Shown: positions 1 through 64,000 of the stretch, piece after piece
How the letters are laid out: the number at the start of each line of letters is the position of its first letter
Position numbering within the stretch: position 1 is the first letter of the stretch
Source: Acetobacterium woodii DSM 1030
GTDB lineage: Bacteria > Bacillota > Clostridia > Eubacteriales > Eubacteriaceae
Reading direction: 5' to 3'
NCBI RefSeq assembly: GCF_000247605.1
Contig: NC_016894.1
Span: 2,593,732-2,657,731, forward strand
DNA: 64,000 bases
The notes under the pieces: generated by a model
Database searches by the model: none
The model's input: the letters and a program-made list of their open reading frames with translations, nothing else
What the model was told of the DNA's origin: nothing
Translations under genes and position numbers: made by a program

Positions 1-26
1 CTGATCATTATAAAAATTAAAGTCAT
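1..26 (-). CDS. rnfA: RnfA, N-terminal fragment (cut by window edge)
   Basis: Only eight codons are inside the window; they read MTLIFIMI. A GGGGGAG ribosome-binding site lies just upstream, overlapping the stop of rnfE. In Rnf operons of acetogens the gene after rnfE is rnfA, a membrane subunit that together with RnfE holds a [2Fe-2S] cluster in the membrane. The hydrophobic N-terminus fits RnfA. The identification rests on gene order and a few residues, so it is probable and not proven. Confidence 0.7.
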
Positions 27-38
27 CGATATCTCCCC

Positions 39-629
39 CTATGCCTTTTTTGTTTTCCAGTTAATGAGACCAATTAAAAGACCAAGGGTTAAAAATGCCC
101 CAGGAGGCAGGATCATTAACAATACCGGTTCATAAGCTGCCCCGAATAAAGAAAATCCAAAAATACTGCCAGCCCCTAAAATTTCACGGATCGATCCCAA
201 AATGGTTAATGCCAACGTAAAACCAAGACCCATTCCGACGGCATCGGCAAACGAGTCAGCAATCCCATTCGAAAAAGCAAACGCTTCGGCTCGAGCCAGA
301 ATAATACAGTTAACAACAATCAATGGAATAAAAATTCCCAGTGCCGCATCCAAGGCTGGTACATAAGCTTTCATCAACATCCCAACAATGGTAACGAACG
401 ATGCAATAACAACAACAAAGGCCGGTATTCGGATATTATCCGGTATTACTTTCCGTAATGCCGAGATAGCGACATTTGAGCCAATCAATACCAGCATCGT
501 TGCCAGCCCCATCCCCATACCATTGATAGCTGATGTGGTAACCGCCAAAGTCGGACACATCCCCAATACAAGTACAAAGGTGGGATTTTCTCGAATAATT
601 CCTCGAGTAAGATTCTTCATAAAATTCAT
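39..629 (-). CDS. rnfE: Rnf electron transport complex subunit E
   Basis: This is a 196-residue integral membrane subunit of the Rnf complex, which couples electron flow from reduced ferredoxin to NAD+ with Na+ or H+ export. The protein is almost wholly hydrophobic, with about six membrane segments. It carries the family hallmarks near the N-terminus ([16 protein letters not shown], whose Cys is a candidate cluster ligand) and the [12 protein letters not shown] segment with [10 protein letters not shown] in the middle. The length is normal for RnfE/NqrD. The start has a GGAGGG site ten bases upstream. It sits 15 bases after rnfG and is followed by rnfA, so it is mid-operon in the order C-D-G-E-A. 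Confidence 0.95.
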
Positions 630-644
630 CTTTACTTTTCCCTC

Positions 645-1268
645 CTATTTCGACAAATTCTGGTAAACTTGAATCGACATGTTTACCCCGGAAGTAACTG
701 CTTTTGAAGTAATGGTGGAACCAGTAATTGCCTGAATCTCGTTACTTCCTTCTTTTGTGGTACCTTTTACAACAACCAATTCTTCTTTTGCAGATTTCCC
801 AGTAAATTGATCATTCCAGACTCCTGAAGCTTTCGCGCCCAAACCTGGGGTTTCATTACTTTTAATAATTGTAATGCCCGTGATAACGCCATCTGCGGAA
901 ATACCGGTCAGCACTTGAACTTCTCCGGCATAACCACTGGTAGGTCCGGTTTTTACGGTGTATCCAACAACTTCACCATTACTTTTTCCGATATATACTT
1001 CCAGCAATTCTTCTGGTTTTTCCATTCCGATTTCACTTGCTATTTTTTCAACATCTTTAGCAGGTACGGCTTCAAAATCAGCCGCTTTCGGAAGTACTTC
1101 CTGACGAGCCACCGTATTGGTTTGAACATTCATTTCCTCAATGGTTCCTGCCGTTACGTAATTGGTTAATGCCAGCGCACAGGCTGCTACCGCAGAAATA
1201 ACAAATAAAATTAAACCAAGTTTAAAAACAACTTTCCAATCGATTTGTACTTTTTCTTTGGTTTCCAT
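645..1268 (-). CDS. rnfG: Rnf electron transport complex subunit G (covalent FMN)
   Basis: RnfG is the membrane-anchored extracytoplasmic flavoprotein subunit of Rnf. The 207 residues show one N-terminal membrane helix (about residues 16-36) and an FMN-binding domain to the end. Near the C-terminus is EIQAITGSTITS, which matches the Dxx[ST]xAT-type flavinylation motif loosely; Thr185 is the expected FMN-phosphoester residue. FMN attachment is known for the family and is not shown by the sequence itself. The start codon overlaps the last base of the rnfD stop codon, indicating translational coupling. Confidence 0.95.
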   Translation of the reverse strand: METKEKVQIDWKVVFKLGLILFVISAVAACALALTNYVTAGTIEEMNVQTNTVARQEVLPKAADFEAVPAKDVEKIASEIGMEKPEELLEVYIGKSNGEVVGYTVKTGPTSGYAGEVQVLTGISADGVITGITIIKSNETPGLGAKASGVWNDQFTGKSAKEELVVVKGTTKEGSNEIQAITGSTITSKAVTSGVNMSIQVYQNLSK

Positions 1269-2224
1269 TATGCTTTAGCCTCCTTCTTGATCTTGGTTAC
1301 ACCATAGATTCGTTCTTTGGTGAAGCGCTCAATTAGAGGTGTTGCAACATTCATAAGTAGTATTGAATAAGAACATCCTTCTGGATATCCACCATATAGA
1401 CGAATAATCATGGTAATCAAACCACAACCGATTGCATAGATAATTTGACCTTTGGCGGTAACTGGTGACGAAGCATAGTCAGTTGCCATAAAAAATGCCC
1501 CTAACATCACTCCACCGGATACCATATGCACAATTGGATCTTGTCCGACAAGAAGCGCAAAGATCGCAATTGTCAATAAATAAATGGTTGGAATCCGCCA
1601 ACTAATAATGCCTTTATAAATAAGATAAAGTCCACCAATTAACAAAGCTAAAGCCGATATTTCACCAATACAACCGTAAACCCCATTTAATCCCGTGAAT
1701 AAATCCAGCGTTGAAGGCATACTACCTGTTTCTCCAGCTTTTAATAAAGCTAAAGGTGTCGCCGTAGTGACTGTATCAGTTAACGGAATATAAGCGGTGC
1801 TGGTCATATGACCTGGCCAGGAAGCCAATAAAAAGGCTCGAGCAGCAAGTGCCGGATTGATAAAATTCTGACCTAAACCGCCAAAACATTGTTTAACAAT
1901 CGCAATTGCAAAAACTGATCCAACAACACCAATCCACCAGGGTGCATTAATCGGTAAATTGAAAGCTAACAACACACCTGTTACAACCGCACTCCAATCA
2001 TTAACCGTAATTGGTTTTTTAAGCAGTTTTTGAATAACCGCTTCAGTAGCCACCGATGAGATCACACAAATTGCCACAAGTGCCAATGCCCATAATCCAA
2101 AAACATATCCTGCTACAGCCAATGCAGGTAATAAAGCAATAATAACATTTTGCATAATACTGGCTGTGGAATGTTTTGCCCGGATATGAGGGGATGATGA
2201 TACGGTAAGATTTAATTCATTCAT
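1268..2224 (-). CDS. rnfD: Rnf electron transport complex subunit D
   Basis: RnfD is a polytopic membrane subunit of Rnf related to NqrB. About 318 residues with roughly nine or ten hydrophobic segments are seen. The motif DTVTTATPL (about residues 150-158) matches the Dxx[ST]xAT flavinylation pattern, so the Thr before PL is the likely covalent FMN site. The conserved FGGLGQNFINPALAARAFL segment typical of RnfD/NqrB is present. I chose the ATG preceded by GGAGG at seven bases; an in-frame TTG one codon earlier is less likely. The ribosome-binding site lies next to the rnfC stop codon, so the genes are coupled. Confidence 0.95.
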   Translation of the reverse strand: MNELNLTVSSSPHIRAKHSTASIMQNVIIALLPALAVAGYVFGLWALALVAICVISSVATEAVIQKLLKKPITVNDWSAVVTGVLLAFNLPINAPWWIGVVGSVFAIAIVKQCFGGLGQNFINPALAARAFLLASWPGHMTSTAYIPLTDTVTTATPLALLKAGETGSMPSTLDLFTGLNGVYGCIGEISALALLIGGLYLIYKGIISWRIPTIYLLTIAIFALLVGQDPIVHMVSGGVMLGAFFMATDYASSPVTAKGQIIYAIGCGLITMIIRLYGGYPEGCSYSILLMNVATPLIERFTKERIYGVTKIKKEAKA

Positions 2225-2235
2225 CAATATTCCTC

Positions 2236-3567
2236 CTAATTTCCTTTTCTTCTTTGCGCGATAATTTCACGCTTTGCAACCCGAATGGATGATACCAAAG
2301 TTCGTTTTGCAGGACAGATATATGAACAACTTCCACATTCGATGCAATCCATGGCATTGTTTGACTCACATTTATCCCACATATTTCGTTGAGAATACTC
2401 GGCAATGTTAAGTGGCTGTAAATGAATTGGACATACCCCAACACATTTACCGCAATGAATGCAATTTGATGGCGTCGCTATTTTCGCTGATTCTTTCGTT
2501 AAACACAGAATTCCTGACGTTCCCTTCATAACCGGAATGTCAGTTACAAATTGTGTAACGCCCATCATCGGTCCACCGGAAATAACTTTACCCGGTTCAG
2601 AAGAAAAACCACCACATTGATCAATGACTGACTGAAATGGGACGCCAATCCGGATCTCTATGGTCTGAGGATTCTTAATCGCATCTCCGGTACAGGTTAA
2701 ATATCGTTTATATAATGGCAAGCCTGTAATCATTGACTCTGCTATTTGAGCGGCGGTTCCAACGTTCATTACTACCACACCAGCATCTGCCGGCAATGCT
2801 CCAGAGGGAACTTCGCGCCCGGTGATGGCAGCGATCAACTGTTTTTCAGCCCCTTGGGGGTATTTTGTATGAAGTGAATAAACTTCCAATCTGCTATCGT
2901 TTCCAATCGCTTTTACCAATGCTTCGATGGCATCGGTTTTGTTATCTTCAACACCAATAAATCCTTTTTCAACACCAACTGATTTCATCGCCAATTTCAA
3001 ACCCATGACAACCTTTTCAGCTTGCGATGTCATCAAGTGATGATCTGCCGTTAGATAAGGTTCACATTCGGCACCATTTAAGACGACGCAATCGACCTTT
3101 TTGTCTGGTGGTATTGCAAGCTTTACATGCGTAGGAAAGGTTGCCCCTCCGAGACCGACAATTCCGGCGTTTAAAACCATTTTTTTAATCGCATCGGCAT
3201 CCATGTCTTCCAATGTTCCATACGGTTTAATCGACGGATCAATCGTATCTAAACCATCGGATTCAATAACGACTGACATGACTCGATCACCCGATGCATG
3301 TGGTCGTTCTTCGACCGCAATTACTTTCCCTGATACACTTGCGTGAACAGGTACTGAAACAAATCCATTTGGTTCTCCGACCCGCTGTCCAAGAAAAACC
3401 GTATCACCTTTTTTTACAATCGGAGTACACGGTGCGCCAATGTGAAGCGACATTGGTATGATCACCATTTCCGGCTTTTTGCCAAAGCCCAAAGGAACTT
3501 CAGCAGTACTTTCCTTTCTATAAGGTGGGTGGATTCCCCCCTTAAAGGTTCCATGTTTTACATTCAT
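2236..3567 (-). CDS. rnfC: Rnf electron transport complex subunit C
   Basis: RnfC is the cytoplasmic peripheral subunit that receives NAD(H) and FMN and passes electrons between ferredoxin/RnfB and NAD+. The 443-residue protein has an N-terminal sandwich-hybrid region, a central NADH/FMN-binding domain with GIVGLGGATFPTHVK and LNGAECEPYLTADH, an SLBB domain, and two C-terminal [4Fe-4S] motifs, CIHCGKCVGVCP and CIECGSCSYICP. It is near the short end of the family, without the long Ala-rich tail of proteobacterial RnfC. It is the first gene of the operon, preceded by 320 bases of non-coding DNA that should hold the promoter. Confidence 0.97.
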   Translation of the reverse strand: MNVKHGTFKGGIHPPYRKESTAEVPLGFGKKPEMVIIPMSLHIGAPCTPIVKKGDTVFLGQRVGEPNGFVSVPVHASVSGKVIAVEERPHASGDRVMSVVIESDGLDTIDPSIKPYGTLEDMDADAIKKMVLNAGIVGLGGATFPTHVKLAIPPDKKVDCVVLNGAECEPYLTADHHLMTSQAEKVVMGLKLAMKSVGVEKGFIGVEDNKTDAIEALVKAIGNDSRLEVYSLHTKYPQGAEKQLIAAITGREVPSGALPADAGVVVMNVGTAAQIAESMITGLPLYKRYLTCTGDAIKNPQTIEIRIGVPFQSVIDQCGGFSSEPGKVISGGPMMGVTQFVTDIPVMKGTSGILCLTKESAKIATPSNCIHCGKCVGVCPIHLQPLNIAEYSQRNMWDKCESNNAMDCIECGSCSYICPAKRTLVSSIRVAKREIIAQRRKGN

Positions 3568-3888
3568 TTTTAGTTAAACACCCCTCAAATTAGATTTTTT
3601 ACACAAGAGACACTGTATACTTGTATATATAGGCAGTATCATAACATATAAATTAACATTTTTCTATATCTATCAATAAATTTGTTTAAAATAATACTGC
3701 AACCAATTGGACAATTAAAAAAATGATAATTTTTAGTCTAAAATATATATATTTTAGACTAAAATTACCATTTCAAGATTAACCTATATTGAATAATGGG
3801 TAACAATATATTATATCGCATTTGTTACTATATTAACATATCGCAATATTGAGGGTCATTTTTTTAAGAGGAGTATTATTTTGTTCAT
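3568..3888. other. Non-coding region between rnfC and the M18 aminopeptidase gene
   Basis: This 321-base, very AT-rich stretch should contain the rnf promoter and the end of the upstream transcript. I could not choose one -35/-10 pair with confidence; TATA-like elements abound. It contains a perfect 34-base palindrome (listed separately), an imperfect inverted repeat GACACTG/CAGTATC at about 3609-3641 close to rnfC, and a direct repeat ATATCGCA about 25 bases apart near 3814-3845. No coding frame was recognised. Confidence 0.6.
3731..3764. repeat. Perfect 34-bp palindrome upstream of the rnf operon
   Basis: The left arm TTTTAGTCTAAAATATA is exactly complementary to the right arm, with no spacer. 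Flanking bases extend the match imperfectly (AATGATAATTTT against AAAATTACCATT). Read on the minus strand it is followed after a few bases by a run of seven T, so it may be the intrinsic terminator of the mutL-to-M18 operon. It could equally be a binding site for a dimeric regulator of rnf. The sequence does not decide between these. Confidence 0.6.
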
Positions 3889-5322
3889 TTAACTCAGGAA
3901 TGCTTTGTATCCTTTATAACACATATACAAGTCAATTTTAGATGCTACTTCAAATGGCGCATGCATACTCAAGAGGGCGGGGCCACAATCAAGTACATCC
4001 ATCCCATATTTAGCTAAAATATAAGCAATGGTTCCACCACCACCAAGATCCACACGTCCTAATTCACCCATTTGCCAAATAACGCCAGCTTCATCTAGGG
4101 TTTTCCTCATTTTCCCCATAAATTCTGCATGAGCATCATTCGACCCGGATTTTCCCCGCGCACCGCCATATTTAGATAAGACCATACCTTTTCCAATGTA
4201 GGGAGCATTCCCTTTATCATGGGTGCCGGAGAAGTTAGGATCTACCGCAGCGGTGACATCAGCTGATAGCATTTCCGAGTTCATCAAACATCGTCGGATT
4301 GATATTTCCGGTTTACTGATATTCATAAGATCAATCATTTCAGCGACGGCATTCTCAAAAAAACGAGACTGCATGCCGGTATTACCAACACTGCCGATTT
4401 CTTCTTTATCAGCAAGAACTACACATAAAGTACGTTTCGGATCATTGCGATCAAGTAGGGCCCGAAGGGCTGTATAAGCGCAAATACGATCATCCTGACC
4501 ATAACCGCCAACCATACTTTCATCAAAACCGACATGCCGCGCTGCTCCCGCCGGTACAACTTCTAACTCAGCGGTCGCGAAATCATCTTCAACCATTCCA
4601 TATTTTTCATTAAGATATTTTAAAACATTCAGTTTCACTGCATCTTTTAAATCTTTTTCCGGGAAAGGTTGACTGCCAACGATCAGATTAAGGCCTTCGC
4701 CAGTTATTCCTTCAGTCATTTTTTTAGCATTCTGTTCTTGAGAAAGATGCGGTAGTAAATCTGTTATACAAAAAACCGGATCTTCGGCTGCTTCTCCAAT
4801 GGAAAGATTAATAATCGCTCCATCTTTTTTTATCACTGTTCCATGGATAGCAAGTGGAATTGTCACCCACTGATATTTCTTTATTCCTCCATAATAATGC
4901 GTTTTAAAAAATGCCATATCGTCACTTTCGTAAAGTGGCGACGGTTTCAAGTCTAATCGTGGCGAATCAATATGCGCACCAACAATCGACATCCCTTGAT
5001 CAATGGGATCAACCCCGACAATAAAAAATACCACGGTTTTATCTTTATGGACAATATAAACCTTATCTCCCGGTTTAATTTTCCCAGTTTCCTGATAAGA
5101 TTTAATTGATTTGAACCCGGCTTTCTGAGCCAATTCAATGCTTAGCAAAGCACATTGCCGTTCCGTTTTTCCAGCTGTTAGAAAGCTGATATAATCATCA
5201 CTGATTTTTTTAACCGTTTGCGACGCTTCATCGTCGATATTCTTCCATGCTAATTCCCATTTTTGGGTTAATTTTTCCTGTAATTGTGTTCCCGCACTTT
5301 TTTCTTTCTCTTCAGCAACCAT
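3889..5322 (-). CDS. M18 family aminopeptidase
   Basis: This is a cytoplasmic zinc metallo-aminopeptidase of family M18 (aspartyl aminopeptidase/ApeA type), releasing N-terminal residues from peptides. The 477-residue length is normal. Metal and catalytic motifs are visible: GAHIDSPRLDL (His and Asp), the DKEEIGS glutamates, SADVTAAVDP, and HAPFEVASK at the C-terminus. The central GGYGQDDR segment is also typical. It is the last gene of a run mutL-miaA-MGL-DUF896-M18 with gaps of about 1 to 32 bases, so probably one operon. An AGGGAG site precedes the start. Confidence 0.93.
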   Translation of the reverse strand: MVAEEKEKSAGTQLQEKLTQKWELAWKNIDDEASQTVKKISDDYISFLTAGKTERQCALLSIELAQKAGFKSIKSYQETGKIKPGDKVYIVHKDKTVVFFIVGVDPIDQGMSIVGAHIDSPRLDLKPSPLYESDDMAFFKTHYYGGIKKYQWVTIPLAIHGTVIKKDGAIINLSIGEAAEDPVFCITDLLPHLSQEQNAKKMTEGITGEGLNLIVGSQPFPEKDLKDAVKLNVLKYLNEKYGMVEDDFATAELEVVPAGAARHVGFDESMVGGYGQDDRICAYTALRALLDRNDPKRTLCVVLADKEEIGSVGNTGMQSRFFENAVAEMIDLMNISKPEISIRRCLMNSEMLSADVTAAVDPNFSGTHDKGNAPYIGKGMVLSKYGGARGKSGSNDAHAEFMGKMRKTLDEAGVIWQMGELGRVDLGGGGTIAYILAKYGMDVLDCGPALLSMHAPFEVASKIDLYMCYKGYKAFLS

Positions 5323-5351
5323 CGATTGTCATCTCCCTGATATTTATTATT

Positions 5352-5912
5352 CTACTCTGCCATAAAATCATGTTCTTGTTCAATATTCTTTTTTGCTAAT
5401 TCTTCTCCTTCACTATAAATTCCTTCTCCACAATCACCATCGGCTTTATCTTTTTCGCTTAAAATCTCTGCTTCTCCATAAACGCCACCTTCAAGATCTT
5501 GTTGATCGGCTTGTTTTTTCTTTGCCTGAGGCTTTTTCTGATCATCTCCATCTGGATCGGCCATAAATTTATCGACATCTTCTGAATTAGTTTTTGCTAA
5601 TTCTTCTGCTTCGCTATAGATCGCAGCTTCGCCGCCTGCGCCTAGTTTGTCTTTAGCCCCTAAATCTTCTGCACTCCCGTAAACGCCTTTAGAACCATCC
5701 TTTTCCATTTTGTTTCCTCCTTTTTTATTATTACATTGTGGATCATCCACAATCGTAATCGAATCTAACTGTTCGCGGAAATTTTTTCTCACCGCCTGAA
5801 GATATTCTACGCGTAGGGTTAATTGTTCATCAACTTCATCTTCAGTTAAGCCAGCTATTTTTTTTTTATTAGCTAATTCATTAATTCTCTCAATTTTTTC
5901 TTTCGTGATCAT
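5352..5912 (-). CDS. DUF896/YnzC-like domain fused to an acidic repeat tail
   Basis: Residues 1-58 match the DUF896 (UPF0291, YnzC/SosA-like) family: ITKEKIERINELANKKK, GLTEDEVDEQ and LRVEYLQAVRKNFREQLDSI. Normal family members end at about 60-80 residues. Here the frame continues to 186 residues with an acidic, low-complexity tail containing four related repeats (GVYGSAEDL, AIYSEAEELAK, GVYGEAEIL, GIYSEGEELAK) separated by charged linkers, including a KKPQAKKK basic patch. A perfect AAGGAGG site with an ATG at residue 69 lies inside the frame, so a separate 118-residue tail protein may also be made. YnzC-type proteins are linked to SOS/cell division in Bacillus; the function of the tail is unknown. 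Confidence 0.8.
   Translation of the reverse strand: MITKEKIERINELANKKKIAGLTEDEVDEQLTLRVEYLQAVRKNFREQLDSITIVDDPQCNNKKGGNKMEKDGSKGVYGSAEDLGAKDKLGAGGEAAIYSEAEELAKTNSEDVDKFMADPDGDDQKKPQAKKKQADQQDLEGGVYGEAEILSEKDKADGDCGEGIYSEGEELAKKNIEQEHDFMAE
5716..5722 (-). promoter_or_regulatory. Internal Shine-Dalgarno AAGGAGG within the DUF896-fusion gene
   Basis: A full AAGGAGG consensus stands exactly seven bases before an in-frame ATG (A at 5708). It is encoded as Lys-Gly-Gly in the long protein. This is as good as any ribosome-binding site in the window, so translation of the repeat-containing tail as its own 118-residue protein is plausible. Confidence 0.6.
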
Positions 5913-5944
5913 AAAAAATCTCCTATCTCTTTATTCCCATTAAA

Positions 5945-7267
5945 TTAAAGTGTAATCATATTTTTATCCAATAATCGTTGCAAACTTAACATAATCCCTA
6001 ATTTGCCGTGAAAATGGGTTAGACCACCTTGGAAATAGACATAATAAGGCTCTCGCATTGGGGCATCGGCCGATAATTCGATCGAAGAGCCTTGAATGAA
6101 AGCACCTGCCGCCATGATAACAGGATCTGCATAACCCGGCATCGCCCACGGTTCGGGGATCGCCTGACTATCGACTGGCGCCGCTTCCTGAATCGCCCGG
6201 CAAAATGTTTTAACCCCATCAGCCGTTTTCAGACAAATGCTTTGAATAATATCACTACGATAATCTGATATTTCCGGGCAAACAGCAAAACCCAACGATT
6301 TATAACAGACTGCCAATAGCATTGCCGACTTGATCGCTTGCGCAACAACGGTTGGTGCTAAAAACAAACCCTGAAGTAAGGTGCGGTTGATACCCAGTGT
6401 TGCCCCCGTTTCTCTGGCAACTCCCGGAGCCGCTAAACGGCAAGCCGCCAGATGAACCAGATCAGCGCGACCAGCCACGTATCCTCCGGTCGGAGCCAAC
6501 CCACCACCAGGATTTTTGATCAGCGAACCAGCCATTAAATCGGCGCCAATTTGCACGGGTTCAAGATTATCCATAAATTCGCCATAACAATTGTCGACAA
6601 AAACTACTACATCTGCTTTGATTTTCCTGATTTTGACAATGATTTCTGCCATGGCATCCAATGTCAAGGCCGATCTCCAACTATACCCGGTGGACCTTTG
6701 CAGATAAATCATTTTAGTATTTTGTTTTATCGCTGATAATATCGCTTTTTCGTCAAAACTTCCATCGCCGCGAAGTTCGACCTGGTCATAAGTAATCCCA
6801 AATTCCTTAATTGTCCCGTGCCCTTCATATCCTTTTTCTAGGCCAATAACAGTTCTAATGGTGTCATAGGGAGCCCCGGTAATTGCCAGTAAATGATCGC
6901 CCGGACGTAACACCCCATAAAGCGCCAGTGAAATAGCATGCGTTCCCGATGAAATATGCGGTCTTACCAAGGCCTCTTCGGCTCCAAAAACATCGGCATA
7001 AATCGCCTCCACAACTTCACGTCCTGCATCATCGTAACCATATCCGGTTGAAACACCAAAGTGACGATCTCCTAAACCGGCTCTCTGCATCGCCTTAATC
7101 ACTCGATATTGGTGTAGCTCTGACAAATCATCGCGTTTTTTAAGTTGCTCCGAGATTTCTATTTCCTTCTTTTTTACAAAATCGATGACGCTTTCCGAAA
7201 TATCAAATTCTTCTTTCAGATAACCTTTAATGTCTTTTTTTTCGTTCAAAAAATTGCTCACTTTCAT
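5945..7267 (-). CDS. Methionine gamma-lyase family (aluminium-resistance-like) PLP enzyme
   Basis: This 440-residue PLP-dependent protein belongs to the Firmicutes group annotated as methionine gamma-lyase family or aluminium resistance protein (YnbB-like), within the Cys/Met metabolism fold. Visible landmarks are RPHISSGTHAISLALYGVL for cofactor phosphate binding, VVVFVDNCYGEF with the PLP-pyridine Asp, and SLIKNPGGG with the Schiff-base Lys. The substrate is not certain from sequence; C-S lyase activity is suggested by the family. It sits directly downstream of miaA, the usual neighbourhood in clostridia and bacilli, and is probably co-transcribed with it. Confidence 0.88.
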   Translation of the reverse strand: MKVSNFLNEKKDIKGYLKEEFDISESVIDFVKKKEIEISEQLKKRDDLSELHQYRVIKAMQRAGLGDRHFGVSTGYGYDDAGREVVEAIYADVFGAEEALVRPHISSGTHAISLALYGVLRPGDHLLAITGAPYDTIRTVIGLEKGYEGHGTIKEFGITYDQVELRGDGSFDEKAILSAIKQNTKMIYLQRSTGYSWRSALTLDAMAEIIVKIRKIKADVVVFVDNCYGEFMDNLEPVQIGADLMAGSLIKNPGGGLAPTGGYVAGRADLVHLAACRLAAPGVARETGATLGINRTLLQGLFLAPTVVAQAIKSAMLLAVCYKSLGFAVCPEISDYRSDIIQSICLKTADGVKTFCRAIQEAAPVDSQAIPEPWAMPGYADPVIMAAGAFIQGSSIELSADAPMREPYYVYFQGGLTHFHGKLGIMLSLQRLLDKNMITL

Positions 7268-7280
7268 TTATTGTTTTTGT

Positions 7281-8225
7281 TTAACCTAAGGTTTGAATTT
7301 GTGCCAGACAGGCCTGAAGTTTGACATTCAAAGTCTGCGCTTCACTCATTTTTATCCACTTAATCCGGGTATCTTTACGAAACCAGGTCATTTGCCGCTT
7401 GGCATAATGCCGGGAATTCTGTTTTAAAATTGTAATGACATCTTCCAAAGAAGACGTTCCTTCCAGAAAAGGTCTGAGTTCTTTATAACCAATCGCTTTC
7501 ATCGCCGTTAAATTCCAGTCGTAGCCGCGTTCGATCAATTTTTTTGCTTCTTCGATCAGTCCCTTTTCAACCATTTGATCAACACGCCGATTAATGCGGT
7601 CATAGAGAATCTCCCGTTCCCACTCTAAACCGAGAATTTCAAAATCATATGGAACTTCCTGTTTTTTTGTTTCTTCATCAAAATAAGATTTTGGTTTACC
7701 TGTCAATTCGTAAATTTCCAAAGCTCGAATAACCCGCTTAATATTATTGGGATGTACCGATTGCGCCGCGATCTGATCGACTGCCTGCAACCGTTCATAT
7801 AACGCCTCCGGTCCAAGAATTTCAGCTTCAGCCATCAGACGCCAACGAATTTCCTCATCACATTCTTTTTTTTGAAAATTCCACGGGAGGGTAAGGCTAT
7901 TGATATATAATCCGGTTCCCCCTGATATAATCGGAAGTTTACCCGCGGTAAGAATCGTTTGGATCGACTCCAGTGCTTCCTGTTTATATTTGGCGACACT
8001 GTATTCTTCATTCGGCAAAACACAATCGACAAGATGGTGAGGGATCCCCTCCATCTCTGCGGTTGTAACCTTCGCGGTGCCAATATTCATATATTTATAG
8101 ATTTGCATCGAATCAGCTGAGATGATTTCCCCGCCTAATTCTTTTGCCAGAGCTACGCCTAACGAAGTTTTTCCGCTAGCGGTCGGACCGACCACAACAA
8201 GAATTTTCGGCTTTTTCGCTCCCAT
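7281..8225 (-). CDS. miaA: tRNA dimethylallyltransferase MiaA
   Basis: MiaA transfers dimethylallyl from DMAPP to N6 of A37 in tRNAs reading UNN codons. The 314-residue length is standard. The P-loop GPTASGKTSLG is at residues 13-23, followed by ISADSMQIYKYMNIGTAK (catalytic Asp and DMAPP site) and the ISGGTGLYI motif. The swapped-domain and C-terminal segments (RHYAKRQMTWFRKD) are intact. It starts one base after the mutL stop, as in many Firmicutes. Confidence 0.97.
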   Translation of the reverse strand: MGAKKPKILVVVGPTASGKTSLGVALAKELGGEIISADSMQIYKYMNIGTAKVTTAEMEGIPHHLVDCVLPNEEYSVAKYKQEALESIQTILTAGKLPIISGGTGLYINSLTLPWNFQKKECDEEIRWRLMAEAEILGPEALYERLQAVDQIAAQSVHPNNIKRVIRALEIYELTGKPKSYFDEETKKQEVPYDFEILGLEWEREILYDRINRRVDQMVEKGLIEEAKKLIERGYDWNLTAMKAIGYKELRPFLEGTSSLEDVITILKQNSRHYAKRQMTWFRKDTRIKWIKMSEAQTLNVKLQACLAQIQTLG

Positions 8226-8226
8226 A

Positions 8227-10311
8227 TTATACCACCCGTTTAAATAGTTTCATTAATTCATATTCCTTTAATCTCATAATGATCGGTCGACCATGGGGAC
8301 ACGTATAGGGATTTTCTAACGCCATCAAATTTTCCAGTAGTTTTTTAATCTCCCTTTGGGTCAATGGCTGACCACCTTTAATCGCTGCTTTACAAGCCAT
8401 CGAAATAATCTTATTTTTCATTTTTTTTGAAAACATTGATTTTGACAAGCTTTCATCATCGTTTATAAAAATATTTTCATCAATCATTTTTTTTAACAAA
8501 TCGGCACTTTGTGGTTCTCCTAAAAGGACGGGGACACTGCGTACCAATAAGGTATCCGCACCAAAAATATCACAATCAAAACCTAATTTTCGATAATCCT
8601 CCAGTTTTGCTTCTACCTGTTCCAAATCTTTGGGATGAAATTTAAGCGCATCAGCGGTCATCAGTCCTTGACTTGGAAGTCCTTCGCCCCGATCAAAAAT
8701 ATCCAACAGTTCTTTCGTTAAAAAAGCTTCATGCGCAGCATGTTGATCTAATAGATAAATTTCTTTTTCGCCTTCTAAAAGAATATATACATTAAATAGC
8801 TGCCCCACTATTTTCATTTTTACGAGATCTTCAACTCTTTTTTTCATCGGCCGGGGATTATTCGTTTCGGCCTGAAATTCTGACCGTTCCTCAGCAATCC
8901 GATTATTATGATTACTCAAGGTATCATTCGGTTTTTTTTCGCTGCTATTTTTATCATTATTAACTTTATTTATTTCGATCATTGTTGTTTTTTTGTTTTC
9001 TAAGTCAGTTTCTTCAAAACAATGATCAAAATCAGGATGCGGTTTCACTAAATCCACCCGCTGATTAAGTGGTTGTTTCAATTTATGTTTTTCACCACTA
9101 ACTGATTTTTTAAGAGCCTCTAAGGCAGTGGTGTTATCAACATTTTCAAAGGTAATCTGATCACTTGAATCATTTTCAAGGTGATCGCTCCGCTCATTAT
9201 TTTTTGTTGCACTATCCCGATCGATCGCCTCTCGATGTTGTGCTTTTTCAGTTTGAATCGCCGCCGATTTATTCTCAGTTAATGTTTCGGTTTGTGTTGC
9301 TTCACCTCCAACATCAACAATCAAATTAGCATTTCTAAGCGTTTCCCGGATTCCCTGTTTAAAAAGCAGACAGACCAGACTTTCGTTTAATATTTTAATC
9401 TCCGTTTTGGCTGGATGAATATTTACATCAAGCATTCGCCCCGGAAGTTCGATAAAAATTATTCCCATTGGATGTTGGTGTTTCATGCAATAACCTTCGT
9501 ATGCTTCATCCAACGCTTGAGCCAGGTGATTGTTTTTTATATAGCGCCCATTAATAAAAAAGATCTGATCTTCGCGATGATTACGCAACGTTTTTAGGTT
9601 ACCCACAAATCCGGTTAGCTTCATCGGTTTATTTTCATAATCGAGCGGAATCAGATTGTTTGCGATATCGACTCCATAAAGTTCCTTCACCACATCAATA
9701 ACATTTCCGGTGCCTTTCGTATCGAGTACAATACGATCATTACAGTTCACTTGAATCCGAATACCCGAGTGAGAAATCGCAATTTTTTGGGCTAGATCGC
9801 GAACGATCAGCTCTTCTTTTTTGTCTTTCTCCATGTGCTTTCGACGGGCGGGAGTATTAAAAAATAAATCTCTAACGGTTATCTCAGTTCCGCGATTGTA
9901 GGCACAAACCCGCTGATTAATCAGCTTTCCGCCATCAAAAATGGCAAGGCTTCCCAATTCTTCCGGATCATTTCGGGTAATAATCTGAACCTTAGCCACG
10001 GCTGAAACACTAGACAGTGCTTCACCCCGAAAACCCAGCGAATTGATATTTTCAAGATCTTCAATCGTGTCAAGTTTACTGGTTGCATGCCGTTTAAAGG
10101 CTAACGGAAGATCATCATAACTAATCCCGCAGCCGTTATCCCTAACCGTTATCCGATTTTTTCCGCCGGCTTCAATAATTATAACGATCTGATCGGCGCC
10201 GGCATCAATGGCATTTTCCATTAATTCTTTAACAACCGATACGGGTCTGATAATCACCTCACCAGCAGCTATTTTATTGATTGTTTCATTATTTAACATC
10301 TTAATTTTCAT
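8227..10311 (-). CDS. mutL: DNA mismatch repair protein MutL
   Basis: MutL is the GHKL ATPase that links mismatch recognition to strand incision. The N-terminal ATPase shows KIAAGEV, ENAIDAGA, DNGCGI and SLGFRGEAL. A long, poorly conserved Asn/Glu/Lys-rich linker spans about residues 335-500. The C-terminal domain carries the endonuclease motif DQHAAHE with CPHGRP, so it should be a nicking MutL of the type lacking MutH. The ATG giving MKIKMLNNE aligns with MutL starts; a TTG two codons earlier also opens the frame. There is no Shine-Dalgarno, and a TATAAT lies seven bases upstream, suggesting a nearly leaderless transcript. Confidence 0.95.
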   Translation of the reverse strand: MKIKMLNNETINKIAAGEVIIRPVSVVKELMENAIDAGADQIVIIIEAGGKNRITVRDNGCGISYDDLPLAFKRHATSKLDTIEDLENINSLGFRGEALSSVSAVAKVQIITRNDPEELGSLAIFDGGKLINQRVCAYNRGTEITVRDLFFNTPARRKHMEKDKKEELIVRDLAQKIAISHSGIRIQVNCNDRIVLDTKGTGNVIDVVKELYGVDIANNLIPLDYENKPMKLTGFVGNLKTLRNHREDQIFFINGRYIKNNHLAQALDEAYEGYCMKHQHPMGIIFIELPGRMLDVNIHPAKTEIKILNESLVCLLFKQGIRETLRNANLIVDVGGEATQTETLTENKSAAIQTEKAQHREAIDRDSATKNNERSDHLENDSSDQITFENVDNTTALEALKKSVSGEKHKLKQPLNQRVDLVKPHPDFDHCFEETDLENKKTTMIEINKVNNDKNSSEKKPNDTLSNHNNRIAEERSEFQAETNNPRPMKKRVEDLVKMKIVGQLFNVYILLEGEKEIYLLDQHAAHEAFLTKELLDIFDRGEGLPSQGLMTADALKFHPKDLEQVEAKLEDYRKLGFDCDIFGADTLLVRSVPVLLGEPQSADLLKKMIDENIFINDDESLSKSMFSKKMKNKIISMACKAAIKGGQPLTQREIKKLLENLMALENPYTCPHGRPIIMRLKEYELMKLFKRVV

Positions 10312-10318
10312 GTGCAAT

Positions 10319-10324
10319 ATTATA
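10319..10324 (-). promoter_or_regulatory. mutL: Candidate -10 box (TATAAT) abutting mutL
   Basis: A consensus TATAAT lies only seven bases before the chosen mutL ATG. Transcription from it would start within a base or two of the start codon. I see no good -35 hexamer at 17 bases, so support is moderate. The terminator after lon lies just upstream, so mutL needs its own promoter. Confidence 0.45.
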
Positions 10325-10358
10325 TCATATTTTCATAAAACCGTCGACAAAAGCTATT

Positions 10359-10398
10359 AAAAAAAGCGGAAGCCTGTAACAGACTCCCACTTTTTTTG
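10359..10398. terminator. Terminator between lon and mutL
   Basis: A hairpin with stem AGTGGGAGTCTG paired to CAGGCTTCCGCT (some G-T pairs) and a three-base loop is flanked by T runs in both directions. It lies about 50 bases after the lon stop and separates the marR-lon transcript from mutL. Confidence 0.8.
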
Positions 10399-10450
10399 AG
10401 AATATCTTTGCTCAAGTTCAGTTCATAAATTTTAAGCAGTCAACACTTTT

Positions 10451-12838
10451 TTATTCACTAATCATGTTTAATTGTACGTTTGAATCACCAATCGGACGAT
10501 TAAGAATCGGTTTGCATTCTGGCAAGTCAATTCCCAGCGCTTCTTTCAAAACTTCTTCAATCGTTGAAACATGAATAATTGTCAAAGCGTTACGAACTTC
10601 TTCGGGAATATCACAAACATCTTTTTCGTTGTCTTTTGGTAACAATATTTTTGTAATACCACTGCGTTGTGCGGCAATAACCTTTTCTTTAATCCCACCA
10701 ACCGGTAATACTTGTCCACTTAAAGTGATTTCACCAGTCATTGATAATTTTGAATCAACTGGTTTTCCTAAGATCAGTGATGCTAACGCGGTTGTCAGGG
10801 TTACCCCTGCTGATGGGCCATCTTTAGGTGTTGAACCTGACGGAACATGGATATGGGTATCATTCTTAAAGTAATCAAATCCATTTGCCAGATCACCCAA
10901 ACGGGATCGAATCAGACTCATTGCGATTGTTGCACTTTCTTTCATGACATCTCCCAATTGACCAGTTAGCGTCAATTTGCCACTGCCAGGCATTAAACTT
11001 GCTTCCGTAAAGAGAATTTCTCCCCCGACAGCTGTCCATGCCATTCCCGTTACTACTCCTGGTTTATTATTTTCACCGGCTTTTTCGTGTCGTCGCGTTT
11101 TATTTCCTAATACCTCACTGAGATTTTTAGTGGTTACAACATAAGGAAGCTCGGCTTTTTTTGATACTATTTTTTCTGACACGACACGCGCGATTTTAGC
11201 TAGTTGCTTTGTCAATCCTCGTACTCCAGCTTCGGCGGTGTAGTTCTCCACAATCGCTTCAATTGCTGTGTCTTCAATTTGCAGCATTTCATTTGTTAAA
11301 CCATGATCTTTTAAAACAGCGGGTAGTAAATGATCAATTGCAATTCGTTTCTTTTCACCATTTGTGTAACTTGATAGCTCAATGATTTCGGCTCGATCCA
11401 ACAATGGTGCCGGAATGGTGCTTAAATCATTGGCGGTGGCAATAAAAAACACTTCCGATAAATCATAGGGTATTTCCAGATAATGGTCTGAAAATGTACA
11501 ATTTTGTTCAGGATCTAGAACTTCCAGCAATGCTGATCCGGGATCTCCTTGGTGTGACATTCCCATTTTATCAATTTCATCAAGAATGAAAACCGGATTT
11601 TTAGCCTCTGCATTGGCCAACCCTTTAATAATACGTCCTGGCATTGCGCCAAGGTAAGTTTTACGATGGCCACGAATTTCAGCTTCATCGCGAACACCAC
11701 CTAAACTAGCACGAACATATTTTCTATCTAAGGCTTCTGCAATACTCTTACCCAAACTGGTTTTACCGGTACCCGGAGGTCCTACTAGTAATAAGATTGA
11801 GCCTTGTTTATCTTCTTTGAGTTTCATCACTGCCAAGTGCTCAATGATTCGTTTTTTAACATCGTCAATGCCAAAATGATGCGATTCGAGAACTTGTCTG
11901 GCATGTTCAATATCGATTTCTTTCTTTTCACTGATCCACGGCAATTCCAACAGCAAATCAAGGTAATTCATAATTACATTACTTTCACCGCCATTTGGTG
12001 GTGAATTTTCCAGCTTGCGTACTTCTTTTAAAGCAATTTTTTTAATGTCTGCCGGCATCTCGGATTCCATCACTTTTTTACGATAATCCGCTTCTTCTTC
12101 TAATTCATCATCTAATTCGCCTAATTCAGCTTTAATATTTTTTAATTGTTCACGAAGCATCGCTTCCCGATAAGTTTTATCTTTACGCTGAGAATATTTT
12201 TTACTGATCTCCAATTGTAGATGAACCGAATCTTTTTCCCTGATAATATAATCGATAAAACTTAAAGTCCGTTCTTTTACTGAATCAATTTCCAGCAGAT
12301 CTTGTTTGCTTTTTAACGGAATGCCCATCATCGGGATTGTATAACCCATAATTTCTTCCAGGGAAGGCAACCCTTCTAAAATACTGACAAAATATTCAGC
12401 CCCCTTAAAATTATGGCTCAGGTCTTTCATCAATCCTTTGATATACATGATCATTTCTTGTTCTTCATCTTCATTGACATCCATGATGTCTTCCTGAATG
12501 ATATATGAAGCCGTGATCTGTTTTTCTTCAAAAGTAAAATCTAGGACCTTAACCCGATTGATTGTCGTAATATCAATAATAAATCCATTATCGGATTTTT
12601 GGATGTTGTCGAATTTCATCAACACCCCGATACGATAAAACGAATCTGGCGTTAATTGGACTAACCCTTTATAATCTTTTGTTGATAAACCAATGGCTAA
12701 GGTGTTGTTCTTAATGATCAATTCTTTAATATTGTTTCCAATATCTTCATTTACAAAAATACGATTGGAAATTCCCGGATAGATTACAGTTTCTGTAATT
12801 GGGATTAATGGTGCATTTTTGATTTCTTGTGTGTTCAT
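10451..12838 (-). CDS. lon: ATP-dependent protease La (LonA)
   Basis: Lon is a homo-oligomeric cytoplasmic AAA+ serine protease that degrades misfolded and regulatory proteins. At 795 residues it has the LonA layout: an N-terminal substrate domain (residues 1-200), a coiled linker, the Walker A motif GPPGTGKTSLGKSIA, Walker B FILDEIDK, and a C-terminal protease domain with KDGPSAGVT holding the catalytic Ser and the Lys of the Ser-Lys dyad in KEKVIAAQ. Gene length and motifs are complete. It lies 37 bases after marR and is probably co-transcribed with it, which would make lon expression respond to that repressor. Confidence 0.97.
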   Translation of the reverse strand: MNTQEIKNAPLIPITETVIYPGISNRIFVNEDIGNNIKELIIKNNTLAIGLSTKDYKGLVQLTPDSFYRIGVLMKFDNIQKSDNGFIIDITTINRVKVLDFTFEEKQITASYIIQEDIMDVNEDEEQEMIMYIKGLMKDLSHNFKGAEYFVSILEGLPSLEEIMGYTIPMMGIPLKSKQDLLEIDSVKERTLSFIDYIIREKDSVHLQLEISKKYSQRKDKTYREAMLREQLKNIKAELGELDDELEEEADYRKKVMESEMPADIKKIALKEVRKLENSPPNGGESNVIMNYLDLLLELPWISEKKEIDIEHARQVLESHHFGIDDVKKRIIEHLAVMKLKEDKQGSILLLVGPPGTGKTSLGKSIAEALDRKYVRASLGGVRDEAEIRGHRKTYLGAMPGRIIKGLANAEAKNPVFILDEIDKMGMSHQGDPGSALLEVLDPEQNCTFSDHYLEIPYDLSEVFFIATANDLSTIPAPLLDRAEIIELSSYTNGEKKRIAIDHLLPAVLKDHGLTNEMLQIEDTAIEAIVENYTAEAGVRGLTKQLAKIARVVSEKIVSKKAELPYVVTTKNLSEVLGNKTRRHEKAGENNKPGVVTGMAWTAVGGEILFTEASLMPGSGKLTLTGQLGDVMKESATIAMSLIRSRLGDLANGFDYFKNDTHIHVPSGSTPKDGPSAGVTLTTALASLILGKPVDSKLSMTGEITLSGQVLPVGGIKEKVIAAQRSGITKILLPKDNEKDVCDIPEEVRNALTIIHVSTIEEVLKEALGIDLPECKPILNRPIGDSNVQLNMISE

Positions 12839-12875
12839 TTTTATTCCTCCTCATCCTCTAAACATCTATATTTTA

Positions 12876-13307
12876 TTAAAGGATTTTGTTTAGTAAGGTG
12901 ATCAATTGATCCAGTTCATCATCAGTTAAACTGTTCTTAATATGTTCAATTAATTGAATTTGAGATCTTTCTTCGGACCTGGCAATTGATTTTCCTTTTT
13001 GGGTAAGATAGATAAAATATACCCTACCATCTTCCGGTGAGCGTTCTCGATAAACGCAACCCATCGAAATAAATTTACTAATCAATTCAGTAATCGTCGG
13101 TTTCGAATTCTGAGTTTCTTGAGCCAACTGGCTAAAAGTTACCCGATAATTCTGATCGATGATTTTAAGATAATATTTCTGTTTCGAGGTAAAGTCATCA
13201 GCTTGACATTGACAGGTTTCATTCTTATGTAACGCCGAATCGAGCTTTAGAAGTTTATGATATGCCTCATATAATTCATTTTTCTTACATGTCATATTAT
13301 CACCCAA
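12876..13307 (-). CDS. MarR family transcriptional regulator
   Basis: This 143-residue winged-helix protein has the MarR-type core: an N-terminal dimerisation helix, QETQNSKPTITELISKFISMGCVYRE as recognition helix region, and a wing SPEDGRVYFIYLTQKGK. The DGR of the wing is the strongest family signature. The N-terminal half has a Cys pair, CQCQ, which could sense metal or oxidants, though this is only a possibility. It precedes lon in the same direction. A 19-base inverted repeat AGTTAG-7-CTAACT lies between its -10 box and start codon, which suggests autorepression of marR-lon. The ligand is unknown. Confidence 0.85.
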   Translation of the reverse strand: MGDNMTCKKNELYEAYHKLLKLDSALHKNETCQCQADDFTSKQKYYLKIIDQNYRVTFSQLAQETQNSKPTITELISKFISMGCVYRERSPEDGRVYFIYLTQKGKSIARSEERSQIQLIEHIKNSLTDDELDQLITLLNKIL

Positions 13308-13317
13308 CTTATTTATT

Positions 13318-13336
13318 AGTTAGCTTTTACCTAACT
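13318..13336. promoter_or_regulatory. Candidate MarR operator (inverted repeat)
   Basis: Perfect arms AGTTAG and CTAACT are separated by seven bases. The repeat falls between the -10 hexamer and the start codon of marR, where a bound dimer would block transcription. Confidence 0.55.
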
Positions 13337-13346
13337 ACTTGTCACT

Positions 13347-13375
13347 AGTATACATCCCGATTAATTGTTTGTCAA
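13347..13375 (-). promoter_or_regulatory. Promoter of marR-lon
   Basis: TTGACA and TATACT are separated by 17 bases on the minus strand, about 40 bases before the marR start. This is a near-consensus housekeeping sigma promoter. The inverted repeat just downstream overlaps the expected transcription start. Confidence 0.75.
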
Positions 13376-13531
13376 GAGATGGGCTTTCCTTATTTAGAAT
13401 CGTTAAGCTTTACTTAATTATCTGCCTTCGTCTCAATCGCATCACGTTGTTCTCGGATGATTTCCAGTATCCTTTCGCGAACCATTTTAATGCTGGCAAT
13501 TAAGCAATTCTTGCATTTGTCGAACTGAACA

Positions 13532-13560
13532 TTGACAAAATTCCAATGAAAGGCTATGAT
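13532..13560 (+). promoter_or_regulatory. Promoter of the parvulin gene
   Basis: TTGACA and TATGAT are separated by 17 bases on the plus strand, with the predicted start about 35 bases before the ATG. An AAAGGAG ribosome-binding site follows. Confidence 0.75.
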
Positions 13561-13600
13561 TTTAGGATAACAAATTAATTTAGAACTAAAGGAGACAATT

Positions 13601-14359
13601 ATGGAAAAAACACCTTTGGCTACCGTGGCAGATAAAACAATTTACACCTCGGATTTAGATGCCTTAATAAAACAATTACCCGAAGACCAGGCAAAACAAT
13701 TCAAATCAAAAGAAGGTCGTCGTCAATTACTGGAAGAACTTATCGCTCAGGAACTTTTTTATTTAGAAGGAAAAGCAGACAAAGTTGATGAAACTGAAGA
13801 ATTTAAAAAAATGCTGATTGATGCCGAAGAAAAATTGCTTAAAACTCATATGATCGCAACATTTATGATGGACATAACGGTCCCTGATGAAGAGGTCCAA
13901 AAGTTTTATGATGAAAACCCCAGCCAGTTCATCGCTCCTGACAGTGTCCGTGCCAGTCACATCCTTCTACCAACGGAAGAACAAGCACTTGAGATTATTG
14001 CCGAAATTAAAAATGGTAAATCTTTTGAAGCGGCTGCTAAAGAATACTCTGTCTGCCCTTCCAATGAAAAAGGCGGAGACCTCAGCTATTTTTCAAGAGG
14101 TCAAATGGTTCCCGAATTTGAAACTGCTGCCTTTGCTCTGGAGATTGACGAAATGACTGAACTGCCAGTTAAAACTCAATTTGGTTACCATGTAATCAAA
14201 CTCACCGATCGCAAAATTTCACAAACCATTCCCTTTGAAGCCGTAAAAGAAAATGCTCGTACTTTCTTATTAAGAGAAAAACAAAACAAAGCATTTATCG
14301 GTAAGGTTGAATCTCTTAAAGAAAAATATCCCGTTAAAATGGAAACAACCATTCTATAA
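13601..14359 (+). CDS. Parvulin-type peptidyl-prolyl isomerase, apparently cytoplasmic
   Basis: The 252-residue protein has a SurA/PrsA-like N-terminal helical chaperone segment and a C-terminal rotamase (PpiC) domain (about residues 115-210). The rotamase core is visible: RASHILLPTEEQA, CPSNEKGGDLSYFSRGQMVPEFETAAFAL and TQFGYHVIKLTDRK. Unlike PrsA or SurA there is no signal peptide or lipobox; the protein begins MEKTPLATVADKTIY. It should therefore act in the cytoplasm unless exported by another route. It has its own promoter and terminator and appears monocistronic. Confidence 0.9.
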   Translation: MEKTPLATVADKTIYTSDLDALIKQLPEDQAKQFKSKEGRRQLLEELIAQELFYLEGKADKVDETEEFKKMLIDAEEKLLKTHMIATFMMDITVPDEEVQKFYDENPSQFIAPDSVRASHILLPTEEQALEIIAEIKNGKSFEAAAKEYSVCPSNEKGGDLSYFSRGQMVPEFETAAFALEIDEMTELPVKTQFGYHVIKLTDRKISQTIPFEAVKENARTFLLREKQNKAFIGKVESLKEKYPVKMETTIL

Positions 14360-14371
14360 GTCTCATAAGAT

Positions 14372-14411
14372 AATGAGGGATGCTGACTTAAATGTCCATC
14401 CCTCATTTTTT
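14372..14411 (+). terminator. Terminator of the parvulin gene
   Basis: The perfect stem ATGAGGGATG/CATCCCTCAT with a 14-base loop is followed by TTTTTT. It lies 13 bases after the stop codon. Confidence 0.9.
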
Positions 14412-14426
14412 AATGTTATTATCTTG

Positions 14427-14594
14427 TTATGACTGCAAATCTTTTTTTTGACGCCATTTTTTCGCACAATGATTTCCAATTACTACGCCTGCAATTGTAC
14501 AGGCAACACTAAGTGACACCAACGCACAAATGACAATTTTCTCTTTATTGGCTTCCATACAGCATTGACTTTCTTCATTTTGTTTACAACACAT
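14427..14594 (-). CDS. Small cysteine-rich single-span membrane protein (55 aa)
   Basis: A 55-residue reading frame starts at an ATG with a strong GGAGG site seven bases upstream. It begins MCCKQNEESQCCMEANK, so four Cys fall in the first 12 residues as two CC pairs. A hydrophobic segment IVICALVSLSVACTIAGVVI follows, with a basic tail KKWRQKKDLQS. A cytoplasmic or external CC-CC head that binds metal or thiols is a guess from composition. I recognise no family. The ribosome-binding site and codon order make it likely to be real despite its size. Confidence 0.6.
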   Translation of the reverse strand: MCCKQNEESQCCMEANKEKIVICALVSLSVACTIAGVVIGNHCAKKWRQKKDLQS

Positions 14595-14702
14595 TTTGTT
14601 TCCTCCGTTTTTAGTTTCTTACTTCTGTCTAATAGGTACCCTCTTTTTAGGAATTTAACCGCTTATTGCTATCGTTCAAAACTGTTAATTCATAGGTAAT
14701 TA

Positions 14703-14891
14703 CTAAACTGTAACATCCAAAAATTGTCCGATATTTGGATCCGGTGACGGTCCCGCGCCACTATCTACCATCTTCACCATTTCAGTCATTTGTTCTGACC
14801 CTGTATCCATTGCCATTTTCATTACCGACACACTTGCTTGTTGGGCAACCTGCATCTGACTCATTCCCATTGACAGCGCTGCAATATCCAT
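14703..14891 (-). CDS. YjfB-like putative motility protein
   Basis: The 62-residue product starting MDIAALSMGMSQMQVAQQ matches the YjfB family of small Firmicutes proteins annotated as putative motility proteins: helical N-terminus, SVSVMKMAMDTG and a short C-terminus. The frame is open 18 codons further upstream, but the ATG used here has an AGGTGG site at eight bases and gives the family N-terminus. No flagellar genes are nearby. The function is unproven in the family. Confidence 0.75.
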   Translation of the reverse strand: MDIAALSMGMSQMQVAQQASVSVMKMAMDTGSEQMTEMVKMVDSGAGPSPDPNIGQFLDVTV

Positions 14892-15258
14892 ATCAATTTC
14901 CACCTTTCTTGTCAGCTGATCCTTAAATATCGGAATCAACTCCATCTAATTTTTCACGCAACTCTGTTTTAAAATATCTAAAACAACTCTATATCTGTTA
15001 TCGTAATAATTTGTTTTTACTTAAGTATTATATCGCACTTTCATAAACAATCCTTTAAGATTATCTCAATCTCATTTAAATCGATGCATTTTTTACGGTA
15101 TCAAAATCAGTGATCATATAAAAATTGTTGTCTTCAATAGATACCTTACGTTTAGATTAAACTAAAAACTCATTCTAATCAGCATTTCTTTTGCGATTAA
15201 AATATGTTATGATTTAAAAACAAAACGAACTTTTAAGTAATTACTAAGGAGAACCCCT
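14892..15258. other. Divergent intergenic region
   Basis: This region separates the yjfB-like gene and the small lipoprotein gene. A TATAAT on the minus strand (15027-15032) could serve yjfB but lacks a good -35. A TATGAT near 15210 on the plus strand with a weak TTTCTT 17 bases upstream could serve the lipoprotein. I see no RNA gene or further coding frame. Confidence 0.4.
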
Positions 15259-15675
15259 TTGAAAAAGAAACTGTATTTATTAAGTGTTTTTATCCTCTGT
15301 GCTTTGGTCGTTTGCAGCTGCACACCGGCAGCCGACAAAACCACTAATTCTCTGGCGCTCGAAGCTGCCAACCGCTATGAACTATTTATTGGTCTAAACG
15401 ATGTCGATTCCGGAAAACAGGAACTGGATACTCAGGAAACTATCGAAATTATTAAAATGAAAATCTTGAAAAATGTGAGTGGCGTCACCATGACCGTATC
15501 AAATGGTTCTTATTATGTCGGTGCTCTGGTTGTTGATGAAACAACCCTAAATTGTGTAATCTATGGTGCCGATGATGAAGCAATCGCCGCATTAGTTGAT
15601 GAAATCAACAGTGAACTCAACTTATCTGTCCTCGTTGCCAAAAGTACCAGTGACTATCGTCTGATTACACCATAA
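15259..15675 (+). CDS. Small secreted lipoprotein (DUF3574-like resemblance)
   Basis: The 138-residue protein has a lipoprotein signal peptide (KKK, hydrophobic stretch, lipobox VCSC) and should be anchored outside the membrane. The mature part has an alpha/beta pattern: RYELFIGLNDVDSG, QETIEIIKMKILKNVSG, VTMTVSNGSYYVG, then ETTLNCVIYGADDEAI. The opening strand and G-L-N/D resemble DUF3574 proteins, but the similarity is weak and from memory. An AAGGAG site precedes a TTG start. No functional prediction beyond surface localisation is justified. Confidence 0.75.
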   Translation: MKKKLYLLSVFILCALVVCSCTPAADKTTNSLALEAANRYELFIGLNDVDSGKQELDTQETIEIIKMKILKNVSGVTMTVSNGSYYVGALVVDETTLNCVIYGADDEAIAALVDEINSELNLSVLVAKSTSDYRLITP

Positions 15676-15726
15676 AATTATTTGCTCAAGGACCCGATTA
15701 AGATTTGTCGGGTACCTTTCTGCTTG

Positions 15727-15765
15727 ACGAAAAACCTATCTCATTTGAGACTGGTTTTTCGTTTT
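15727..15765. terminator. Bidirectional terminator between the lipoprotein and HAD genes
   Basis: The stem ACGAAAAACC/GGTTTTTCGT with a 16-base loop is followed by TTT on the plus strand and overlaps the stop codon of the convergent HAD gene. A second weaker hairpin (GACCCGA/TCGGGT) lies about 35 bases before it. Confidence 0.7.
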
Positions 15766-16389
15766 AACAATTTCAAGGACGTCCCAGATACTGTCAATCA
15801 TAAATGTCGGCTTACATTTTTCAAGCGCCACTGACGTGTTATATCCCCATTTAACTGCGATTACATCAACGCCAACTTTATGACATGCTTCAATATCCCG
15901 AACTTCATCACCGATATAAAGCATCTCACTGGCCTTAATATCATACTTTCGCAAAACTTTTTTTATTTTTTTGGCTTTTGACATCAATGCTGAACACATA
16001 ATAAACTCAATTTCGTGACTAATCTCGTAGGTTTCTAAAAACTGTGCAACCGTCTTTTTTATATTTGAAGTTAGAATTCCGATATGGTCGGTTTCTTTTC
16101 TGAGCTGGGTAAAAAAATCATGAATATCCGAAGAGAAGGCATGAATTTCAGTCGATTCTTCACGCATCATTTTTTGTCCATCTTTTATCGCCCGCGGGAA
16201 TTGATAAAACGGAATATCCACAATTTTTTTTATCTCTTTAATATGAAGGTTCTTAATATGTTGTAATTCTTCCATGGTAACCGTGCTATATTTATATTTC
16301 GTGGCCAACTCATTGTATATGTTAAAGGCTTTTTCTTCGGTATCCGCTAATGTCCCGTCAAAATCAAAAACCACACATTTATATGTCAT
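15736..16389 (-). CDS. HAD-superfamily hydrolase (phosphoglycolate phosphatase-like)
   Basis: The 217-residue cytoplasmic protein shows the HAD core motifs: FDFDGTLADT (nucleophile Asp), GILTSNIKKTV (motif II), a Lys before motif IV, and MLYIGDEVRDIEACHKVGV (acidic motif). The small helical cap between motifs I and II makes it a subclass I Gph/PpaX-like phosphatase. The substrate cannot be told from sequence. It is 16 bases downstream of the PAS/GGDEF gene and probably co-transcribed with it. Confidence 0.88.
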   Translation of the reverse strand: MTYKCVVFDFDGTLADTEEKAFNIYNELATKYKYSTVTMEELQHIKNLHIKEIKKIVDIPFYQFPRAIKDGQKMMREESTEIHAFSSDIHDFFTQLRKETDHIGILTSNIKKTVAQFLETYEISHEIEFIMCSALMSKAKKIKKVLRKYDIKASEMLYIGDEVRDIEACHKVGVDVIAVKWGYNTSVALEKCKPTFMIDSIWDVLEIVKTKNQSQMR

Positions 16390-16405
16390 ATATGACTCCT
16401 CTGTT

Positions 16406-18229
16406 TTAATTATTGTTTAATTCATATCCATTTACTTTGTTTTTTAACTCTTTTTCTAAAGATTCTTGATAAAAGTAATAATCCAAATCTAATCGTTGTG
16501 CCTCATGCATCGCCGCACTACCAAATCGAATCAAATCTTCTTTTGTTGTTGCATTTTCAGGAAATTTTGCAATGCCAAGGTGATGTTTGATTGTAAAAGC
16601 AGTACCTTCAATCACAAAAGGTATTCGCAGTAATTCGGAAATAAAATTGCAAATCTTTGTTAATATTTCGGTATTCGGATCTTGCGGATAAAACAGCACA
16701 AACTGATCCACATAGCGCCGAACAAATAAACCATATTTTCCGATTGCATTATACAATCGTTCACTTAGCGACTGTATTAACGAGTCTTCAACATGCTGAC
16801 CAAAAGCGTCTCCCACCGCATGAATGCCATCAACATAAATAAAAATCAAGGCCAGCTTCTTCTCTTGATTTTTTCCATTTTTATTAAAATAATTATTTAA
16901 CACCTGTTCAAGTTTATAACGATTGGGCAGTTTAGTAACCGGATCAAAGATAAAAGAAGTTTCCAACGCTTTTCGCTTTTCGATAGTTCCGCTAATATCA
17001 ATGCCTAAAAGGATATTTGTGTTTTCACCGGTTCGTTTGGTATAAATTGCGTGATCCCATTGAATATAATGGATCACCCCGGTATAATCTTTAAATGGCA
17101 ATGGTTTTCTGAAATCCATATTTTCCAGGACAAATTTTCGCTGGGTACGATTTAACTTCCCAAAAATATCCATGAGTGGTCGGCCATAAGCCGCTTCTGA
17201 ATTAATACCAACCAGTTGACTCACCATTGGATTAATATTTTTCACTTCGAAATTACTGTTACACTCAATATAAAGCAAGCTGCAATTATTTAATACGGTA
17301 TCAGCAAAAATTAACTGAGCATTAAGTTCTTCTCTTAAATCCGTCTGTTTTGTGACATCCTGAATAATCCCGATTGTTCGTAAATGTTCATTATTGTCTG
17401 TGAAAAAATGGCGTATTCTTAAATAAATATCGCGCATTTCACCGCGGTTATTTTTTATTCGGTAATGCGTATCGACCTTTTCCTGCGCTTGAAACGCCCT
17501 CAAAAATGCCTTCCAGACCCGATTTTGATCATCTTCATAAGCCATCCAGTAGATGATATCCAGATTCGGTTCAACCTCACCTTCCTGATAGCCGAGAATA
17601 CTATAAAGTTCCCGCGACCAATAGATCTTTTTCGTCAAATAATTCATTTCCCAGTAACCTAAATGAGCCAGATGTTGTATTTCTAAAAGCTCATCGCCCT
17701 GCTGATTGATATATTCGTCCTTTTCACGAGAATTTTTTAAGTCAACTGCTGTAACCACCAGAAATGATTTTGCTTTCTTATTTTTATTCTCAATTTTTAC
17801 TGGTTTGATTGTAATATGAAAGGGAATAATTTCACCATTACTATGGTAAAATTTAATGTTTGTTTCATAAACGTCGTGCTCTGCTAATTCTTTTTTCAAA
17901 GTAGTATGGTCATTATCAAAGGTATAATCGGTGGGAATTCTCTGGATACTTTTGCCAATAATTTTATCAACTGATTTTTCCTGATAATCTAAAAATGTTT
18001 TATTTGCCTGATAAATAATTCCCGCTTCATCCAAAATTACGATACAATCCGTGACTTGGTTAAAAATTCCATTAAATATTTCAGCCGCTTGCTTTTTTTC
18101 CTCGCGATTAGTCCGGACACGCATGTAATGAAGAATCCCAAATCCAACAATAATAAAAAAAACGATGATCCAAAAGATTACCATCGTTATTTCATTTTCG
18201 ATAGCAGATAAATTTAAATAGACACCCAT
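16406..18229 (-). CDS. Membrane PAS-domain sensor with degenerate GGDEF domain
   Basis: This roughly 607-residue protein has one N-terminal membrane helix (IFWIIVFFIIVGFGILHYM), three PAS-type segments (for example FNQVTDCIVILDEAGIIYQ and YWSRELYSILGYQ with a PAC-like region) and a C-terminal GGDEF-family domain opening PVTKLPNRYKLEQVL. The catalytic signature GG[DE]EF is replaced by RYVDQF, and the metal-binding region reads IYVDGIHAVGDAFG. Diguanylate cyclase activity is therefore unlikely; a role as GTP-binding or partner-binding output is more plausible. I chose the ATG behind AGGTG; an upstream in-frame TTG would add 17 residues. Confidence 0.85.
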   Translation of the reverse strand: MGVYLNLSAIENEITMVIFWIIVFFIIVGFGILHYMRVRTNREEKKQAAEIFNGIFNQVTDCIVILDEAGIIYQANKTFLDYQEKSVDKIIGKSIQRIPTDYTFDNDHTTLKKELAEHDVYETNIKFYHSNGEIIPFHITIKPVKIENKNKKAKSFLVVTAVDLKNSREKDEYINQQGDELLEIQHLAHLGYWEMNYLTKKIYWSRELYSILGYQEGEVEPNLDIIYWMAYEDDQNRVWKAFLRAFQAQEKVDTHYRIKNNRGEMRDIYLRIRHFFTDNNEHLRTIGIIQDVTKQTDLREELNAQLIFADTVLNNCSLLYIECNSNFEVKNINPMVSQLVGINSEAAYGRPLMDIFGKLNRTQRKFVLENMDFRKPLPFKDYTGVIHYIQWDHAIYTKRTGENTNILLGIDISGTIEKRKALETSFIFDPVTKLPNRYKLEQVLNNYFNKNGKNQEKKLALIFIYVDGIHAVGDAFGQHVEDSLIQSLSERLYNAIGKYGLFVRRYVDQFVLFYPQDPNTEILTKICNFISELLRIPFVIEGTAFTIKHHLGIAKFPENATTKEDLIRFGSAAMHEAQRLDLDYYFYQESLEKELKNKVNGYELNNN

Positions 18230-18280
18230 CTGAAACACCTGACTTTCTAATGTGTATGAATTAAAACCGCTCACGATCAA

Positions 18281-18636
18281 CTTTTTACATCTAATAAAAG
18301 AGTATATTTGCCTTCAAATCTCAGTTATATTATAATACATAGAATCAATACGATCAATAAGTACCCTGTGAGTCATTACAACTTCTTAATTTTTTAATAC
18401 CATCAAGCAGCAATTATCACTTAAACAATGCTGTCTTTATTTATGACCACCAATTATATCAGGGTTTATTTTATAACTGCTTTAACGCTTAAACCAGATT
18501 AATTGCTTCACCGATTAACTTAAAATAGTTTAAAAACAATTAAAAGGTTTGACAAACTAAAAATAAATGATACAATAGTTTTATACCACTTCACTAGACT
18601 ACAGTAATAAAGCAGTTGTTGAACAAGGAGGTTCTT
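18281..18636. other. Divergent intergenic region before the his operon
   Basis: Apart from the his promoter listed separately I see no leader peptide rich in His codons, no T-box signature and no terminator-antiterminator pair. The expected his 5' leader is only about 50 bases. The promoter of the divergent PAS/GGDEF gene was not identified. Confidence 0.45.
18549..18576 (+). promoter_or_regulatory. Promoter of the his operon
   Basis: TTGACA and TACAAT are separated by 16 bases. The predicted transcription start is about 50 bases before the hisZ ATG. Confidence 0.75.
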
Positions 18637-19893
18637 ATGCTTTTTAATTATACCATTGACGGCTTTGAAAATATACAACATCAGGATTATTTTGCCTTAC
18701 AACAAATTAATCGTAAACTTTTGTCTCTTTACCGTTCCTACGGATATCATCAAATTTCAACTCCCACTTTTGAAACTTACGATCTCTATGTAAATGAAGA
18801 TTCGATCCCCAGTGATGATCTTTTTAAACTGGTCAATCACCAGGGCAAGGTGCTCGTCTTAAAACCTGATGCAACCCTTCCGGTCACGCGAATGGCCGCC
18901 ATGAATCATCCCAACAACGATGATATTATCAAGTTCTCCTATGAGACCAATATTTATCGAAATTTCTCTTCCCCGGAGATCATCAAAAAAGAAATCACGC
19001 AAATCGGAATTGAATATTTTGGTAACGACAATCCGGAATGTGATGCCGAAGTAATTGCGATGGCCATTCAATCGCTTTTAATCAATGATATTAATGATGT
19101 CCATATCGATTTGGGTCATGTCGGTTTTATTAATTTTCTTTTTGATGATCTAGCCTTTTCTGCGAAAGAAAAAGCCACTTTATTTAAATATATCGAAAAC
19201 AAAAACATCGGTGATATCACGGATTATTTAAATAAGCTAACCTTACCTGAAGATAAAAAAGCCATCATCCTTAAACTGCCGTTACTTTATGGAAAACCCA
19301 TCGACGTACTTAACACGATGAAAGCCCTTTGCATCAATGATAAAATGAGGCAGGTCGTGAAAAACATTTCAGAAATCTACGCGCACCTGGATCTTATTGG
19401 CCTTGCCGAATATGTCAGTTTTGATTTAGGGTTCACCAATCAGATGAATTATTATAGTGATATTAATTTTAAAGGTTATATTAACAGCTGTGGTGAACCT
19501 GTAATCAGTGGTGGCCGTTATAATCACTTATCCGAAAAATTTGGTATTCCTCGTCCGGCTTGTGGTTTTGCCATTGATCTTCTGAAAGTCATCGATTATA
19601 TGGAACAACATCAATTACGGCCATGCGACAATGCCACAATCCATGTCATTTTTTATGAAAAAAATGACAAACTGACTGCCTATCAATTGGCTGATGAGTT
19701 GCGCCAAGCAGACAAAATCGCCGAAGTCTTTATGATCAAATCGACCTTAGCCGATCAGGTGAACAAATTACATCAAAATCCCTTATACAAAAATGCCAAT
19801 ATTTATTATTTATCGCAGAAGAAACTATTTCTCGAGCAAAATGATGAATTTTTTGCCATCGATACGATTTTTGCAAAAAGTGAGGTGAAATAA
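18637..19893 (+). CDS. hisZ: ATP phosphoribosyltransferase regulatory subunit HisZ
   Basis: HisZ is a catalytically inactive histidyl-tRNA-synthetase paralogue that forms the active complex with short HisG. The sequence shows HisRS-like features without tRNA-binding parts: YGYHQISTPTFE, DDLFKLVNHQGKVLVLKPDATLPVTRM (motif 2 region) and ISGGRYNHLSEKFGIPRPACGFAIDL. The ATG is chosen for its AAGGAGG site at five bases; a TTG seven codons earlier would place that site inside the gene. It opens the his operon and is followed directly by hisG, the standard pairing. Confidence 0.95.
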   Translation: MLFNYTIDGFENIQHQDYFALQQINRKLLSLYRSYGYHQISTPTFETYDLYVNEDSIPSDDLFKLVNHQGKVLVLKPDATLPVTRMAAMNHPNNDDIIKFSYETNIYRNFSSPEIIKKEITQIGIEYFGNDNPECDAEVIAMAIQSLLINDINDVHIDLGHVGFINFLFDDLAFSAKEKATLFKYIENKNIGDITDYLNKLTLPEDKKAIILKLPLLYGKPIDVLNTMKALCINDKMRQVVKNISEIYAHLDLIGLAEYVSFDLGFTNQMNYYSDINFKGYINSCGEPVISGGRYNHLSEKFGIPRPACGFAIDLLKVIDYMEQHQLRPCDNATIHVIFYEKNDKLTAYQLADELRQADKIAEVFMIKSTLADQVNKLHQNPLYKNANIYYLSQKKLFLEQNDEFFAIDTIFAKSEVK

Positions 19894-20514
19894 ATGGTGA
19901 TTCGTTTTGCTCTGGCGAAAGGACGGGTGGCTAAAAAAGCCATTGAACTGTTAATTGATTTAGGTTATGTTTTTGAAGATTATTCTGAAAAAAGCCGAAA
20001 ACTGATCTTCACTGATACCACTGGCGCGATTGAATTTTTTCTTGTCAAATCTCCTGACGTGCCGACTTATGTTGAAAAAGGTGCTGCCGATATTGGTATT
20101 GTGGGAAAAGATGTGTTGCTGGAACATCCGGCCCAGGTCTATGAAATGTTAAACTTGAATATTGGCAGATGTAAAATGTGTGTTGCCGGTTTTGAAAATC
20201 AACCTGTTCCTTATGGAAAAAAAATGGTGGTTGGCACCAAATATCCGGTAATCGCCAAAGATTACTTTCATGCCAAAAATCAATCTGTGGACATCATCAA
20301 AATCAATGGTTCCGTGGAACTCGCTCCCCTTATTGGTCTGGCCGATTGTATCGTCGATATTGTTGAAAGTGGCAGTACCCTAAAAGAAAATGGTTTGTCC
20401 GTTTTGGCCGAAATTTGTGATATCAGTTCCCGACTGATTGTCAACCAGGTTAGTCTAAAAACCAAACGAGAAATGATTGACCCCATTATTAAGGCCTTTG
20501 AAAACCAATTATAA
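19894..20514 (+). CDS. hisG: ATP phosphoribosyltransferase catalytic subunit (short form)
   Basis: HisG joins ATP and PRPP in the first committed step of histidine synthesis. The 206-residue length identifies the short form, which lacks the C-terminal regulatory domain and depends on HisZ. Visible motifs are IRFALAKGRVAKKAIELL at the N-terminus, GAADIGIVGKDVLLE, and the PRPP loop IVDIVESGSTLKENGL. It begins immediately after the hisZ stop, with a GAGGTG site within the end of hisZ. Confidence 0.97.
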   Translation: MVIRFALAKGRVAKKAIELLIDLGYVFEDYSEKSRKLIFTDTTGAIEFFLVKSPDVPTYVEKGAADIGIVGKDVLLEHPAQVYEMLNLNIGRCKMCVAGFENQPVPYGKKMVVGTKYPVIAKDYFHAKNQSVDIIKINGSVELAPLIGLADCIVDIVESGSTLKENGLSVLAEICDISSRLIVNQVSLKTKREMIDPIIKAFENQL

Positions 20515-20601
20515 GCAAGCCGCTTTTTATTGACAACTTTCGGCTAAACGATAAAAACGCACAATCATTGGCATTTAGCTTATAACTTAGAGAGGATTAA
20601 A

Positions 20602-21882
20602 ATGAAAACACTATTATATCAAAAAGAAATGGATCTTGACACCATTTTGAGACGTAATGAAAACGAACAAGATGATATTCGCAATGCCGTCCTGGAAATC
20701 ATCAAAGGTGTTAAGAATGATGGCAACGCCGCACTTTTATATTATACGCAAGCTCTCGATCACTGCAAGCTTACCCGGCTGCGCGTTTCTGAGACGGAAA
20801 TTGATGAGGCTTTCACCCTTGTCCCCGATGAGCTTTTGACTATTATGAGAGAAGCAGCCGAAAACATTCGTGCTTTTCACGAAAAACAACTGGAAACCAC
20901 CTGGACCTATTCCCCCAAACCGGGAGTGATTCTTGGTCAGCATATTACCCCCATCGAACGGGTCGGACTTTATGTCCCCGGCGGAAAAGCAACCTATCCT
21001 TCGACCGTCCTGATGGATGCGATTCCCGCCCTGGTTGCCGGTGTTCAATCGTTGGTTATGGTTACTCCGCCAGATCGCAATGGCCAAATCAATCCTAATA
21101 TTCTGGCCGCGGCAAAAATTGCCGGTGTCCATGAAATCTACAAAATTGGCGGTGCTCAAGCGATTGCCGCCCTTGCTTACGGAACTGAAACCATTCAGCC
21201 GGTCAATAAAATTGTTGGTCCCGGAAATATTTATGTAGCGACCGCTAAAAAAGAAGTTTTTGGCAAGGTGGCTATCGACATGATCGCCGGTCCCAGTGAA
21301 GTTCTTATTATTGCCGATGAAACCGCAAACCCCGTTTATGCCGCCGCTGATCTCTTGTCTCAGGCCGAACATGATGAGATGGCAATGCCGATTCTGGTAA
21401 CGACCTCGGCCGCTCTGGGCGCACAAGTTGTTGAAGAAGTTTACCGCCAGATTGAGCAAGATTTAAGCCGTAAAGAGATTGCCAAAAAATCGGTTGATGA
21501 GTATGGATTTATTTTTATTGTCAACGATCTAAATGAAGCTTTTGAACTATCAAATCAGATTGCCCCTGAACATTTAGAACTGCTAATTGATAATCCCATG
21601 GCCGCTCTGGAAAAAGTTAAAAATGCCGGTGCCATCTTTATGGGTCCCTACAGCCCCGAACCGCTTGGTGATTATTTTGCTGGCCCCAACCATACCTTAC
21701 CAACCTCGGGCACCGCAAAATTCTCGTCACCTTTAGGTGTTTATGACTATTTAAAAAAATCCAGCATCTTATCCTATGATGAACCAGCACTTGCTGCCAT
21801 CTCGCAAAAGATCGCCGCCTTCGCCCGATCAGAAGGTTTGGATGGACACGCAAAAGCAGTTGAAAGGCGGTTTGAAAAATAA
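20602..21882 (+). CDS. hisD: Histidinol dehydrogenase
   Basis: HisD is the zinc and NAD+ enzyme for the last two oxidations, histidinol to histidine. The 426-residue length is typical. Motifs seen are VGLYVPGGKATYPSTVLM, KIGGAQAIAALAYGTETI, DMIAGPSEVLIIAD, QAEHDEMA (Zn-ligand and catalytic His region), NQIAPEHLEL and GPNHTLPT. An 87-base gap separates it from hisG, the largest but one in the operon, and holds a possible short hairpin (AGCCG/CGGCT). The stop codon overlaps the hisC start (TAATG). Confidence 0.97.
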   Translation: MKTLLYQKEMDLDTILRRNENEQDDIRNAVLEIIKGVKNDGNAALLYYTQALDHCKLTRLRVSETEIDEAFTLVPDELLTIMREAAENIRAFHEKQLETTWTYSPKPGVILGQHITPIERVGLYVPGGKATYPSTVLMDAIPALVAGVQSLVMVTPPDRNGQINPNILAAAKIAGVHEIYKIGGAQAIAALAYGTETIQPVNKIVGPGNIYVATAKKEVFGKVAIDMIAGPSEVLIIADETANPVYAAADLLSQAEHDEMAMPILVTTSAALGAQVVEEVYRQIEQDLSRKEIAKKSVDEYGFIFIVNDLNEAFELSNQIAPEHLELLIDNPMAALEKVKNAGAIFMGPYSPEPLGDYFAGPNHTLPTSGTAKFSSPLGVYDYLKKSSILSYDEPALAAISQKIAAFARSEGLDGHAKAVERRFEK

Positions 21883-22946
21883 TGAAAACACTGGTACGAA
21901 AAAATATCAAAGATCTGGTCGCTTATAAAGTCGATGCCCCGCAATATGAAATTATCGTGAATGCCAACGAAAATCCCTATGATTTTCCGATGCAGCTCAA
22001 ACGCAAATTCTGCGATGACATCTGTAATACCGACTTAAACCGCTACCCTGAAGCCTGTTTTCCGGAATTACTCGACGAATTGAGTGATTATACTGGTATC
22101 CCGCAAACCGGGATCATCAGTGGCTCCGGTTCCGATGAACTGATCGCGATGATTAATCAGGCTTTTATTGATCCGGGCGATGTTGTTATCTCGCATGCCC
22201 CATCGTTTGCTATGTACGACATTTGGGCCACGATTGCCAATGCCCAACACCTTATGATTAAAGATTTACCAAATCATGTTCCCGATATCGACGGCATGAT
22301 TACCGCCGCTTGCGAAAACAATGCTAAACTGCTTTACATCTGTAATCCTAATAACCCTACGGGTTATATCTTTAGCCGTGAAGAAATCCTGAAGATACTT
22401 GATACGGTCCCTTCGCTGGTTATTTTAGATGAAGCATATATTGAATTTTGGGGCAAATCGAGTGTCGATCTGATTGCACAATACCCTCGCCTTTTAATTA
22501 TGCGGACGCTCTCTAAGGCTTTTGGCCTAGCTGGTATTCGTTGTGGTTATGCCCTGGGTAATCCCGAAGTCATTGATATCCTTTATAAAGTTAAAGGTCC
22601 CTACAACCTCAACGTTCTGACTCAAAAAATAGCCGTAATCGCCTTGCAAAACCGGGATGCAATTTTGCGAAATCTCGATGTCTTGCGTGCGGAACGCAAT
22701 AAAGCAGCCGCGGTGCTGGAATCATTACCGGAGATTACCGTTTACCCTTCCGGTTCAAACTTTATCTATTTTGAAACAAACAAAGCGGAGGCCATTTTTG
22801 ACGCTTTATTAAAAAACAATATCCTGATCAAACGTTTTGCCGAATCGGACAGTAATCCCGGTGGCATCCGTTTCTCTATGGGAAAACCCCAGGAAAACCA
22901 AAAGATTCTGGAAATTATCAAGGCGGTCGTGTACAATGAAGCGTAA
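21882..22946 (+). CDS. hisC: Histidinol-phosphate aminotransferase
   Basis: HisC is a fold-type I PLP aminotransferase converting imidazole-acetol phosphate and glutamate to histidinol phosphate. In 354 residues the expected sites appear: NANENPYDFP, SGSGSDELI, YICNPNNPTG, VILDEAYIEF, and MRTLSKAFGLAGIRCGYALG with the PLP Lys. The RFSMGKP end has the Arg that binds substrate phosphate/carboxylate. It overlaps hisD upstream by one base and hisB downstream by 11 bases, so translation is coupled. Confidence 0.96.
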   Translation: MKTLVRKNIKDLVAYKVDAPQYEIIVNANENPYDFPMQLKRKFCDDICNTDLNRYPEACFPELLDELSDYTGIPQTGIISGSGSDELIAMINQAFIDPGDVVISHAPSFAMYDIWATIANAQHLMIKDLPNHVPDIDGMITAACENNAKLLYICNPNNPTGYIFSREEILKILDTVPSLVILDEAYIEFWGKSSVDLIAQYPRLLIMRTLSKAFGLAGIRCGYALGNPEVIDILYKVKGPYNLNVLTQKIAVIALQNRDAILRNLDVLRAERNKAAAVLESLPEITVYPSGSNFIYFETNKAEAIFDALLKNNILIKRFAESDSNPGGIRFSMGKPQENQKILEIIKAVVYNEA

Positions 22947-23523
22947 ATGTGATTTATCTCGTTCCACATCAGAAACCCAAATCGCGCTGACTCTTAACCT
23001 CGACGGTAGTGGCAGCGCTGATATTACCACCGGGGTCGGCTTTTTTGACCACATGCTGACACTTTTCACCAAACATGGCCAGTTTGATCTAACCATCAAA
23101 GCTACTGGCGATAATGCTGACAATCACCATGTGATCGAGGATATTGGGATTCTCCTGGGCAAAGCTTTTTATCAAACCTTGGGGGATAAAGCCGGCATCA
23201 ACCGCTATGCCTTCCAATTCACACCCATGGACGAAGCCCTGTGCCGAACTTGTGTTGACATCAGCGGCCGTAGTTTTCTGGTTTTTAATGTTCCCCTCAC
23301 CCGCGAATTTATTGGTGATTTTGAAACCGAAATGCTGGAGGAGTTTTTTATCGCTTTTACTCACAACAGCAAAATGACCCTCCACATCGAATCATTATAC
23401 GGAACCAACAATCACCACATTGTTGAAGGCATCTTTAAATCGCTGGGCCGCACTTTGAATAATGCCTGTGCCATTGAGTCAGGTAATACTGAAATTCCCT
23501 CAACTAAAGGAATCATTGAATAA
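22936..23523 (+). CDS. hisB: Imidazoleglycerol-phosphate dehydratase
   Basis: HisB dehydrates imidazoleglycerol phosphate. The 195-residue product is the monofunctional dehydratase, without the phosphatase domain found in E. coli HisB. Manganese-binding motifs are present: GVGFFDHMLTLFTKHG, DNHHVIEDIGILLG and the second repeat SLYGTNNHHIVEGIFKSLGR. The correct start is the ATG giving MKRKCDLSRSTSE; the frame stays open another 33 codons upstream inside hisC, but those residues do not fit the family. It is followed by a 111-base gap with several GGCAA/TTGCC repeats. Confidence 0.96.
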   Translation: MKRKCDLSRSTSETQIALTLNLDGSGSADITTGVGFFDHMLTLFTKHGQFDLTIKATGDNADNHHVIEDIGILLGKAFYQTLGDKAGINRYAFQFTPMDEALCRTCVDISGRSFLVFNVPLTREFIGDFETEMLEEFFIAFTHNSKMTLHIESLYGTNNHHIVEGIFKSLGRTLNNACAIESGNTEIPSTKGIIE

Positions 23524-23634
23524 TATTTCATGGCTCTTGCCGCTTTTATCGGGCAATCTTAATAACCATCACTACTTGTTTAAATCCACGGCAAAGTGTA
23601 TCACACCGTTGCCTGAAAAACTGGAGGTACTACA

Positions 23635-24243
23635 TTGATCGCAATCGTCGACTATGATGTTGGAAATTTAAAAAACGTTTATACCGCTCTCGGTGATGTT
23701 GGACTGGAGGGCACGATTACCCGTGACAAAAAAGTCCTTGATCAGGCTGATGCCATCATTCTTCCCGGTGTTGGCGCTTTTTCCGACGCAATGGACAATC
23801 TGACCAAATTTGATCTCGTCGAAACTCTTGACCGCAACGTCAAAAAAGGCAAAATTCTGTTAGGAATTTGCCTTGGCATGCAACTGCTTTTTGATCAAAG
23901 TTACGAAGACGGAGAATTTTCCGGTCTTTCCTATATTCCCGGTGAAATTGTCAAATTTAACGCCCCGAACATCAAAATTCCTCATATGGGTTGGAATAAT
24001 CTGATCATTAACCGAGAAAGCAGCTTAGTCAAAAATATCGGGAATGACGACTATGTCTATTTTGTCCATTCTTATTATGCTAAACCAAACGATTTTAATG
24101 ATGTCATTGCTTATGCTGAGTACAGTGTCCGGGTTCCCGGCATTGTCCAGAAAGACAATGTTATTGGAATGCAGTTTCACCCGGAAAAAAGCTCCCAAGT
24201 GGGGCTGCAATTACTAAAAAACTTTAAGGAGATGATCCGATGA
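23635..24243 (+). CDS. hisH: Imidazole glycerol phosphate synthase, glutamine amidotransferase subunit
   Basis: HisH releases ammonia from glutamine and channels it to HisF. The class I amidotransferase triad is visible: GICLGMQLLFD (nucleophile Cys) and QFHPEKSS (His and Glu). The N-terminus IAIVDYDVGNLKNVYTALG is typical. The gene uses a TTG start with a GGAGG site seven bases upstream. Its stop overlaps the hisA start by four bases (ATGA). Confidence 0.96.
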   Translation: MIAIVDYDVGNLKNVYTALGDVGLEGTITRDKKVLDQADAIILPGVGAFSDAMDNLTKFDLVETLDRNVKKGKILLGICLGMQLLFDQSYEDGEFSGLSYIPGEIVKFNAPNIKIPHMGWNNLIINRESSLVKNIGNDDYVYFVHSYYAKPNDFNDVIAYAEYSVRVPGIVQKDNVIGMQFHPEKSSQVGLQLLKNFKEMIR

Positions 24244-24962
24244 TTGTATTCCCCGCCATTGACTTAAAAAATGGAAAATGTGTCCGCTTAATGCAAGGAC
24301 AAAAAGATGCCGAAACCATTTATTTTGATAATCCCGTTGATGTCGCCCTAAAATGGCAATCCAAAGGTGCCCAATATCTCCATCTGGTCGATCTGGACGG
24401 CGCCTTTGATGGGCAACCTAAAAATTTAGAACTGATTAAAGAAATTGTCGCGGCACTGGATATTCCCGTCGAATTAGGTGGTGGTATCCGGACGCTGGAA
24501 ATTGCCAAAGATTATATTGATAGCGGAGTAGCCCGAATCATTATTGGTACCCAGGCCGTTAAAGATTCCGAATTTATCGTTAAACTGATCGATCTCTATA
24601 ACGACAAAGTCTGCGTTTCAATTGACGCTAGAAACGGACTGGTTTGCACCGAAGGCTGGGTTGAAAATAGTAATATCGAAGCCTTGGAGTTAGCCAGTAA
24701 TCTCGAAAAAATAGGCCTTTCAACTTTGGTTTATACCGATATTTCCAAAGACGGAATGATGGCTGGACCAAATTTTGAGATGTTAAACGTGTTAAATAAC
24801 CATTTAAAAATGGACATCATTGCTTCCGGCGGCATCTCCAAGTCTGAAGACCTGATCCGTCTCGAAGAAATGGGGCTTTATGGCGCCATTACCGGCAAAG
24901 CTTTATACGAAGGCACCATTGATTTGGAAAAGTTATTAAAAGAGGAGCTAAAGTCATGTTAA
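24240..24962 (+). CDS. hisA: Phosphoribosyl-formimino-AICAR phosphate isomerase
   Basis: HisA is a beta/alpha-barrel isomerase performing the Amadori rearrangement before the HisHF step. The 240 residues contain the two half-barrel phosphate-binding repeats: [14 protein letters not shown] with the catalytic Asp, LGGGIRTLE, and in the second half [10 protein letters not shown] with the second Asp and ASGGISK. It overlaps hisH by four bases and hisF by seven bases. Confidence 0.97.
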
Positions 24963-25714
24963 CCAAACGCATTATCCCTTGCCTCGATGTCGATCATGGT
25001 CGAGTTGTCAAAGGTAAAAAGTTTCTTGATATCCAGGACGTCGCTGATCCGGTAGAACTGGGTCGTTACTACTCGGAACAAGGTGCCGATGAACTGGTTT
25101 TTTACGATATTACTGCCAGTTATGAAGATCGCGATATCTTCATTCATATCGTTGAAAAAGTGGCTGAAGCAATCCGGATTCCTTTTACCATTGGTGGCGG
25201 CATCAGTAAGGTTGAAGATTTTCGAAAAGTTTTGATGGCTGGTGCCGATAAGGTCTCCGTTAATTCTGCCGCTGTTAAAAATCCCCAGTTAATAAAAGAG
25301 GCCGCTTTACGTTTTGGTGCACAATGTGTTGTTTTGTCGATCGATGCTAAACGCAATAATAGCGGTTCCTGGGATGTTTATGTCAAAGGTGGCCGCGAAA
25401 ATACCGGCATTGATGCCATTGAATGGGCAAAACAAGGACAGGCTCTGGGGGCTGGCGAAATCTGTATTAATTCCATTGATACCGATGGGGTTAAAAAAGG
25501 TTACGATCTCGAACTCAACCAAAAATTATCCCGTCTTTTAACGATTCCCATCATCGCTTCCGGCGGTGCCGGAAAAATGGACGATTTTGCCGAGGTTTTA
25601 AAAATTGGCGCCGACGCGGCCTTGGCAGCATCTGTTTTTCATTATAAAGAAATTCCCATTGCTGATTTAAAAAATTATTTATACGATCAACAAATACCCG
25701 TACGGCGGGTATAG
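24956..25714 (+). CDS. hisF: Imidazole glycerol phosphate synthase cyclase subunit
   Basis: HisF is the beta/alpha-barrel cyclase that uses ammonia from HisH to make IGP and AICAR. Signature residues are the start [16 protein letters not shown] with catalytic Asp11-type residue, [29 protein letters not shown] with the second catalytic Asp, and [11 protein letters not shown]. Length 252 is standard. It is translationally coupled to hisA. Confidence 0.97.
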
Positions 25715-25725
25715 AAAGGCTGAAA

Positions 25726-26346
25726 ATGGATTTAGAAAAAATAAAATACAACGAAGCGGGCTTAGTCCCAGCCATTGTTCAAGATTACAAAACCCGTCAG
25801 GTACTGATGATGGCCTGGATGAACGAGGAGTCCTTAAAACTTACTATTGAAACCAAAAAAGCAACTTTTTTTAGCCGCAGCCGGCAAGAGTTGTGGATTA
25901 AAGGTGAAACTTCCGGAAATACTCAAGCCGTCGTTAAAATCGACTACGATTGTGATGGCGATACCTTACTGTTGCAAGTAAATCCCAAAGGCCCCGCCTG
26001 TCATACCGGCAACACTTCCTGTTTTTATCGTAACCTGATGCTCAATCAGGACACTAATTTAGGCAATATGGAAATCCTTAATCGGTTATATGATCTGATT
26101 GCCGACCGTAAAAGTAATCCGGTCGAAGGCTCCTATACAAACTATCTTTTTGAAAAAGGTGTTGATAAAATTTGCAAGAAAATTGGTGAAGAAGCTGCTG
26201 AAACGATTATTGCGGCGAAAAACAATGATCCTGAAGAACTAATTTATGAATCCTCTGATCTGATCTATCATCTTTTAGTTTTGCTCAATAATCAGAATGT
26301 CGATCTAAACAGTTTATTTCGTGAACTTACCAAACGACATAAATAA
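25726..26346 (+). CDS. hisIE: Bifunctional phosphoribosyl-AMP cyclohydrolase / phosphoribosyl-ATP pyrophosphatase
   Basis: This fused protein carries steps two and three of histidine synthesis. HisI occupies about residues 1-110, with [24 protein letters not shown] and the metal residues in [14 protein letters not shown] and CHTGNTSCF. HisE occupies about 115-206, an all-alpha MazG-like domain with [27 protein letters not shown]. It is the last gene of the operon, followed by a strong terminator. No histidinol-phosphatase gene (HisN/HisJ type) is seen in the operon. Confidence 0.96.
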
Positions 26347-26357
26347 TTTACCTTTTG

Positions 26358-26395
26358 AGCTGATTCAAATTCTTTATTTGGATCAGCTTTTTTTA
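26358..26395. terminator. Terminator of the his operon (bidirectional)
   Basis: The stem AGCTGATTCAAAT/ATTTGGATCAGCT (one G-T pair) with a five-base loop is followed by TTTTTTT. It overlaps the stop of the convergent WecE-like gene. Confidence 0.92.
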
Positions 26396-27535
26396 CTCTT
26401 TCGGGTCCTTAACAAAAAAACGATCGATTTGATCGACAATATAAATCACCTCGGCTTCTTCAAGATCATAAAAAAGCGGTAATCTTAATAATCGCTTGCT
26501 TTCATTTGTGGTAAAACGATCTTCTCCATTAAATCTGCCAAACCTTATTCCCGCTTGAGACGAATGCAGTGGGACGTAATGAAAAACTGTAAAAATGTTA
26601 TTTTTCTTCAAATGTTGAATTAAATGATCTCGTTCCGCCTGATCTTTCACTTTTAAATAAAACAGATGACCGTTCTGCTCACATTCATCTGGAATAAAAG
26701 GCAACTGAAGATACTGTTGATCTGCTAAAGGTTTTAACAACCGATAATATTTCTGCCATAATGCCACTCTCTTTTTTTTAATCTTATCCGCTTCTTCGAG
26801 TTGTGCAAATAAATAAGCCGCGTTAATTTCACTTGGTAAATATGACGATCCCAGATCAACCCAGGAATATTTATCAACTTCACCGGTCAAAAAAAGCTTG
26901 CGATTCGTTCCTTTTTCTCTAATAATTTCAGCTCTTTCCGAGAAAGCTGGATTATTAATGATCAGCGCGCCCCCTTCCCCCATTGAATAGTTTTTTGATT
27001 GATGAAAACTGTAACAGCCAAAATCTCCGATACTGCCCAAGGCCTTATTCCGGTATCGAGACTTGACTCCCTGGGCGGCATCTTCAATCACAAGCAAATG
27101 ATATTTCCGAGCGATTTCCATTATTTTATCCATTTCGCAACTGATCCCGGCATAATGAACCGGGACGATTACCTTTGTTTTTGGGGTGATTGCTGCTTCG
27201 ATTAAATTTTCATCGATGTTCATCGTATCGGGACGAATATCAACAAAAACGATTTTTGCCCCTCTTAAAACAAAAGCGTTTGCCGTTGAAGTAAATGTAT
27301 AAGATGCCATAATCACTTCATCACCAGGTTCGATATTACAAAGCAGTGCCGCCATTTCCAACGCATGGGTACCCGAAGTTGTCAATAATGCACTGACTGT
27401 TTTGGTCTGTTCAATCAGCCATCTGGTACAAGCTTTTATATAAACGCCATCTCCACTCATCGACTGAGTTGTGATGGCTCTGTGCATATAGTCTAATTCC
27501 TTTTCCCAAAATAAGGGTTTGTTAAATGGTATCAT
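26393..27535 (-). CDS. WecE/RffA-like dTDP-4-amino-4,6-dideoxygalactose transaminase
   Basis: This DegT/DnrJ/EryC1 PLP aminotransferase (380 residues) looks closest to WecE/RffA, which aminates dTDP-4-keto-6-deoxyglucose. Shared stretches include MIPFNKPLF, SGDGVYIKAC, PGDEVIMASYTFTSTANAFVLRG, VDIRPDTMNIDE, VIVPVHYAG, EDAAQG, the PLP Lys in FHQSKNYSMGEGG, and REKGTNR. No dTDP-sugar synthesis or enterobacterial-antigen genes are nearby, so its pathway here is open; cell-surface glycan or S-layer decoration is the usual role. It is convergent with the his operon and appears to be a single-gene unit. Confidence 0.87.
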   Translation of the reverse strand: MIPFNKPLFWEKELDYMHRAITTQSMSGDGVYIKACTRWLIEQTKTVSALLTTSGTHALEMAALLCNIEPGDEVIMASYTFTSTANAFVLRGAKIVFVDIRPDTMNIDENLIEAAITPKTKVIVPVHYAGISCEMDKIMEIARKYHLLVIEDAAQGVKSRYRNKALGSIGDFGCYSFHQSKNYSMGEGGALIINNPAFSERAEIIREKGTNRKLFLTGEVDKYSWVDLGSSYLPSEINAAYLFAQLEEADKIKKKRVALWQKYYRLLKPLADQQYLQLPFIPDECEQNGHLFYLKVKDQAERDHLIQHLKKNNIFTVFHYVPLHSSQAGIRFGRFNGEDRFTTNESKRLLRLPLFYDLEEAEVIYIVDQIDRFFVKDPKE

Positions 27536-27641
27536 GATCGTAACTATCCTTTATTATAAATTTGTTTGTTTTTATTGTTTTTGTTATCCTAAATATCATC
27601 TTAGGGTTCAACAATTAAAATTATATTGGCCTGGTTCAAAT

Positions 27642-27676
27642 AAAAAAGGGATTCCGATCATTACACCGGTTTCCCT
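27642..27676 (-). terminator. Terminator of the taurine-type ABC operon
   Basis: An imperfect stem GGGAAACCG/CGGAATCCC (minus strand, two mismatches) is followed by CTTTTTTATT. It lies about 15 bases after the stop of the ATP-binding protein gene. Confidence 0.6.
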
Positions 27677-27691
27677 GTGAAAGCGCTGTTT

Positions 27692-28480
27692 TCAGGTATC
27701 AATCAGATCGAGAATCTCTTCTTTAAGATTCAGGTATTTTTCGTTGGTGTGAATCCGTCCAGTCTTAGAATCAACCGCATTTTCGATAAAATCCAAATCC
27801 AATTCTTTGATAATTGTCCCCGGATTTTTTGACATCACCAAAACCCGTGTTCCCAATGAAAGAGCTTCATCAACATCGTGGGTTATCATAAAAATAGTAT
27901 TATGATTTTCTTTCCAGATATTCCGGATCAGTTTTTGCATATGAATCCGTGTCAGTGCATCCAACGCACCTAACGGTTCATCCATCAACATGACTTCCGG
28001 TTCATTCGCCAAAACCCGCGCCAAGGCTACCCTTTGTTTCATCCCACCGGATAATTCAAAAGTTGCCTGATTCTCAAATTCGACCAAATCAACTTGTTTT
28101 AAATAATGACTGGCAATTTTTGAGCTTTCTATTTTTGAAAGACCTTTCATTTTTGGTCCAAACTCGATATTTTTTCGCACGTTCATCCAGGGATATAGCG
28201 ATGCTGACTGAAAAATGACCCCCCGGTTCCAGTCTGGCCCGGCAACAACCTGCCCGTTCATTAAAAAGGTCCCTTCCGTTTGCTGCAAAAATCCGGCAAG
28301 AACTTTTAACAATGTACTCTTACCACATCCCGAGGGACCTAAAACACAAATAAAGTCGCCCCGATAGATGTTTAAATTGATGTTCTCAATCGCCCTGATC
28401 GGCTCGCTGTTCGTCAGATATTCAACGCCTAATTTACTTATTTCAATTAACAATTCGTTTTTCATCTTTTTGGCACTCAT
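27692..28480 (-). CDS. ABC transporter ATP-binding protein, taurine/sulfonate type (TauB/SsuB-like)
   Basis: This is a 262-residue cytoplasmic ATPase of the nitrate/sulfonate/taurine importer family. Walker A is GPSGCGKSTLLKVLAG, the Q-loop region is VIFQSASLYPWMNV, the signature is LSGGMKQRVALARVLANEP, and Walker B is VMLMDEPLGALD with ITHDVDEAL. It overlaps the solute-binding protein gene by four bases (ATGA) and is the last gene of a permease-binding protein-ATPase operon. The residues do not set the substrate; the partner binding protein points to taurine or a related sulfonate. Confidence 0.92.
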   Translation of the reverse strand: MSAKKMKNELLIEISKLGVEYLTNSEPIRAIENINLNIYRGDFICVLGPSGCGKSTLLKVLAGFLQQTEGTFLMNGQVVAGPDWNRGVIFQSASLYPWMNVRKNIEFGPKMKGLSKIESSKIASHYLKQVDLVEFENQATFELSGGMKQRVALARVLANEPEVMLMDEPLGALDALTRIHMQKLIRNIWKENHNTIFMITHDVDEALSLGTRVLVMSKNPGTIIKELDLDFIENAVDSKTGRIHTNEKYLNLKEEILDLIDT

Positions 28481-29511
28481 TTTTTTAAAGAAAGCTCAAG
28501 ATACTCCGAATTTATGAATTGGTCAAATTCTCCCTGCGACGGTACCACATCAATCGATTTTTGCGTCTGCAAAAAATCGGCCGTATCTTTCATAATTTTT
28601 GCAAAAGCACCTGGTGACCCCGGTGTTCCCATATATTCTGAACTCAGTTCCGCTTCTGGTGTTAACCACTTTGAGCCTTCCATTTGTGCTAAAGCTTCTT
28701 CCGTTGAAATGCCCAATTCTTTAGCCACAGCAGCGGCACTTTGTTGCGGATTACTGCGGTAGGCATCGCCACCTTCACTTAAGCATTTGATAAAATCTGC
28801 AACAAGCTCGGGATTTTGGTCTGAAAATGCTTTACGGACTAAACAGACATTAGCGGTCACATAACCCTTGTTAGCCATCTCTTCGCTACTTACAAGGACC
28901 GTTCCATTTTTTAACAATTGACCTAAGGTCGGTTGCCAAGTATAGGCCGCTTGAATGTCGCCTCTTTCCCAGGCAGCAACAATATCCGACGTTTGCATAT
29001 CCATTAATTGCACTTCGTCTTGAATCCCTTCATCTTTGAGATAGTTAAGCAAACTATAATGGGAAGTACTGGCAAACGGGGTGGCAATTACTTTTCCTTT
29101 AAGGTCCGCAGCACGACTAATATTCGAATCATTTTTGACGGCTAACGCTTCAATCTTGCCTAATACCTCATGGATCCATACCAATTCAACATCCAAACCT
29201 CTTGAAAACGCAATAATTCCGTTTGTATCACCCATTGTTGCAAAATCAATATCACCTGAAGCTAATGCTTTATTAGCATCAACGCCAGAATCGAAAACAA
29301 TAAAATTACATTCAATCCCTTTTTCAGTAAAATATTTATCAAATATTCCCGTCGTTTTTGCTACCATTTCATCATTAGGCACCCGCAGATATCCGACATT
29401 TATTTTTGTTGACGTTTTCCCAACCGGTCCTTTACTTTGACATCCTGCCAATGTTATCATGATCACCGCAATGATTAAAATCAGAATTCGTTTTGTTATC
29501 TTTTTTTTCAT
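28477..29511 (-). CDS. TauA-like ABC substrate-binding lipoprotein
   Basis: About 344 residues with a lipoprotein signal (KKKITKR, hydrophobic core, lipobox LAGC) indicate a membrane-anchored binding protein. The mature protein follows E. coli TauA closely from memory: VGYLRVPNDEMVAKT, FDSGVDANKALASGDIDFA, EALAVKN, IATPFASTSHYSLL, VAAWERGDIQAAYTWQP and SEEMANKGY. Taurine or another small sulfonate is the likely ligand; this is family inference. No oxygenase TauD is present, as expected for an anaerobe, and no sulfo-lyase is seen. The start is the second ATG, eight bases after AGGAG. Confidence 0.88.
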   Translation of the reverse strand: MKKKITKRILILIIAVIMITLAGCQSKGPVGKTSTKINVGYLRVPNDEMVAKTTGIFDKYFTEKGIECNFIVFDSGVDANKALASGDIDFATMGDTNGIIAFSRGLDVELVWIHEVLGKIEALAVKNDSNISRAADLKGKVIATPFASTSHYSLLNYLKDEGIQDEVQLMDMQTSDIVAAWERGDIQAAYTWQPTLGQLLKNGTVLVSSEEMANKGYVTANVCLVRKAFSDQNPELVADFIKCLSEGGDAYRSNPQQSAAAVAKELGISTEEALAQMEGSKWLTPEAELSSEYMGTPGSPGAFAKIMKDTADFLQTQKSIDVVPSQGEFDQFINSEYLELSLKK

Positions 29512-29522
29512 TTTCATCTCTC

Positions 29523-30311
29523 CTATTGATATCCTTTCCAGTAAACAAATTTATCTTCCAATTTACGCAAGGCCAAATCGATGAGTAGTCCGGAGATTCC
29601 CATAATAATAATCCCCACAAAAATAACAGTGCTTTTTAAATATCGCGACGCATCAATAACCATCCAGCCAATCCCTGACGTCGCTGCTACCATCTCAGCC
29701 GAAACCAGTGTTGTATATGCCACTCCGACCGCGGTTCTGATACTCGTAAAAATCTCTGGCAGACACGCCGGTAAAACGATATAAAAAAACACGTTGCGCT
29801 GATTGGCCCCGAGCGATTTGGCACTTAAAATGTAATCCTGATTGATATTTGTCACCGCCGATACGCAAGCGACATAAATTGGCGCAAAAGCTGCTAAATA
29901 TAGCAATGTAACTTTCGAGGATTCACCAATCCCCAACCATAAAATCAATACCACATAATAGGCCAATGGCGGTAGCGGTCGATAAAACTGAACGATTGAA
30001 TCAACAATAGCCCGGGTTTTCTCAAAATAGCCACTTAACAGTCCTAACGGGACGGCTGTTATTATCGCTAATAAAGACGCCACAAACAACCGATAAAAAC
30101 TGGTTCCTAAATGGACCCATAAACTGGTCCCATTATAACCATTTTTTAAAATATCAATAAACGTTCGAAAAACGTCGCCTGGCGCCGGAACAACAATAGC
30201 TGAAACCAGATTGTATTTCGTTATCACAAACCAGATCATGAGAATTGCCAACCAAGTTCCTATTGTCAATAATCGATTGGTTGAAATTTTTTTTTTCATA
30301 TTCTGTGTCAT
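29523..30311 (-). CDS. ABC transporter permease, taurine/sulfonate type (TauC/SsuC-like)
   Basis: This is an integral membrane permease of about 262 residues with six predicted helices. The EAA-like loop reads SAKSLGANQRNVFFYIVLPACLPEIFTSIR, which contacts the ATPase. GISGLLIDLALRKLE closes the protein as in SsuC/TauC. It is the first gene of the operon, an order different from E. coli tauABC. The ATG follows AAAGGAG closely; a GTG five codons earlier is possible. The promoter and a leader hairpin lie upstream. Confidence 0.9.
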   Translation of the reverse strand: MTQNMKKKISTNRLLTIGTWLAILMIWFVITKYNLVSAIVVPAPGDVFRTFIDILKNGYNGTSLWVHLGTSFYRLFVASLLAIITAVPLGLLSGYFEKTRAIVDSIVQFYRPLPPLAYYVVLILWLGIGESSKVTLLYLAAFAPIYVACVSAVTNINQDYILSAKSLGANQRNVFFYIVLPACLPEIFTSIRTAVGVAYTTLVSAEMVAATSGIGWMVIDASRYLKSTVIFVGIIIMGISGLLIDLALRKLEDKFVYWKGYQ

Positions 30312-30406
30312 TTCTCCTTTTATCACTTATGATCAGACCATTGTCGTCGTTCGACAGCGGCGTTTGGCAAACACCGCCAACTGACTAAACGTTTCTTAGT
30401 TCTTTA

Positions 30407-30435
30407 ATTTTACCATGAGTAGCAATAGTCTTCAA
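30407..30435 (-). promoter_or_regulatory. Promoter of the taurine-type ABC operon
   Basis: TTGAAG and TAAAAT are separated by 17 bases on the minus strand. The predicted leader is about 90 bases long. Confidence 0.6.
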
Positions 30436-30544
30436 TTAAATGTTCCGACTTTCTTTTTTAGCCGCTAAAACAAATTTTCGTTTAAACTTTTTTTATCCTT
30501 CTAACAAGTAATCAAAAATCAAGCTACTTGCCAATCTAATTTCA

Positions 30545-30623
30545 AGAAAAAAAGCAGGATACAGCTTAACCTAATCACTATGGGTCTCAATTGAGATCCA
30601 TAAATTAGCTAATCTGCATCCTA
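30545..30623 (-). terminator. Long imperfect hairpin terminator after the disulfide reductase gene
   Basis: An extended stem of about 30 base pairs with small internal loops runs from AGGATGCAG on one side to CTGTATCCT on the other, with an AATT apex between CTC and GAG. On the minus strand it is followed by TTTTTTT. It lies about 100 bases after the stop codon. Confidence 0.75.
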
Positions 30624-30720
30624 GCCTTTAAATTATTTCAAATAGTCACTAAAAACGTTAACTCTGCGAACATTATTTTGTCGTTACAACATTTTAATAC
30701 ACGTATTGATTCTGTTATTT

Positions 30721-32418
30721 TTAATTGAAGTTATAGTCTGTCACAATCGGTTTTCGATTTTGCATTTTATCATTAAAATATTCATACATTGAAATACCTA
30801 AGTAAGAGCCGGAAATATTCCAGATGTTATCAAATCCGAGTTGACCCAATGCCTTGACCATGTTGTAACTACGTTGACCACTGCGACAATGGACATAAAC
30901 GGGTTGATCTTTAGGAATTTCATCCAGACGTTGACGGAATTGACTAAGCGGAATATTAACGGAATTAATCAAATGACTCCGTTCATATTCATGCGGTTCA
31001 CGGGCATCAATGATAAACGCCTTGTGCTCAACCAGCTCACGGACCGCTGAAACATGAACTTGCTTAAAGACACCATTGATAATATTATGCGCAACTAAAG
31101 CGGCGAAATTCACAGGATCTTTAGCGGTACTAAACGCGGGTGCATAACAAAGCTCCAGTTCTTTCAAATCTTCTAAAGTTCCGCCCATTGTTATCATCGT
31201 AGCAATAACATCGATTCGTTTTGTTGCATCACCTTTGCCAATTGCCTGAGCCCCTAAAATTTTTCCGGTTGGTACTTCAAAAACCAATTTGAAAAATAAC
31301 GGACTATTACCCGGCATAATTCCAACAATATCACCAGGAATAATATAGACACTATCAAATTGAAAACCTGCCAATTTTGCCGCTTTCTCCGTTAATCCGG
31401 TTGAGGCTGCATTCATTTCGAAAATCTTAATACACGATGAACCAATCACCCCCGCATTTCGAGTTGGAATCCCATACAAACTATCAGCGGCTGATCGTGC
31501 CTGCTTTTGGGCTGGTCCCGCTAAAGCCAGTTTTGTTTTTGAATGGGTAATCTGATGATACACTTCAATCGCATCGCCAACGGCGTAGATGTTCGGATCA
31601 CTGGTTTGATAATTGTGATTAACTAAAATGCCGCGGGTATTGCCAATTTCCAACCCTGCTTCAACGGCGAGTTTAGTGTCAGGAGTTACCCCGATTGCCA
31701 TTACCACCGCTTGCGCTACTATTTTTTTACCTGAAGCTAATTGTGCATAGTCATCGGTTATTTTGGCGATGCCATCACTGACAATCAGATTAACCCCTTT
31801 GTCTGTCAGTTCTTTATGTAAAATCTGAACCATATCATAATCAAAGGGAGCCATAATCTGATCGGCCTGTTCAACCAAGGTAACATTAAATCCGGCCGCC
31901 GATAGTTTTAAGTTTTCGGCCACTTCGACCCCAATAAATCCGCCACCAACGACAACAATATCTTTGACCCCATTTTGAACAAATTTATTCAGCTTGTCGA
32001 TGTCAACTACATTCTTAACCGTAAACACATTGGGGTTGCTACATCCTTCAAATTTGGGAACAATTGGGTTGGCACCAGGAGCCAGAAATAAACTATCATA
32101 AGTTTCTTCGTAATATTGTCCGGTTTCTAAGTCTCTGACTACCAACACTTTTTTATCTTTATCAATTTTAGTGACTTCATTATTTACTCTAGCTTCTATA
32201 TTATACTGCTTTTTAAAGTTCTCCGGACACATCAACACCAGGTCTTCACTGTTTTTGATCATCCCGCTTAAATGATTTGGTAAACAACAATTTGAAAACG
32301 AAACATTTGGTCCTTTTTCAAACATGATAACCTCTGCGGTTTCATCGAGCCTTCTGATTCGAGCTGCAACCGAAGCCCCTCCTGCAACGCCACCAACAAT
32401 CAATATTTTATTATTCAT
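30721..32418 (-). CDS. CoA-disulfide reductase-like flavoprotein with C-terminal rhodanese domain
   Basis: This 565-residue pyridine-nucleotide disulfide oxidoreductase is of the CoA-disulfide/persulfide reductase (CDR-Rhd, Npsr-like) type. The FAD dinucleotide motif VGGVAGGASVAARIRR opens the protein. The redox Cys is Cys44 in FSNCCLPNHL, with an unusual adjacent Cys45 where Gly is normal. A second Rossmann motif VVVGGGFIGVEVAENL binds NAD(P)H, and FAD is closed by YAVGDAIEV. The C-terminal rhodanese domain (about 460-550) has active Cys511 in VHCRSGQRS. Known relatives reduce CoA persulfides or polysulfide. It is the last gene of rhodanese-TsuA-CDR, so a role in cytoplasmic sulfane sulfur handling is likely. 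Confidence 0.93.
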   Translation of the reverse strand: MNNKILIVGGVAGGASVAARIRRLDETAEVIMFEKGPNVSFSNCCLPNHLSGMIKNSEDLVLMCPENFKKQYNIEARVNNEVTKIDKDKKVLVVRDLETGQYYEETYDSLFLAPGANPIVPKFEGCSNPNVFTVKNVVDIDKLNKFVQNGVKDIVVVGGGFIGVEVAENLKLSAAGFNVTLVEQADQIMAPFDYDMVQILHKELTDKGVNLIVSDGIAKITDDYAQLASGKKIVAQAVVMAIGVTPDTKLAVEAGLEIGNTRGILVNHNYQTSDPNIYAVGDAIEVYHQITHSKTKLALAGPAQKQARSAADSLYGIPTRNAGVIGSSCIKIFEMNAASTGLTEKAAKLAGFQFDSVYIIPGDIVGIMPGNSPLFFKLVFEVPTGKILGAQAIGKGDATKRIDVIATMITMGGTLEDLKELELCYAPAFSTAKDPVNFAALVAHNIINGVFKQVHVSAVRELVEHKAFIIDAREPHEYERSHLINSVNIPLSQFRQRLDEIPKDQPVYVHCRSGQRSYNMVKALGQLGFDNIWNISGSYLGISMYEYFNDKMQNRKPIVTDYNFN

Positions 32419-32529
32419 TTCTCTACTCCTTTACAATAATTATGGTCATGTTGTGATATGATTTTCATAACAACTTGAGTGTTTATTAATCAATATTTTA
32501 ATTTAAGTATGTCAATGTCGAAGTTACTG

Positions 32530-33789
32530 CTAGGATATCTTTTGATGCCGGTCCGGCGGAATTGTATCGGCCTTTCCCGCGAATAATTTCAATGCGGTCA
32601 TTCCACCTAATGTCAAGGTCACAAAAAAGCCCCATCCGGAAATTGAAAAATTACAAATCCCGGAAAATAATGCTCCGATATTACACCCTCCCGCTAAGCG
32701 GGCTCCAAAACCCATTAAAAAACCGCCAATCAAATAATAAATAATATTTCTTAGTTTAAACTTCAACTTAAACGCTAATCGGCCAGCCAGTAAAAAACCA
32801 ATCAACGCACCGAGAATGATCCCGATATTTCGTAGTGAATAAGGATCGTTTAAAATGCCCTTATTGGCGGTCTCAACATAATAAGCAAAAACCGGCGCGG
32901 TAAAATTCACTCCAAGCATTTGTAAAAATGCCACTCCCCACGTTACAAAAGCACCGGTAATACCCCAGCTGTTGTTTGTGGTAATCAAAATTAAGGCAAA
33001 CATGATCGCCAATAAAATGCCACCGGTCATAAAGCTCCATCGTTCAACAAAAAATTTGTGGAAAGTTTTATAACTGAACAATTTAAAATGATCATCCTCA
33101 GGTATTGGCAGTTCCTGATCTTCGTAAACTGTTTCCTGATAATATCCTTCTTTTTTTCGATAATCTTCATATTTTCGGACAATTACGTATAATCCAACCA
33201 GCAAAACAAACGAAATAGCAAGCGCCCCTACATATCCAAAAGCATCAGGCAAATATAATTTAATGCCAATTTGACCAATTGCCGAAGAATTTATTTGATC
33301 CTGTACAATTACGCCTGGTATTGATCCTAAAATAAATGTTATAATTGCAAACATGGCATGTCCTTCGCCTTCACCGAGGTCACTTAATGTCCCCGACGCA
33401 CAACCACCAGCAAGCATCATTCCCATTCCAAATATAAAACCGCCAATCAATACTGAAATATTGAGAAATTTGACGAAACTAAGTCCGGGAACCGGTAATC
33501 CACTTACCGTCGCCGACCATTGGATTCCCGCTGCTAAGATCATCGCAATCGCAAACATCACTAAAAGGGCACTACTTAAACTTCGTTCACCAGTGACATA
33601 AATTCGTTTTATTCCGCCGGCAAAACCAAATCTGGAACGTGTTAATATATAACCTAACGCCAAACCAGTTACCAGATATAATCCCAGATTTTGATCAATC
33701 GTGCTTTTAAAGGCACCAAAGATTACAACGATTAAAAGCACTCCTAAACCGATCAGCGGTTGTACTTTATGTTTATTATCTAAATTCAT
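32530..33789 (-). CDS. YeeE/YedE (TsuA-like) sulfur transporter, full length
   Basis: This 419-residue membrane protein of the YeeE/YedE family (DUF395) takes up thiosulfate or related sulfur species in characterised members. Two homologous halves are visible, each with a conserved Cys in a Gly-rich helix pair: GMMLAGGCASGTLSDLGEG in the first half and GFGARLAGGCNIGALFSG in the second. A charged cytoplasmic linker (YEDYRKKEGYYQETVYEDQE) joins them. It lies between the double-rhodanese lipoprotein and the disulfide reductase, consistent with import and processing of sulfane sulfur. The exact substrate is inferred. Confidence 0.9.
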   Translation of the reverse strand: MNLDNKHKVQPLIGLGVLLIVVIFGAFKSTIDQNLGLYLVTGLALGYILTRSRFGFAGGIKRIYVTGERSLSSALLVMFAIAMILAAGIQWSATVSGLPVPGLSFVKFLNISVLIGGFIFGMGMMLAGGCASGTLSDLGEGEGHAMFAIITFILGSIPGVIVQDQINSSAIGQIGIKLYLPDAFGYVGALAISFVLLVGLYVIVRKYEDYRKKEGYYQETVYEDQELPIPEDDHFKLFSYKTFHKFFVERWSFMTGGILLAIMFALILITTNNSWGITGAFVTWGVAFLQMLGVNFTAPVFAYYVETANKGILNDPYSLRNIGIILGALIGFLLAGRLAFKLKFKLRNIIYYLIGGFLMGFGARLAGGCNIGALFSGICNFSISGWGFFVTLTLGGMTALKLFAGKADTIPPDRHQKIS

Positions 33790-33821
33790 TTTTATCCCCT
33801 TGTTGCAATTTTTAAATAGAT

Positions 33822-33858
33822 AAGAGAGTGACCTGTCATTTTAGCTGGTCACTCTCTT
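33822..33858. terminator. Hairpin between the rhodanese lipoprotein and TsuA-like genes
   Basis: The perfect 12-bp stem AAGAGAGTGACC/GGTCACTCTCTT with a 13-base loop has only a weak T-rich tail. It probably attenuates or stabilises the mRNA of the highly expressed first gene and does not fully stop transcription. Confidence 0.6.
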
Positions 33859-33877
33859 GTGGACTTACAGAATTACA

Positions 33878-34810
33878 TTAGTTGGTTACAAGCGGATATC
33901 CTTTATTTGTCCATCCTGATGTCCCCGTCGCTGCGGTCCCGGTTCCTGAATTGAGTGACACTGCATCATAGCCCAATAATCTCAGTCCTGCTACTGTTTG
34001 ACCAGCAGTTTGACCGGTGTAGCAATATACAATAATTGTTTTATCCATTGGTAAAGTGCTGAATTGTTCTTCCATTCCTTTACCAAAAGGAATGTTTACC
34101 GCACCTTCAATATGACCTTTCGCATAATCATCTGCTTTTCTAACATCCAAGAATGCTACTGTAGCATTTTTTTCATCAAGTGCTTTTTTAGCATCATCTT
34201 CTGAAATTTTGTAGTTTTTGTTCGTTGCTGTTTCCAAACCGGCATAATAATTTTCAATCGCCTTTTGGATGTCTGGATCAATTTTTGTATCAACCGATGC
34301 ATCAAATTCAGTTGGTGTTTTGTCAATCACGGCATCGACCCCTTCGACCTTAGAAATACCCAAGTTCCATCCTAAGTTAACTGATTTAGCATCAAACCCA
34401 GCAATATTTAATAGTGCTACTGTTTGACCGGCTGTTTGTCCGGTTACACAATAGATCATAACAGGTTTATCGTTGGGAATCTTGGTTAAATCATCGGCAA
34501 GCTTTGGACCCCAAGGCATGCTGATCGCTCCTTTGATATGGCCTTCAGCATAGGCATCGGCACTTCTGATATCCAGAATTGTCATTGAATCCCCTGCTTT
34601 TACCTTATCAACAAATGCCACCTGATCAATCTTATTGATATCATCCGGCATATTTGCATAAAAGCTGTTTACGGCATCAGCAACTACTGACGATCCATCA
34701 CTACTTTTATCCGTGCTACTTTTATCCGTTGTGCCCGTGCTACATGCACTTAAGGCGAACGCTGATAAAACAACAACCATGAAAACTAAAATCTTTTTGT
34801 TTTTCAACAT
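33878..34810 (-). CDS. Secreted lipoprotein with two rhodanese domains
   Basis: The 310-residue protein has a lipoprotein signal (KNKK, hydrophobic core, lipobox LSAC at Cys23), then a Ser/Thr-rich linker and two rhodanese domains. Domain 1 (about 60-155) contains LDIRSADAYAEGHIKGAISMP and the loop CVTGQTAGQT at Cys121; domain 2 (about 200-295) contains LDVRKADDYAKGHIEGAVNIP and CYTGQTAGQT at Cys263. Both catalytic Cys are retained, so both halves may carry persulfide sulfur. Its surface position and place before a TsuA-like transporter suggest it captures or transfers sulfane sulfur outside the membrane. Confidence 0.92.
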   Translation of the reverse strand: MLKNKKILVFMVVVLSAFALSACSTGTTDKSSTDKSSDGSSVVADAVNSFYANMPDDINKIDQVAFVDKVKAGDSMTILDIRSADAYAEGHIKGAISMPWGPKLADDLTKIPNDKPVMIYCVTGQTAGQTVALLNIAGFDAKSVNLGWNLGISKVEGVDAVIDKTPTEFDASVDTKIDPDIQKAIENYYAGLETATNKNYKISEDDAKKALDEKNATVAFLDVRKADDYAKGHIEGAVNIPFGKGMEEQFSTLPMDKTIIVYCYTGQTAGQTVAGLRLLGYDAVSLNSGTGTAATGTSGWTNKGYPLVTN

Positions 34811-35008
34811 TTTCTCTTTCCCCCTAGTTCGTTAAATATTTATTTAACAATATTATAACGCATGGTTATGGCAATTAACCCCTCATCTTTGTAATCCAGT
34901 ATTATTAATATTAATGGCCACCCCATTCCGGTTACAATTTATTTTATACCCATTTGTGTTATACTTTAATCATATTCAATATAATGTAATTAAGGTTGGA
35001 GTTATTTA

Positions 35009-36562
35009 ATGCAGTCATGGAAAAAAATCTTTCTATTTGAAAATTTGATTTACCTTTTTTTGATCTTGTTTTTTATTGGCAATCTGCTTTTTTTGACAAG
35101 TTTTCCTTACGTTCATTCTGATGAATCCTGGTTAAGCGGTTTATCCCGCAATATCATTACTCAGCACAACATTTCCGTGACTGAACCTTTCTTTGATGCC
35201 TATCAACGAAATCCACATGCGATCAGACTTTTATTTCATCTCTTACAAGGCTTGATGATCCCGTTTTTTGGTTATACCATTTTTTCCTTTCGATTGATTT
35301 CCCTGCTATTTTCAGTTGGAACCTTATACTTTTTTTATCGTTTAGCTCTCATTACGCTCAAAACCCCTAAAACAGCGTTGCTAACAACGGTATTAATGTC
35401 GCTGGATTTACAATATCTTTATGCCTCACATTTCGCCCGTCAGGAGATCATCCTCGTTTTTGCTCTGGTATTATCCGTTTACCTGTTAATCAATCCGATT
35501 GATGCCCACACTTATAAACGAGACCTTGCTATTGGGACGGTTGTCGGGCTAAGTATCGGAATACACCCGAACAGTTTTATCATCGCTGTTGCTATTGGTC
35601 TCACTTATTGTTATTTGGGATATAAAAAAAAGATTCATTTAAAGAATCTTCTCGTATTTATCAGTGTGGTACTTTTATTTTGCCTATTTTTTATTGGGCT
35701 CAGTCTTTATATGGACCCTTCTTATCTGACACATTATTCGCAACATGGAAAAAACTTTGGCGTCTATGACAATATTGAGAATAAATGTGCAGATTTTATC
35801 TTTTTTTATCAGCGAATCTTTAATGGTGATAGCATTGAATATTATATGCCCAATATCCAATTTCAATTAATTTTGTTTTCGCTTAGTTTAATCCTTGCGA
35901 TTATTTATTTTCTAAAAGGAAAAAACCGCTTGTTAACTAGAAAATTAGCCCCCATTTTAATTATGGTTTTGGGAATTAACCTTGGTCTTCTGGCAATTGG
36001 CCGATTCAATGTCACCAGTATTGTTTTACTTTTTCCATTTATGTATTTACTCACTGCCACTCTGTTGACATATTTGGACAAAAAAAATGGTTTATTGATC
36101 TTATTAATTCTCGTTACCGCTATTAACACCGTTATTCAAATTCAGCCCTATAAAAGCAGTTATCATGCCTATTGCGCTCAAATTTCGCAATTTGTTTCCA
36201 AAGATGATCACGTTTTAGGCAATCTTAACAGCGAATATTGTTTTACTAATGATCAGTTTTGGGATTACCGCAATCTTCAATATCTGGATGAACAAAAAAT
36301 CAGTTTTAGCAACTATATTACGACCCGAAAAATAAAATACATTATTTATTATGATGAACTTGATTATATTTACGCAAATCACCCTAAATACGATATCATG
36401 TACGGTGATTTAACAACTGTCTATCCTGAAATGAAGACCTTTCTTGAACTACATTGTACTGAAATATATCAATTCAGCGATTCCACTTATGGCACCAATC
36501 TTGCCCCACTGATTGATCAAAAACCATGGCAAATCCATATTTTCAAGGTGAATGATATTTAA
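35009..36562 (+). CDS. GT39/ArnT-like membrane glycosyltransferase
   Basis: The 517-residue protein has about 11-12 hydrophobic helices and a C-terminal extracytoplasmic part. The first loop reads YVHSDESWLSGLSRN, with the acidic DE pair expected for catalysis in the GT-C (PMT/ArnT) family. Such enzymes move a sugar from a polyprenyl-phosphate donor to a surface acceptor. The gene stands alone on the plus strand amid minus-strand ABC genes and overlaps the end of the ATPase gene by 20 bases tail to tail. A polyprenyl-phosphate sugar transferase candidate lies 4 kb away. Donor and acceptor are unknown. Confidence 0.72.
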   Translation: MQSWKKIFLFENLIYLFLILFFIGNLLFLTSFPYVHSDESWLSGLSRNIITQHNISVTEPFFDAYQRNPHAIRLLFHLLQGLMIPFFGYTIFSFRLISLLFSVGTLYFFYRLALITLKTPKTALLTTVLMSLDLQYLYASHFARQEIILVFALVLSVYLLINPIDAHTYKRDLAIGTVVGLSIGIHPNSFIIAVAIGLTYCYLGYKKKIHLKNLLVFISVVLLFCLFFIGLSLYMDPSYLTHYSQHGKNFGVYDNIENKCADFIFFYQRIFNGDSIEYYMPNIQFQLILFSLSLILAIIYFLKGKNRLLTRKLAPILIMVLGINLGLLAIGRFNVTSIVLLFPFMYLLTATLLTYLDKKNGLLILLILVTAINTVIQIQPYKSSYHAYCAQISQFVSKDDHVLGNLNSEYCFTNDQFWDYRNLQYLDEQKISFSNYITTRKIKYIIYYDELDYIYANHPKYDIMYGDLTTVYPEMKTFLELHCTEIYQFSDSTYGTNLAPLIDQKPWQIHIFKVNDI

Positions 36563-37259
36563 TAATTTCATTCATTTTGGCTTCACTTTGATCCTTGTTT
36601 TGGTTAGGGATTATCTGCTTAATCACGCCATCTTTTAAAATCACGATGCGATCAGCAAGTTCGAGTGCTTCGCGAACGTCATGGGTAACAAAAACAATCG
36701 TCGTTTGGGTTTTTTTCCAGATCTCGAGCAGCGTTTGATGCAGCTCACTTTTTGTTTGAAAATCCAGGCTTCCAAACGGCTCATCCATTAGCAAAACCTT
36801 CGGCGTTGTTACCAGTGAACGCGCGATGGCAACCCGTTGCTTCATTCCTCCTGAAAGTTGTTGCGGATAGAAATGGCTAAATTCTTTTAATTTAACCATT
36901 TCCAGATAATCGTTTGATAATTGCCTGATTTTTTCCTTCGCATACTTTTTTTTATCATTTTTCAGCGGAAATTCAAGATTTTGCTGAACCGTTTGCCATG
37001 GAAAAAGCTGATCAAATTCCTGAAAAACCATAATACAATCACGACTCGGCTGTTTAACCGGTTTGTCTTGCAACGTAATGACACCACTATCCGGTTTCAT
37101 AAAACCACCCATTAAGTTTAATAACGTACTTTTTCCACAACCTGACGGTCCAATGATACATAAAAATTCGCCGGATTCAATCTCTAAATTGATCTGCTCA
37201 AGAATTAATCGCTTTTCATATGACTTTGATAAATTTTTTATTTTTATTATACTACTCAT
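36543..37259 (-). CDS. ABC transporter ATP-binding protein (NrtD/SsuB type)
   Basis: The 238-residue cytoplasmic ATPase shows GPSGCGKSTLLNLMGG (Walker A), VFQEFDQLFPWQTV (Q-loop), LSGGMKQRVAIARSLVTTP (signature) and LLMDEPFGSLD (Walker B). It overlaps the permease gene by four bases (ATGA) at the chosen ATG; a start four codons upstream is possible. Third gene of a binding protein-permease-ATPase operon. Family members import sulfonates, nitrate, bicarbonate or thiamine precursors. Confidence 0.9.
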   Translation of the reverse strand: MSSIIKIKNLSKSYEKRLILEQINLEIESGEFLCIIGPSGCGKSTLLNLMGGFMKPDSGVITLQDKPVKQPSRDCIMVFQEFDQLFPWQTVQQNLEFPLKNDKKKYAKEKIRQLSNDYLEMVKLKEFSHFYPQQLSGGMKQRVAIARSLVTTPKVLLMDEPFGSLDFQTKSELHQTLLEIWKKTQTTIVFVTHDVREALELADRIVILKDGVIKQIIPNQNKDQSEAKMNEIIKYHSP

Positions 37260-38038
37260 GACATTCCCCATTTATTAATAGTATTTGCTTCAATTTTGTT
37301 AAAAAAGAAATCTTCTACCAAAATACCTACGAAAATAATCATAAACAATCCGGCAAAAATACCAGCAGTATCCATAAATACCCGTTTATTAAAAATATAC
37401 CAGCCAATTCCGCCAATTCCGCCTGATGCCCCAAATATCATTTCGGCACTGATTGTCGCTCGCCACGCCCGTGCCCACCCGATCTTAAGTCCGGCAATGA
37501 AATAAGGCAACGATGCCGGTACATAAATTTTAAAAATGATCTCGAGTTTACTAAACTGATAATTTTGGCCGATCTTTTTATAAACGGCAGGAATCGATTT
37601 AAACCCGGCTTTCATGTTCAAAATCATCGGCCATAAAACCGAATGGACAATGATAAATAAAATCGCTTTACTTCCGGTCCCAATCCAAAGGATAATCAAG
37701 GGCAACAATGCAATTCCCGGGAGTGGATGAAAAATCGACACACAGGTATCAACGAAACTTTCAAAAACAGGACTCAGCAACGCCAGCGAGGACATCAAAA
37801 ATGCTAATACCATCCCAATCACCAAGCCGACTAAAATAAGACTCAGTGAAAAAAGCATCTGCCAAAGAATCTCACCCGTAACAATAGAATCGATCAAAGC
37901 CCCCGCAATTTGTTCTAACGAGGGAAAAACGAGCGGACTGACATTTGAAAAAGTCGCGATCATTTCCCAGATGAGCAATAAAATAGCAATCCAGATGTAT
38001 TTTGTGTAGGTCTTCTGGAATATCGCTTTAATTTTCAT
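37256..38038 (-). CDS. ABC transporter permease (NMT1/SsuC type)
   Basis: The 260-residue integral membrane protein has six helices and the coupling loop around YQFSKLEIIFKIYVPASLPYFIAGLKIG. The segment IFHPLPGIALLPLIILWIGTGSKAIL is typical of SsuC/NrtB permeases. It starts within the last 11 bases of the binding protein gene. The substrate follows the binding protein and is unassigned. Confidence 0.9.
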   Translation of the reverse strand: MKIKAIFQKTYTKYIWIAILLLIWEMIATFSNVSPLVFPSLEQIAGALIDSIVTGEILWQMLFSLSLILVGLVIGMVLAFLMSSLALLSPVFESFVDTCVSIFHPLPGIALLPLIILWIGTGSKAILFIIVHSVLWPMILNMKAGFKSIPAVYKKIGQNYQFSKLEIIFKIYVPASLPYFIAGLKIGWARAWRATISAEMIFGASGGIGGIGWYIFNKRVFMDTAGIFAGLFMIIFVGILVEDFFFNKIEANTINKWGMS

Positions 38039-38990
38039 AATTAGTATTTTCCCAAATCACATCGTCAATATTACCATATGTTTTTTCGAGATAATTCGTC
38101 TCTTTCATAAAATCAGAAAACGTCTTAATCCCTTTTACCGTTGTACTATACTGGGTATCTTCTTCGGTAATATATGTTAAAATATCGGCTTCTGATAAAT
38201 CGTAATATTTGGCCAGAATCTCTGCTGCTTCATTCGGATGTTCATTAATAAATTGGATTGCTTGAGCCACTGATTGGTTAAAAGCTTCATAAACTTGCGG
38301 ATTTTGATCATGAAGCTTTTTCGTTGTCACCCCAACAATAAAGCTGAAATCTCCGCCAAAAGCTGAATGACCATCCAAAATTTCATGATATCCCGCCGTT
38401 GCCAGTTCTGTTTCCAGATAAGGTGTCGAGGTAAAATGGGCGGTAATCTCACGACCTGCCAGCAATGCATTCATCCCATCTGGGTGGGACAAGGTAACCA
38501 GGATGTTATCCATCTTTCTTGGATCGTTAAATTCTTTTTTACAGGCCATCGCTAACAGGATGTGTTGAACACTTCCCGGTTGCGGTAAAGCAATGCGATC
38601 GCCGCTCCCAATATCCTGAAGTGACTGAATCTCATCTTTGGCCACCAATCCGACTGGAACTGAAGACAAGCCTGTTGCTATTTTCCAATCCATCCCATTA
38701 TCCCAGCCAATTAAAAATGGTGGAATCGCCATAAAACCGGCATCTAATTTATCCGCAACCATGGCTTCGCGAATCGCCGTTGTATTGGTCATTTGTTCCC
38801 ATGAAACCTGAATTCCCGGGCAGTTTTTTTCCAGTAAACCCTGATCCTTAATAATCTGCACCGGGGCGTAGGCAATACCATATTGTTCAGCAATTCGGAT
38901 CGCTTTTTCCGGACTGTCATTTTTTTGTGCTGAACATCCTGACATAAAAAAAAGGCCAAACAGAACTAATATTATTGCTAATTTTTTCAT
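38028..38990 (-). CDS. NMT1/SsuA-like ABC substrate-binding lipoprotein
   Basis: The 320-residue protein has a lipoprotein signal with lipobox MSGC. The mature part has the SsuA/NMT1/TauA fold: AEQYGIAYAPVQIIKDQGLLEK, VADKLDAGFMAIPPFL and GVTTKKLHDQNPQVYEAF. It differs clearly from the TauA-like protein 9 kb away, so the two importers probably take different ligands. Sulfonate, a pyrimidine precursor or another small anion are all possible. It is the first gene of its operon. Confidence 0.87.
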   Translation of the reverse strand: MKKLAIILVLFGLFFMSGCSAQKNDSPEKAIRIAEQYGIAYAPVQIIKDQGLLEKNCPGIQVSWEQMTNTTAIREAMVADKLDAGFMAIPPFLIGWDNGMDWKIATGLSSVPVGLVAKDEIQSLQDIGSGDRIALPQPGSVQHILLAMACKKEFNDPRKMDNILVTLSHPDGMNALLAGREITAHFTSTPYLETELATAGYHEILDGHSAFGGDFSFIVGVTTKKLHDQNPQVYEAFNQSVAQAIQFINEHPNEAAEILAKYYDLSEADILTYITEEDTQYSTTVKGIKTFSDFMKETNYLEKTYGNIDDVIWENTNYEN

Positions 38991-39092
38991 TTTTATCTCT
39001 TTCTCTTTTTTCTCTAAATTTAAAAGCTTCGTTTGAAAAGCAGATCAACTATCTGCGTCAAAAACAACTACCACCATGAATTGGTAATCCTT

Positions 39093-40322
39093 TTATTTAT
39101 CCGGCTTAATAACAAGGTTTTGGTCGCTCATATTAATAATCTTCAAATGCTGAAAAGCATTGTTAATGTTTTTATTTAAGTTCTCGCGACTTTTTCCGGT
39201 TATCACCATGTAGCCAGCTCTCGCCGTGGCATTATCAATTGCTTTTAACGTTTGGCCTTTTTTGATATTATAACCGGCGGCAATAATACCCGGCAAGGCT
39301 TTAAGGCTCTCGAGGTCAGTCACACTTTTGACTTGCCCCGGTTTAGCAAAAAATAATTGCGTTGACAGATACTTCTGGCCGTTAACTATCTTATCATCGG
39401 TAATAGGACCGCTCCTTTTTTGCCCCAACGAATAAGCAATGACATGATCAAGAATATCAAATCCGGTCACATATGGAATTGATATTTCTTCATAAGCGCC
39501 GCCAATCCGACACGCAACTTCGTTAACTAAAATCTCCGTTTTACCAACCAGCAATTGTATATACAATGGCCCATTGTTAATCGCAAACGCTTTTCTAACT
39601 TGATCCGTTATCTTTTTTATGGTTTGGTATTGATTGATATGTTTTGAGGGAAACTCATGCGCATAACAAATGCCGATATGTTTTTCAAATTGAAAGGTTT
39701 TTCGATCTGTTACCGTGAGAATCGTTGTTTTTCCACAATCGACCCAAGCGCTCACGGTTATTTCATCACTTTCGTAATACTCTTCCACTAACGCTTTTTG
39801 TTCTCTGGAATAACTTAAAGTTTCGGGCAGATGTTCCAGCACCGCCGACACCGTATCAAGCTTAAAGACACCTCTTTGTCCTTGACTGTCAAGTGGTTTT
39901 AAAACCACCGGTAATTTCATTTTTGCCAAATCCAGATGCTTGGACGTGGCGGTAATGAACTGATACGAAGCTGTTGGAATCTCATTTTTTGTAAAGACCG
40001 TTTTCATTATCTCTTTATTTGTAACGGCTTTCGCCACCTCAATCTCGTGAAAGCAGGGTAAGTTTTGCGCAGCGGCAACACACGCAACGGTGTATACCGG
40101 TTGATCAGTCCCCATCGTCATAACTCCATCAACATGATATTTTTGCGCCACCCGGATATTGGCATCAACATCAAAGGTACTGACGACCTCATTATACTTG
40201 GCATAAGCCCGCCCTGGGGCGTCTTCATAATAGTCGGTTAAGACGACCTCATGTCCCTGTTCCTTAGCCCGAATAATTGCACCAATCTGATTATTTCCGC
40301 CACCTAAAATCTGTATTCGCAT
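39093..40322 (-). CDS. ATP-grasp family ligase
   Basis: The 409-residue protein has a PurK/carbamoyl-phosphate-synthase-like layout: an N-terminal Rossmann-like domain with ILGGGNNQIGAIIRAKEQGHEVVLTDY, an ATP-grasp domain with LPVVLKPLDSQGQRGV and LVEEYYESDEITVSAW, and metal-binding residues in ILVNEVACRIGGAYEEIS. It should join a carboxylate to an amine or thiol with ATP. The substrate is unknown. It lies 31 bases downstream of a GT2 glycosyltransferase in the same direction, so the two may serve one surface-glycan or modified-sugar pathway. Confidence 0.82.
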   Translation of the reverse strand: MRIQILGGGNNQIGAIIRAKEQGHEVVLTDYYEDAPGRAYAKYNEVVSTFDVDANIRVAQKYHVDGVMTMGTDQPVYTVACVAAAQNLPCFHEIEVAKAVTNKEIMKTVFTKNEIPTASYQFITATSKHLDLAKMKLPVVLKPLDSQGQRGVFKLDTVSAVLEHLPETLSYSREQKALVEEYYESDEITVSAWVDCGKTTILTVTDRKTFQFEKHIGICYAHEFPSKHINQYQTIKKITDQVRKAFAINNGPLYIQLLVGKTEILVNEVACRIGGAYEEISIPYVTGFDILDHVIAYSLGQKRSGPITDDKIVNGQKYLSTQLFFAKPGQVKSVTDLESLKALPGIIAAGYNIKKGQTLKAIDNATARAGYMVITGKSRENLNKNINNAFQHLKIINMSDQNLVIKPDK

Positions 40323-40353
40323 TATTTTTTCATCCTAACTTTTTTAACTATGC

Positions 40354-41031
40354 TCACGCTTTTCGATAGTAATAAAACAAATTAAAAAAAAGCTTCATTA
40401 ATTTTTTTAAATCATAATTTGATTTTCCAAATTGCCGTTCCTGATGCTTGACCGCCACGTTGCCAATATTTTTAGTCACTTTCAATGTCATCGCCGTAAT
40501 ATAAACAAACGGAGTTTTATCCTGACAAATCCGATCGACTGTTGTTCGATTGATAATTCGAAAACTACCAACTTTGATGTTTCGCGGTTTTCCCAGAAAT
40601 AGCGTAAAAAAAAGACCAACTAATCGAGATCCTAATTTTCGATAAAACAAATACTGCTTGTTTATCGGAACCCCGTAAACAACATCATAACCCTTCCTGA
40701 TCTCGGTCAAAAGCAACGTCATATCTTCAGGCTGATGTTCGAGATCATCATCAATCGTAATGACTACCATCCCCTTCGCCGCCATTATTCCTATTTTCAC
40801 GGCCGCCTGTTGACCGACATTTTGCGATAGTGGAATCACCTTAATCCGAAAGTCTCGCTCTTTCAACCCGTTTATTACGGCCAATGACTCATCTTTTGAG
40901 TGATCCTCCACTAAAATAATCTCAAAAGATTTTTTTTCTTTTTTGAGTGTCGTCACAATTCGTTCAACTAATTCTGCAATAGATTTTGCAGAGTTATAAA
41001 CTGGAACGACCACACTAATATCATTACTCAC
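40354..41031 (-). CDS. GT2 family glycosyltransferase (DPM1/ArnC-like, soluble)
   Basis: The 225-residue GT-A protein has the N-terminal nucleotide-sugar domain SVVVPVYNSAKSIAELVERI, VEDHSKDESL and the catalytic-type DDDLEHQPED. It matches polyprenyl-phosphate sugar transferases (DPM1, ArnC, GtrB) in its core, but stops before the C-terminal membrane helices, ending KKLMKLFFNLFYYYRKA. It may make the polyprenyl-phosphate sugar used by the GT39-like protein nearby; that link is inference. It heads a two-gene unit with the ATP-grasp gene. Confidence 0.85.
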   Translation of the reverse strand: MSNDISVVVPVYNSAKSIAELVERIVTTLKKEKKSFEIILVEDHSKDESLAVINGLKERDFRIKVIPLSQNVGQQAAVKIGIMAAKGMVVITIDDDLEHQPEDMTLLLTEIRKGYDVVYGVPINKQYLFYRKLGSRLVGLFFTLFLGKPRNIKVGSFRIINRTTVDRICQDKTPFVYITAMTLKVTKNIGNVAVKHQERQFGKSNYDLKKLMKLFFNLFYYYRKA

Positions 41032-41232
41032 GCTTTACCCCGATCATTAAACACTTCCGCGAATCGAATTCTCGTTATTTTCCATCATGTTATTCTTTAT
41101 AAAATCACCTAAATACAGGCTGCCTAACCGAAGATCCTTAAAATTATTTAACTATTCCAACCAAAAACATTTTTCTACAACCAGTTATTTATGATATAAT
41201 ATTATCTAAAAATGAATTAGGCGGATTTAACT

Positions 41233-41445
41233 TTGAAAACAATTGATTGTCTTGGCGATATGTGTCCAATCCCTGTTCTAAAAGCAAAAAAGGAATTAAA
41301 AAATACCCAACCTGGCGAAACCATTAAAATCGTCACCGATCACAGCTGCGTTTTGGAATCATTATCCAGTAAATTCAAAAAACACCACATCACTTCCGAT
41401 GAAGTCATTAACGGTGTTTGGGAAATCTTCATCACCAAAATTTAA
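41233..41445 (+). CDS. TusA/SirA-like sulfur carrier protein
   Basis: The 70-residue protein has the family motif CPIPVLKAKKEL near the N-terminus, with the first Cys as persulfide carrier, and the strand pattern ETIKIVTDHSC. TusA proteins relay persulfide from desulfurases or rhodaneses to acceptors. It starts at TTG with AGGCGG ten bases upstream, and a TATAAT lies about 33 bases before the start. It is convergent with the LysR gene, overlapping by four bases. TusA next to YeeE/YedE transporters is a recurring arrangement in bacteria. Confidence 0.92.
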   Translation: MKTIDCLGDMCPIPVLKAKKELKNTQPGETIKIVTDHSCVLESLSSKFKKHHITSDEVINGVWEIFITKI

Positions 41446-42335
41446 CATAAACTCTTTCTGGCAATATCTTTAAAATATTTAATAAAATCATTCAGCGTTT
41501 TATCTTCACTGTTTCCATCATAGATCAAATACATTTCATATTCGATGACCATATCGGTGATCTCAATTAACTTAATTTGCTTTCGATAGAGCTCTTTTTT
41601 TATCGATATATAGGGAATAAATCCGATTCCAAAGCCATTCAAAACCGAAGCCTTTACTGATTCAACCGAGTCACTCTTAAACATCACATTAAGTGAATCC
41701 GGTTGCTTTCCTTCAGCTTTAATTTTATTGGCAATCATATCTGTTAAATCCATATTATCATTAAGAATAATCAATGGGTATTTAAATAATTCTTCAAGTT
41801 TTATTTTATCGGGAATCTGATAATCTGCCGCGGCGATTAAAATCAGACGATCAACCCCAATTTTATAATAAGCAAGCTTCGGATCTCTCGGTTTCCCATA
41901 AATGACTCCCAAATCACAAATGTTATTCACAATATTTTCTTCAATTTCGTGAGCCTTATTTGATTTTATTTCATAATTATTATGGGGAAATCGCTTTTTA
42001 ACGCGAAACATAACGCATGGAAGCGAATAATTCGCAATTGTCCAAAACGATTCAATCCTAATATCTTTATTGATATTATCGCTTTCTTCAAGTTTTTGTT
42101 GCATCATATAAAACGTTCGAACAATATTACCGGCATACTGATAAACAATTTTTCCCTTTTCAGTCAGTTCCACCCCTTTATTACTTCTTTCGAATAAGAT
42201 ACAATTAAAGTCATTTTCCAGCTTTGAAACCTGCTGACTCAGGGCTGATTGCGAAATATGCGTGTCACTTGCCACTTTCGAGATACTCTTAGCTTTAGCA
42301 ACTTTATAAAAATTTTCCAAATATTCAATTTGCAA
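41442..42335 (-). CDS. LysR family transcriptional regulator
   Basis: The 297-residue protein has an N-terminal winged helix-turn-helix (IEYLENFYKVAKAKSISKVASDTHISQSALSQQVSKLE) and a C-terminal effector-binding domain (from about residue 90). It lies downstream of the two split YeeE/YedE genes in the same direction and tail to tail with tusA, so it probably regulates sulfur uptake genes, as CysB/CysL-type proteins do. The effector cannot be told from sequence. Confidence 0.9.
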   Translation of the reverse strand: MQIEYLENFYKVAKAKSISKVASDTHISQSALSQQVSKLENDFNCILFERSNKGVELTEKGKIVYQYAGNIVRTFYMMQQKLEESDNINKDIRIESFWTIANYSLPCVMFRVKKRFPHNNYEIKSNKAHEIEENIVNNICDLGVIYGKPRDPKLAYYKIGVDRLILIAAADYQIPDKIKLEELFKYPLIILNDNMDLTDMIANKIKAEGKQPDSLNVMFKSDSVESVKASVLNGFGIGFIPYISIKKELYRKQIKLIEITDMVIEYEMYLIYDGNSEDKTLNDFIKYFKDIARKSLC

Positions 42336-42466
42336 AAATCATCACTTCCTAACCATTATCATTTTATATTCATCTGCTAATTGTACCATAATTCATTCCC
42401 TAAAAACACGGCGTATTTATTATTTCCGCATTGATTATTTTAACCTTTTCGACAAAATTCACATCA

Positions 42467-42988
42467 TCACATAAAAAAGCGAATGAGTATTTTACCGCCG
42501 ATAATTGCGCCAATAAACAGAAACACGCCAAATATCCAACCTGATAATGACATTGATGCAATACCGCTATAAAAAGCGCCAATATTACAACCTGAAGCAA
42601 TACTTGATCCATAACCCATCAATAACCCACCAATCGCCGCTACAAGCACCTGTTTTTTTGACTTAATTTTTTTAATTCGAAACTGTGAAGCCAAAAGAGC
42701 AGCTAACGTTGCTCCCAAAATTATTGCCGTATTTCGAACAGTTACCGGGTCATCCAGAAACCATTGCGTATAAAAAAACTGTGTATTTTCAATTCTGATC
42801 CCTGAATAGGGGCTCCATCCTAATAATTCGACTAACCGTAACCCCCAATAAGCAAATGCGCTGGTAATCCCCCATGGCTGCCTGGTTATTATTAAGGTTA
42901 TTATTTGCATGATCGATAATAAAACAGCGCCAACGACGTAAGGCCAGGCGTCTTTAAAATAATCCTCAAATTTTTTGCTATTCTTCAT
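42467..42988 (-). CDS. YeeE/YedE-like half transporter, C-terminal half
   Basis: The 173-residue membrane protein corresponds to the second half of a full-length YeeE/YedE transporter: NTAIILGATLAALLASQFRIKK, then GYGSSIASGCNIGAFYSGIASMSLSGW with the conserved Cys. It has its own GGAG ribosome-binding site and is 96 bases after the first-half gene, so this looks like a genuine split and not a recent frameshift. It should pair with the 217-residue half protein to form one transporter. Confidence 0.88.
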   Translation of the reverse strand: MKNSKKFEDYFKDAWPYVVGAVLLSIMQIITLIITRQPWGITSAFAYWGLRLVELLGWSPYSGIRIENTQFFYTQWFLDDPVTVRNTAIILGATLAALLASQFRIKKIKSKKQVLVAAIGGLLMGYGSSIASGCNIGAFYSGIASMSLSGWIFGVFLFIGAIIGGKILIRFFM

Positions 42989-43084
42989 TGAATATTCTCC
43001 AAAAAACGTTTCATATTCGTTTTGTAAAACTAATTAAAAAGACCACAACACGCTCCATTAAACAAGCAAAATAGCCGCTAAAAA

Positions 43085-43738
43085 TCAATCTTCATGTTTT
43101 TCTTCCCACTTAATCGCCAAAACATAAAGAATTCCAATCACGCCCAGTTGGAGGACCAGTGCGCCAAACCAACCCAAGCGGTCTGGCAAAAATACCCCGG
43201 CCGAAATAATCACATAATTTTGATTCCACCATTCGAATTGGTAATTTCCTAAGATCGAACCAATGAAAAAAAAGATCAACACGATGACTTGTATTTGGTA
43301 ACCTTCGCCAATTCGCATCAACATTCCCGAAGCACACCCGCTTGCCAAAACCATCCCGATACCAAAAAATAAACCGCCTACAACCGTACTTAATCCGATA
43401 CTCTGGATATATTCTTGCCCCGGAATCGGATAACCATTGACCATCGCAATAAATTTTACAACGGCAAAACCAACTGTCGTAATTCCCAGTGCAATTAGCA
43501 CCGCTCGTGTTATGGCGGTACTACCGGTGAGATACGGGTCTCTAAAAGCCGCGGTAAAACAGAAACGTGAACGTTGAAGGATATAGCCAAGCGCAATCCC
43601 CGATATCCAGTAAAATGAGATTAATGGCAAACGCAGGAAAAGATAAAGACCCAGACATAAAAGAATAACAAAGAGTCCAATTCCCCCAATAAATTGCGAA
43701 CTCCTCTTATTCGGATTCAATCCATTAGAATTTGTCAT
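43085..43738 (-). CDS. YeeE/YedE-like half transporter, N-terminal half
   Basis: The 217-residue membrane protein corresponds to the first half of YeeE/YedE: GYILQRSRFCFTAAFRDPYLTGSTAITRAVLI, VVGGLFFGIGMVLASGCASGMLMRIGEG with the conserved Cys, and a C-terminal helix ending in a charged tail. Together with the following 173-residue gene it matches the 419-residue protein encoded 9 kb away, minus the cytoplasmic linker. It is the first gene of the unit half1-half2-lysR. Confidence 0.9.
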   Translation of the reverse strand: MTNSNGLNPNKRSSQFIGGIGLFVILLCLGLYLFLRLPLISFYWISGIALGYILQRSRFCFTAAFRDPYLTGSTAITRAVLIALGITTVGFAVVKFIAMVNGYPIPGQEYIQSIGLSTVVGGLFFGIGMVLASGCASGMLMRIGEGYQIQVIVLIFFFIGSILGNYQFEWWNQNYVIISAGVFLPDRLGWFGALVLQLGVIGILYVLAIKWEEKHED

Positions 43739-44049
43739 TTTATAACTCCTGATTATTTCATAATATCGTGTAAAAACAAAAGGAGCAAAAAACTAAACCG
43801 CTGCAATAAAAATTTATTGCCACTCGGAAGAAATGAGTTGCTCAACTAATCTTACACCTAATCTCATTATTTTGCACGGACTTTTTTGTAATGGTTATCA
43901 TTTGGAATGCGAAAATAACCATTAACCACAATTCAATTCTTTACCAAAATAGCTGAGTCTCGCCCAATTCAAAACGCTCAGATGATGACAATCTTCATTA
44001 AACTTTATTGCCTCTGTCATCTTGCCTATTTATAATTCTAAATCTGATT

Positions 44050-44068
44050 AATAATAATTATCATTATG
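44050..44068. promoter_or_regulatory. Possible Fur-like box
   Basis: The bases AATAATAATTATCATTATG match 15 of 19 positions of the classical Fur consensus GATAATGATAATCATTATC. The match lies 17 bases upstream of the -35 of the next promoter. AT-rich DNA gives such matches by chance, so support is weak. Confidence 0.3.
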
Positions 44069-44085
44069 CCGCTTCACAATTTTTA

Positions 44086-44114
44086 TTGAATAGCTGTATC
44101 TTATATCTTATAAT
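44086..44114 (+). promoter_or_regulatory. Promoter of the small DGC-type gene
   Basis: TTGAAT and TATAAT are separated by 17 bases on the plus strand. The predicted leader is about 80 bases. Confidence 0.65.
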
Positions 44115-44202
44115 ATAAGTATTCACTTATCGATTGATCAAGTTAATACAAATTTAACAACGCGTTCCGCTTTTTAGAACCAAGAAAGAAGGCATTAAAA
44201 AA

Positions 44203-44565
44203 ATGAAACTTAAGATTTATCCCTGCCCGGGACATTGCAATGTCAGCATGATGACCAAAACAGTTGCGCAATATTTTGGTATTATCGATGAAGAAAACAT
44301 TACGATTCTGCCGCATGTAAGTGCCAACATTCTCGATGAAATTGCCATGGCTGACGAAAACGAAAAATACATTGCTTTAAATGGCTGTCCATCTACCTGT
44401 GCTTCAATGGGTTATGAAGATATGGGTTATGAGCTGTATGAAGAAATTGTCATGACTCCCGATTACGATCTCAAGCACAACCAAAAATATGCCAATTTGG
44501 ATGATATTGATGAAGAAATCAGGCACGTCCAAGAATCGCTTGATAAAATTATTGCAGGTTGCTAA
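44203..44565 (+). CDS. Small DGC-type (putative zinc-binding) cysteine protein
   Basis: The 120-residue cytoplasmic protein has two Cys motifs: YPCPGHCNVS near the N-terminus and LNGCPSTCASMGY in the middle, plus a C-terminal Cys. The second motif resembles the DGCxxxCA signature of DGC-domain proteins encoded about 8 kb away (variant NGC here). The C-x3-C sites could bind Zn or an Fe-S cluster or carry persulfide; none is shown by sequence. It has its own promoter and terminator and is monocistronic. Confidence 0.7.
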   Translation: MKLKIYPCPGHCNVSMMTKTVAQYFGIIDEENITILPHVSANILDEIAMADENEKYIALNGCPSTCASMGYEDMGYELYEEIVMTPDYDLKHNQKYANLDDIDEEIRHVQESLDKIIAGC

Positions 44566-44595
44566 TTTTCTTATCTCTTAACTTTTTAGCACTCA

Positions 44596-44637
44596 AAAAG
44601 ACTGACGAAACACTGATTCCTTTCGTCAGTCTTTTCT
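44596..44637. terminator. Bidirectional terminator
   Basis: A perfect 15-bp stem AAAAGACTGACGAAA with a ten-base loop ends in TTTT on both strands. It serves the DGC gene and the convergent cation efflux gene. Confidence 0.93.
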
Positions 44638-44649
44638 ATTAAAAATCAA

Positions 44650-45561
44650 TTATACTTTAAACATCCGTTTATCATGACATTTATTGACCTCCGCTTGCAA
44701 AGTAACGTGAAAAATATTGTGGTATTCCTTAAGATAATTTTCGATTTTATCATAAATTATTTCGGCCTCCGACAAATTCATGTCTTCTAAATCGATATGC
44801 GCTTCAAAATAAATGGTTTTCTCATTAACCATCCACGAATGAACATGGTGAATGTTCTTCACCTTATCGATGCTTTCAATATCGGTTTTAATGGTATCGT
44901 AATCCAACGGCGCAGCAGATTGCATTAAAATATCAACTGTTTTCCTGATCACTTGCCAGGTTTCTTTAATAATATAAACGGATATTAGCATCGTAATCAG
45001 GGGATCGATCCAAATAACACCCCATAATTGAATCGCAATCCCGCCAATTAAAACGCCCACCGATGAAACCGTATCACTGATTAGATGAAGATAACTGGAT
45101 TTTATATTTAAATTTTCATGAGAATCGTGCTCTAAGATAAATACTGAAATAAAATTAGCGATCAATCCAATCGTTGCTACGACGATCATCAGGAATCCAT
45201 CAATCATTTCCGGTGATTGCCAGCGTTTAGCCGCTTCGACGATTAATACAATCGATAGTGCTAACAAGATTGATGTATTTACAAATGCGGATAGAATTTC
45301 AGCTCGTTTATACCCATAAGTCCGCTTTTGATCACTTGGTTTTTGTGCAATGCGATTAGCAAAATAGGATAAAGCAATGGCCATCGTATCGCTTAAATTA
45401 TGGATGGCATCCGATAATAATGCCAAACTGCCTGAAAGTAAACCACCTATTATTTCAGCCAGCGTAATGATGGCATTTAATACCGTCACCCAGAATATTT
45501 TTTTACCCGATAAGTTTGCTGTTGTCTGCGAATGATTATGCTGCTGTTCCTGTTTTACCAT
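44650..45561 (-). CDS. Cation diffusion facilitator (CzcD/ZnT-like)
   Basis: The 303-residue CDF exporter has six membrane helices. The metal-site motifs are LLSDAIHNLSDTMAIAL (HxxxD) in helix 2 and LHLISDTVSSVGVL (HxxxD) in helix 5, the pattern of Zn2+/Cd2+/Co2+ exporters. A short His-containing N-terminus (QEQQHNHSQ) and a C-terminal cytoplasmic ferredoxin-like domain (HHVHSWMVNEK) are present. It ends the arsR-MFS-CDF group. Confidence 0.93.
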   Translation of the reverse strand: MVKQEQQHNHSQTTANLSGKKIFWVTVLNAIITLAEIIGGLLSGSLALLSDAIHNLSDTMAIALSYFANRIAQKPSDQKRTYGYKRAEILSAFVNTSILLALSIVLIVEAAKRWQSPEMIDGFLMIVVATIGLIANFISVFILEHDSHENLNIKSSYLHLISDTVSSVGVLIGGIAIQLWGVIWIDPLITMLISVYIIKETWQVIRKTVDILMQSAAPLDYDTIKTDIESIDKVKNIHHVHSWMVNEKTIYFEAHIDLEDMNLSEAEIIYDKIENYLKEYHNIFHVTLQAEVNKCHDKRMFKV

Positions 45562-45631
45562 TTAAAGTTCCCTCCTTGCCAAAAATTCCTGAATCAAGTC
45601 AATGATATTAACCTCTTTAATGTTAATTATA

Positions 45632-46804
45632 TCATAATAATCCCTGTTTCTTTCTCATTTCGAATCGGGCAATAAAAACTGCTGCAATCATACTGATAAA
45701 AAAGAGGATGAAAGCCGAATTTAAATAAATTCTTGATAACCCGAAATTCTGTATCACAACAGCATTTACACTCGTACCCACGGCTCCGCCAACAAACATA
45801 TTAAAGGAGGCCAAAGACATTGCCGTTCCCCGCCTTTGGGGGAGTTTTTCTTGTACGGCGGTAATTAGTGTTGATTGTAAAAAAATAAAAGCAATACCAA
45901 ATCCCAAAAGTGCCAGCGCCAAAATCCCCACCTGAGTGAATGCTGACAATGCAAATAACGAAACGCCACCAATTATTCCTGCAAAAACGAGAAATCCGTT
46001 GCGTAATTTCATTCTAAGTGCCGGTGCGATTCGCCCCCCGACAACGGTTCCTACCCCAAACAAAGATAGGATTAACCCCACGATTAGCAAGTTGTAACCC
46101 GTTACCTCCTGAATCAGTTTTCCCGAGTAGGTAAAGCTGCCAAAGACACTAAATCCGACAAAAAAGATCACCACCACCAATCGCATAAACCGATAATTTG
46201 TCAATGGCTCTTGATACGCTTTAATAAAATTCAAATGATCGACGACTGGCTGATCCCGTTCAAGAATTTTTAGCATAATTATGGCCACAATCAATTCTGC
46301 GATCCCATAAGTCAGATAAACTAATCGCCACGATCCAAAATAAGCTAATGTTGCGCCTATTATCGTCGCCGTCGCACCACCCAAAAACATTAACCCCATT
46401 ACCTTGGCAATCGCTTTTTGGCGGCTCTGATTGTCAAAACTCTGGCCTACCAATGCTAAAGTTACCGGGAAAATGCCTGCTCCAAAAGCGCCGTTCATGG
46501 CTCGAAAAAAGAGCAGCGACGGTAAATTAAAAGAGAAGGCCCCCAACATACTAAAAATCGCCGTGCCGATTGCAGCAATGTTGATAATTTTAACCTTTCC
46601 ATAACGATCTGAAAGCGGACCAAAAATCAAAGTAAATAAGCCAAAAGCAAGCATATAAGCCGTCACCGACATCGCTGCCACACTAATTGTTAAATTCAAA
46701 TCACTGGCAATATTAATCAGCAACGGTGCTGCCGCGTAATTATCGCCATTCGCTAAAAAAGCCATTAATCCAAGAACCATAATCATTTTGTTTTTATCTT
46801 TCAT
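45632..46804 (-). CDS. Major facilitator superfamily exporter
   Basis: The 390-residue protein has about 12 membrane helices and the MFS motif A FGPLSDRYGKVKI between helices 2 and 3. The form suggests a drug:H+ antiporter (DHA1) type efflux pump. It lies between an ArsR repressor and a CDF metal exporter in the same direction, so metal or metalloid efflux is possible, but the substrate is unknown. An AGGAG site precedes the start. Confidence 0.9.
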   Translation of the reverse strand: MKDKNKMIMVLGLMAFLANGDNYAAAPLLINIASDLNLTISVAAMSVTAYMLAFGLFTLIFGPLSDRYGKVKIINIAAIGTAIFSMLGAFSFNLPSLLFFRAMNGAFGAGIFPVTLALVGQSFDNQSRQKAIAKVMGLMFLGGATATIIGATLAYFGSWRLVYLTYGIAELIVAIIMLKILERDQPVVDHLNFIKAYQEPLTNYRFMRLVVVIFFVGFSVFGSFTYSGKLIQEVTGYNLLIVGLILSLFGVGTVVGGRIAPALRMKLRNGFLVFAGIIGGVSLFALSAFTQVGILALALLGFGIAFIFLQSTLITAVQEKLPQRRGTAMSLASFNMFVGGAVGTSVNAVVIQNFGLSRIYLNSAFILFFISMIAAVFIARFEMRKKQGLL

Positions 46805-46891
46805 TCATAATCTCCTGTTACTTATTTTTTGTTGGATTATCGATAAACATCAATCCGTTATCCCTAAAAACGGATCTGCAGCCAATCTTTT

Positions 46892-47257
46892 TTATTCGAT
46901 CGTTTTTTTCTTAACTCTCATACAACACGGCGCCAATAATTTCTCATTGTCAGACTTTCTTTTTTGGTCGGCCATAAGCTGAGGATAATTTTCAAGGTTC
47001 TCTAAAATATCGTTAACTTCCCGTTTTAAAACATCATTTCCCGTTTTTAGTTTATATAATACAAACTTATCATTTTTTTCCGAGCTAACCAAATCCTGAT
47101 CTCTGAGTTTTGATAAGTTTTTCGAGATATTAGGTTGGGAAATTTCCAAGATATCACTCAGTTCACACACACATAACGCATTTCGTGCAAGCAGAATAAT
47201 CATTCGAAGTCTTGTTTCATCTGCTAGAATCTTATAAATATTTATTAACTGCTTCAT
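46892..47257 (-). CDS. ArsR/SmtB family metalloregulator
   Basis: The 121-residue winged-helix repressor has the ArsR-type metal motif ALCVCELSDIL in the helix before the recognition helix (ISQPNISKNLSKLRDQ), which in arsenic sensors provides Cys ligands. An additional Cys pair lies near the C-terminus (APCCMRVKKK). It heads the arsR-MFS-CDF group, with a 32-base inverted repeat upstream as candidate operator. Arsenite, Cd, Zn or Co are possible inducers. Confidence 0.9.
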   Translation of the reverse strand: MKQLINIYKILADETRLRMIILLARNALCVCELSDILEISQPNISKNLSKLRDQDLVSSEKNDKFVLYKLKTGNDVLKREVNDILENLENYPQLMADQKRKSDNEKLLAPCCMRVKKKTIE

Positions 47258-47287
47258 TACAACATCCTTTCATATATCTGCGTTTTT

Positions 47288-47319
47288 ATAATCATATGCT
47301 TATTTAGGCATATGATTAT
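47288..47319. promoter_or_regulatory. Candidate ArsR operator (12-8-12 inverted repeat)
   Basis: Perfect arms ATAATCATATGC and GCATATGATTAT are separated by eight bases, about 30 bases before the arsR start. ArsR/SmtB repressors bind such AT-rich dyads. Just upstream is a second palindrome ACTTGACA-T-TGTCAAGT (47332-47348) that contains a possible -35. Confidence 0.6.
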
Positions 47320-47360
47320 GTTATACCGATTACTTGACATTGTCAAGTAAATTTATTATA

Positions 47361-47402
47361 AAAAAACCGATTGAAGTCATTTTTGACTTCAATCGGTTTT
47401 TT
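47361..47402. terminator. Terminator of the ArsD-like gene
   Basis: A perfect 19-bp stem AAAAAACCGATTGAAGTCA with a four-base loop gives a T run on either strand. It lies about 100 bases after the arsD-like stop. Confidence 0.92.
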
Positions 47403-47504
47403 AAATATATTCCGGGAAAATCGGAATGCTTAAAACTGTTATAAAAACACATTTAAGCACTTTCACTTTATTGGCAATTCCACTTTAAAAACTTGTTATA
47501 ATTT

Positions 47505-47876
47505 TTAACAACAGTCTCCTCCGCAAAAGCTGCGGCTTGACATTTTTGCTTTCATTAACAACACAACTAGTTCTTCCTGAGTCATTCCCAACCAGGTAGC
47601 CAGCTCAAGATTTGAGGGATAAGTTCCATTTCGTTTGATTTCACCATCGACAACTGTTATTGGAAAAGCTAAAGCACTTTCATTTTTTAAGGCTTCATCG
47701 ACAATTTTATTAACTGTAAACATTTCTGGATTTTCAATCAATCCATAACGATGAATATTTTTTCCTTCCGCGACCAATGCTTTAATTATTGTCGCTATTC
47801 GCATCACTTCTGAATTACCACCACAACCTGCCCGTACATCTGTTAATTTCGAATCATATATTTCAATTGTATTCAT
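47505..47876 (-). CDS. ArsD-like metallochaperone without ArsA partner
   Basis: The 123-residue protein follows ArsD in length and fold: MNTIEIYD at the start, NPEMFTVNKIVDEAL, ALAFPITVVDGEIKRNGTYPSNLELATWLGM, and a C-terminal Cys motif FCGGDCC. ArsD normally passes As(III) to the ArsA ATPase through an N-terminal CC-x4-C site. Here only one of those Cys appears (RAGCGGN), and no arsA or arsB is in the window. It may be a regulator or a chaperone for another system. The second ATG is chosen, seven bases after GGAG. Confidence 0.85.
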   Translation of the reverse strand: MNTIEIYDSKLTDVRAGCGGNSEVMRIATIIKALVAEGKNIHRYGLIENPEMFTVNKIVDEALKNESALAFPITVVDGEIKRNGTYPSNLELATWLGMTQEELVVLLMKAKMSSRSFCGGDCC

Positions 47877-47926
47877 CTTCATTCTCCATTTTAAATTATT
47901 TTTGACACCCTAAGGTTTTAAGTCAC

Positions 47927-47942
47927 ATGAATATACATTCAT
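47927..47942. promoter_or_regulatory. Candidate ArsR operator upstream of arsD-like gene
   Basis: The perfect dyad ATGAAT-4-ATTCAT lies just downstream of the predicted promoter and resembles ArsR/SmtB operators. Either nearby ArsR protein could bind it. Confidence 0.5.
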
Positions 47943-48181
47943 ATTAGTATGATTCTAAAATAATCCTATTATTAACATTTGTCAAGACGTTGTGGTTCAA
48001 TTCAATTAATTTTGTGAAATAATTAAGATTTTAGCAACTCAAGATTGATATCCGCTTTCTATCCCACGTGGGCCTGAAGCACATCTCCCAATTGAGCTTG
48101 CAGCGACTCATAAATTCTATATAAATACACCTAAGTTTCATGTTTACACGCATTTTCAAATAACATTTTTCGTTAAATCAA
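47943..48181. other. Intergenic region between the two ars genes
   Basis: Besides the arsD promoter this stretch contains, on the minus strand near 48062-48130, a 23-codon frame reading YRIYESLQAQLGDVLQAHVG before a stop. Its composition looks protein-like but it has no ribosome-binding site. It may be a gene remnant; support is weak. Confidence 0.3.
47957..47985 (-). promoter_or_regulatory. Promoter of the ArsD-like gene
   Basis: TTGACA and TATTTT are separated by 17 bases on the minus strand, about 80 bases before the start codon. Confidence 0.6.
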
Positions 48182-48538
48182 CTAAAGTAGTGCTGTGATA
48201 TTATGGCAAGTAAGACCACTATTTTGATAATGTGTGAGTTTTTTTAACTCGTCAAGAAAAAAAGCTTCCCGATTTAATTCCGTTTCAAAAAGCGATATCA
48301 AAAAAGGGTGTTCCCGTAAAATCGACTCGTTTATTTTATAATAAATAAATTTATTTTGGCGTCGACTATCTAAAAATCCGATCTCCCCCATTAAACGTAA
48401 ATGTTTTGACAAATTTGATTGGGAAATTGTTAACAGATATTCCAATTCACAAACGCATAACTCTTGAATATAAAGCAGATTAAGAATTCGTAATCGATTT
48501 GTATCCGATAAAATCTTAAGCATTTCTCTGACTGTCAT
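48182..48538 (-). CDS. ArsR/SmtB family metalloregulator (second)
   Basis: The 118-residue winged-helix protein has the same Cys motif as the first ArsR, ELCVCELEYLLTISQSNLSKHLR, and a C-terminal Cys (SGLTCHN). It is the likely repressor of the ArsD-like gene downstream, though about 300 bases separate them. The start is the ATG nine bases after AGGAGAG; an ATG three codons earlier is too close to that site. Confidence 0.88.
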   Translation of the reverse strand: MTVREMLKILSDTNRLRILNLLYIQELCVCELEYLLTISQSNLSKHLRLMGEIGFLDSRRQNKFIYYKINESILREHPFLISLFETELNREAFFLDELKKLTHYQNSGLTCHNITALL

Positions 48539-48772
48539 TGTAATCATCTCTCCTATAAATAAAAAGCTTAGATAATTGCGAAATTAAAAAACATCGAACA
48601 ATGGTTGCTTTGGATGCAATTTTCACAAACAATTTTGTAACGTGTAGGCGAACCGTTCATCGAACTGTCCGCCGTACCGTGTAGAAATTGTTTCGTGCGA
48701 AACTGGGCCCAAAGCTCACGGCACTTTCGTAATTACCTAATAAAAAGCTAACTTCGATACCTGACCATTATG

Positions 48773-49591
48773 CTATTTCAATTTTTGTTCATTTTGTTTC
48801 ATTTCTTTTCGTGGTTTACCGGTAGCCTTATTTTTTATCATCAATATTTCTGCCATTATTGAAAATCCGACCTCTTCGGGCGACATATCACAAATGTCTA
48901 ATCCCACCGGTGAATGAACCTGTTCGAGAGCCGCCTGGCTAATGCCTTCAGCTTCTAGTTGTTTATACATTTCTTTCGTTTTCTTAACACTACCAAGCAT
49001 TCCAACATAGGCAAAATTCTTCTGCAGCGCACCTTTAAGCGCCGATTTATCCTGTGTATGTGTTGATGCACAACATAAATAATAGGCGCCATCAGGAATT
49101 TCAGACGCTAAAATACCCGTTTCAAAGTTTTCACATGAAATGAAACGATCCGCCAAGGCAATCTGATCCTCGATTTGTCCCGGCTCTCGCATATCTAAAA
49201 GAATCGTTTCAAAGTGCAGCAGTTTGGCCAGACGAAGCACCGCACTGCCAACATGTCCAGCGTTGCAAACCACCAGCTGCAATGCCGGTCGAACCACATC
49301 AACATACAAGGTGACCTTAAAGGTACAACCTAATCCTGCCGCTTCATAGGTTGGGATGTGTTCGTATTGCTTTAAAAAACTCGTTCCTTTTTTAACCGCA
49401 ATTTTAGCTTCTTCAATCGCCTGACGTTCAAATTCACCACCACCAACGGTTCCCATGATTGTACCGTCTTCAAGAATCAACATTTTCTTGCCAACCTTAC
49501 AAGGCGATGTCCCCTCCGTTGCCACAACGGTTAATAACGCATATGAAATACCCGCTTTTTTAGCTCTTAACTGTTCGTTTAAAATTTCCAT
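48773..49591 (-). CDS. XdhC/CoxF family molybdoenzyme maturation protein
   Basis: The 272-residue protein has the XdhC layout: an N-terminal domain with GTSPCKVGKKMLILEDGTIMGTVGGGEFE and a C-terminal Rossmann domain with VVCNAGHVGSAVLRLAKLL and the end segment SPVGLDICDMSPEEVGFSIMAEIL. XdhC binds Moco, receives sulfur through a cysteine desulfurase and inserts sulfurated cofactor into xanthine dehydrogenase-type enzymes. A cysteine desulfurase gene lies divergently upstream, fitting that role. No molybdenum hydroxylase is in the window. I chose the ATG after AAAGGA; an upstream in-frame start would add 11 residues. Confidence 0.87.
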   Translation of the reverse strand: MEILNEQLRAKKAGISYALLTVVATEGTSPCKVGKKMLILEDGTIMGTVGGGEFERQAIEEAKIAVKKGTSFLKQYEHIPTYEAAGLGCTFKVTLYVDVVRPALQLVVCNAGHVGSAVLRLAKLLHFETILLDMREPGQIEDQIALADRFISCENFETGILASEIPDGAYYLCCASTHTQDKSALKGALQKNFAYVGMLGSVKKTKEMYKQLEAEGISQAALEQVHSPVGLDICDMSPEEVGFSIMAEILMIKNKATGKPRKEMKQNEQKLK

Positions 49592-49673
49592 AATCGTCCT
49601 TTCAAAATAAATATAATCGGTCATTGTGAAACTGCCCTATGCTTTATATCCAATTTTGCTCGAAACAAATTTG

Positions 49674-49816
49674 CTAGGTATTAATAAGCTCGTCAGTATC
49701 AAGCACTTCTTCTTTAATCAAATTTAGTGCTGTCATGGCGAACACATGAATATAAAATCATCTGTTTTAATTAAACGATAAGCTAAATTAAGGGCTTCGT
49801 CAAGTATTATCTTGAT
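49674..49816 (-). pseudogene. Possible degraded gene fragment
   Basis: Two abutting minus-strand frames overlap at ATGA: the first reads IKIILDEALNLAYRLIKT and continues DDFIFMCSP before its stop, the second MTALNLIKEEVLDTDELINT. Together they look like about 47 residues of ordinary protein interrupted by a frameshift, without a proper start. No family was recognised. It may also be chance. Confidence 0.3.
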
Positions 49817-50012
49817 CTAAATTTAGCAACCGCAACAGGCGTTATTAAACTCGCCATTTATTGTTTATGTTTGAAAACAACTTGTTCAAATTTTTATTGT
49901 TTTACAAAATTAATCTTCCCCAACCTAAAATAATCGCTCATTAATTGTCTTGATTTTAACTATTTTATCATCATTCCGGTTTATTGCAGCGAAATTCTAC
50001 CTGTTAATTCGA

Positions 50013-50041
50013 TTGACGTAATTATTTTTAGGGTCTATTAT
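50013..50041 (+). promoter_or_regulatory. Promoter of the cysteine desulfurase gene
   Basis: TTGACG and TATTAT are separated by 17 bases on the plus strand, about 45 bases before the start codon. Confidence 0.65.
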
Positions 50042-50087
50042 AAAAGTAACTAAGGATATTCTTATTTGGTTATAAAAGGAGATACAA

Positions 50088-51239
50088 ATGGATGTTTATT
50101 TAGATAATGCTGCTACAACTTTTCCCAAACCATTAGCTGTTCCCCAAGCAATTTATGATTATATTATAAACAATGGCGGAACATCCGGGCGCGGCTCCTA
50201 CGAAAAAGCAATCCTCGCTGATGGACTTGTTTACCAGACCCGTCGAACGCTTGCTAAACTTTTTAACCATGCTGATCCTAAAACCGTTGTTTTTACCGCT
50301 TCTGTCACCGAAGCTCTCAATCTAGCCTTAACCGGAATTTTAAAGCCCGGAGACCATGTTGTTACCAGTTCATTGGAGCATAATGCGGTATGGCGCTGCT
50401 TAAAAACAATGGAGCGTGATATTGGCATTTCGATTTCAATTGTTCCAGCTACACCAGATGGTGAAACGTCAAGCGAAGATGTCAAAAAAGCCATTACCCC
50501 TAAAACACGCTTGATCGTTTTTACTCACGCCTCAAATGTTTTAGGTACCATCCAGCCAATCGCCGCCATCGGCGCTCTAGCTAAAGAAAATAACATCCTA
50601 TTTCTTGTTGATGCTGCTCAAACAGCTGGCGTTCTCCCCATCGATGTCCAAGCTCAAAAGATTGATCTGTTAGCTTTCACCGGACATAAAAGCTTGCTTG
50701 GTCCGATGGGAACCGGCGGGTTGGTTGTTAACTGTGATGTTCCGATTAAACCGCTAATTTCAGGTGGAACTGGCGGTGACTCAGCCTATGAATATCAACC
50801 CGATTATTATCCCAATCACCTTGAAGCCGGGACTATGAATGTCAGCGGTATTATTGGCCTGAAAGCCGCTTTAGACTTTTTAAATGCCGAAGGTATCGCA
50901 AATATCCGCAATAAAGAGGATCAACTCATGAACTACGCTCTGGAAGCTTTACAAACGGTCCCGGGGATTGAGTTATACGGACCTCAAAATGCTGCTAAAA
51001 CAGTAGGAGTCATCCCCTTTAACCTGATTAATCACGCTCCCGAAGAAATCGCTTTTTTTCTGGATCAGCAATGTCATGTAATGATCCGTTCTGGTTTACA
51101 TTGTGCTCCCAGCGCACACCGACTAATTGGCACGATTTCACGGGGCACCTGTCGTATCGGCATTGGATATTTTAATGATCCCTCGCATATCGATGCTTTA
51201 ATTAATGGTTTAAACGCATATATAAAGGAGAATAAATAA
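50088..51239 (+). CDS. Cysteine desulfurase (class V aminotransferase, SufS/CsdA-like)
   Basis: The 383-residue PLP enzyme releases sulfur from cysteine (or selenium from selenocysteine) as an enzyme persulfide. It starts VYLDNAATTFPKP, has NNGGTSGRGSYEKA, the PLP-phosphate region, VDAAQTAGVLPIDV with the cofactor Asp, the Schiff-base Lys in LLAFTGHKSLLGPMG, and the catalytic Cys in IRSGLHCAPSAHR (type II context). It is divergent from xdhC and overlaps the next gene (TAATG), so it may feed sulfur to Moco or to the neighbouring cysteine-rich proteins. Confidence 0.93.
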   Translation: MDVYLDNAATTFPKPLAVPQAIYDYIINNGGTSGRGSYEKAILADGLVYQTRRTLAKLFNHADPKTVVFTASVTEALNLALTGILKPGDHVVTSSLEHNAVWRCLKTMERDIGISISIVPATPDGETSSEDVKKAITPKTRLIVFTHASNVLGTIQPIAAIGALAKENNILFLVDAAQTAGVLPIDVQAQKIDLLAFTGHKSLLGPMGTGGLVVNCDVPIKPLISGGTGGDSAYEYQPDYYPNHLEAGTMNVSGIIGLKAALDFLNAEGIANIRNKEDQLMNYALEALQTVPGIELYGPQNAAKTVGVIPFNLINHAPEEIAFFLDQQCHVMIRSGLHCAPSAHRLIGTISRGTCRIGIGYFNDPSHIDALINGLNAYIKENK

Positions 51240-51781
51240 TGTATTTAGCAACAATTAGTCTTATTTACATCAAACCTTGCACAACTGGCGGCGGACGGAT
51301 AAAATTTCGGGCAAAACTTAGTAACCCGGTTCCCGAAATAATGCCGTATCTCAATACGGTCATCAAAACTGGTCTCTATATTCCTGCGGCAAAAACATTT
51401 ACCTATAAGATTGGCAGTCATATTATTAATATCCACGACGATGATTTGACTTGTACGCAATTAACAAATGAAGCAGAATGTTATGAAATGATCGACCACA
51501 TTTATGATTTGATTAATGATACCTGGGAAAAAAGAGCCTCAATTACACCAAATGAAGAAACCCGGGACCGTCCCAGTGCGATTCAGCTTTATAAACTGCT
51601 GCCTAAAAAGATTGGCTGTAAAGCTTGTGGTCAAGGTTCATGTATGGCTTTTGCCTCAAAACTCATTTTAGGAAGCTGCCGACTGAATCAGTGTCCGGTA
51701 ATCAAGGAAGAAGCCTACGCCCCTAATTATTTTAGCCTGGAATCGCATCTACAATTATTGGGTTATGAAACCGATGAATGA
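51239..51781 (+). CDS. Small Fe-S protein with corrinoid-protein-type cluster domain
   Basis: The 180-residue protein has an unassigned N-terminal part (residues 1-110) and a C-terminal cluster domain LPKKIGCKACGQGSCMAFA with CRLNQCPVI. The four Cys are spaced like the [4Fe-4S] domain at the N-terminus of the acetyl-CoA synthase corrinoid subunit AcsC and related proteins. It starts within the stop of the cysteine desulfurase gene, so the two are co-translated. A role as redox or sulfur partner of the desulfurase is likely by context but unproven. Confidence 0.72.
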   Translation: MYLATISLIYIKPCTTGGGRIKFRAKLSNPVPEIMPYLNTVIKTGLYIPAAKTFTYKIGSHIINIHDDDLTCTQLTNEAECYEMIDHIYDLINDTWEKRASITPNEETRDRPSAIQLYKLLPKKIGCKACGQGSCMAFASKLILGSCRLNQCPVIKEEAYAPNYFSLESHLQLLGYETDE

Positions 51782-51801
51782 TCAGCGCAAAAATCAGTAT
51801 C

Positions 51802-51846
51802 AAAAAAGACATATTTCCGATCACAATCAGGAGCTATGTCTTTTTT
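51802..51846. terminator. Bidirectional terminator
   Basis: The 12-bp perfect stem AAAAAAGACATA/TATGTCTTTTTT with a 21-base loop lies between the Fe-S protein gene and the convergent DGC operon. Confidence 0.88.
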
Positions 51847-51859
51847 ATTGGCACGATAA

Positions 51860-52270
51860 TTATGATTGTTGCGCTTCAATGTCATCGTATATTTTACAGA
51901 TTTCGGCGGCTGTCTTGTTTACCAATTCTAAATGTTCGGCAGTCAGATAACGGGTCGACAACGGATTCCCCAAAGCTGCTTCTAAGCCAATGATTTGAGC
52001 AATATCAACACTGCCGGCAACCGCATTACTATATTTTTCAATCGCTCGTTTGGCGCAACATTTCGAACATCCATCCACGGCAATGGTCGGATATTTTTCG
52101 GCAAACTCCCGTTCCCCACCATCTCCGGCAATAAAAAGTGGTAAACATAACGTCGTGGTCGTTCCCGGTCGCAGTTCTTCCATCGTTTTTCTCACGGCAA
52201 GTCGGGAAATTGTTCCACCCAGACATTCTTCGCCGCTACAGGCGATCACACCAATTTTATTTGTTGACAT
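51860..52270 (-). CDS. DGC-domain putative zinc-binding protein (third in operon order)
   Basis: The 136-residue protein belongs to the DGC group annotated putative zinc-binding. It has an N-terminal motif IACSGEECLGGTISRLAV, a central Cys in LCLPLF, and the signature VDGCSKCCAKRAI at about residues 66-76. The Cys set (11, 16, 42, 68, 71, 72) suits a metal or cluster site or a persulfide relay. It starts right after the preceding DGC gene stop, without a gap, and ends the operon. It may be a paralogue of its two neighbours. Confidence 0.82.
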   Translation of the reverse strand: MSTNKIGVIACSGEECLGGTISRLAVRKTMEELRPGTTTTLCLPLFIAGDGGEREFAEKYPTIAVDGCSKCCAKRAIEKYSNAVAGSVDIAQIIGLEAALGNPLSTRYLTAEHLELVNKTAAEICKIYDDIEAQQS

Positions 52271-52672
52271 TTATTTCACCTCTTCTTGTAGTTCTGCAAC
52301 GGTTTTACTGAGTACGTCGGCAAGTTCTTCAGCAAATTTCCAACCATCTTCGGTAAGCGCCGTGGCACTTCCATGTTGCTCACCGCGGTGGGGTTTTAAA
52401 AAATCAGGGACTTTATAAGACTTGACAACGACTCCGCCGGCCGCTTCAACACTTTTTTTTGAACAATATTTAGGGCAGCCATCCATCGTAATACAATTTT
52501 GACCTTTAATTTTTTCGACAACTTCGTCATCTTCCGTGACAATATGAGCTAAACACAGTGTTTCCGTTTGATCCGGACATTTCTCCTGAGTGGTAATTAA
52601 AACCGCCTCACGCGCGAGTAATCCAAATACTTTCCCAATACCGCTACATGGAATTACTTTCATCTTAGACAT
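52271..52672 (-). CDS. DGC-domain putative zinc-binding protein (second in operon order)
   Basis: The 133-residue protein opens KVIPCSGIGKVFGLLAREAV and has the signature MDGCPKYCSKKS at residues 64-73, with further Cys at about 32, 40 and 60. The C-terminus ends in a helix KFAEELADVLSKTVAELQ. It overlaps the end of the DGC-lipoyl fusion gene by eight bases. Function in the family is unknown; metal or sulfur binding is inferred from Cys content. Confidence 0.82.
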   Translation of the reverse strand: MSKMKVIPCSGIGKVFGLLAREAVLITTQEKCPDQTETLCLAHIVTEDDEVVEKIKGQNCITMDGCPKYCSKKSVEAAGGVVVKSYKVPDFLKPHRGEQHGSATALTEDGWKFAEELADVLSKTVAELQEEVK

Positions 52673-53513
52673 CGGCTTCTGCTACCTTTCTTTGCAATAA
52701 TTCAAAATAAGCTTGACACCCATGGAGCAAGTCCTGATCTTCCTCAAAATCGGTCAGCTTAACTTCAACTAACCACCCCTTTTCATAAGGGCTTTCATTG
52801 ACTTGTTCCGGTGCATCACTTAAAGTATCATTGACAGCAACAACAATTCCTGCAACTGGCGAAATAACTTCAAAAACTGCTTTGCTGGATTCTAAACTGC
52901 CTAAGTCATCAAACTGTTCAAATTCCAAGCCGATTTCGGGTGCCTCGACATATAGAATATCAGACAAATTTTGCTGAGCATAATCACTGACCCCAATTCG
53001 GGCAATGTTTCCCGAAACCGCCACCCAACAGTCATTTTCATTGAAAAAATAACCGGTTTTAGGCACCTTAAAAACAAACTTTCCCTCGGTAAAGGAATCA
53101 TACTCGATTTTTTCCGTTTCCACAAAAGCCGATGCTACCTGCTGATCTGATGAATTATTTATTTTATCCACTATCGTCTGAACGAAAGCTTGTGTCTCCT
53201 GATCATCACGAATTTCAACACCCAGTTTAACCTGCTCGGCTTTAGCCAGTTCACTGACATTAATTTTGTCTTTGATGATGATATTCATATTCCCGGCTAA
53301 TTTACTGGCACAACGCGTGTTGCAACCATCAATCACTGTTAAATTACCGGTTTCAAGAACTTTTTCATAGCGGCTTTTATTCTGGTTAAGCAACACCGGA
53401 CAAATCAAATCGTATTCATCTGTTTCGGCAAGCTGTAAGGCGACACGCCTGGAAATATCACCGGCACACTTATCTAAACCATTACACGGTAAAACACAAC
53501 TTTTATTACTCAT
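52665..53513 (-). CDS. DGC domain fused to lipoyl GcvH-like domain
   Basis: This is a 282-residue two-domain protein. The N-terminal part (1-125) is a DGC domain, with VLPCNGLDKCAGDISRRVA and IDGCNTRCASKL. The C-terminal part (about 137-282) matches glycine cleavage H protein: VSGNIARIGVSDYAQQNLSDILYVEAP, then LGSLESSKAVFEVISPVAG and VNESPYEKGWLVEV. Lys211 in ESSKA is the expected lipoyl-lysine. Other glycine cleavage genes are absent here, so the lipoyl arm likely serves another reaction, as GcvH-like LbpA does in sHdr sulfur oxidation. This arrangement is unusual. It overlaps the ferredoxin gene by eight bases. Confidence 0.85.
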   Translation of the reverse strand: MSNKSCVLPCNGLDKCAGDISRRVALQLAETDEYDLICPVLLNQNKSRYEKVLETGNLTVIDGCNTRCASKLAGNMNIIIKDKINVSELAKAEQVKLGVEIRDDQETQAFVQTIVDKINNSSDQQVASAFVETEKIEYDSFTEGKFVFKVPKTGYFFNENDCWVAVSGNIARIGVSDYAQQNLSDILYVEAPEIGLEFEQFDDLGSLESSKAVFEVISPVAGIVVAVNDTLSDAPEQVNESPYEKGWLVEVKLTDFEEDQDLLHGCQAYFELLQRKVAEADV

Positions 53514-53808
53514 TTTTTACCGCCTCCTTGTCAGCCTTTCGGGTTGCTTTAATTTTTTTTGTTGTTTCACCTTTATCCGGAAATGTTATCGCGTCAAGAC
53601 CACAAGTTTTTCCACAAGCGCGACAAAAAACAACACAATTATTCGGATTTTTAACCTTTAATTTTGGTGTTTCTGTCTCATTGATTTCAAAAACTTGATG
53701 GGGACAAAATTCGACACAATCCATACAATCGTTACATTTCGAAAAATCGATTCGGGGCGACCAATCAATACGATCCCGTTCTACTCCCATAAAAGTTGAT
53801 TCACTCAT
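53506..53808 (-). CDS. Ferredoxin-type protein with two cluster motifs
   Basis: The 100-residue protein has a classical [4Fe-4S] motif CNDCMDCVEFCP and a second, divergent one CVVFCRACGKTCGLDAITFP, in which Cys spacing is C-x3-C-x2-C-x3-C with Gly in place of the usual Pro. It ends in a lysine-rich tail. It lies between the HdrA-N-like and lipoyl-fusion genes, so it probably carries electrons between them. Both neighbours are coupled by short spacing or overlap. Confidence 0.88.
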   Translation of the reverse strand: MSESTFMGVERDRIDWSPRIDFSKCNDCMDCVEFCPHQVFEINETETPKLKVKNPNNCVVFCRACGKTCGLDAITFPDKGETTKKIKATRKADKEAVKNE

Positions 53809-53810
53809 AA

Positions 53811-54182
53811 CTAAACCTCGTATCCCATTTCTGCTAATTTTTTTTCAACCAATTCAAACGCCTGCTCGTTCGTCATATCCCGGATATCCATCATCACGGC
53901 ATCTTCTTCAATATTTAGACCGGCTTCTTTAAAAGCATCTTTAAACATTTTTCGCTGCATGTTAGGCGCACATGCTCCGATAATCACTTTGCGGTGAGCT
54001 TTCAAAAAATCAGCTAAAAATCGGTCACCATCTTCTTCACATAATTGCGGATGAATAAAAGCATATTCAACTGGCAGTTCTACTCGCACTTGATTAATAA
54101 AATCCCAAATGTCCATCGCTTGAAACCCCGGGCATTTTCCAGTACATACACACATGATAAAACCAGGTAATTCTTGACTCAT
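53811..54182 (-). CDS. Stand-alone HdrA N-terminal-like protein
   Basis: The 123-residue protein resembles the N-terminal domain of heterodisulfide reductase subunit A: IMCVCTGKCPGFQAMDIWDF, an internal Cys in HPQLCEEDG, and KVIIGACAPNMQRKMFKDAFKEAG, comparable to the HdrA segment around SCSPRMHE. HdrA uses such Cys for a [4Fe-4S] cluster. The FAD domain of HdrA is missing. The ATG with GAGGTGG five bases upstream is chosen; an ATG seven codons earlier would include that site. It is the first gene of the operon behind a perfect promoter. Confidence 0.78.
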   Translation of the reverse strand: MSQELPGFIMCVCTGKCPGFQAMDIWDFINQVRVELPVEYAFIHPQLCEEDGDRFLADFLKAHRKVIIGACAPNMQRKMFKDAFKEAGLNIEEDAVMMDIRDMTNEQAFELVEKKLAEMGYEV

Positions 54183-54229
54183 TATTGCCACCTCTTTAAA
54201 CATATAATTATTTCCTTATGTATAATTTT

Positions 54230-54258
54230 ATTATACGCCTATCATTTCCAAGTGTCAA
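54230..54258 (-). promoter_or_regulatory. Perfect consensus promoter of the HdrA/DGC operon
   Basis: TTGACA and TATAAT with exactly 17 bases between them, on the minus strand, about 48 bases before the first start codon. It is the best sigma-A match in the window and implies strong expression. An imperfect inverted repeat (ATTATACATAAG/TAATTAT) overlaps the start region. Confidence 0.85.
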
Positions 54259-54474
54259 GCGCATGAACAATTTATTCTTTTAATTCTTTAAAACAAATTC
54301 TCTCTGCCCCTCTTAAAAGATTAGTCTTAAACCTTTTAAGAATAGTCAACTTCAAAGTTGGGCATCGCCTTTTTTTCTTTTCGTTTTTAATATAAAAAAC
54401 AACAACACCTTCGGAACTGCTGTTTTTTATTTATGTGCAACCGAAATAATACTAAACCAGGGTCCTTTCTTTTT

Positions 54475-54513
54475 AAAAACCAAAGTTGGATTAACCACCC
54501 AACTTTGGTTTTT
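54475..54513. terminator. Terminator of the gshA/ATP-grasp pair
   Basis: A perfect 15-bp stem AAAAACCAAAGTTGG with a nine-base loop ends in T runs on both strands, about 35 bases after the stop codon. Confidence 0.9.
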
Positions 54514-54549
54514 TTGTACACCTACTTATTCGTTGATTCACTTCTTAAA

Positions 54550-55671
54550 TCAATCCAACAGTTTAATTGTTTTAAGAATGTTATAACCTAACCGCCGTTC
54601 CTTACCTTCAAAAGGAAAAGCATGCATCACAATCATCGGATTAAAATTCAACTCAATGATTCCATAATTTGAACCGGAATCGCAATAATCTTCAATGATC
54701 ATATCAACTCCACAAAATTTAGCGTTAAATGCCTTCGCGGCATTCAGCGCAATTTGTGAAAAATGAGCATTCATCTTTTCACTGAAGTCAATGCTATCGC
54801 CACCAGTACTGATATTTGAATTTCCGCGCAAAAATATCATTTCCTTTTCTGAGGGAACGGATTGGTTCGTTAATCCTTGTTTATTCAAAAACATCAGTGA
54901 TTGTTCATCTAACACAATTTTTTTTAGCGGACTGGTCAGACCGTCTCCTCGATATGGATGTTTGTTTTTTTGATCAATTAGCTCCTGAATACTTGATACC
55001 CCATCCCCAATTACATTAGCCGGGCGACGATGAAGGACCGCGACGACTTCTTCCCCCATGGTCAGAAAACGAAATTCCATCCCTGCCAAATAATCTTCAA
55101 TTATAATTGTATCATCATATGAAAAAGCAATTTTTGCCGCTTCCAACAGCTCATCAACAGTTCCGCCTCGATCAAAAATACAGATACCCAAACCAAAATT
55201 AGTGGATTTAGGTTTAATCACCACTTTTTTACCGACGTATTTGGGAATCTTTAGTTTTGCCTCGGCAAACGAAAAATATTCCTCACCATCGGGAACAGGC
55301 AGTTTATTTTCACTAAGAATTTTTTTTGTAACGACCTTATTTTCCATTAATAATGGTGTAATATAAGCGTCGACACTGGTTTTTGTCGCTTGCTTAACGT
55401 ACTCCATCCGACCATCTCTTTCAAGTCGGATAATATTATCGGCAGCATCCATCGGCGTTACTTTAACGCCTCTGGTTAATGCTTCCTTGATTAAAATCTG
55501 CGTTGACATTTCCCAATTTTCAAATCCACTTAAACGATAGTGATCTTGTTGCGACTGCATCTGATATTTTTGGGCAAGCGCTAAATTGGCAGCCAGACAA
55601 CCTTCTTCCAACATTAAACACTTCAAACGATAAGCATAGGTTGTTTCCGGATGTTTAACCCGATTGTGCAT
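54550..55671 (-). CDS. GshF C-terminal-type ATP-grasp (glutathione synthetase-like)
   Basis: The 373-residue protein corresponds to the C-terminal half of bifunctional GshF (GshAB): MSTQILIKEALTRGVKV, YVKQATKTSVDAYITPLLMENKVVTKKIL, the ATP-grasp lysine region KKVVIKPKSTNFGLGI, IIEDYLAGMEFRFL and the metal site GIIELNFNPMI. It should add glycine (or an analogue) to gamma-glutamylcysteine. In most bacteria with GshF the two halves are one chain; here the gene is separate and lies three bases after gshA. A first 30-residue segment (RLKCLMLEEGCLAANLALAQ) looks like remnant linker of the fused form. Confidence 0.88.
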   Translation of the reverse strand: MHNRVKHPETTYAYRLKCLMLEEGCLAANLALAQKYQMQSQQDHYRLSGFENWEMSTQILIKEALTRGVKVTPMDAADNIIRLERDGRMEYVKQATKTSVDAYITPLLMENKVVTKKILSENKLPVPDGEEYFSFAEAKLKIPKYVGKKVVIKPKSTNFGLGICIFDRGGTVDELLEAAKIAFSYDDTIIIEDYLAGMEFRFLTMGEEVVAVLHRRPANVIGDGVSSIQELIDQKNKHPYRGDGLTSPLKKIVLDEQSLMFLNKQGLTNQSVPSEKEMIFLRGNSNISTGGDSIDFSEKMNAHFSQIALNAAKAFNAKFCGVDMIIEDYCDSGSNYGIIELNFNPMIVMHAFPFEGKERRLGYNILKTIKLLD

Positions 55672-55674
55672 TTC

Positions 55675-56865
55675 TTAAATACAGCGATCCTGCTTTAAAT
55701 CAAGGTATTGATTCAACTCCATGATCTTATCTAAAATATCTTCAGCCCAAGCTGTTTTTAACGTCCACTGTTGATGATCCAATAATTCCAAATCCGGTTC
55801 AAGTCCATGTTCAGCCACAGCTAGCTCGTTAATTAAAGCCTCTTGTTGCCAGGTATCAAAATATTCTTCCCCTTCTAATAATAAAAAAAGCATAAAGACA
55901 TTCATAAATTCAAGGTCTATTTGGGCAATTCCACATTTATCAAAAACATTGAGATCAATGGTACGGATCTCCAGGTACTGAATTCCATCCGTTTCTAAAG
56001 ACTTTAGAACGTTTTGAAAGTTCTTTGGCTTTAGTCGAATCTGGGCGTAAAGTTCTTTAGCTTCTGATATCTCTCCTCTTTTGATAAACTCATTGATACT
56101 TTTTATATAATCTTTTGTCGAACGATAATCCGGATACAAGTCAATTTCATTACGATAACCACTGCAACTGCCATTTCTGGCCGAAATTCCGTTCTGACTT
56201 AAAAAAGTCTCATTTCCGCAATCTCCCATACATTCCAGGCATTCTTTGATATATGAATCATGTAACCCAGGGGTACACCCCATTAAATAAATAATTAACC
56301 AGCGATACCGTAAATAGTTCCGCAAAACTTTTAAGTACATATGATCTTTAAAATCTTTAAAACTTTCCACTCCACCAGACTCTTTCCAGAGTGTTTTTAT
56401 AAATGTTTCGCCAAAAGAGAAGTTATAATGAATTCCCGAGATCAGTTGTCTTTTTCCACCATATTTAATCATTAATTTTTCCCGATACGCTCTTGCTTTT
56501 CGCCCATTTTCGCCCTGATAGGTCGCAATTGGGATCAACTCATCCGCGGGAATGTCACAAGGCATGGAATAGGGCCAAAGCAACTCATCATTAGCGCCAA
56601 TTTCAGCAATTGCAATATCTGTCAGGGCTTCTAAAAAACGATACGTTTCGTCAACTGAATCAAAAACCGGCGTAACTAATTCAACCTGACTTTCGGAAAA
56701 ATCGGTTGTTATATATGGATTTTTAAGCTTATCTCCAAAAACTGACGGATGTGGCGTTAATGCCAACTTTCCTTGGTTAGTAACTCGAAGCCCTTCCCGT
56801 TCAACCCCAAACTCGGCAGTTAAAATACTTTCTGGTGTCATTTTACTCTTTATAATTTCGATCAT
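55675..56865 (-). CDS. gshA: Glutamate-cysteine ligase, GshF N-terminal type
   Basis: The 396-residue protein makes gamma-glutamylcysteine from Glu, Cys and ATP. Motifs: ILTAEFGVEREGLRVT at the N-terminus, TDFSESQVELVTPVF, LLWPYSMPC, and RQLISGIHYNFSFGE. The sequence fits the glutamate-cysteine ligase half of GshF. With the neighbouring ATP-grasp gene it forms a split glutathione pathway, unusual for a strict anaerobe but fitting the thiol-rich neighbourhood. An AAAGG site is eight bases before the ATG. Confidence 0.9.
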   Translation of the reverse strand: MIEIIKSKMTPESILTAEFGVEREGLRVTNQGKLALTPHPSVFGDKLKNPYITTDFSESQVELVTPVFDSVDETYRFLEALTDIAIAEIGANDELLWPYSMPCDIPADELIPIATYQGENGRKARAYREKLMIKYGGKRQLISGIHYNFSFGETFIKTLWKESGGVESFKDFKDHMYLKVLRNYLRYRWLIIYLMGCTPGLHDSYIKECLECMGDCGNETFLSQNGISARNGSCSGYRNEIDLYPDYRSTKDYIKSINEFIKRGEISEAKELYAQIRLKPKNFQNVLKSLETDGIQYLEIRTIDLNVFDKCGIAQIDLEFMNVFMLFLLLEGEEYFDTWQQEALINELAVAEHGLEPDLELLDHQQWTLKTAWAEDILDKIMELNQYLDLKQDRCI

Positions 56866-57244
56866 GCTAATAACCTTTCCGTTGTCGTACAGGTATATCG
56901 GTGTGAACTGTACAAAATTTTTTTTAATTATAACATAAAATAGATTAATCCAATCTAAACTAATTCCTTTTGTTTGGTACGGAATAACTTTATTAATTTA
57001 GCCTTATTATAACTCATTATTAAATTCATTTTTGTATCATCTGATCCATTTTTACCCTTAAAATAGCAATACTGCGATAAAACCCTTTAATGTAAAATAA
57101 ATTTAATGGATTTATTAAACTATTTGCTAATTATGTTATACTAACTTATTATAAATATTTTATATTATTGCGCTTGAATTCTGCCGCTGTCAATGCGTTT
57201 TTATCGTTTAAATGATGCAAACCCATTTTTATAGGAGTTAAAAA
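56866..57244. other. Divergent intergenic region
   Basis: Between gshA and the YbaK gene. An inverted repeat GTACAG-15-CTGTAC (56887-56913) lies just upstream of gshA and may be an operator. I found no convincing paired -35/-10 for either gene and no RNA gene. Confidence 0.4.
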
Positions 57245-57727
57245 ATGACAAAACAAAAAGAAATAAAAACAAATGCAATGCGTATTTTAGATAAACTAAA
57301 AATTGAATATAAACATCAATTTTATGAAAGCCCAACTTTTGTGAGTGGTCTTGCGACTGCGAATCAGTTAAATCTACCACCTGAGTTCGTGTACAAGACC
57401 CTGGTAACCGAAGGCAAAAGCAAAAACTATTTTGTCTTTGTTATCCCCATCGCCGAAGAACTCGACATGAAGAAAGCAGCTAGAGCGGTCGGCGAAAAAT
57501 CAATTGCGATGCTCCATTTAAATGATCTAACGCCAGTAACCGGTTATGTTCGCGGCGGCTGCACAGCAATCGGAATGAAAAAGCAATATCAGACCGTTAT
57601 TAATGACACTGCCAAAACACTTGATAAAATTTACATCAGCGGCGGCAAGGTCGGTTTACAACTAGAACTGAAACCGGATGACTTATGCAAAGCCGCACAG
57701 GCTTTTTATGAAGATATTATTATGTAG
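57245..57727 (+). CDS. YbaK/EbsC-type aminoacyl-tRNA deacylase
   Basis: The 160-residue protein belongs to the YbaK/ProX superfamily and is closest to YbaK, which clears Cys-tRNA(Pro). Seen are the N-terminal helix TNAMRILDKLKIEYKHQFYE, EFVYKTLVTEG, the conserved Lys-Lys KKAARAVGEKSIAML and GYVRGGCTAIGM with the family glycines. It has a GGAG site. A tRNA-Pro gene lies 300 bases downstream on the other strand, which is a nice coincidence but not evidence of co-regulation. Confidence 0.92.
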   Translation: MTKQKEIKTNAMRILDKLKIEYKHQFYESPTFVSGLATANQLNLPPEFVYKTLVTEGKSKNYFVFVIPIAEELDMKKAARAVGEKSIAMLHLNDLTPVTGYVRGGCTAIGMKKQYQTVINDTAKTLDKIYISGGKVGLQLELKPDDLCKAAQAFYEDIIM

Positions 57728-58033
57728 CTACTAACTAATCACTTTTTTAACGATCATTTGACCCTGTTAGTTTAAAACTTTCTTAAATAAAAAAACACCT
57801 TTATTAAAGATGCTAATTGTTATTAACTATTTTGCTGCTGTTATCTCGGGCATCAACGTTTGTCCCAACCTGCTTAATGATCTTAAGCTAAATTCAGTTA
57901 CATAGATTGATTAATTCACACCCAAAAATAAGCTAAACTATCAAAACAATTGTAAAATTTTATATTAAAGCGCCTAAAAAGCAACTACTTATAAAAAAAT
58001 AAAGCCCCACGTATGGGGCTATTATCACAAAAA
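57728..58033. other. Intergenic region between ybaK and tRNA-Pro
   Basis: Apart from the tRNA terminator it is AT-rich and I see no coding frame or other structured RNA. Confidence 0.5.
57992..58020 (-). terminator. Terminator of the tRNA-Pro gene
   Basis: The stem AGCCCCA/TGGGGCT with a four-base loop is followed on the minus strand by TTATTTTTTTAT, about 14 bases after the tRNA CCA end. Confidence 0.9.
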
Positions 58034-58110
58034 TGGTCGGAGTGAGAGGATTTGAACCTCCGGCCTCATGGTCCCGAACCATGCGCTCTACCAAGCTGAG
58101 CCACACCCCG
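58034..58110 (-). tRNA. tRNA-Pro (anticodon CGG)
   Basis: The cloverleaf is complete: acceptor CGGGGTG pairs with CACTCCG (one G-T), the anticodon arm is CATGG-TTCGGGA-CCATG with anticodon CGG reading CCG, and the T arm contains GGTTCAAATCC. A discriminator A and an encoded CCA close the 3' end. It is a single gene with its own terminator. Confidence 0.95.
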
Positions 58111-58206
58111 TTATGTGTTGCATTTCCGACTTTTCTATTGTAAACTATAATAAACTAAAATTCAATCATAAATTAAAATTTTTTCAAAATTAAGGAGGAA
58201 CCTTTT

Positions 58207-58296
58207 ATGCACAACAAAAAACCGATCTATCGTATTGGTGCGCTCGTCTTAGTTGCTGTTATTGCACTGAGTCTTCTCGTTGTTTATAGTTTATAG
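58207..58296 (+). CDS. 29-residue single-span membrane peptide upstream of rlmH
   Basis: A 29-codon frame encodes MHNKKPIYRIG followed by a hydrophobic helix ALVLVAVIALSLLVVYSL. A strong AAGGAGG site lies seven bases before the ATG, and the stop is five bases before the rlmH start, so translation of the two may be coupled. The short basic head and single helix suggest an inner-membrane peptide. I know no named family. Confidence 0.6.
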   Translation: MHNKKPIYRIGALVLVAVIALSLLVVYSL

Positions 58297-58301
58297 TCTA
58301 A

Positions 58302-58781
58302 ATGAATATTCGGATTATCACGGTTGGTAAAATAAAAGAAAAGTATTTAACGTTGGCCATTCAGGAATATGCCAAACGCCTCAACAGTTACTGCCGCTTG
58401 GAAATAATTGAGGTTAAAGATGAAAAAATCCCTGAAAATGCCAGCGAAGCGCAACGAACAAAAGCTCTGCAAAGCGAAGGAAAACGAATCCTCAATTACC
58501 TCAAAGAACAGGATATTCTTGTTACTCTGGAAATTTGCGGTGACCAAATGGATTCACAATCCTTTGCCCAAAAAATCGAAACCTATGGTATTCAAGGCAA
58601 AAGTCAACTGACCTTTGTTATTGGCGGATCGATTGGTCTTTGCCCAGAAATCAAAAAACGTTCAAATTGGAAATTATCCTTTTCTGAAATGACGTTTCCC
58701 CACCAGTTATTTCGGGTCATACTCTTAGAACAAGTGTATCGCGCCTTTAAAATAATAAATGGTGAGACCTATCATAAATAA
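58302..58781 (+). CDS. rlmH: 23S rRNA (pseudouridine-1915-N3)-methyltransferase RlmH
   Basis: RlmH is the SPOUT-fold methyltransferase acting on helix 69 of 23S rRNA in the assembled ribosome. The 159 residues show MNIRIITVGKIKEKYL, FVIGGSIGL with the SAM-binding knot, LSFSEMTFPHQLFRVILLEQVYRAF and the end NGETYHK, all typical. Length is standard. It is tightly linked to the small membrane peptide upstream and lies 30 bases before hsp33. Confidence 0.97.
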   Translation: MNIRIITVGKIKEKYLTLAIQEYAKRLNSYCRLEIIEVKDEKIPENASEAQRTKALQSEGKRILNYLKEQDILVTLEICGDQMDSQSFAQKIETYGIQGKSQLTFVIGGSIGLCPEIKKRSNWKLSFSEMTFPHQLFRVILLEQVYRAFKIINGETYHK

Positions 58782-58811
58782 GTAATTTTTATCAAAACGG
58801 AGAGGTATAAT

Positions 58812-59690
58812 ATGCCGGACTATGTAATAAAAGCCACTGCAGGCAATGGACAGATTCGGGTCTTTGCTGCTACCACGAAGGAAATCGCTGAAACTGCCCG
58901 AGAGCTTCATCAAACCAGCCCAGTTGTTACTCAAGCGCTGGGCCGATTGCTGACCGCGGGTTCTTTAATGGGTTCAATGATGAAAAACGACGATGAATTA
59001 ATGACTTTAAAAATTGCCGGTGATGGTCCCATGAGTGGTTTGCTGGTAACAGCCGATGCTCATGGCAATGTCAAAGGTTATCCCTATGTCAGTGATTTAA
59101 ACGATTCAATGGAAGCTCCGATGCTGGTATCCGAAGCCATTGGCGAAGGATCGCTCAACATTTTAAAGGATATTGGACTGAAAGAACCTTATGTTGGTTA
59201 TTCACCTTTGATTAGCGGCGAACTTGCCGAAGATCTCACCTATTATTTTGCCCAGTCCGAACAGATTCCAACCTCAGTATCGCTTGGTGTTCTCCTAAAC
59301 GATGATGGCACCGTTAGACAAGCCGGCGGGTTTATTATTCAATTGCTGCCTGACACGACCGACGACGTTATTGACTCACTTGAAGAAGCCCTGACCAAGA
59401 CACCATCTTTAACCAAACTTCTGGATCAGGGAAACAGCTTGGAAACAATTATCGCTAACTTGTTTATCGATCTGAATTTAAAGGTTTCTGATCAAACGAG
59501 CACCCGTTTTGTCTGTGATTGTTCACGACAACGTATTACCAAGGCACTTATTTCGATTGGAAAACAAGACCTTGTTGAGATGATTTCCGACCAGGAAGAT
59601 ATTGAGATTAATTGTGACTTTTGTAATAAAAAGTATCTCTTTTCACCTGCGGATCTGCAAGCAATTCTTAATCGCATTGAAGAGGGTTAA
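58812..59690 (+). CDS. hslO: Redox-regulated chaperone Hsp33
   Basis: Hsp33 is a cytoplasmic holdase activated by oxidative unfolding of a C-terminal zinc site. The 292-residue protein has an N-terminal core (YVIKATAGNGQIRVFAATTKEI) and the zinc motif CDCSRQR near residue 234 with CDFCNKKYLF near 268: the C-x-C and C-x2-C pairs are intact. A GGAGAGG site precedes the start. The stop is one base before the malQ start. Confidence 0.97.
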   Translation: MPDYVIKATAGNGQIRVFAATTKEIAETARELHQTSPVVTQALGRLLTAGSLMGSMMKNDDELMTLKIAGDGPMSGLLVTADAHGNVKGYPYVSDLNDSMEAPMLVSEAIGEGSLNILKDIGLKEPYVGYSPLISGELAEDLTYYFAQSEQIPTSVSLGVLLNDDGTVRQAGGFIIQLLPDTTDDVIDSLEEALTKTPSLTKLLDQGNSLETIIANLFIDLNLKVSDQTSTRFVCDCSRQRITKALISIGKQDLVEMISDQEDIEINCDFCNKKYLFSPADLQAILNRIEEG

Positions 59691-59691
59691 G

Positions 59692-61218
59692 ATGTCACTT
59701 AAATCACGTGCCAGTGGTGTTCTGATGCCAATCTCTTGTCTACCCGGAGATTACGGCATTGGAACGCTGGGCAAAGACGCTCGCCGTTTCGTCGATCTCC
59801 TTCAAACCATGGGTTTTACTTATTGGCAAATATTACCGATAGGTCCTATCGACGCCTGTTTCTCACCGTATAAAAGCACCTCGGCTTTTGCGGGAAATCC
59901 GCTCCTGATTGACTTGGATATTTTAAACCAATGGGGTCTGTTAACAGCTGACGAAATAATATCCTGCAAATCTTTGGCGCCCCCTTATTCAATCGATTAT
60001 CCTAATCTCATTAACAATCGTGACACGATCTTCAAGCTTGCTTTTTCTCGCCTGACAACTGATTTTAGCAACGAAATTAATCAATATTCTCTCGCTAACC
60101 ATGATTGGTTGGCTGATTTTGCGCTGTATACGGTTCTCTGTGAACAATTTTCTGAGAACGATTGGACCAAATGGAAAAACGCCGATCTGGTAAAACACAC
60201 CCCCGCCGCTATTGCTGCCGCAATAACTGCTTATCAGGATGCGATCGATTATCAAATCTTTCTTCAATATGTTTACAATCGCCAATGGATTGACTTTAAA
60301 AATTACGCCAATTCAAAAGGTATCAAAATAATTGGTGATATGCCGATCTATATCGCCCACACCAGTGCCGACGTCTGGTGTCATCCTGAGCTTTTTCAAC
60401 TTGATGAAAACGGCATCCCGATTAATGTTGCCGGCGTACCTCCCGACTATTTTTCGGAAACTGGTCAATTGTGGGGCAACCCTTTATATCGTTGGGATGT
60501 GATGAAAAAAAATAATTATCGATGGTGGCTGCGACGTATTCAAAAATCTTTTGCCGACTTTGACACCGTTCGGATCGATCATTTCCGCGCTTTTTCCGCT
60601 TATTGGTCGGTTCCCGCAACAGCTCCAACAGCCAAAAGCGGAAACTGGATTCCCGGTCCGGCAAGGGATTTTTTTAAGCAATTGGAAAAAAGCTTTCCCG
60701 CTGCCAATATTATTGCCGAAGATTTAGGTTTTCAAGATCCCGAACTGATAAAACTTTTATCCAATACCGGCTTCCCGGGGATGCGGATTATGGAATTTGC
60801 TTTTATCGACAAGCTGAATAATATCCATCTTCCCCATAATTATACCGCCAACATGGTCGCTTATTCAGGCACGCATGACAACAATACCTTATTAGGCACA
60901 TTTTTTGAGTATTCTCCTGAACAACGACGTTATGCCTTTAACTATTGTGGTTACTGTGAAGCCTGGGAAAATCAGTGGCAAATCGGTGGCTATCAAAGCC
61001 CCTCATGTCGCGCATTTATCCGTACGCTTTTTCAAAGTGTCGCCAATCTGGTTATGCTTCCTATTCAGGATCTATGTGGTTACGGTAGTGACACCCGTAT
61101 TAACAAACCCGGAACGACTGAAAACAACTGGATTTTTCGCATGACCCGCGAAGAATTATCAAATATTGACACCGATTGGTTTAATCAATTGAATCATCTT
61201 TATCGCCGCATCGAATAA
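59692..61218 (+). CDS. malQ: 4-alpha-glucanotransferase (amylomaltase)
   Basis: MalQ (GH77) transfers alpha-1,4-glucan segments, for use of glycogen or maltodextrins. At 508 residues it has SGVLMPISCLPGDYGIGTLG, QILPIGP, VRIDHFRAF with the catalytic nucleophile Asp, IIAEDLG with the acid/base Glu, and SGTHDNNTL with the third Asp. The ATG two bases after hsp33 with GAGGG upstream is chosen; the frame opens 30 codons earlier inside hsp33 but those residues do not belong to the family. Confidence 0.96.
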   Translation: MSLKSRASGVLMPISCLPGDYGIGTLGKDARRFVDLLQTMGFTYWQILPIGPIDACFSPYKSTSAFAGNPLLIDLDILNQWGLLTADEIISCKSLAPPYSIDYPNLINNRDTIFKLAFSRLTTDFSNEINQYSLANHDWLADFALYTVLCEQFSENDWTKWKNADLVKHTPAAIAAAITAYQDAIDYQIFLQYVYNRQWIDFKNYANSKGIKIIGDMPIYIAHTSADVWCHPELFQLDENGIPINVAGVPPDYFSETGQLWGNPLYRWDVMKKNNYRWWLRRIQKSFADFDTVRIDHFRAFSAYWSVPATAPTAKSGNWIPGPARDFFKQLEKSFPAANIIAEDLGFQDPELIKLLSNTGFPGMRIMEFAFIDKLNNIHLPHNYTANMVAYSGTHDNNTLLGTFFEYSPEQRRYAFNYCGYCEAWENQWQIGGYQSPSCRAFIRTLFQSVANLVMLPIQDLCGYGSDTRINKPGTTENNWIFRMTREELSNIDTDWFNQLNHLYRRIE

Positions 61219-61293
61219 CTTGATCATTTTAAGCGACTTGTCAATCTGTCATCCAATGGCGGACTTTATCCTCTTAGTCGAGACCGTCATGAT

Positions 61294-61313
61294 TTACTAC
61301 TTTAGCGTAGTAA
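61294..61313. terminator. malQ: Possible weak terminator after malQ
   Basis: The stem TTACTAC/GTAGTAA with a six-base loop is followed by TGCGTTTT. It is the only hairpin close to the malQ end; the T tail is short, so support is modest. Confidence 0.35.
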
Positions 61314-61391
61314 TGCGTTTTCGCTCTAAATTCCAAAATTATTGTTTAATAAACAAGTGTCCGTTGTCTTCAAACATTTCTTAATATAAAC

Positions 61392-61421
61392 TTGCATTAA
61401 AACCTTAACCTTTGGTATAAT
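61392..61421 (+). promoter_or_regulatory. Promoter of the liv operon
   Basis: TTGCAT and TATAAT are separated by 18 bases, with the predicted start about 38 bases before the livK start and an AAGGAGG site following. Confidence 0.65.
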
Positions 61422-61465
61422 AGCCACAGGTAAAATTAGGAAAAAAGAAAAAGGAGGACTTTACC

Positions 61466-62638
61466 GTGAAAAAAACGCTATCTGTATTATTGTCTCTTGC
61501 CATGGTTGTTACCATGGTAGCTGGATGTTCGGGAGGAACATCATCATCATCTTCTTCAAGTGACAGTGATGTCATTAAAATTGGTGTCTTTGAACCATTA
61601 ACTGGTGCCAATGCTGCTGGTGGTGAACTGGAAGTTGAAGGTGTTAAATTAGCCAATCAATTACGTCCAGAAGTATTAGGAAAAAAAGTTGAATTAGTCG
61701 TTGCTGATAATAAATCAGATAAAGCTGAAGCAACCACTGCCGCTGCTCGTTTGATCGAAAAAGACAAAGTTGTTGCAATCTTAGGTTCTTGGGGATCTTC
61801 ACTCTCAATTGCCGCTGGTGATGTTGTCAAAACAAACAAGATTCCGGCTGTTGCGCTTTCAGCCACTAACCCACAGGTAACTGCTGGAAATGATTACTAT
61901 TTCCGTGTTTGCTTCTTAGACCCTTTCCAGGGAACCGTAATGGCTAATTATGCCTATAAAAACCTAAATGCTAAAAAAGTTGCCATTATCCAAGAAGTAT
62001 CAAACGATTACTCCGTTGGTTTAGCAAAATTCTTTACTGATTCTTTCACCAAATTAACCGGCGATCCCAACGCGATTGTTTCCACCGGAAACTATAATAC
62101 TGGCGATCAGGATTTCAACGGTATCTTAACTAACATTAAAGCAACCAACCCAGATGTTATTTTTGCACCCGGTAACTTTACCGAATCAGCATTAATTATC
62201 AAACAAGCTCGCGCACTGGGAATCACCGCACCATTTATCGGTGGTGATACCTGGGAAACAAATGAATTCATCACCGTTGGTGGTACCGATGTTGAAGGTG
62301 CAGTTATGTCAACATTCTTTGATGATACCAATCCGCTGACCGAAGCTGGTAAAACATTTGTTACCGAATATAAAAAAGCATATCCGGATCGTGAAAATAT
62401 TGCGGCTGTAACAGCGCTTGGTTATGACGGATACATGATGACACTTGATGCCATTGAACGTGCCGGTTCTACTGATCCTGTTGCTATCCGCGACGCATTA
62501 GCGCAAACAACTGACTTTGAAGGTGCTACCGGGATGATTACGATTGACGCCAATGGTGATGCAACCAAAAATGAAGCGATCATCAAAACGGTTAAAGATG
62601 GGAAATTTACTTATCAGGATTCAGTTACCATCGATTAG
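61466..62638 (+). CDS. Branched-chain amino-acid-type ABC substrate-binding lipoprotein (LivK-like)
   Basis: The 390-residue lipoprotein has signal KKTLSVLL and lipobox VAGC, followed by a Ser-rich linker (seven Ser in a row). The type I periplasmic-binding fold is visible: IKIGVFEPLTGANAAGGELEVEGVKLA, ATTAAARLIEKDKVVAILGSWGS, FRVCFLDPFQGTVMANYAYKNL and GGDTWETNEFI. Leu/Ile/Val or another amino acid is the likely ligand; Liv-type proteins also bind other amides and urea. It opens the liv operon and is followed by a stabilising hairpin. Confidence 0.9.
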   Translation: MKKTLSVLLSLAMVVTMVAGCSGGTSSSSSSSDSDVIKIGVFEPLTGANAAGGELEVEGVKLANQLRPEVLGKKVELVVADNKSDKAEATTAAARLIEKDKVVAILGSWGSSLSIAAGDVVKTNKIPAVALSATNPQVTAGNDYYFRVCFLDPFQGTVMANYAYKNLNAKKVAIIQEVSNDYSVGLAKFFTDSFTKLTGDPNAIVSTGNYNTGDQDFNGILTNIKATNPDVIFAPGNFTESALIIKQARALGITAPFIGGDTWETNEFITVGGTDVEGAVMSTFFDDTNPLTEAGKTFVTEYKKAYPDRENIAAVTALGYDGYMMTLDAIERAGSTDPVAIRDALAQTTDFEGATGMITIDANGDATKNEAIIKTVKDGKFTYQDSVTID

Positions 62639-62754
62639 TTCAGCTACACAAATTAATTTTAAAAGAAGTGTTTAAATCGCTTTCTTTTTTCAAATGCAAA
62701 GGTGCATTAACTACAATAAATATGTAATTAACATGTTACCTTCGCAACCACAAC

Positions 62755-62788
62755 ATTGAGGGTATTTGTTTAATCAGATACCCTCAAT
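62755..62788 (+). terminator. Hairpin between livK-like and livH-like genes
   Basis: The perfect 11-bp stem ATTGAGGGTAT/ATACCCTCAAT with a 12-base loop has no T run after it. It lies between the binding-protein and permease genes and may protect the 3' end of the livK message or attenuate transcription, giving more binding protein than permease. Confidence 0.55.
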
Positions 62789-62818
62789 TCAATTAAATGA
62801 TATAACGAGGTTTTAATT

Positions 62819-63724
62819 ATGGTCGTTGGAATGACAATGGAAACATTCTTGCAGCAACTTATTAATGGTTTGTCACTGGGGAGTTTATATGCTCTTATTG
62901 CCATCGGTTATACCATGGTTTATGGGATCTTAAGACTGATTAACTTTGCCCATGGTGACATCTTTATGATGGCTGCCTATTTCACATATTTTGGGATTGC
63001 AGTATTTTTTCTGCCCTGGTATGTCACTTTTATTATTACAGTCGGTTTAACAATGTTACTCGGTGTTACCATCGAACGGGTCGCCTATCGTCCGTTACGG
63101 GAAGCCCCCAAAACATCACTGTTAATTTCGGCAATCGGCGTTTCGTTTTTGCTCGAAAACGTAGCAACTTATTTGTTCTCGGGAAAGCCACAGGCATTTC
63201 CGGAATTTCCACTTTTGACAACGCCATTTTTTATTGGCGGGTTGTCAATTCAACCGGTTTCGATTGTTATTCCGATTGTTGCATTTGTCTTGATGACTGC
63301 ACTCCTTTTTATTATTAACAAAACTAAAGTCGGAATGGCTATGCGCGCCGTTGCCGTCGATTATGATACTGCCAAGCTCATGGGTATTAAGATCAATGGG
63401 GTCATTTCTTCAACCTTTGCCATCGGTTCTGCACTTGCCGCTGTTGGTGCCATTTTATGGTGTATGAAATACCCATCGGTGTTACCCCTCATGGGTGTTG
63501 TTCCCGGTTTAAAATGTTTTATCGCTGCTGTAATCGGCGGAATCGGAAATGTCAAAGGTGCCGTTCTCGGGGGCCTGATTCTCGGCTTTTCCGAAGTGCT
63601 GATGGTGGCTTTTTTCCCCGCCCTCACCGGCTATCGAGATGCCATCGCTTTTGTTATATTAATCGTTATTCTATTATTTCTTCCCAATGGACTCCTTGGT
63701 AAGAAACAAGTGGAAAAGGTTTAG
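62819..63724 (+). CDS. Branched-chain amino-acid ABC permease LivH-like
   Basis: The 301-residue membrane permease has eight helices and the LivH core: LINGLSLGSLYALIAIGYTMVYGILRLINFAHGDIF, then MRAVAVDYDTAKLMGIKINGVIS as ATPase contact loop and FIAAVIGGIGNVKGAVLGGLILG. It pairs with LivM downstream to form the channel. The start has ACGAGG upstream. Confidence 0.93.
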   Translation: MVVGMTMETFLQQLINGLSLGSLYALIAIGYTMVYGILRLINFAHGDIFMMAAYFTYFGIAVFFLPWYVTFIITVGLTMLLGVTIERVAYRPLREAPKTSLLISAIGVSFLLENVATYLFSGKPQAFPEFPLLTTPFFIGGLSIQPVSIVIPIVAFVLMTALLFIINKTKVGMAMRAVAVDYDTAKLMGIKINGVISSTFAIGSALAAVGAILWCMKYPSVLPLMGVVPGLKCFIAAVIGGIGNVKGAVLGGLILGFSEVLMVAFFPALTGYRDAIAFVILIVILLFLPNGLLGKKQVEKV

Positions 63725-63738
63725 AGGAGGTGCCAAAA

Positions 63739-64000
63739 ATGAACGAAACACAACGCAACTTAGGTACCTACTTAAAAGATCATTGGAAAACGATAGTTTT
63801 CTTAGGTATTGTATTACTCGGAATTGGTCTTGCCGATATTTTTGTCGACTCCTATCTCCGACGACTTTTAAATTTATGTGCCATCTATGTTATTGTTAGT
63901 TTGGCTATGAATCTGGTTAATGGTTTTACTGGTCAATTTTCTTTGGGCCAAGCTGGTTTTATGGCAATTGGCGCTTATACCGTCGCAGTTTTGACTGTTC
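63739..64000 (+). CDS. Branched-chain amino-acid ABC permease LivM-like, 5' part (cut by window edge)
   Basis: The frame opens at an ATG with AGAGGAGG upstream, 14 bases after livH, and runs to the window end without a stop (87 codons). It encodes MNETQRNLGTYLK, a hydrophobic helix, and the LivM signature AMNLVNGFTGQFSLGQAGFM. The rest of the gene and the livG/livF ATPases are expected just beyond the edge. Confidence 0.88.
   Translation, partial: MNETQRNLGTYLKDHWKTIVFLGIVLLGIGLADIFVDSYLRRLLNLCAIYVIVSLAMNLVNGFTGQFSLGQAGFMAIGAYTVAVLTV

Follow-up and report, generated by a model that had tools for sequence, protein, structure and literature searches.

The window analyzed here, the whole 64,000-nucleotide stretch of the Acetobacterium woodii DSM 1030 genome, contains five tightly packed minus-strand open reading frames (ORFs) that encode a stand-alone protein resembling the N-terminus of HdrA (hereinafter HdrA-N), a ferredoxin, a DGC domain fused to a GcvH domain, and two additional DGC proteins (Table 1). 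Within this operon the first two genes lie 2 bp apart, each of the next two junctions is an 8-bp overlap, and the last two genes abut with no base between them; both the ORFs and the domain matches confirm the first-pass annotation of five closely spaced genes of these families on one strand. The HdrA-N start at 54182 is favored by an ATG that is invariant in 12 aligned sequences (the window and 11 close relatives). Between the promoter and the start codon lies an operator-like stretch that is likewise conserved, differing little among the 12 sequences.

Table 1. Features of the operon and its surroundings in the window.
Feature	Position	Strand	Basis or remark
Stand-alone HdrA N-terminal-like Fe-S protein	53811..54182	-	upstream start option 54203
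Two-cluster ferredoxin, CxxCxxCxxxC ... CxxxCxxCxxxC	53506..53808	-	Pfam
DGC domain (about 6-106) fused to lipoyl GcvH domain (about 156-272), lipoyl Lys211	52665..53513	-	Pfam
Second DGC protein	52271..52672	-	Pfam
Third DGC protein	51860..52270	-	Pfam; model pLDDT 93.6
Promoter TTGACA-17-TATAAT (12/12)	54230..54258	-	few changes across 12 aligned sequences
gshB- and gshA-like halves, GshF-type gamma-glutamylcysteine/glutathione synthetase, upstream neighbors	54550..56865	-	474 and 397 bits, model cut-off 425
Cysteine desulfurase-family protein, convergent neighbor	50088..51239	+	family near 18/80 relatives
Uncharacterized protein, C-terminal FeS (PF04060) motif	51239..51781	+	Pfam
Two ArsR/SmtB repressors, CVC motif	46892-47257, 48182-48547	-	
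ArsD-like protein between the two repressors	47505-47882	-	63 bits, under cut-off 90
MFS transporter	45632..46804	-	family beside 14/80 operon loci, up to 82% identical
Fourth DGC-domain protein of the genome	44203..44565	+	
Pieces first read as TsuA	42467-43738		best score with a selenium-type YedE/FdhT model, under cut-off

HdrA-N (123-130 aa) has no match in Pfam and weakly matches the N-terminus of HdrA in NCBIfam (6.4e-6, model positions 8-93 of 771, far under the cut-off for whole HdrA); it also matches PDB 7bkb chain A (1.2e-4, residues 6-93) and resembles HdrA residues 2-125 of 5odc (5.7e-4). This resemblance is what the protein shares with the HdrA of heterodisulfide reductase, whereas the FAD (thioredoxin-reductase) and C-terminal ferredoxin domains of the latter are absent. 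Five cysteines, C18, C20, C24, C55 and C78 (numbered from the 54203 start), are each present in 81/81 alignment rows. The ferredoxin matches the Pfam dicluster ferredoxin (6.3e-7), and its cysteines are conserved in 81/81 rows for the first cluster and 80/80, with one gap, for the second. Its best NCBIfam match is HgcB, yet the score of 39.4 bits is well under the equivalog cut-off of 99.

The DGC domain (PF08859) is known only by its DGC motif. The second and third DGC proteins match it at 2.8e-14 and 1.4e-17, respectively, and the fusion matches both DGC (3e-19) and GCV_H (1.3e-32). In the second protein, C9, C66 and C70 are found in 77/77 rows with one gap, and C40 in 75/77; in the third, C11, C42, C68 and C72 are found in 77/77. 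Lys211 of the fusion is present in all 78 alignment rows that reach the site. The lipoyl lysine and nearly all DGC cysteines, loss of which the first-pass annotation had named as an argument against a dedicated system, are thus retained across relatives.

Relatives were sampled by searching with HdrA-N as the only query, and 80 loci were kept (53 further HdrA-N relatives fall outside the sample). The arrangement is far from chance: each of the 76 loci that are not truncated by a contig end has the full set of families, and 73 keep the gene order, which bears out the dedicated operon proposed from the window. The operon ranges from Clostridia to Bacteroidales metagenome-assembled genomes (MAGs) and, as MAG contigs, to Asgard archaea, and many of its carriers are unrelated and mostly avoid oxygen. 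Among 72,556 plasmids, none contained a match to HdrA-N; 148 plasmid records matched the fusion, none over 80% of its length, and the best 20 of these matches run through the GcvH part.

When superposed on solved H-proteins, the GcvH half of the fusion scores TM 0.94 (by target length); it has the fold and the lipoyl site of the glycine cleavage H-protein and matches the GcvH-L structure 5a35. The GcvH-L/LplA2/SirTM-macrodomain operons of Firmicutes are stress operons that pair a dedicated GcvH-like carrier with a ligase of its own; in the operon described here no sirtuin or macrodomain was noted, and the partners are Fe-S and DGC proteins instead. Judging from gene content, lipoylation of the fusion is very probable, and so is a role outside glycine cleavage, because in four genomes the sole lipoate ligase lies 0.9-4.2 kb from the GcvH domain of the fusion, and searches of these genomes found no E2, no glycine decarboxylase over the cut-off and no second full-length GcvH. 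More broadly, 8 of the 11 operon genomes examined for it lack a match over the cut-off to the P subunit of glycine decarboxylase; the genome of the window is among the three with matches, one of which is marginal (26.4 bits). The fusion is the only GCV_H match in 7/50 genomes. In the phylogenetic tree, the GcvH domains of the fusion and of a sister form of the operon (see below) share one branch (support 100/99) apart from 37 ordinary GcvHs. A role in glycine cleavage was rejected because of the carriers that lack glycine decarboxylase over the cut-off and this separate clade.

A gene for the lipoate ligase LplA is found near 19/80 loci; in the genome of the window there is none beside the operon. 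Dihydrolipoyl dehydrogenase (Lpd) is encoded within 10 kb in 42/80 loci, with a median distance of 56 bp across the genes of its family cluster, which supports the thiol-redox character originally proposed. Compared with the GcvH loci of the same 37 genomes, used as a matched control, neither gene is enriched (Lpd 18 vs 10, LplA 6 vs 8). The control loci carry Lpd and LplA for glycine cleavage.

The genomic context, viewed up to 10 kb on each side, points to arsenic. ArsR regulators are present at 36/37 operon loci vs 0/37 control loci, and at least one of ACR3, ArsA, ArsC, ArsD and ArsM at 23/37 vs 0/37 (p 1.5e-9), in a lenient comparison for which the gene-family profiles were built from the operon side and the control loci are housekeeping loci. 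Across the full sample, a named ars family occurs at 47/80 loci and in 38 of 61 hand-made lineage groups, and an ars family or ArsR at 71/80; ArsR is found near 68/80 loci, the nearest copy with a CxC motif in 51/68. A CVC motif is also found in Cd/Pb sensors. No named ars family was seen in the DNA examined at 33/80 loci, and neither an ars gene nor ArsR at 9/80, four of which span under 11 kb. One of the nine is in Clostridium tepidiprofundi, one of the four genomes in the argument for lipoylation. Both archaeal loci have ArsR and lack a named ars gene. General heavy-metal resistance was demoted as an explanation: P-type ATPases occur at just 2/80 loci, one of them CPx-like, and at 0/37 control loci (motif search, ORFs of at least 300 aa), although CDF metal transporters are found near 13/80 (4 vs 0 of 37 against the control, p 0.11). 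The operon shares many loci and the repressor type with the ars gene islands (ArsR, ACR3/ArsB, ArsA, ArsC, ArsD, ArsM); to our knowledge, the described ars proteins include no lipoyl carrier, HdrA piece or DGC protein.

In the window itself, the ArsR genes are located 3.3 and 4.6 kb from the operon, and the ArsD-like protein, scoring under its cut-off, is the only candidate for a pump, reductase, methylase or chaperone. The MFS family (4 vs 0 of 37) and the family of the PF04060 protein, found near 14/80 relatives (7 vs 2 of 37), do not differ significantly from the control. Searches of the whole genome detected neither ACR3 nor ArsB and, for ArsA, only partial matches, none of them to a full protein; ArsP-type permeases are encoded elsewhere, away from the operon.

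Related gene sets broaden this picture. The sister form, ACR3-GcvH-DGC-DGC-OsmC-Lpd, was found in 4 of 299 genomes of the same phylum, other than the four of the lipoylation argument; here an unfused, lipoyl-type GcvH, two DGC genes, an OsmC-like gene and Lpd all follow ACR3. Lone DGC genes of one subtype lie in an ArsR/ACR3/ArsP-type setting at 18/21 loci vs 0/37 GcvH loci; five lone DGC loci of another subtype are without ars context. A more distant set, at the locus denoted L165, consists of MtrH, two URO-D-type proteins, DGC-DGC-GcvH, and then a radical-SAM LipA-like gene, LplA and Lpd. In the literature covered, which left out most subscription papers and bioRxiv, no description of the five-gene set was found, in line with the first-pass annotation, which knew of no described system with this set.

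The surroundings of the operon had initially been taken to indicate a sulfur pathway, a reading to which the ars-type genes (ArsR, ACR3, ArsA, ArsC, ArsD, ArsM) near many relatives run counter; the pieces first read as TsuA lend it no support either, scoring best, although under the cut-off, with a selenium-type model. The closest known parallel is the sHdr-LbpA system of Hyphomicrobium and archaea, which likewise combines a GcvH-like lipoyl carrier outside glycine cleavage with an Hdr-related protein and ArsR-type repressors, has a dedicated lipoate ligase nearby, as do some of the operon loci, and in sulfur-oxidizing archaea is linked to Lpd (PMC6067878, PMC12423496). By analogy, HdrA-N and the ferredoxin could take electrons from sulfane sulfur carried on the lipoyl arm. 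Such a relay would fit the cysteine desulfurase, enriched at operon loci (11/37 vs 1/37), the rhodanese near 8/80 loci, and the control of sHdr by sHdrR/SoxR, ArsR-type repressors that sense sulfane sulfur (PMC12423496). However, LbpA carries one additional N-terminal and one additional C-terminal cysteine, both strictly conserved, albeit not in all archaeal LbpAs (PMC6067878), and these are not conserved in the GcvH half of the fusion across relatives (best Cys column 53/79, next 12/77). The operon further differs in the fusion of GcvH to DGC, in having only the N-terminal piece of HdrA, the window proteins scanned including no HdrB, HdrC or HdrA with a flavin domain, and in its arsenic neighbors. 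With sHdr-type sulfur oxidation demoted on account of the cysteines and the arsenic context, a sulfur or persulfide relay appears clearly unlikely. Given the desulfurase enrichment and the CDF transporters, a part for sulfur supply or other metals is nevertheless conceivable.

A rather unlikely but more credible alternative is that the arm relays electrons instead of binding metalloids, Lpd and/or ferredoxin reducing the lipoyl disulfide, which in turn would reduce pentavalent arsenicals or peroxides via DGC or OsmC-like proteins under arsenic stress. The frequent proximity of Lpd, thioredoxin near 23/80 and CcdA/DsbD-like genes near 32/80 loci, and the OsmC-like protein of the sister form are all compatible with this scheme; Ohr/OsmC peroxidases take electrons from lipoyl proteins. 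Yet separate ArsC arsenate reductases are encoded near 23/80 loci, and arsenate reduction is therefore often covered already, whereas the three Cys-rich DGC proteins are left unexplained. Fe-S and lipoyl proteins are classic arsenite targets, and their joint presence in the operon could reflect repair or shielding of enzymes hit by thiophilic poisons, without specific metalloid traffic; in four carriers, however, no further lipoyl enzyme of the E2 or GcvH type that would need repair was found, and we consider this improbable. Methyl-group or organometalloid chemistry, in which DGC (thiolate/zinc) and the lipoyl thiols would accept or give methyls, for methylarsenicals in arsenic loci and for corrinoid methyltransferases at L165, would fit L165, which lies among corrinoid methyltransferases and has MtrH and URO-D-type proteins, and ArsM near 13/80 loci. 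The GcvH of L165 is, however, very distant (branch 7.3), and no corrinoid protein was noted among the recurrent neighbors of the five-gene form, for which only representatives were named, making this the least probable of the alternatives.

On balance, the gene content tilts somewhat towards an operon for arsenic and antimony handling with a dedicated lipoyl carrier protein at its core. It is more probably a mode of arsenic handling, as yet undescribed, than a sulfur pathway. Under this arsenic-handling scenario, entry of the metalloid would cause the ArsR-type repressor to release the strong promoter, and the ligase would attach lipoate to Lys211 of the DGC-GcvH protein. Lpd, using NADH, would keep the swinging arm reduced, with the ferredoxin and HdrA-N contributing in the five-gene form. 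The two thiols of the arm would then capture As(III) or Sb(III), and the Cys-rich DGC proteins could help to hold the metalloid and hand it to whichever pump or methylase the cell has available, the candidate recipients being ACR3, ArsA/ArsD, an ArsP-like or MFS permease, and ArsM. A bolder version, possible but advanced tentatively, is that this is a new detoxification mechanism in which the covalently attached dithiol arm of the DGC-GcvH fusion, recharged by enzymes, would bind As(III)/Sb(III) and carry it between the Cys-rich DGC proteins, with Lpd and low-potential ferredoxin/HdrA-N as the driving force. Such a mechanism would be old, to judge from its spread over several phyla of bacteria and perhaps to Asgard archaea, and would provide the first function for the DGC domain.

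The dithiol of lipoic acid is the textbook victim of arsenite; if the arsenic-handling interpretation is true, the roles are reversed and it becomes a tool against arsenic, so that lipoate gains a role outside carbon and sulfur metabolism. A domain hitherto recognized by its motif would acquire a testable function, and in anoxic aquifers and digesters the operon would serve to trace arsenic metabolism. It would also show by what means an acetogen that has neither an ACR3 nor an ArsB pump may deal with arsenic.

The full-length DGC-GcvH fusion occurs in 7 of 298 other same-phylum genomes (45-49% identical to that of the window), and all seven carry the five genes in unchanged order. When the alignment of the HdrA-N-like protein, which resembles the N-terminus of HdrA, was used as the only query against 84,980 species genomes (two short peptide patterns, then tblastn), 133 relatives were obtained, the best 80 of which form the locus set; four of these loci are truncated by a contig end. 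All five families are present in each of the 76 uncut loci, in the window's order in 73 (including L119, where the third DGC ORF merely has an early start); in the remaining 3, the two DGC genes that elsewhere end the operon come first. The carriers include Acetobacterium, Eubacterium, Clostridium ljungdahlii, Caloramator, Desulfosporosinus, Sedimentibacter and Bacteroidales MAGs, along with MAG contigs labelled Armatimonadetes, Planctomycetaceae, Actinomycetes, Sigynarchaeota, Heimdallarchaeota and others (labels as given). Two copies per assembly were found in Eubacterium callanderi, two Desulfosporosinus assemblies and Lucifera butyrica (L054+L056; L071+L079; L072+L083; L109+L111). The five cysteines of HdrA-N are present in 81/81 alignment rows, the ferredoxin cysteines in 81/81 (first cluster) and 80/80 (second cluster), the lipoyl lysine of the fusion in 78/78, and its DGC cysteines C10, C38, C64 and C68 in 79/80 or 80/80 each. 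The five-gene operon described in the first-pass annotation, together with the ordered co-occurrence and the conserved lysine and cysteines proposed there, is borne out more strongly than was claimed.

Successive genes of the operon are spaced by a 2-bp gap, an 8-bp overlap twice and 0 bp. Among ten promoter-like sites in the region (7.3 expected by chance), the promoter upstream of the operon alone matches at 12 of 12 positions; it is little changed across 12 aligned sequences (the window and 11 close relatives), and the CATAAGGAAATAATTATAT-type stretch just downstream is likewise kept. A TTATAAGCAATTGCTTATAA-type inverted repeat lies upstream in 7 of the 11 relatives (without mismatch in 3) and is missing from the window in this alignment.

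Features of the window and of loci fetched from other genomes (L-numbers)
Feature	Position	Strand	Remark
HdrA-N-like protein, 123 aa	start 54182	minus	first of five back-to-back genes
Two-cluster ferredoxin, 100 aa		minus	operon gene 2
DGC-GcvH fusion, 282 aa	52665-53513	minus	operon gene 3
Two DGC proteins, 133 and 136 aa		minus	operon genes 4 and 5
Promoter TTGACA-17-TATAAT, perfect	54258-54230		upstream of operon
gshA/gshB-like genes	54550-56865		directly upstream of operon; GshF-type gamma-glutamylcysteine/glutathione synthetase, divided over two genes
Cysteine desulfurase and FeS-motif genes			convergent pair on operon's other side
Two CVC-type ArsR repressors, ArsD-like protein (below cut-off), MFS transporter	3-6 kb from operon
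YeeE/YedE-type transporter	41442-43738		split into two ORFs; best model selenium-type YedE/FdhT, below cut-off; neighbouring LysR regulator resembles selenium-associated type (below cut-off)
Second DGC2-DGC3 pair	L038:16420-17249		~5 kb downstream of complete operon
DGC-DGC pair	L164:3840-6811		among corrinoid/MtrH/URO-D-type methyltransferase genes
DGC-DGC-GcvH set, distant	L165:7303-15973		with LipA-like, LplA and Lpd genes
Reduced operon copy	L166:9353-10500		ferredoxin and two shortened DGC-like ORFs; adjoins ArsP-type permease and ArsR, ACR3 at greater distance
Bacteroidales GcvH-like proteins, ~245-570 aa	L193:7395-8132, L193:10315-12006, L194:7717-9411, L195:360-2075		those of L193 and L194 near apparent two-component regulator genes

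Neighbours within 10 kb of the operon were clustered and the cluster representatives named by NCBIfam. Recurrent named neighbours are ArsR/SmtB, dihydrolipoyl dehydrogenase (Lpd), DsbD/CcdA-like, ACR3, ArsC, thioredoxin-like and lipoate ligase (LplA) proteins, and further a SaoE-like permease (ArsP_1 in Pfam), ArsF-like, ArsA, ArsM and ArsD. With each genome's own ordinary GcvH locus as the control (available for 37/50 genomes), ArsR was found at 36/37 operon loci vs 0/37 control loci and ACR3, ArsA, ArsC, ArsD or ArsM at 23/37 vs 0/37 (p 1.5e-9), with neighbour profiles built from the operon side, which favours the operon. The sulfur relay proposed in the first-pass annotation should yield to a probable role in As(III)/Sb(III) handling. 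Cysteine desulfurase, a cluster named from the window's own neighbour and by sight, is also enriched (11/37 vs 1/37). Lpd (18 vs 10 of 37) and LplA (6 vs 8) are not enriched over control loci because glycine cleavage loci carry both too; ABC ATPases occur at 8/37 loci of either kind. Across all 80 operon loci, ArsR is present in 68, at least one of the five ars families in 47 and either in 71; in 61 lineage groups, collapsed by hand and many consisting of one MAG each, the respective numbers are 52, 38 and 54. The nearest ArsR carries a CxC motif in 51/68 loci, most of those in Bacteroidales being without it. CDF transporters occur in 13/80 loci and P-type ATPases in 2/80.

The MFS transporter family of the window is also found near 14 other operons. 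The window's genome keeps ArsR and ArsD-like genes, but searches of it for ACR3, ArsB and a full ArsA turned up none, so the operon may play a larger part here than that of an accessory to a pump.

Of 50 genomes searched for GCV_H, drawn from those behind the 80 operon loci, 7 have the fusion as their sole match of any kind. Lipoate ligase, glycine decarboxylase and 2-oxoacid dehydrogenase E2 were searched for in 11 genomes (from those 50 and the window's own): ligase is present in all 11 and E2 in 7, and the other four, two MAGs (L055, L073), Clostridium tepidiprofundi (L058) and C. frigoris (L084), yielded no E2, no GDC-P over cut-off and no second full-length GcvH. Three of the four have one further GCV_H match each, 35-39 positions long and taken for a biotin carrier. 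Each of the four has exactly one ligase, at distances of 0.9, 0.9, 1.2 and 4.2 kb from the GcvH domain of the fusion, and the simplest reading is that it exists for the fusion protein. The window's genome encodes three ligases, five Lpd that score above the cut-off and ordinary lipoyl enzymes, and the argument for a dedicated arm therefore rests on other genomes. In vivo lipoylation of the fusion and regulation of the operon by ArsR-type repressors are well-supported predictions from sequence.

The DGC domain was detected in 43 of 299 same-phylum genomes and in 1 of 14 controls (Methanosarcina acetivorans), and 34 DGC regions were fetched. Four loci (L159, L160, L161, L162) present a sister form that encodes, in order, ACR3, an unfused lipoyl GcvH, DGC2-like, DGC3-like, OsmC-like and Lpd proteins (Pfam assignments cover the L160 members); in L160, three other genes separate ACR3 from GcvH. 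A ligase gene is present in all four (on the opposite strand in L161), and two encode a radical-SAM protein that we take to be LipA or LipA-like. None of these four stretches yielded HdrA-N or ferredoxin, the OsmC-like gene taking the place of this Fe-S pair. Lone DGC genes of one subtype lie near ArsR, ACR3 or ArsP-type permease genes in 18 of 21 loci (19 genomes; ACR3 in 16), vs 0/5 for another subtype and 0/37 GcvH control loci. A purely arsenic role of the wider family is disfavoured because the L165 set stands among corrinoid/MtrH/URO-D-type methyltransferase genes; in L164 and L165 the lipoyl-DGC set may serve a purpose unrelated to arsenic.

A tree of 115 GcvH domains, for which the program warned of few columns, long branches and unsettled bootstrap, places the fusion domains in a single clade (support 97/82) that joins the unfused sister-form GcvH on a long branch (100/99) apart from 37 ordinary GcvHs. 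The second half of the fusion model (pLDDT 89.1, pTM 0.58) is an H-protein (TM 0.94 vs solved H-proteins). The DGC model (pLDDT 93.6), in which strands and helices alternate in a Rossmann-type pattern, has no clear relative among the solved structures compared. The Bacteroidales GcvH-like proteins are another use of the H-protein fold.

Under the metalloid reading, the dihydrolipoyl dithiol would capture As(III)/Sb(III) and hand it to the DGC cysteines, from which it would pass to a pump or methylase; the arm would be recharged by Lpd and, in the five-gene form, also by ferredoxin and HdrA-N. We consider this reading modestly probable, our confidence being slightly lowered by the enriched cysteine desulfurase genes, by the CDF transporters nearby and by the C. 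tepidiprofundi locus, which has neither an ars gene nor ArsR nearby. On this reading the operon would combine arsenic resistance with a dedicated lipoyl carrier, both of known kinds, and it is a realistic possibility that its mechanism is novel.
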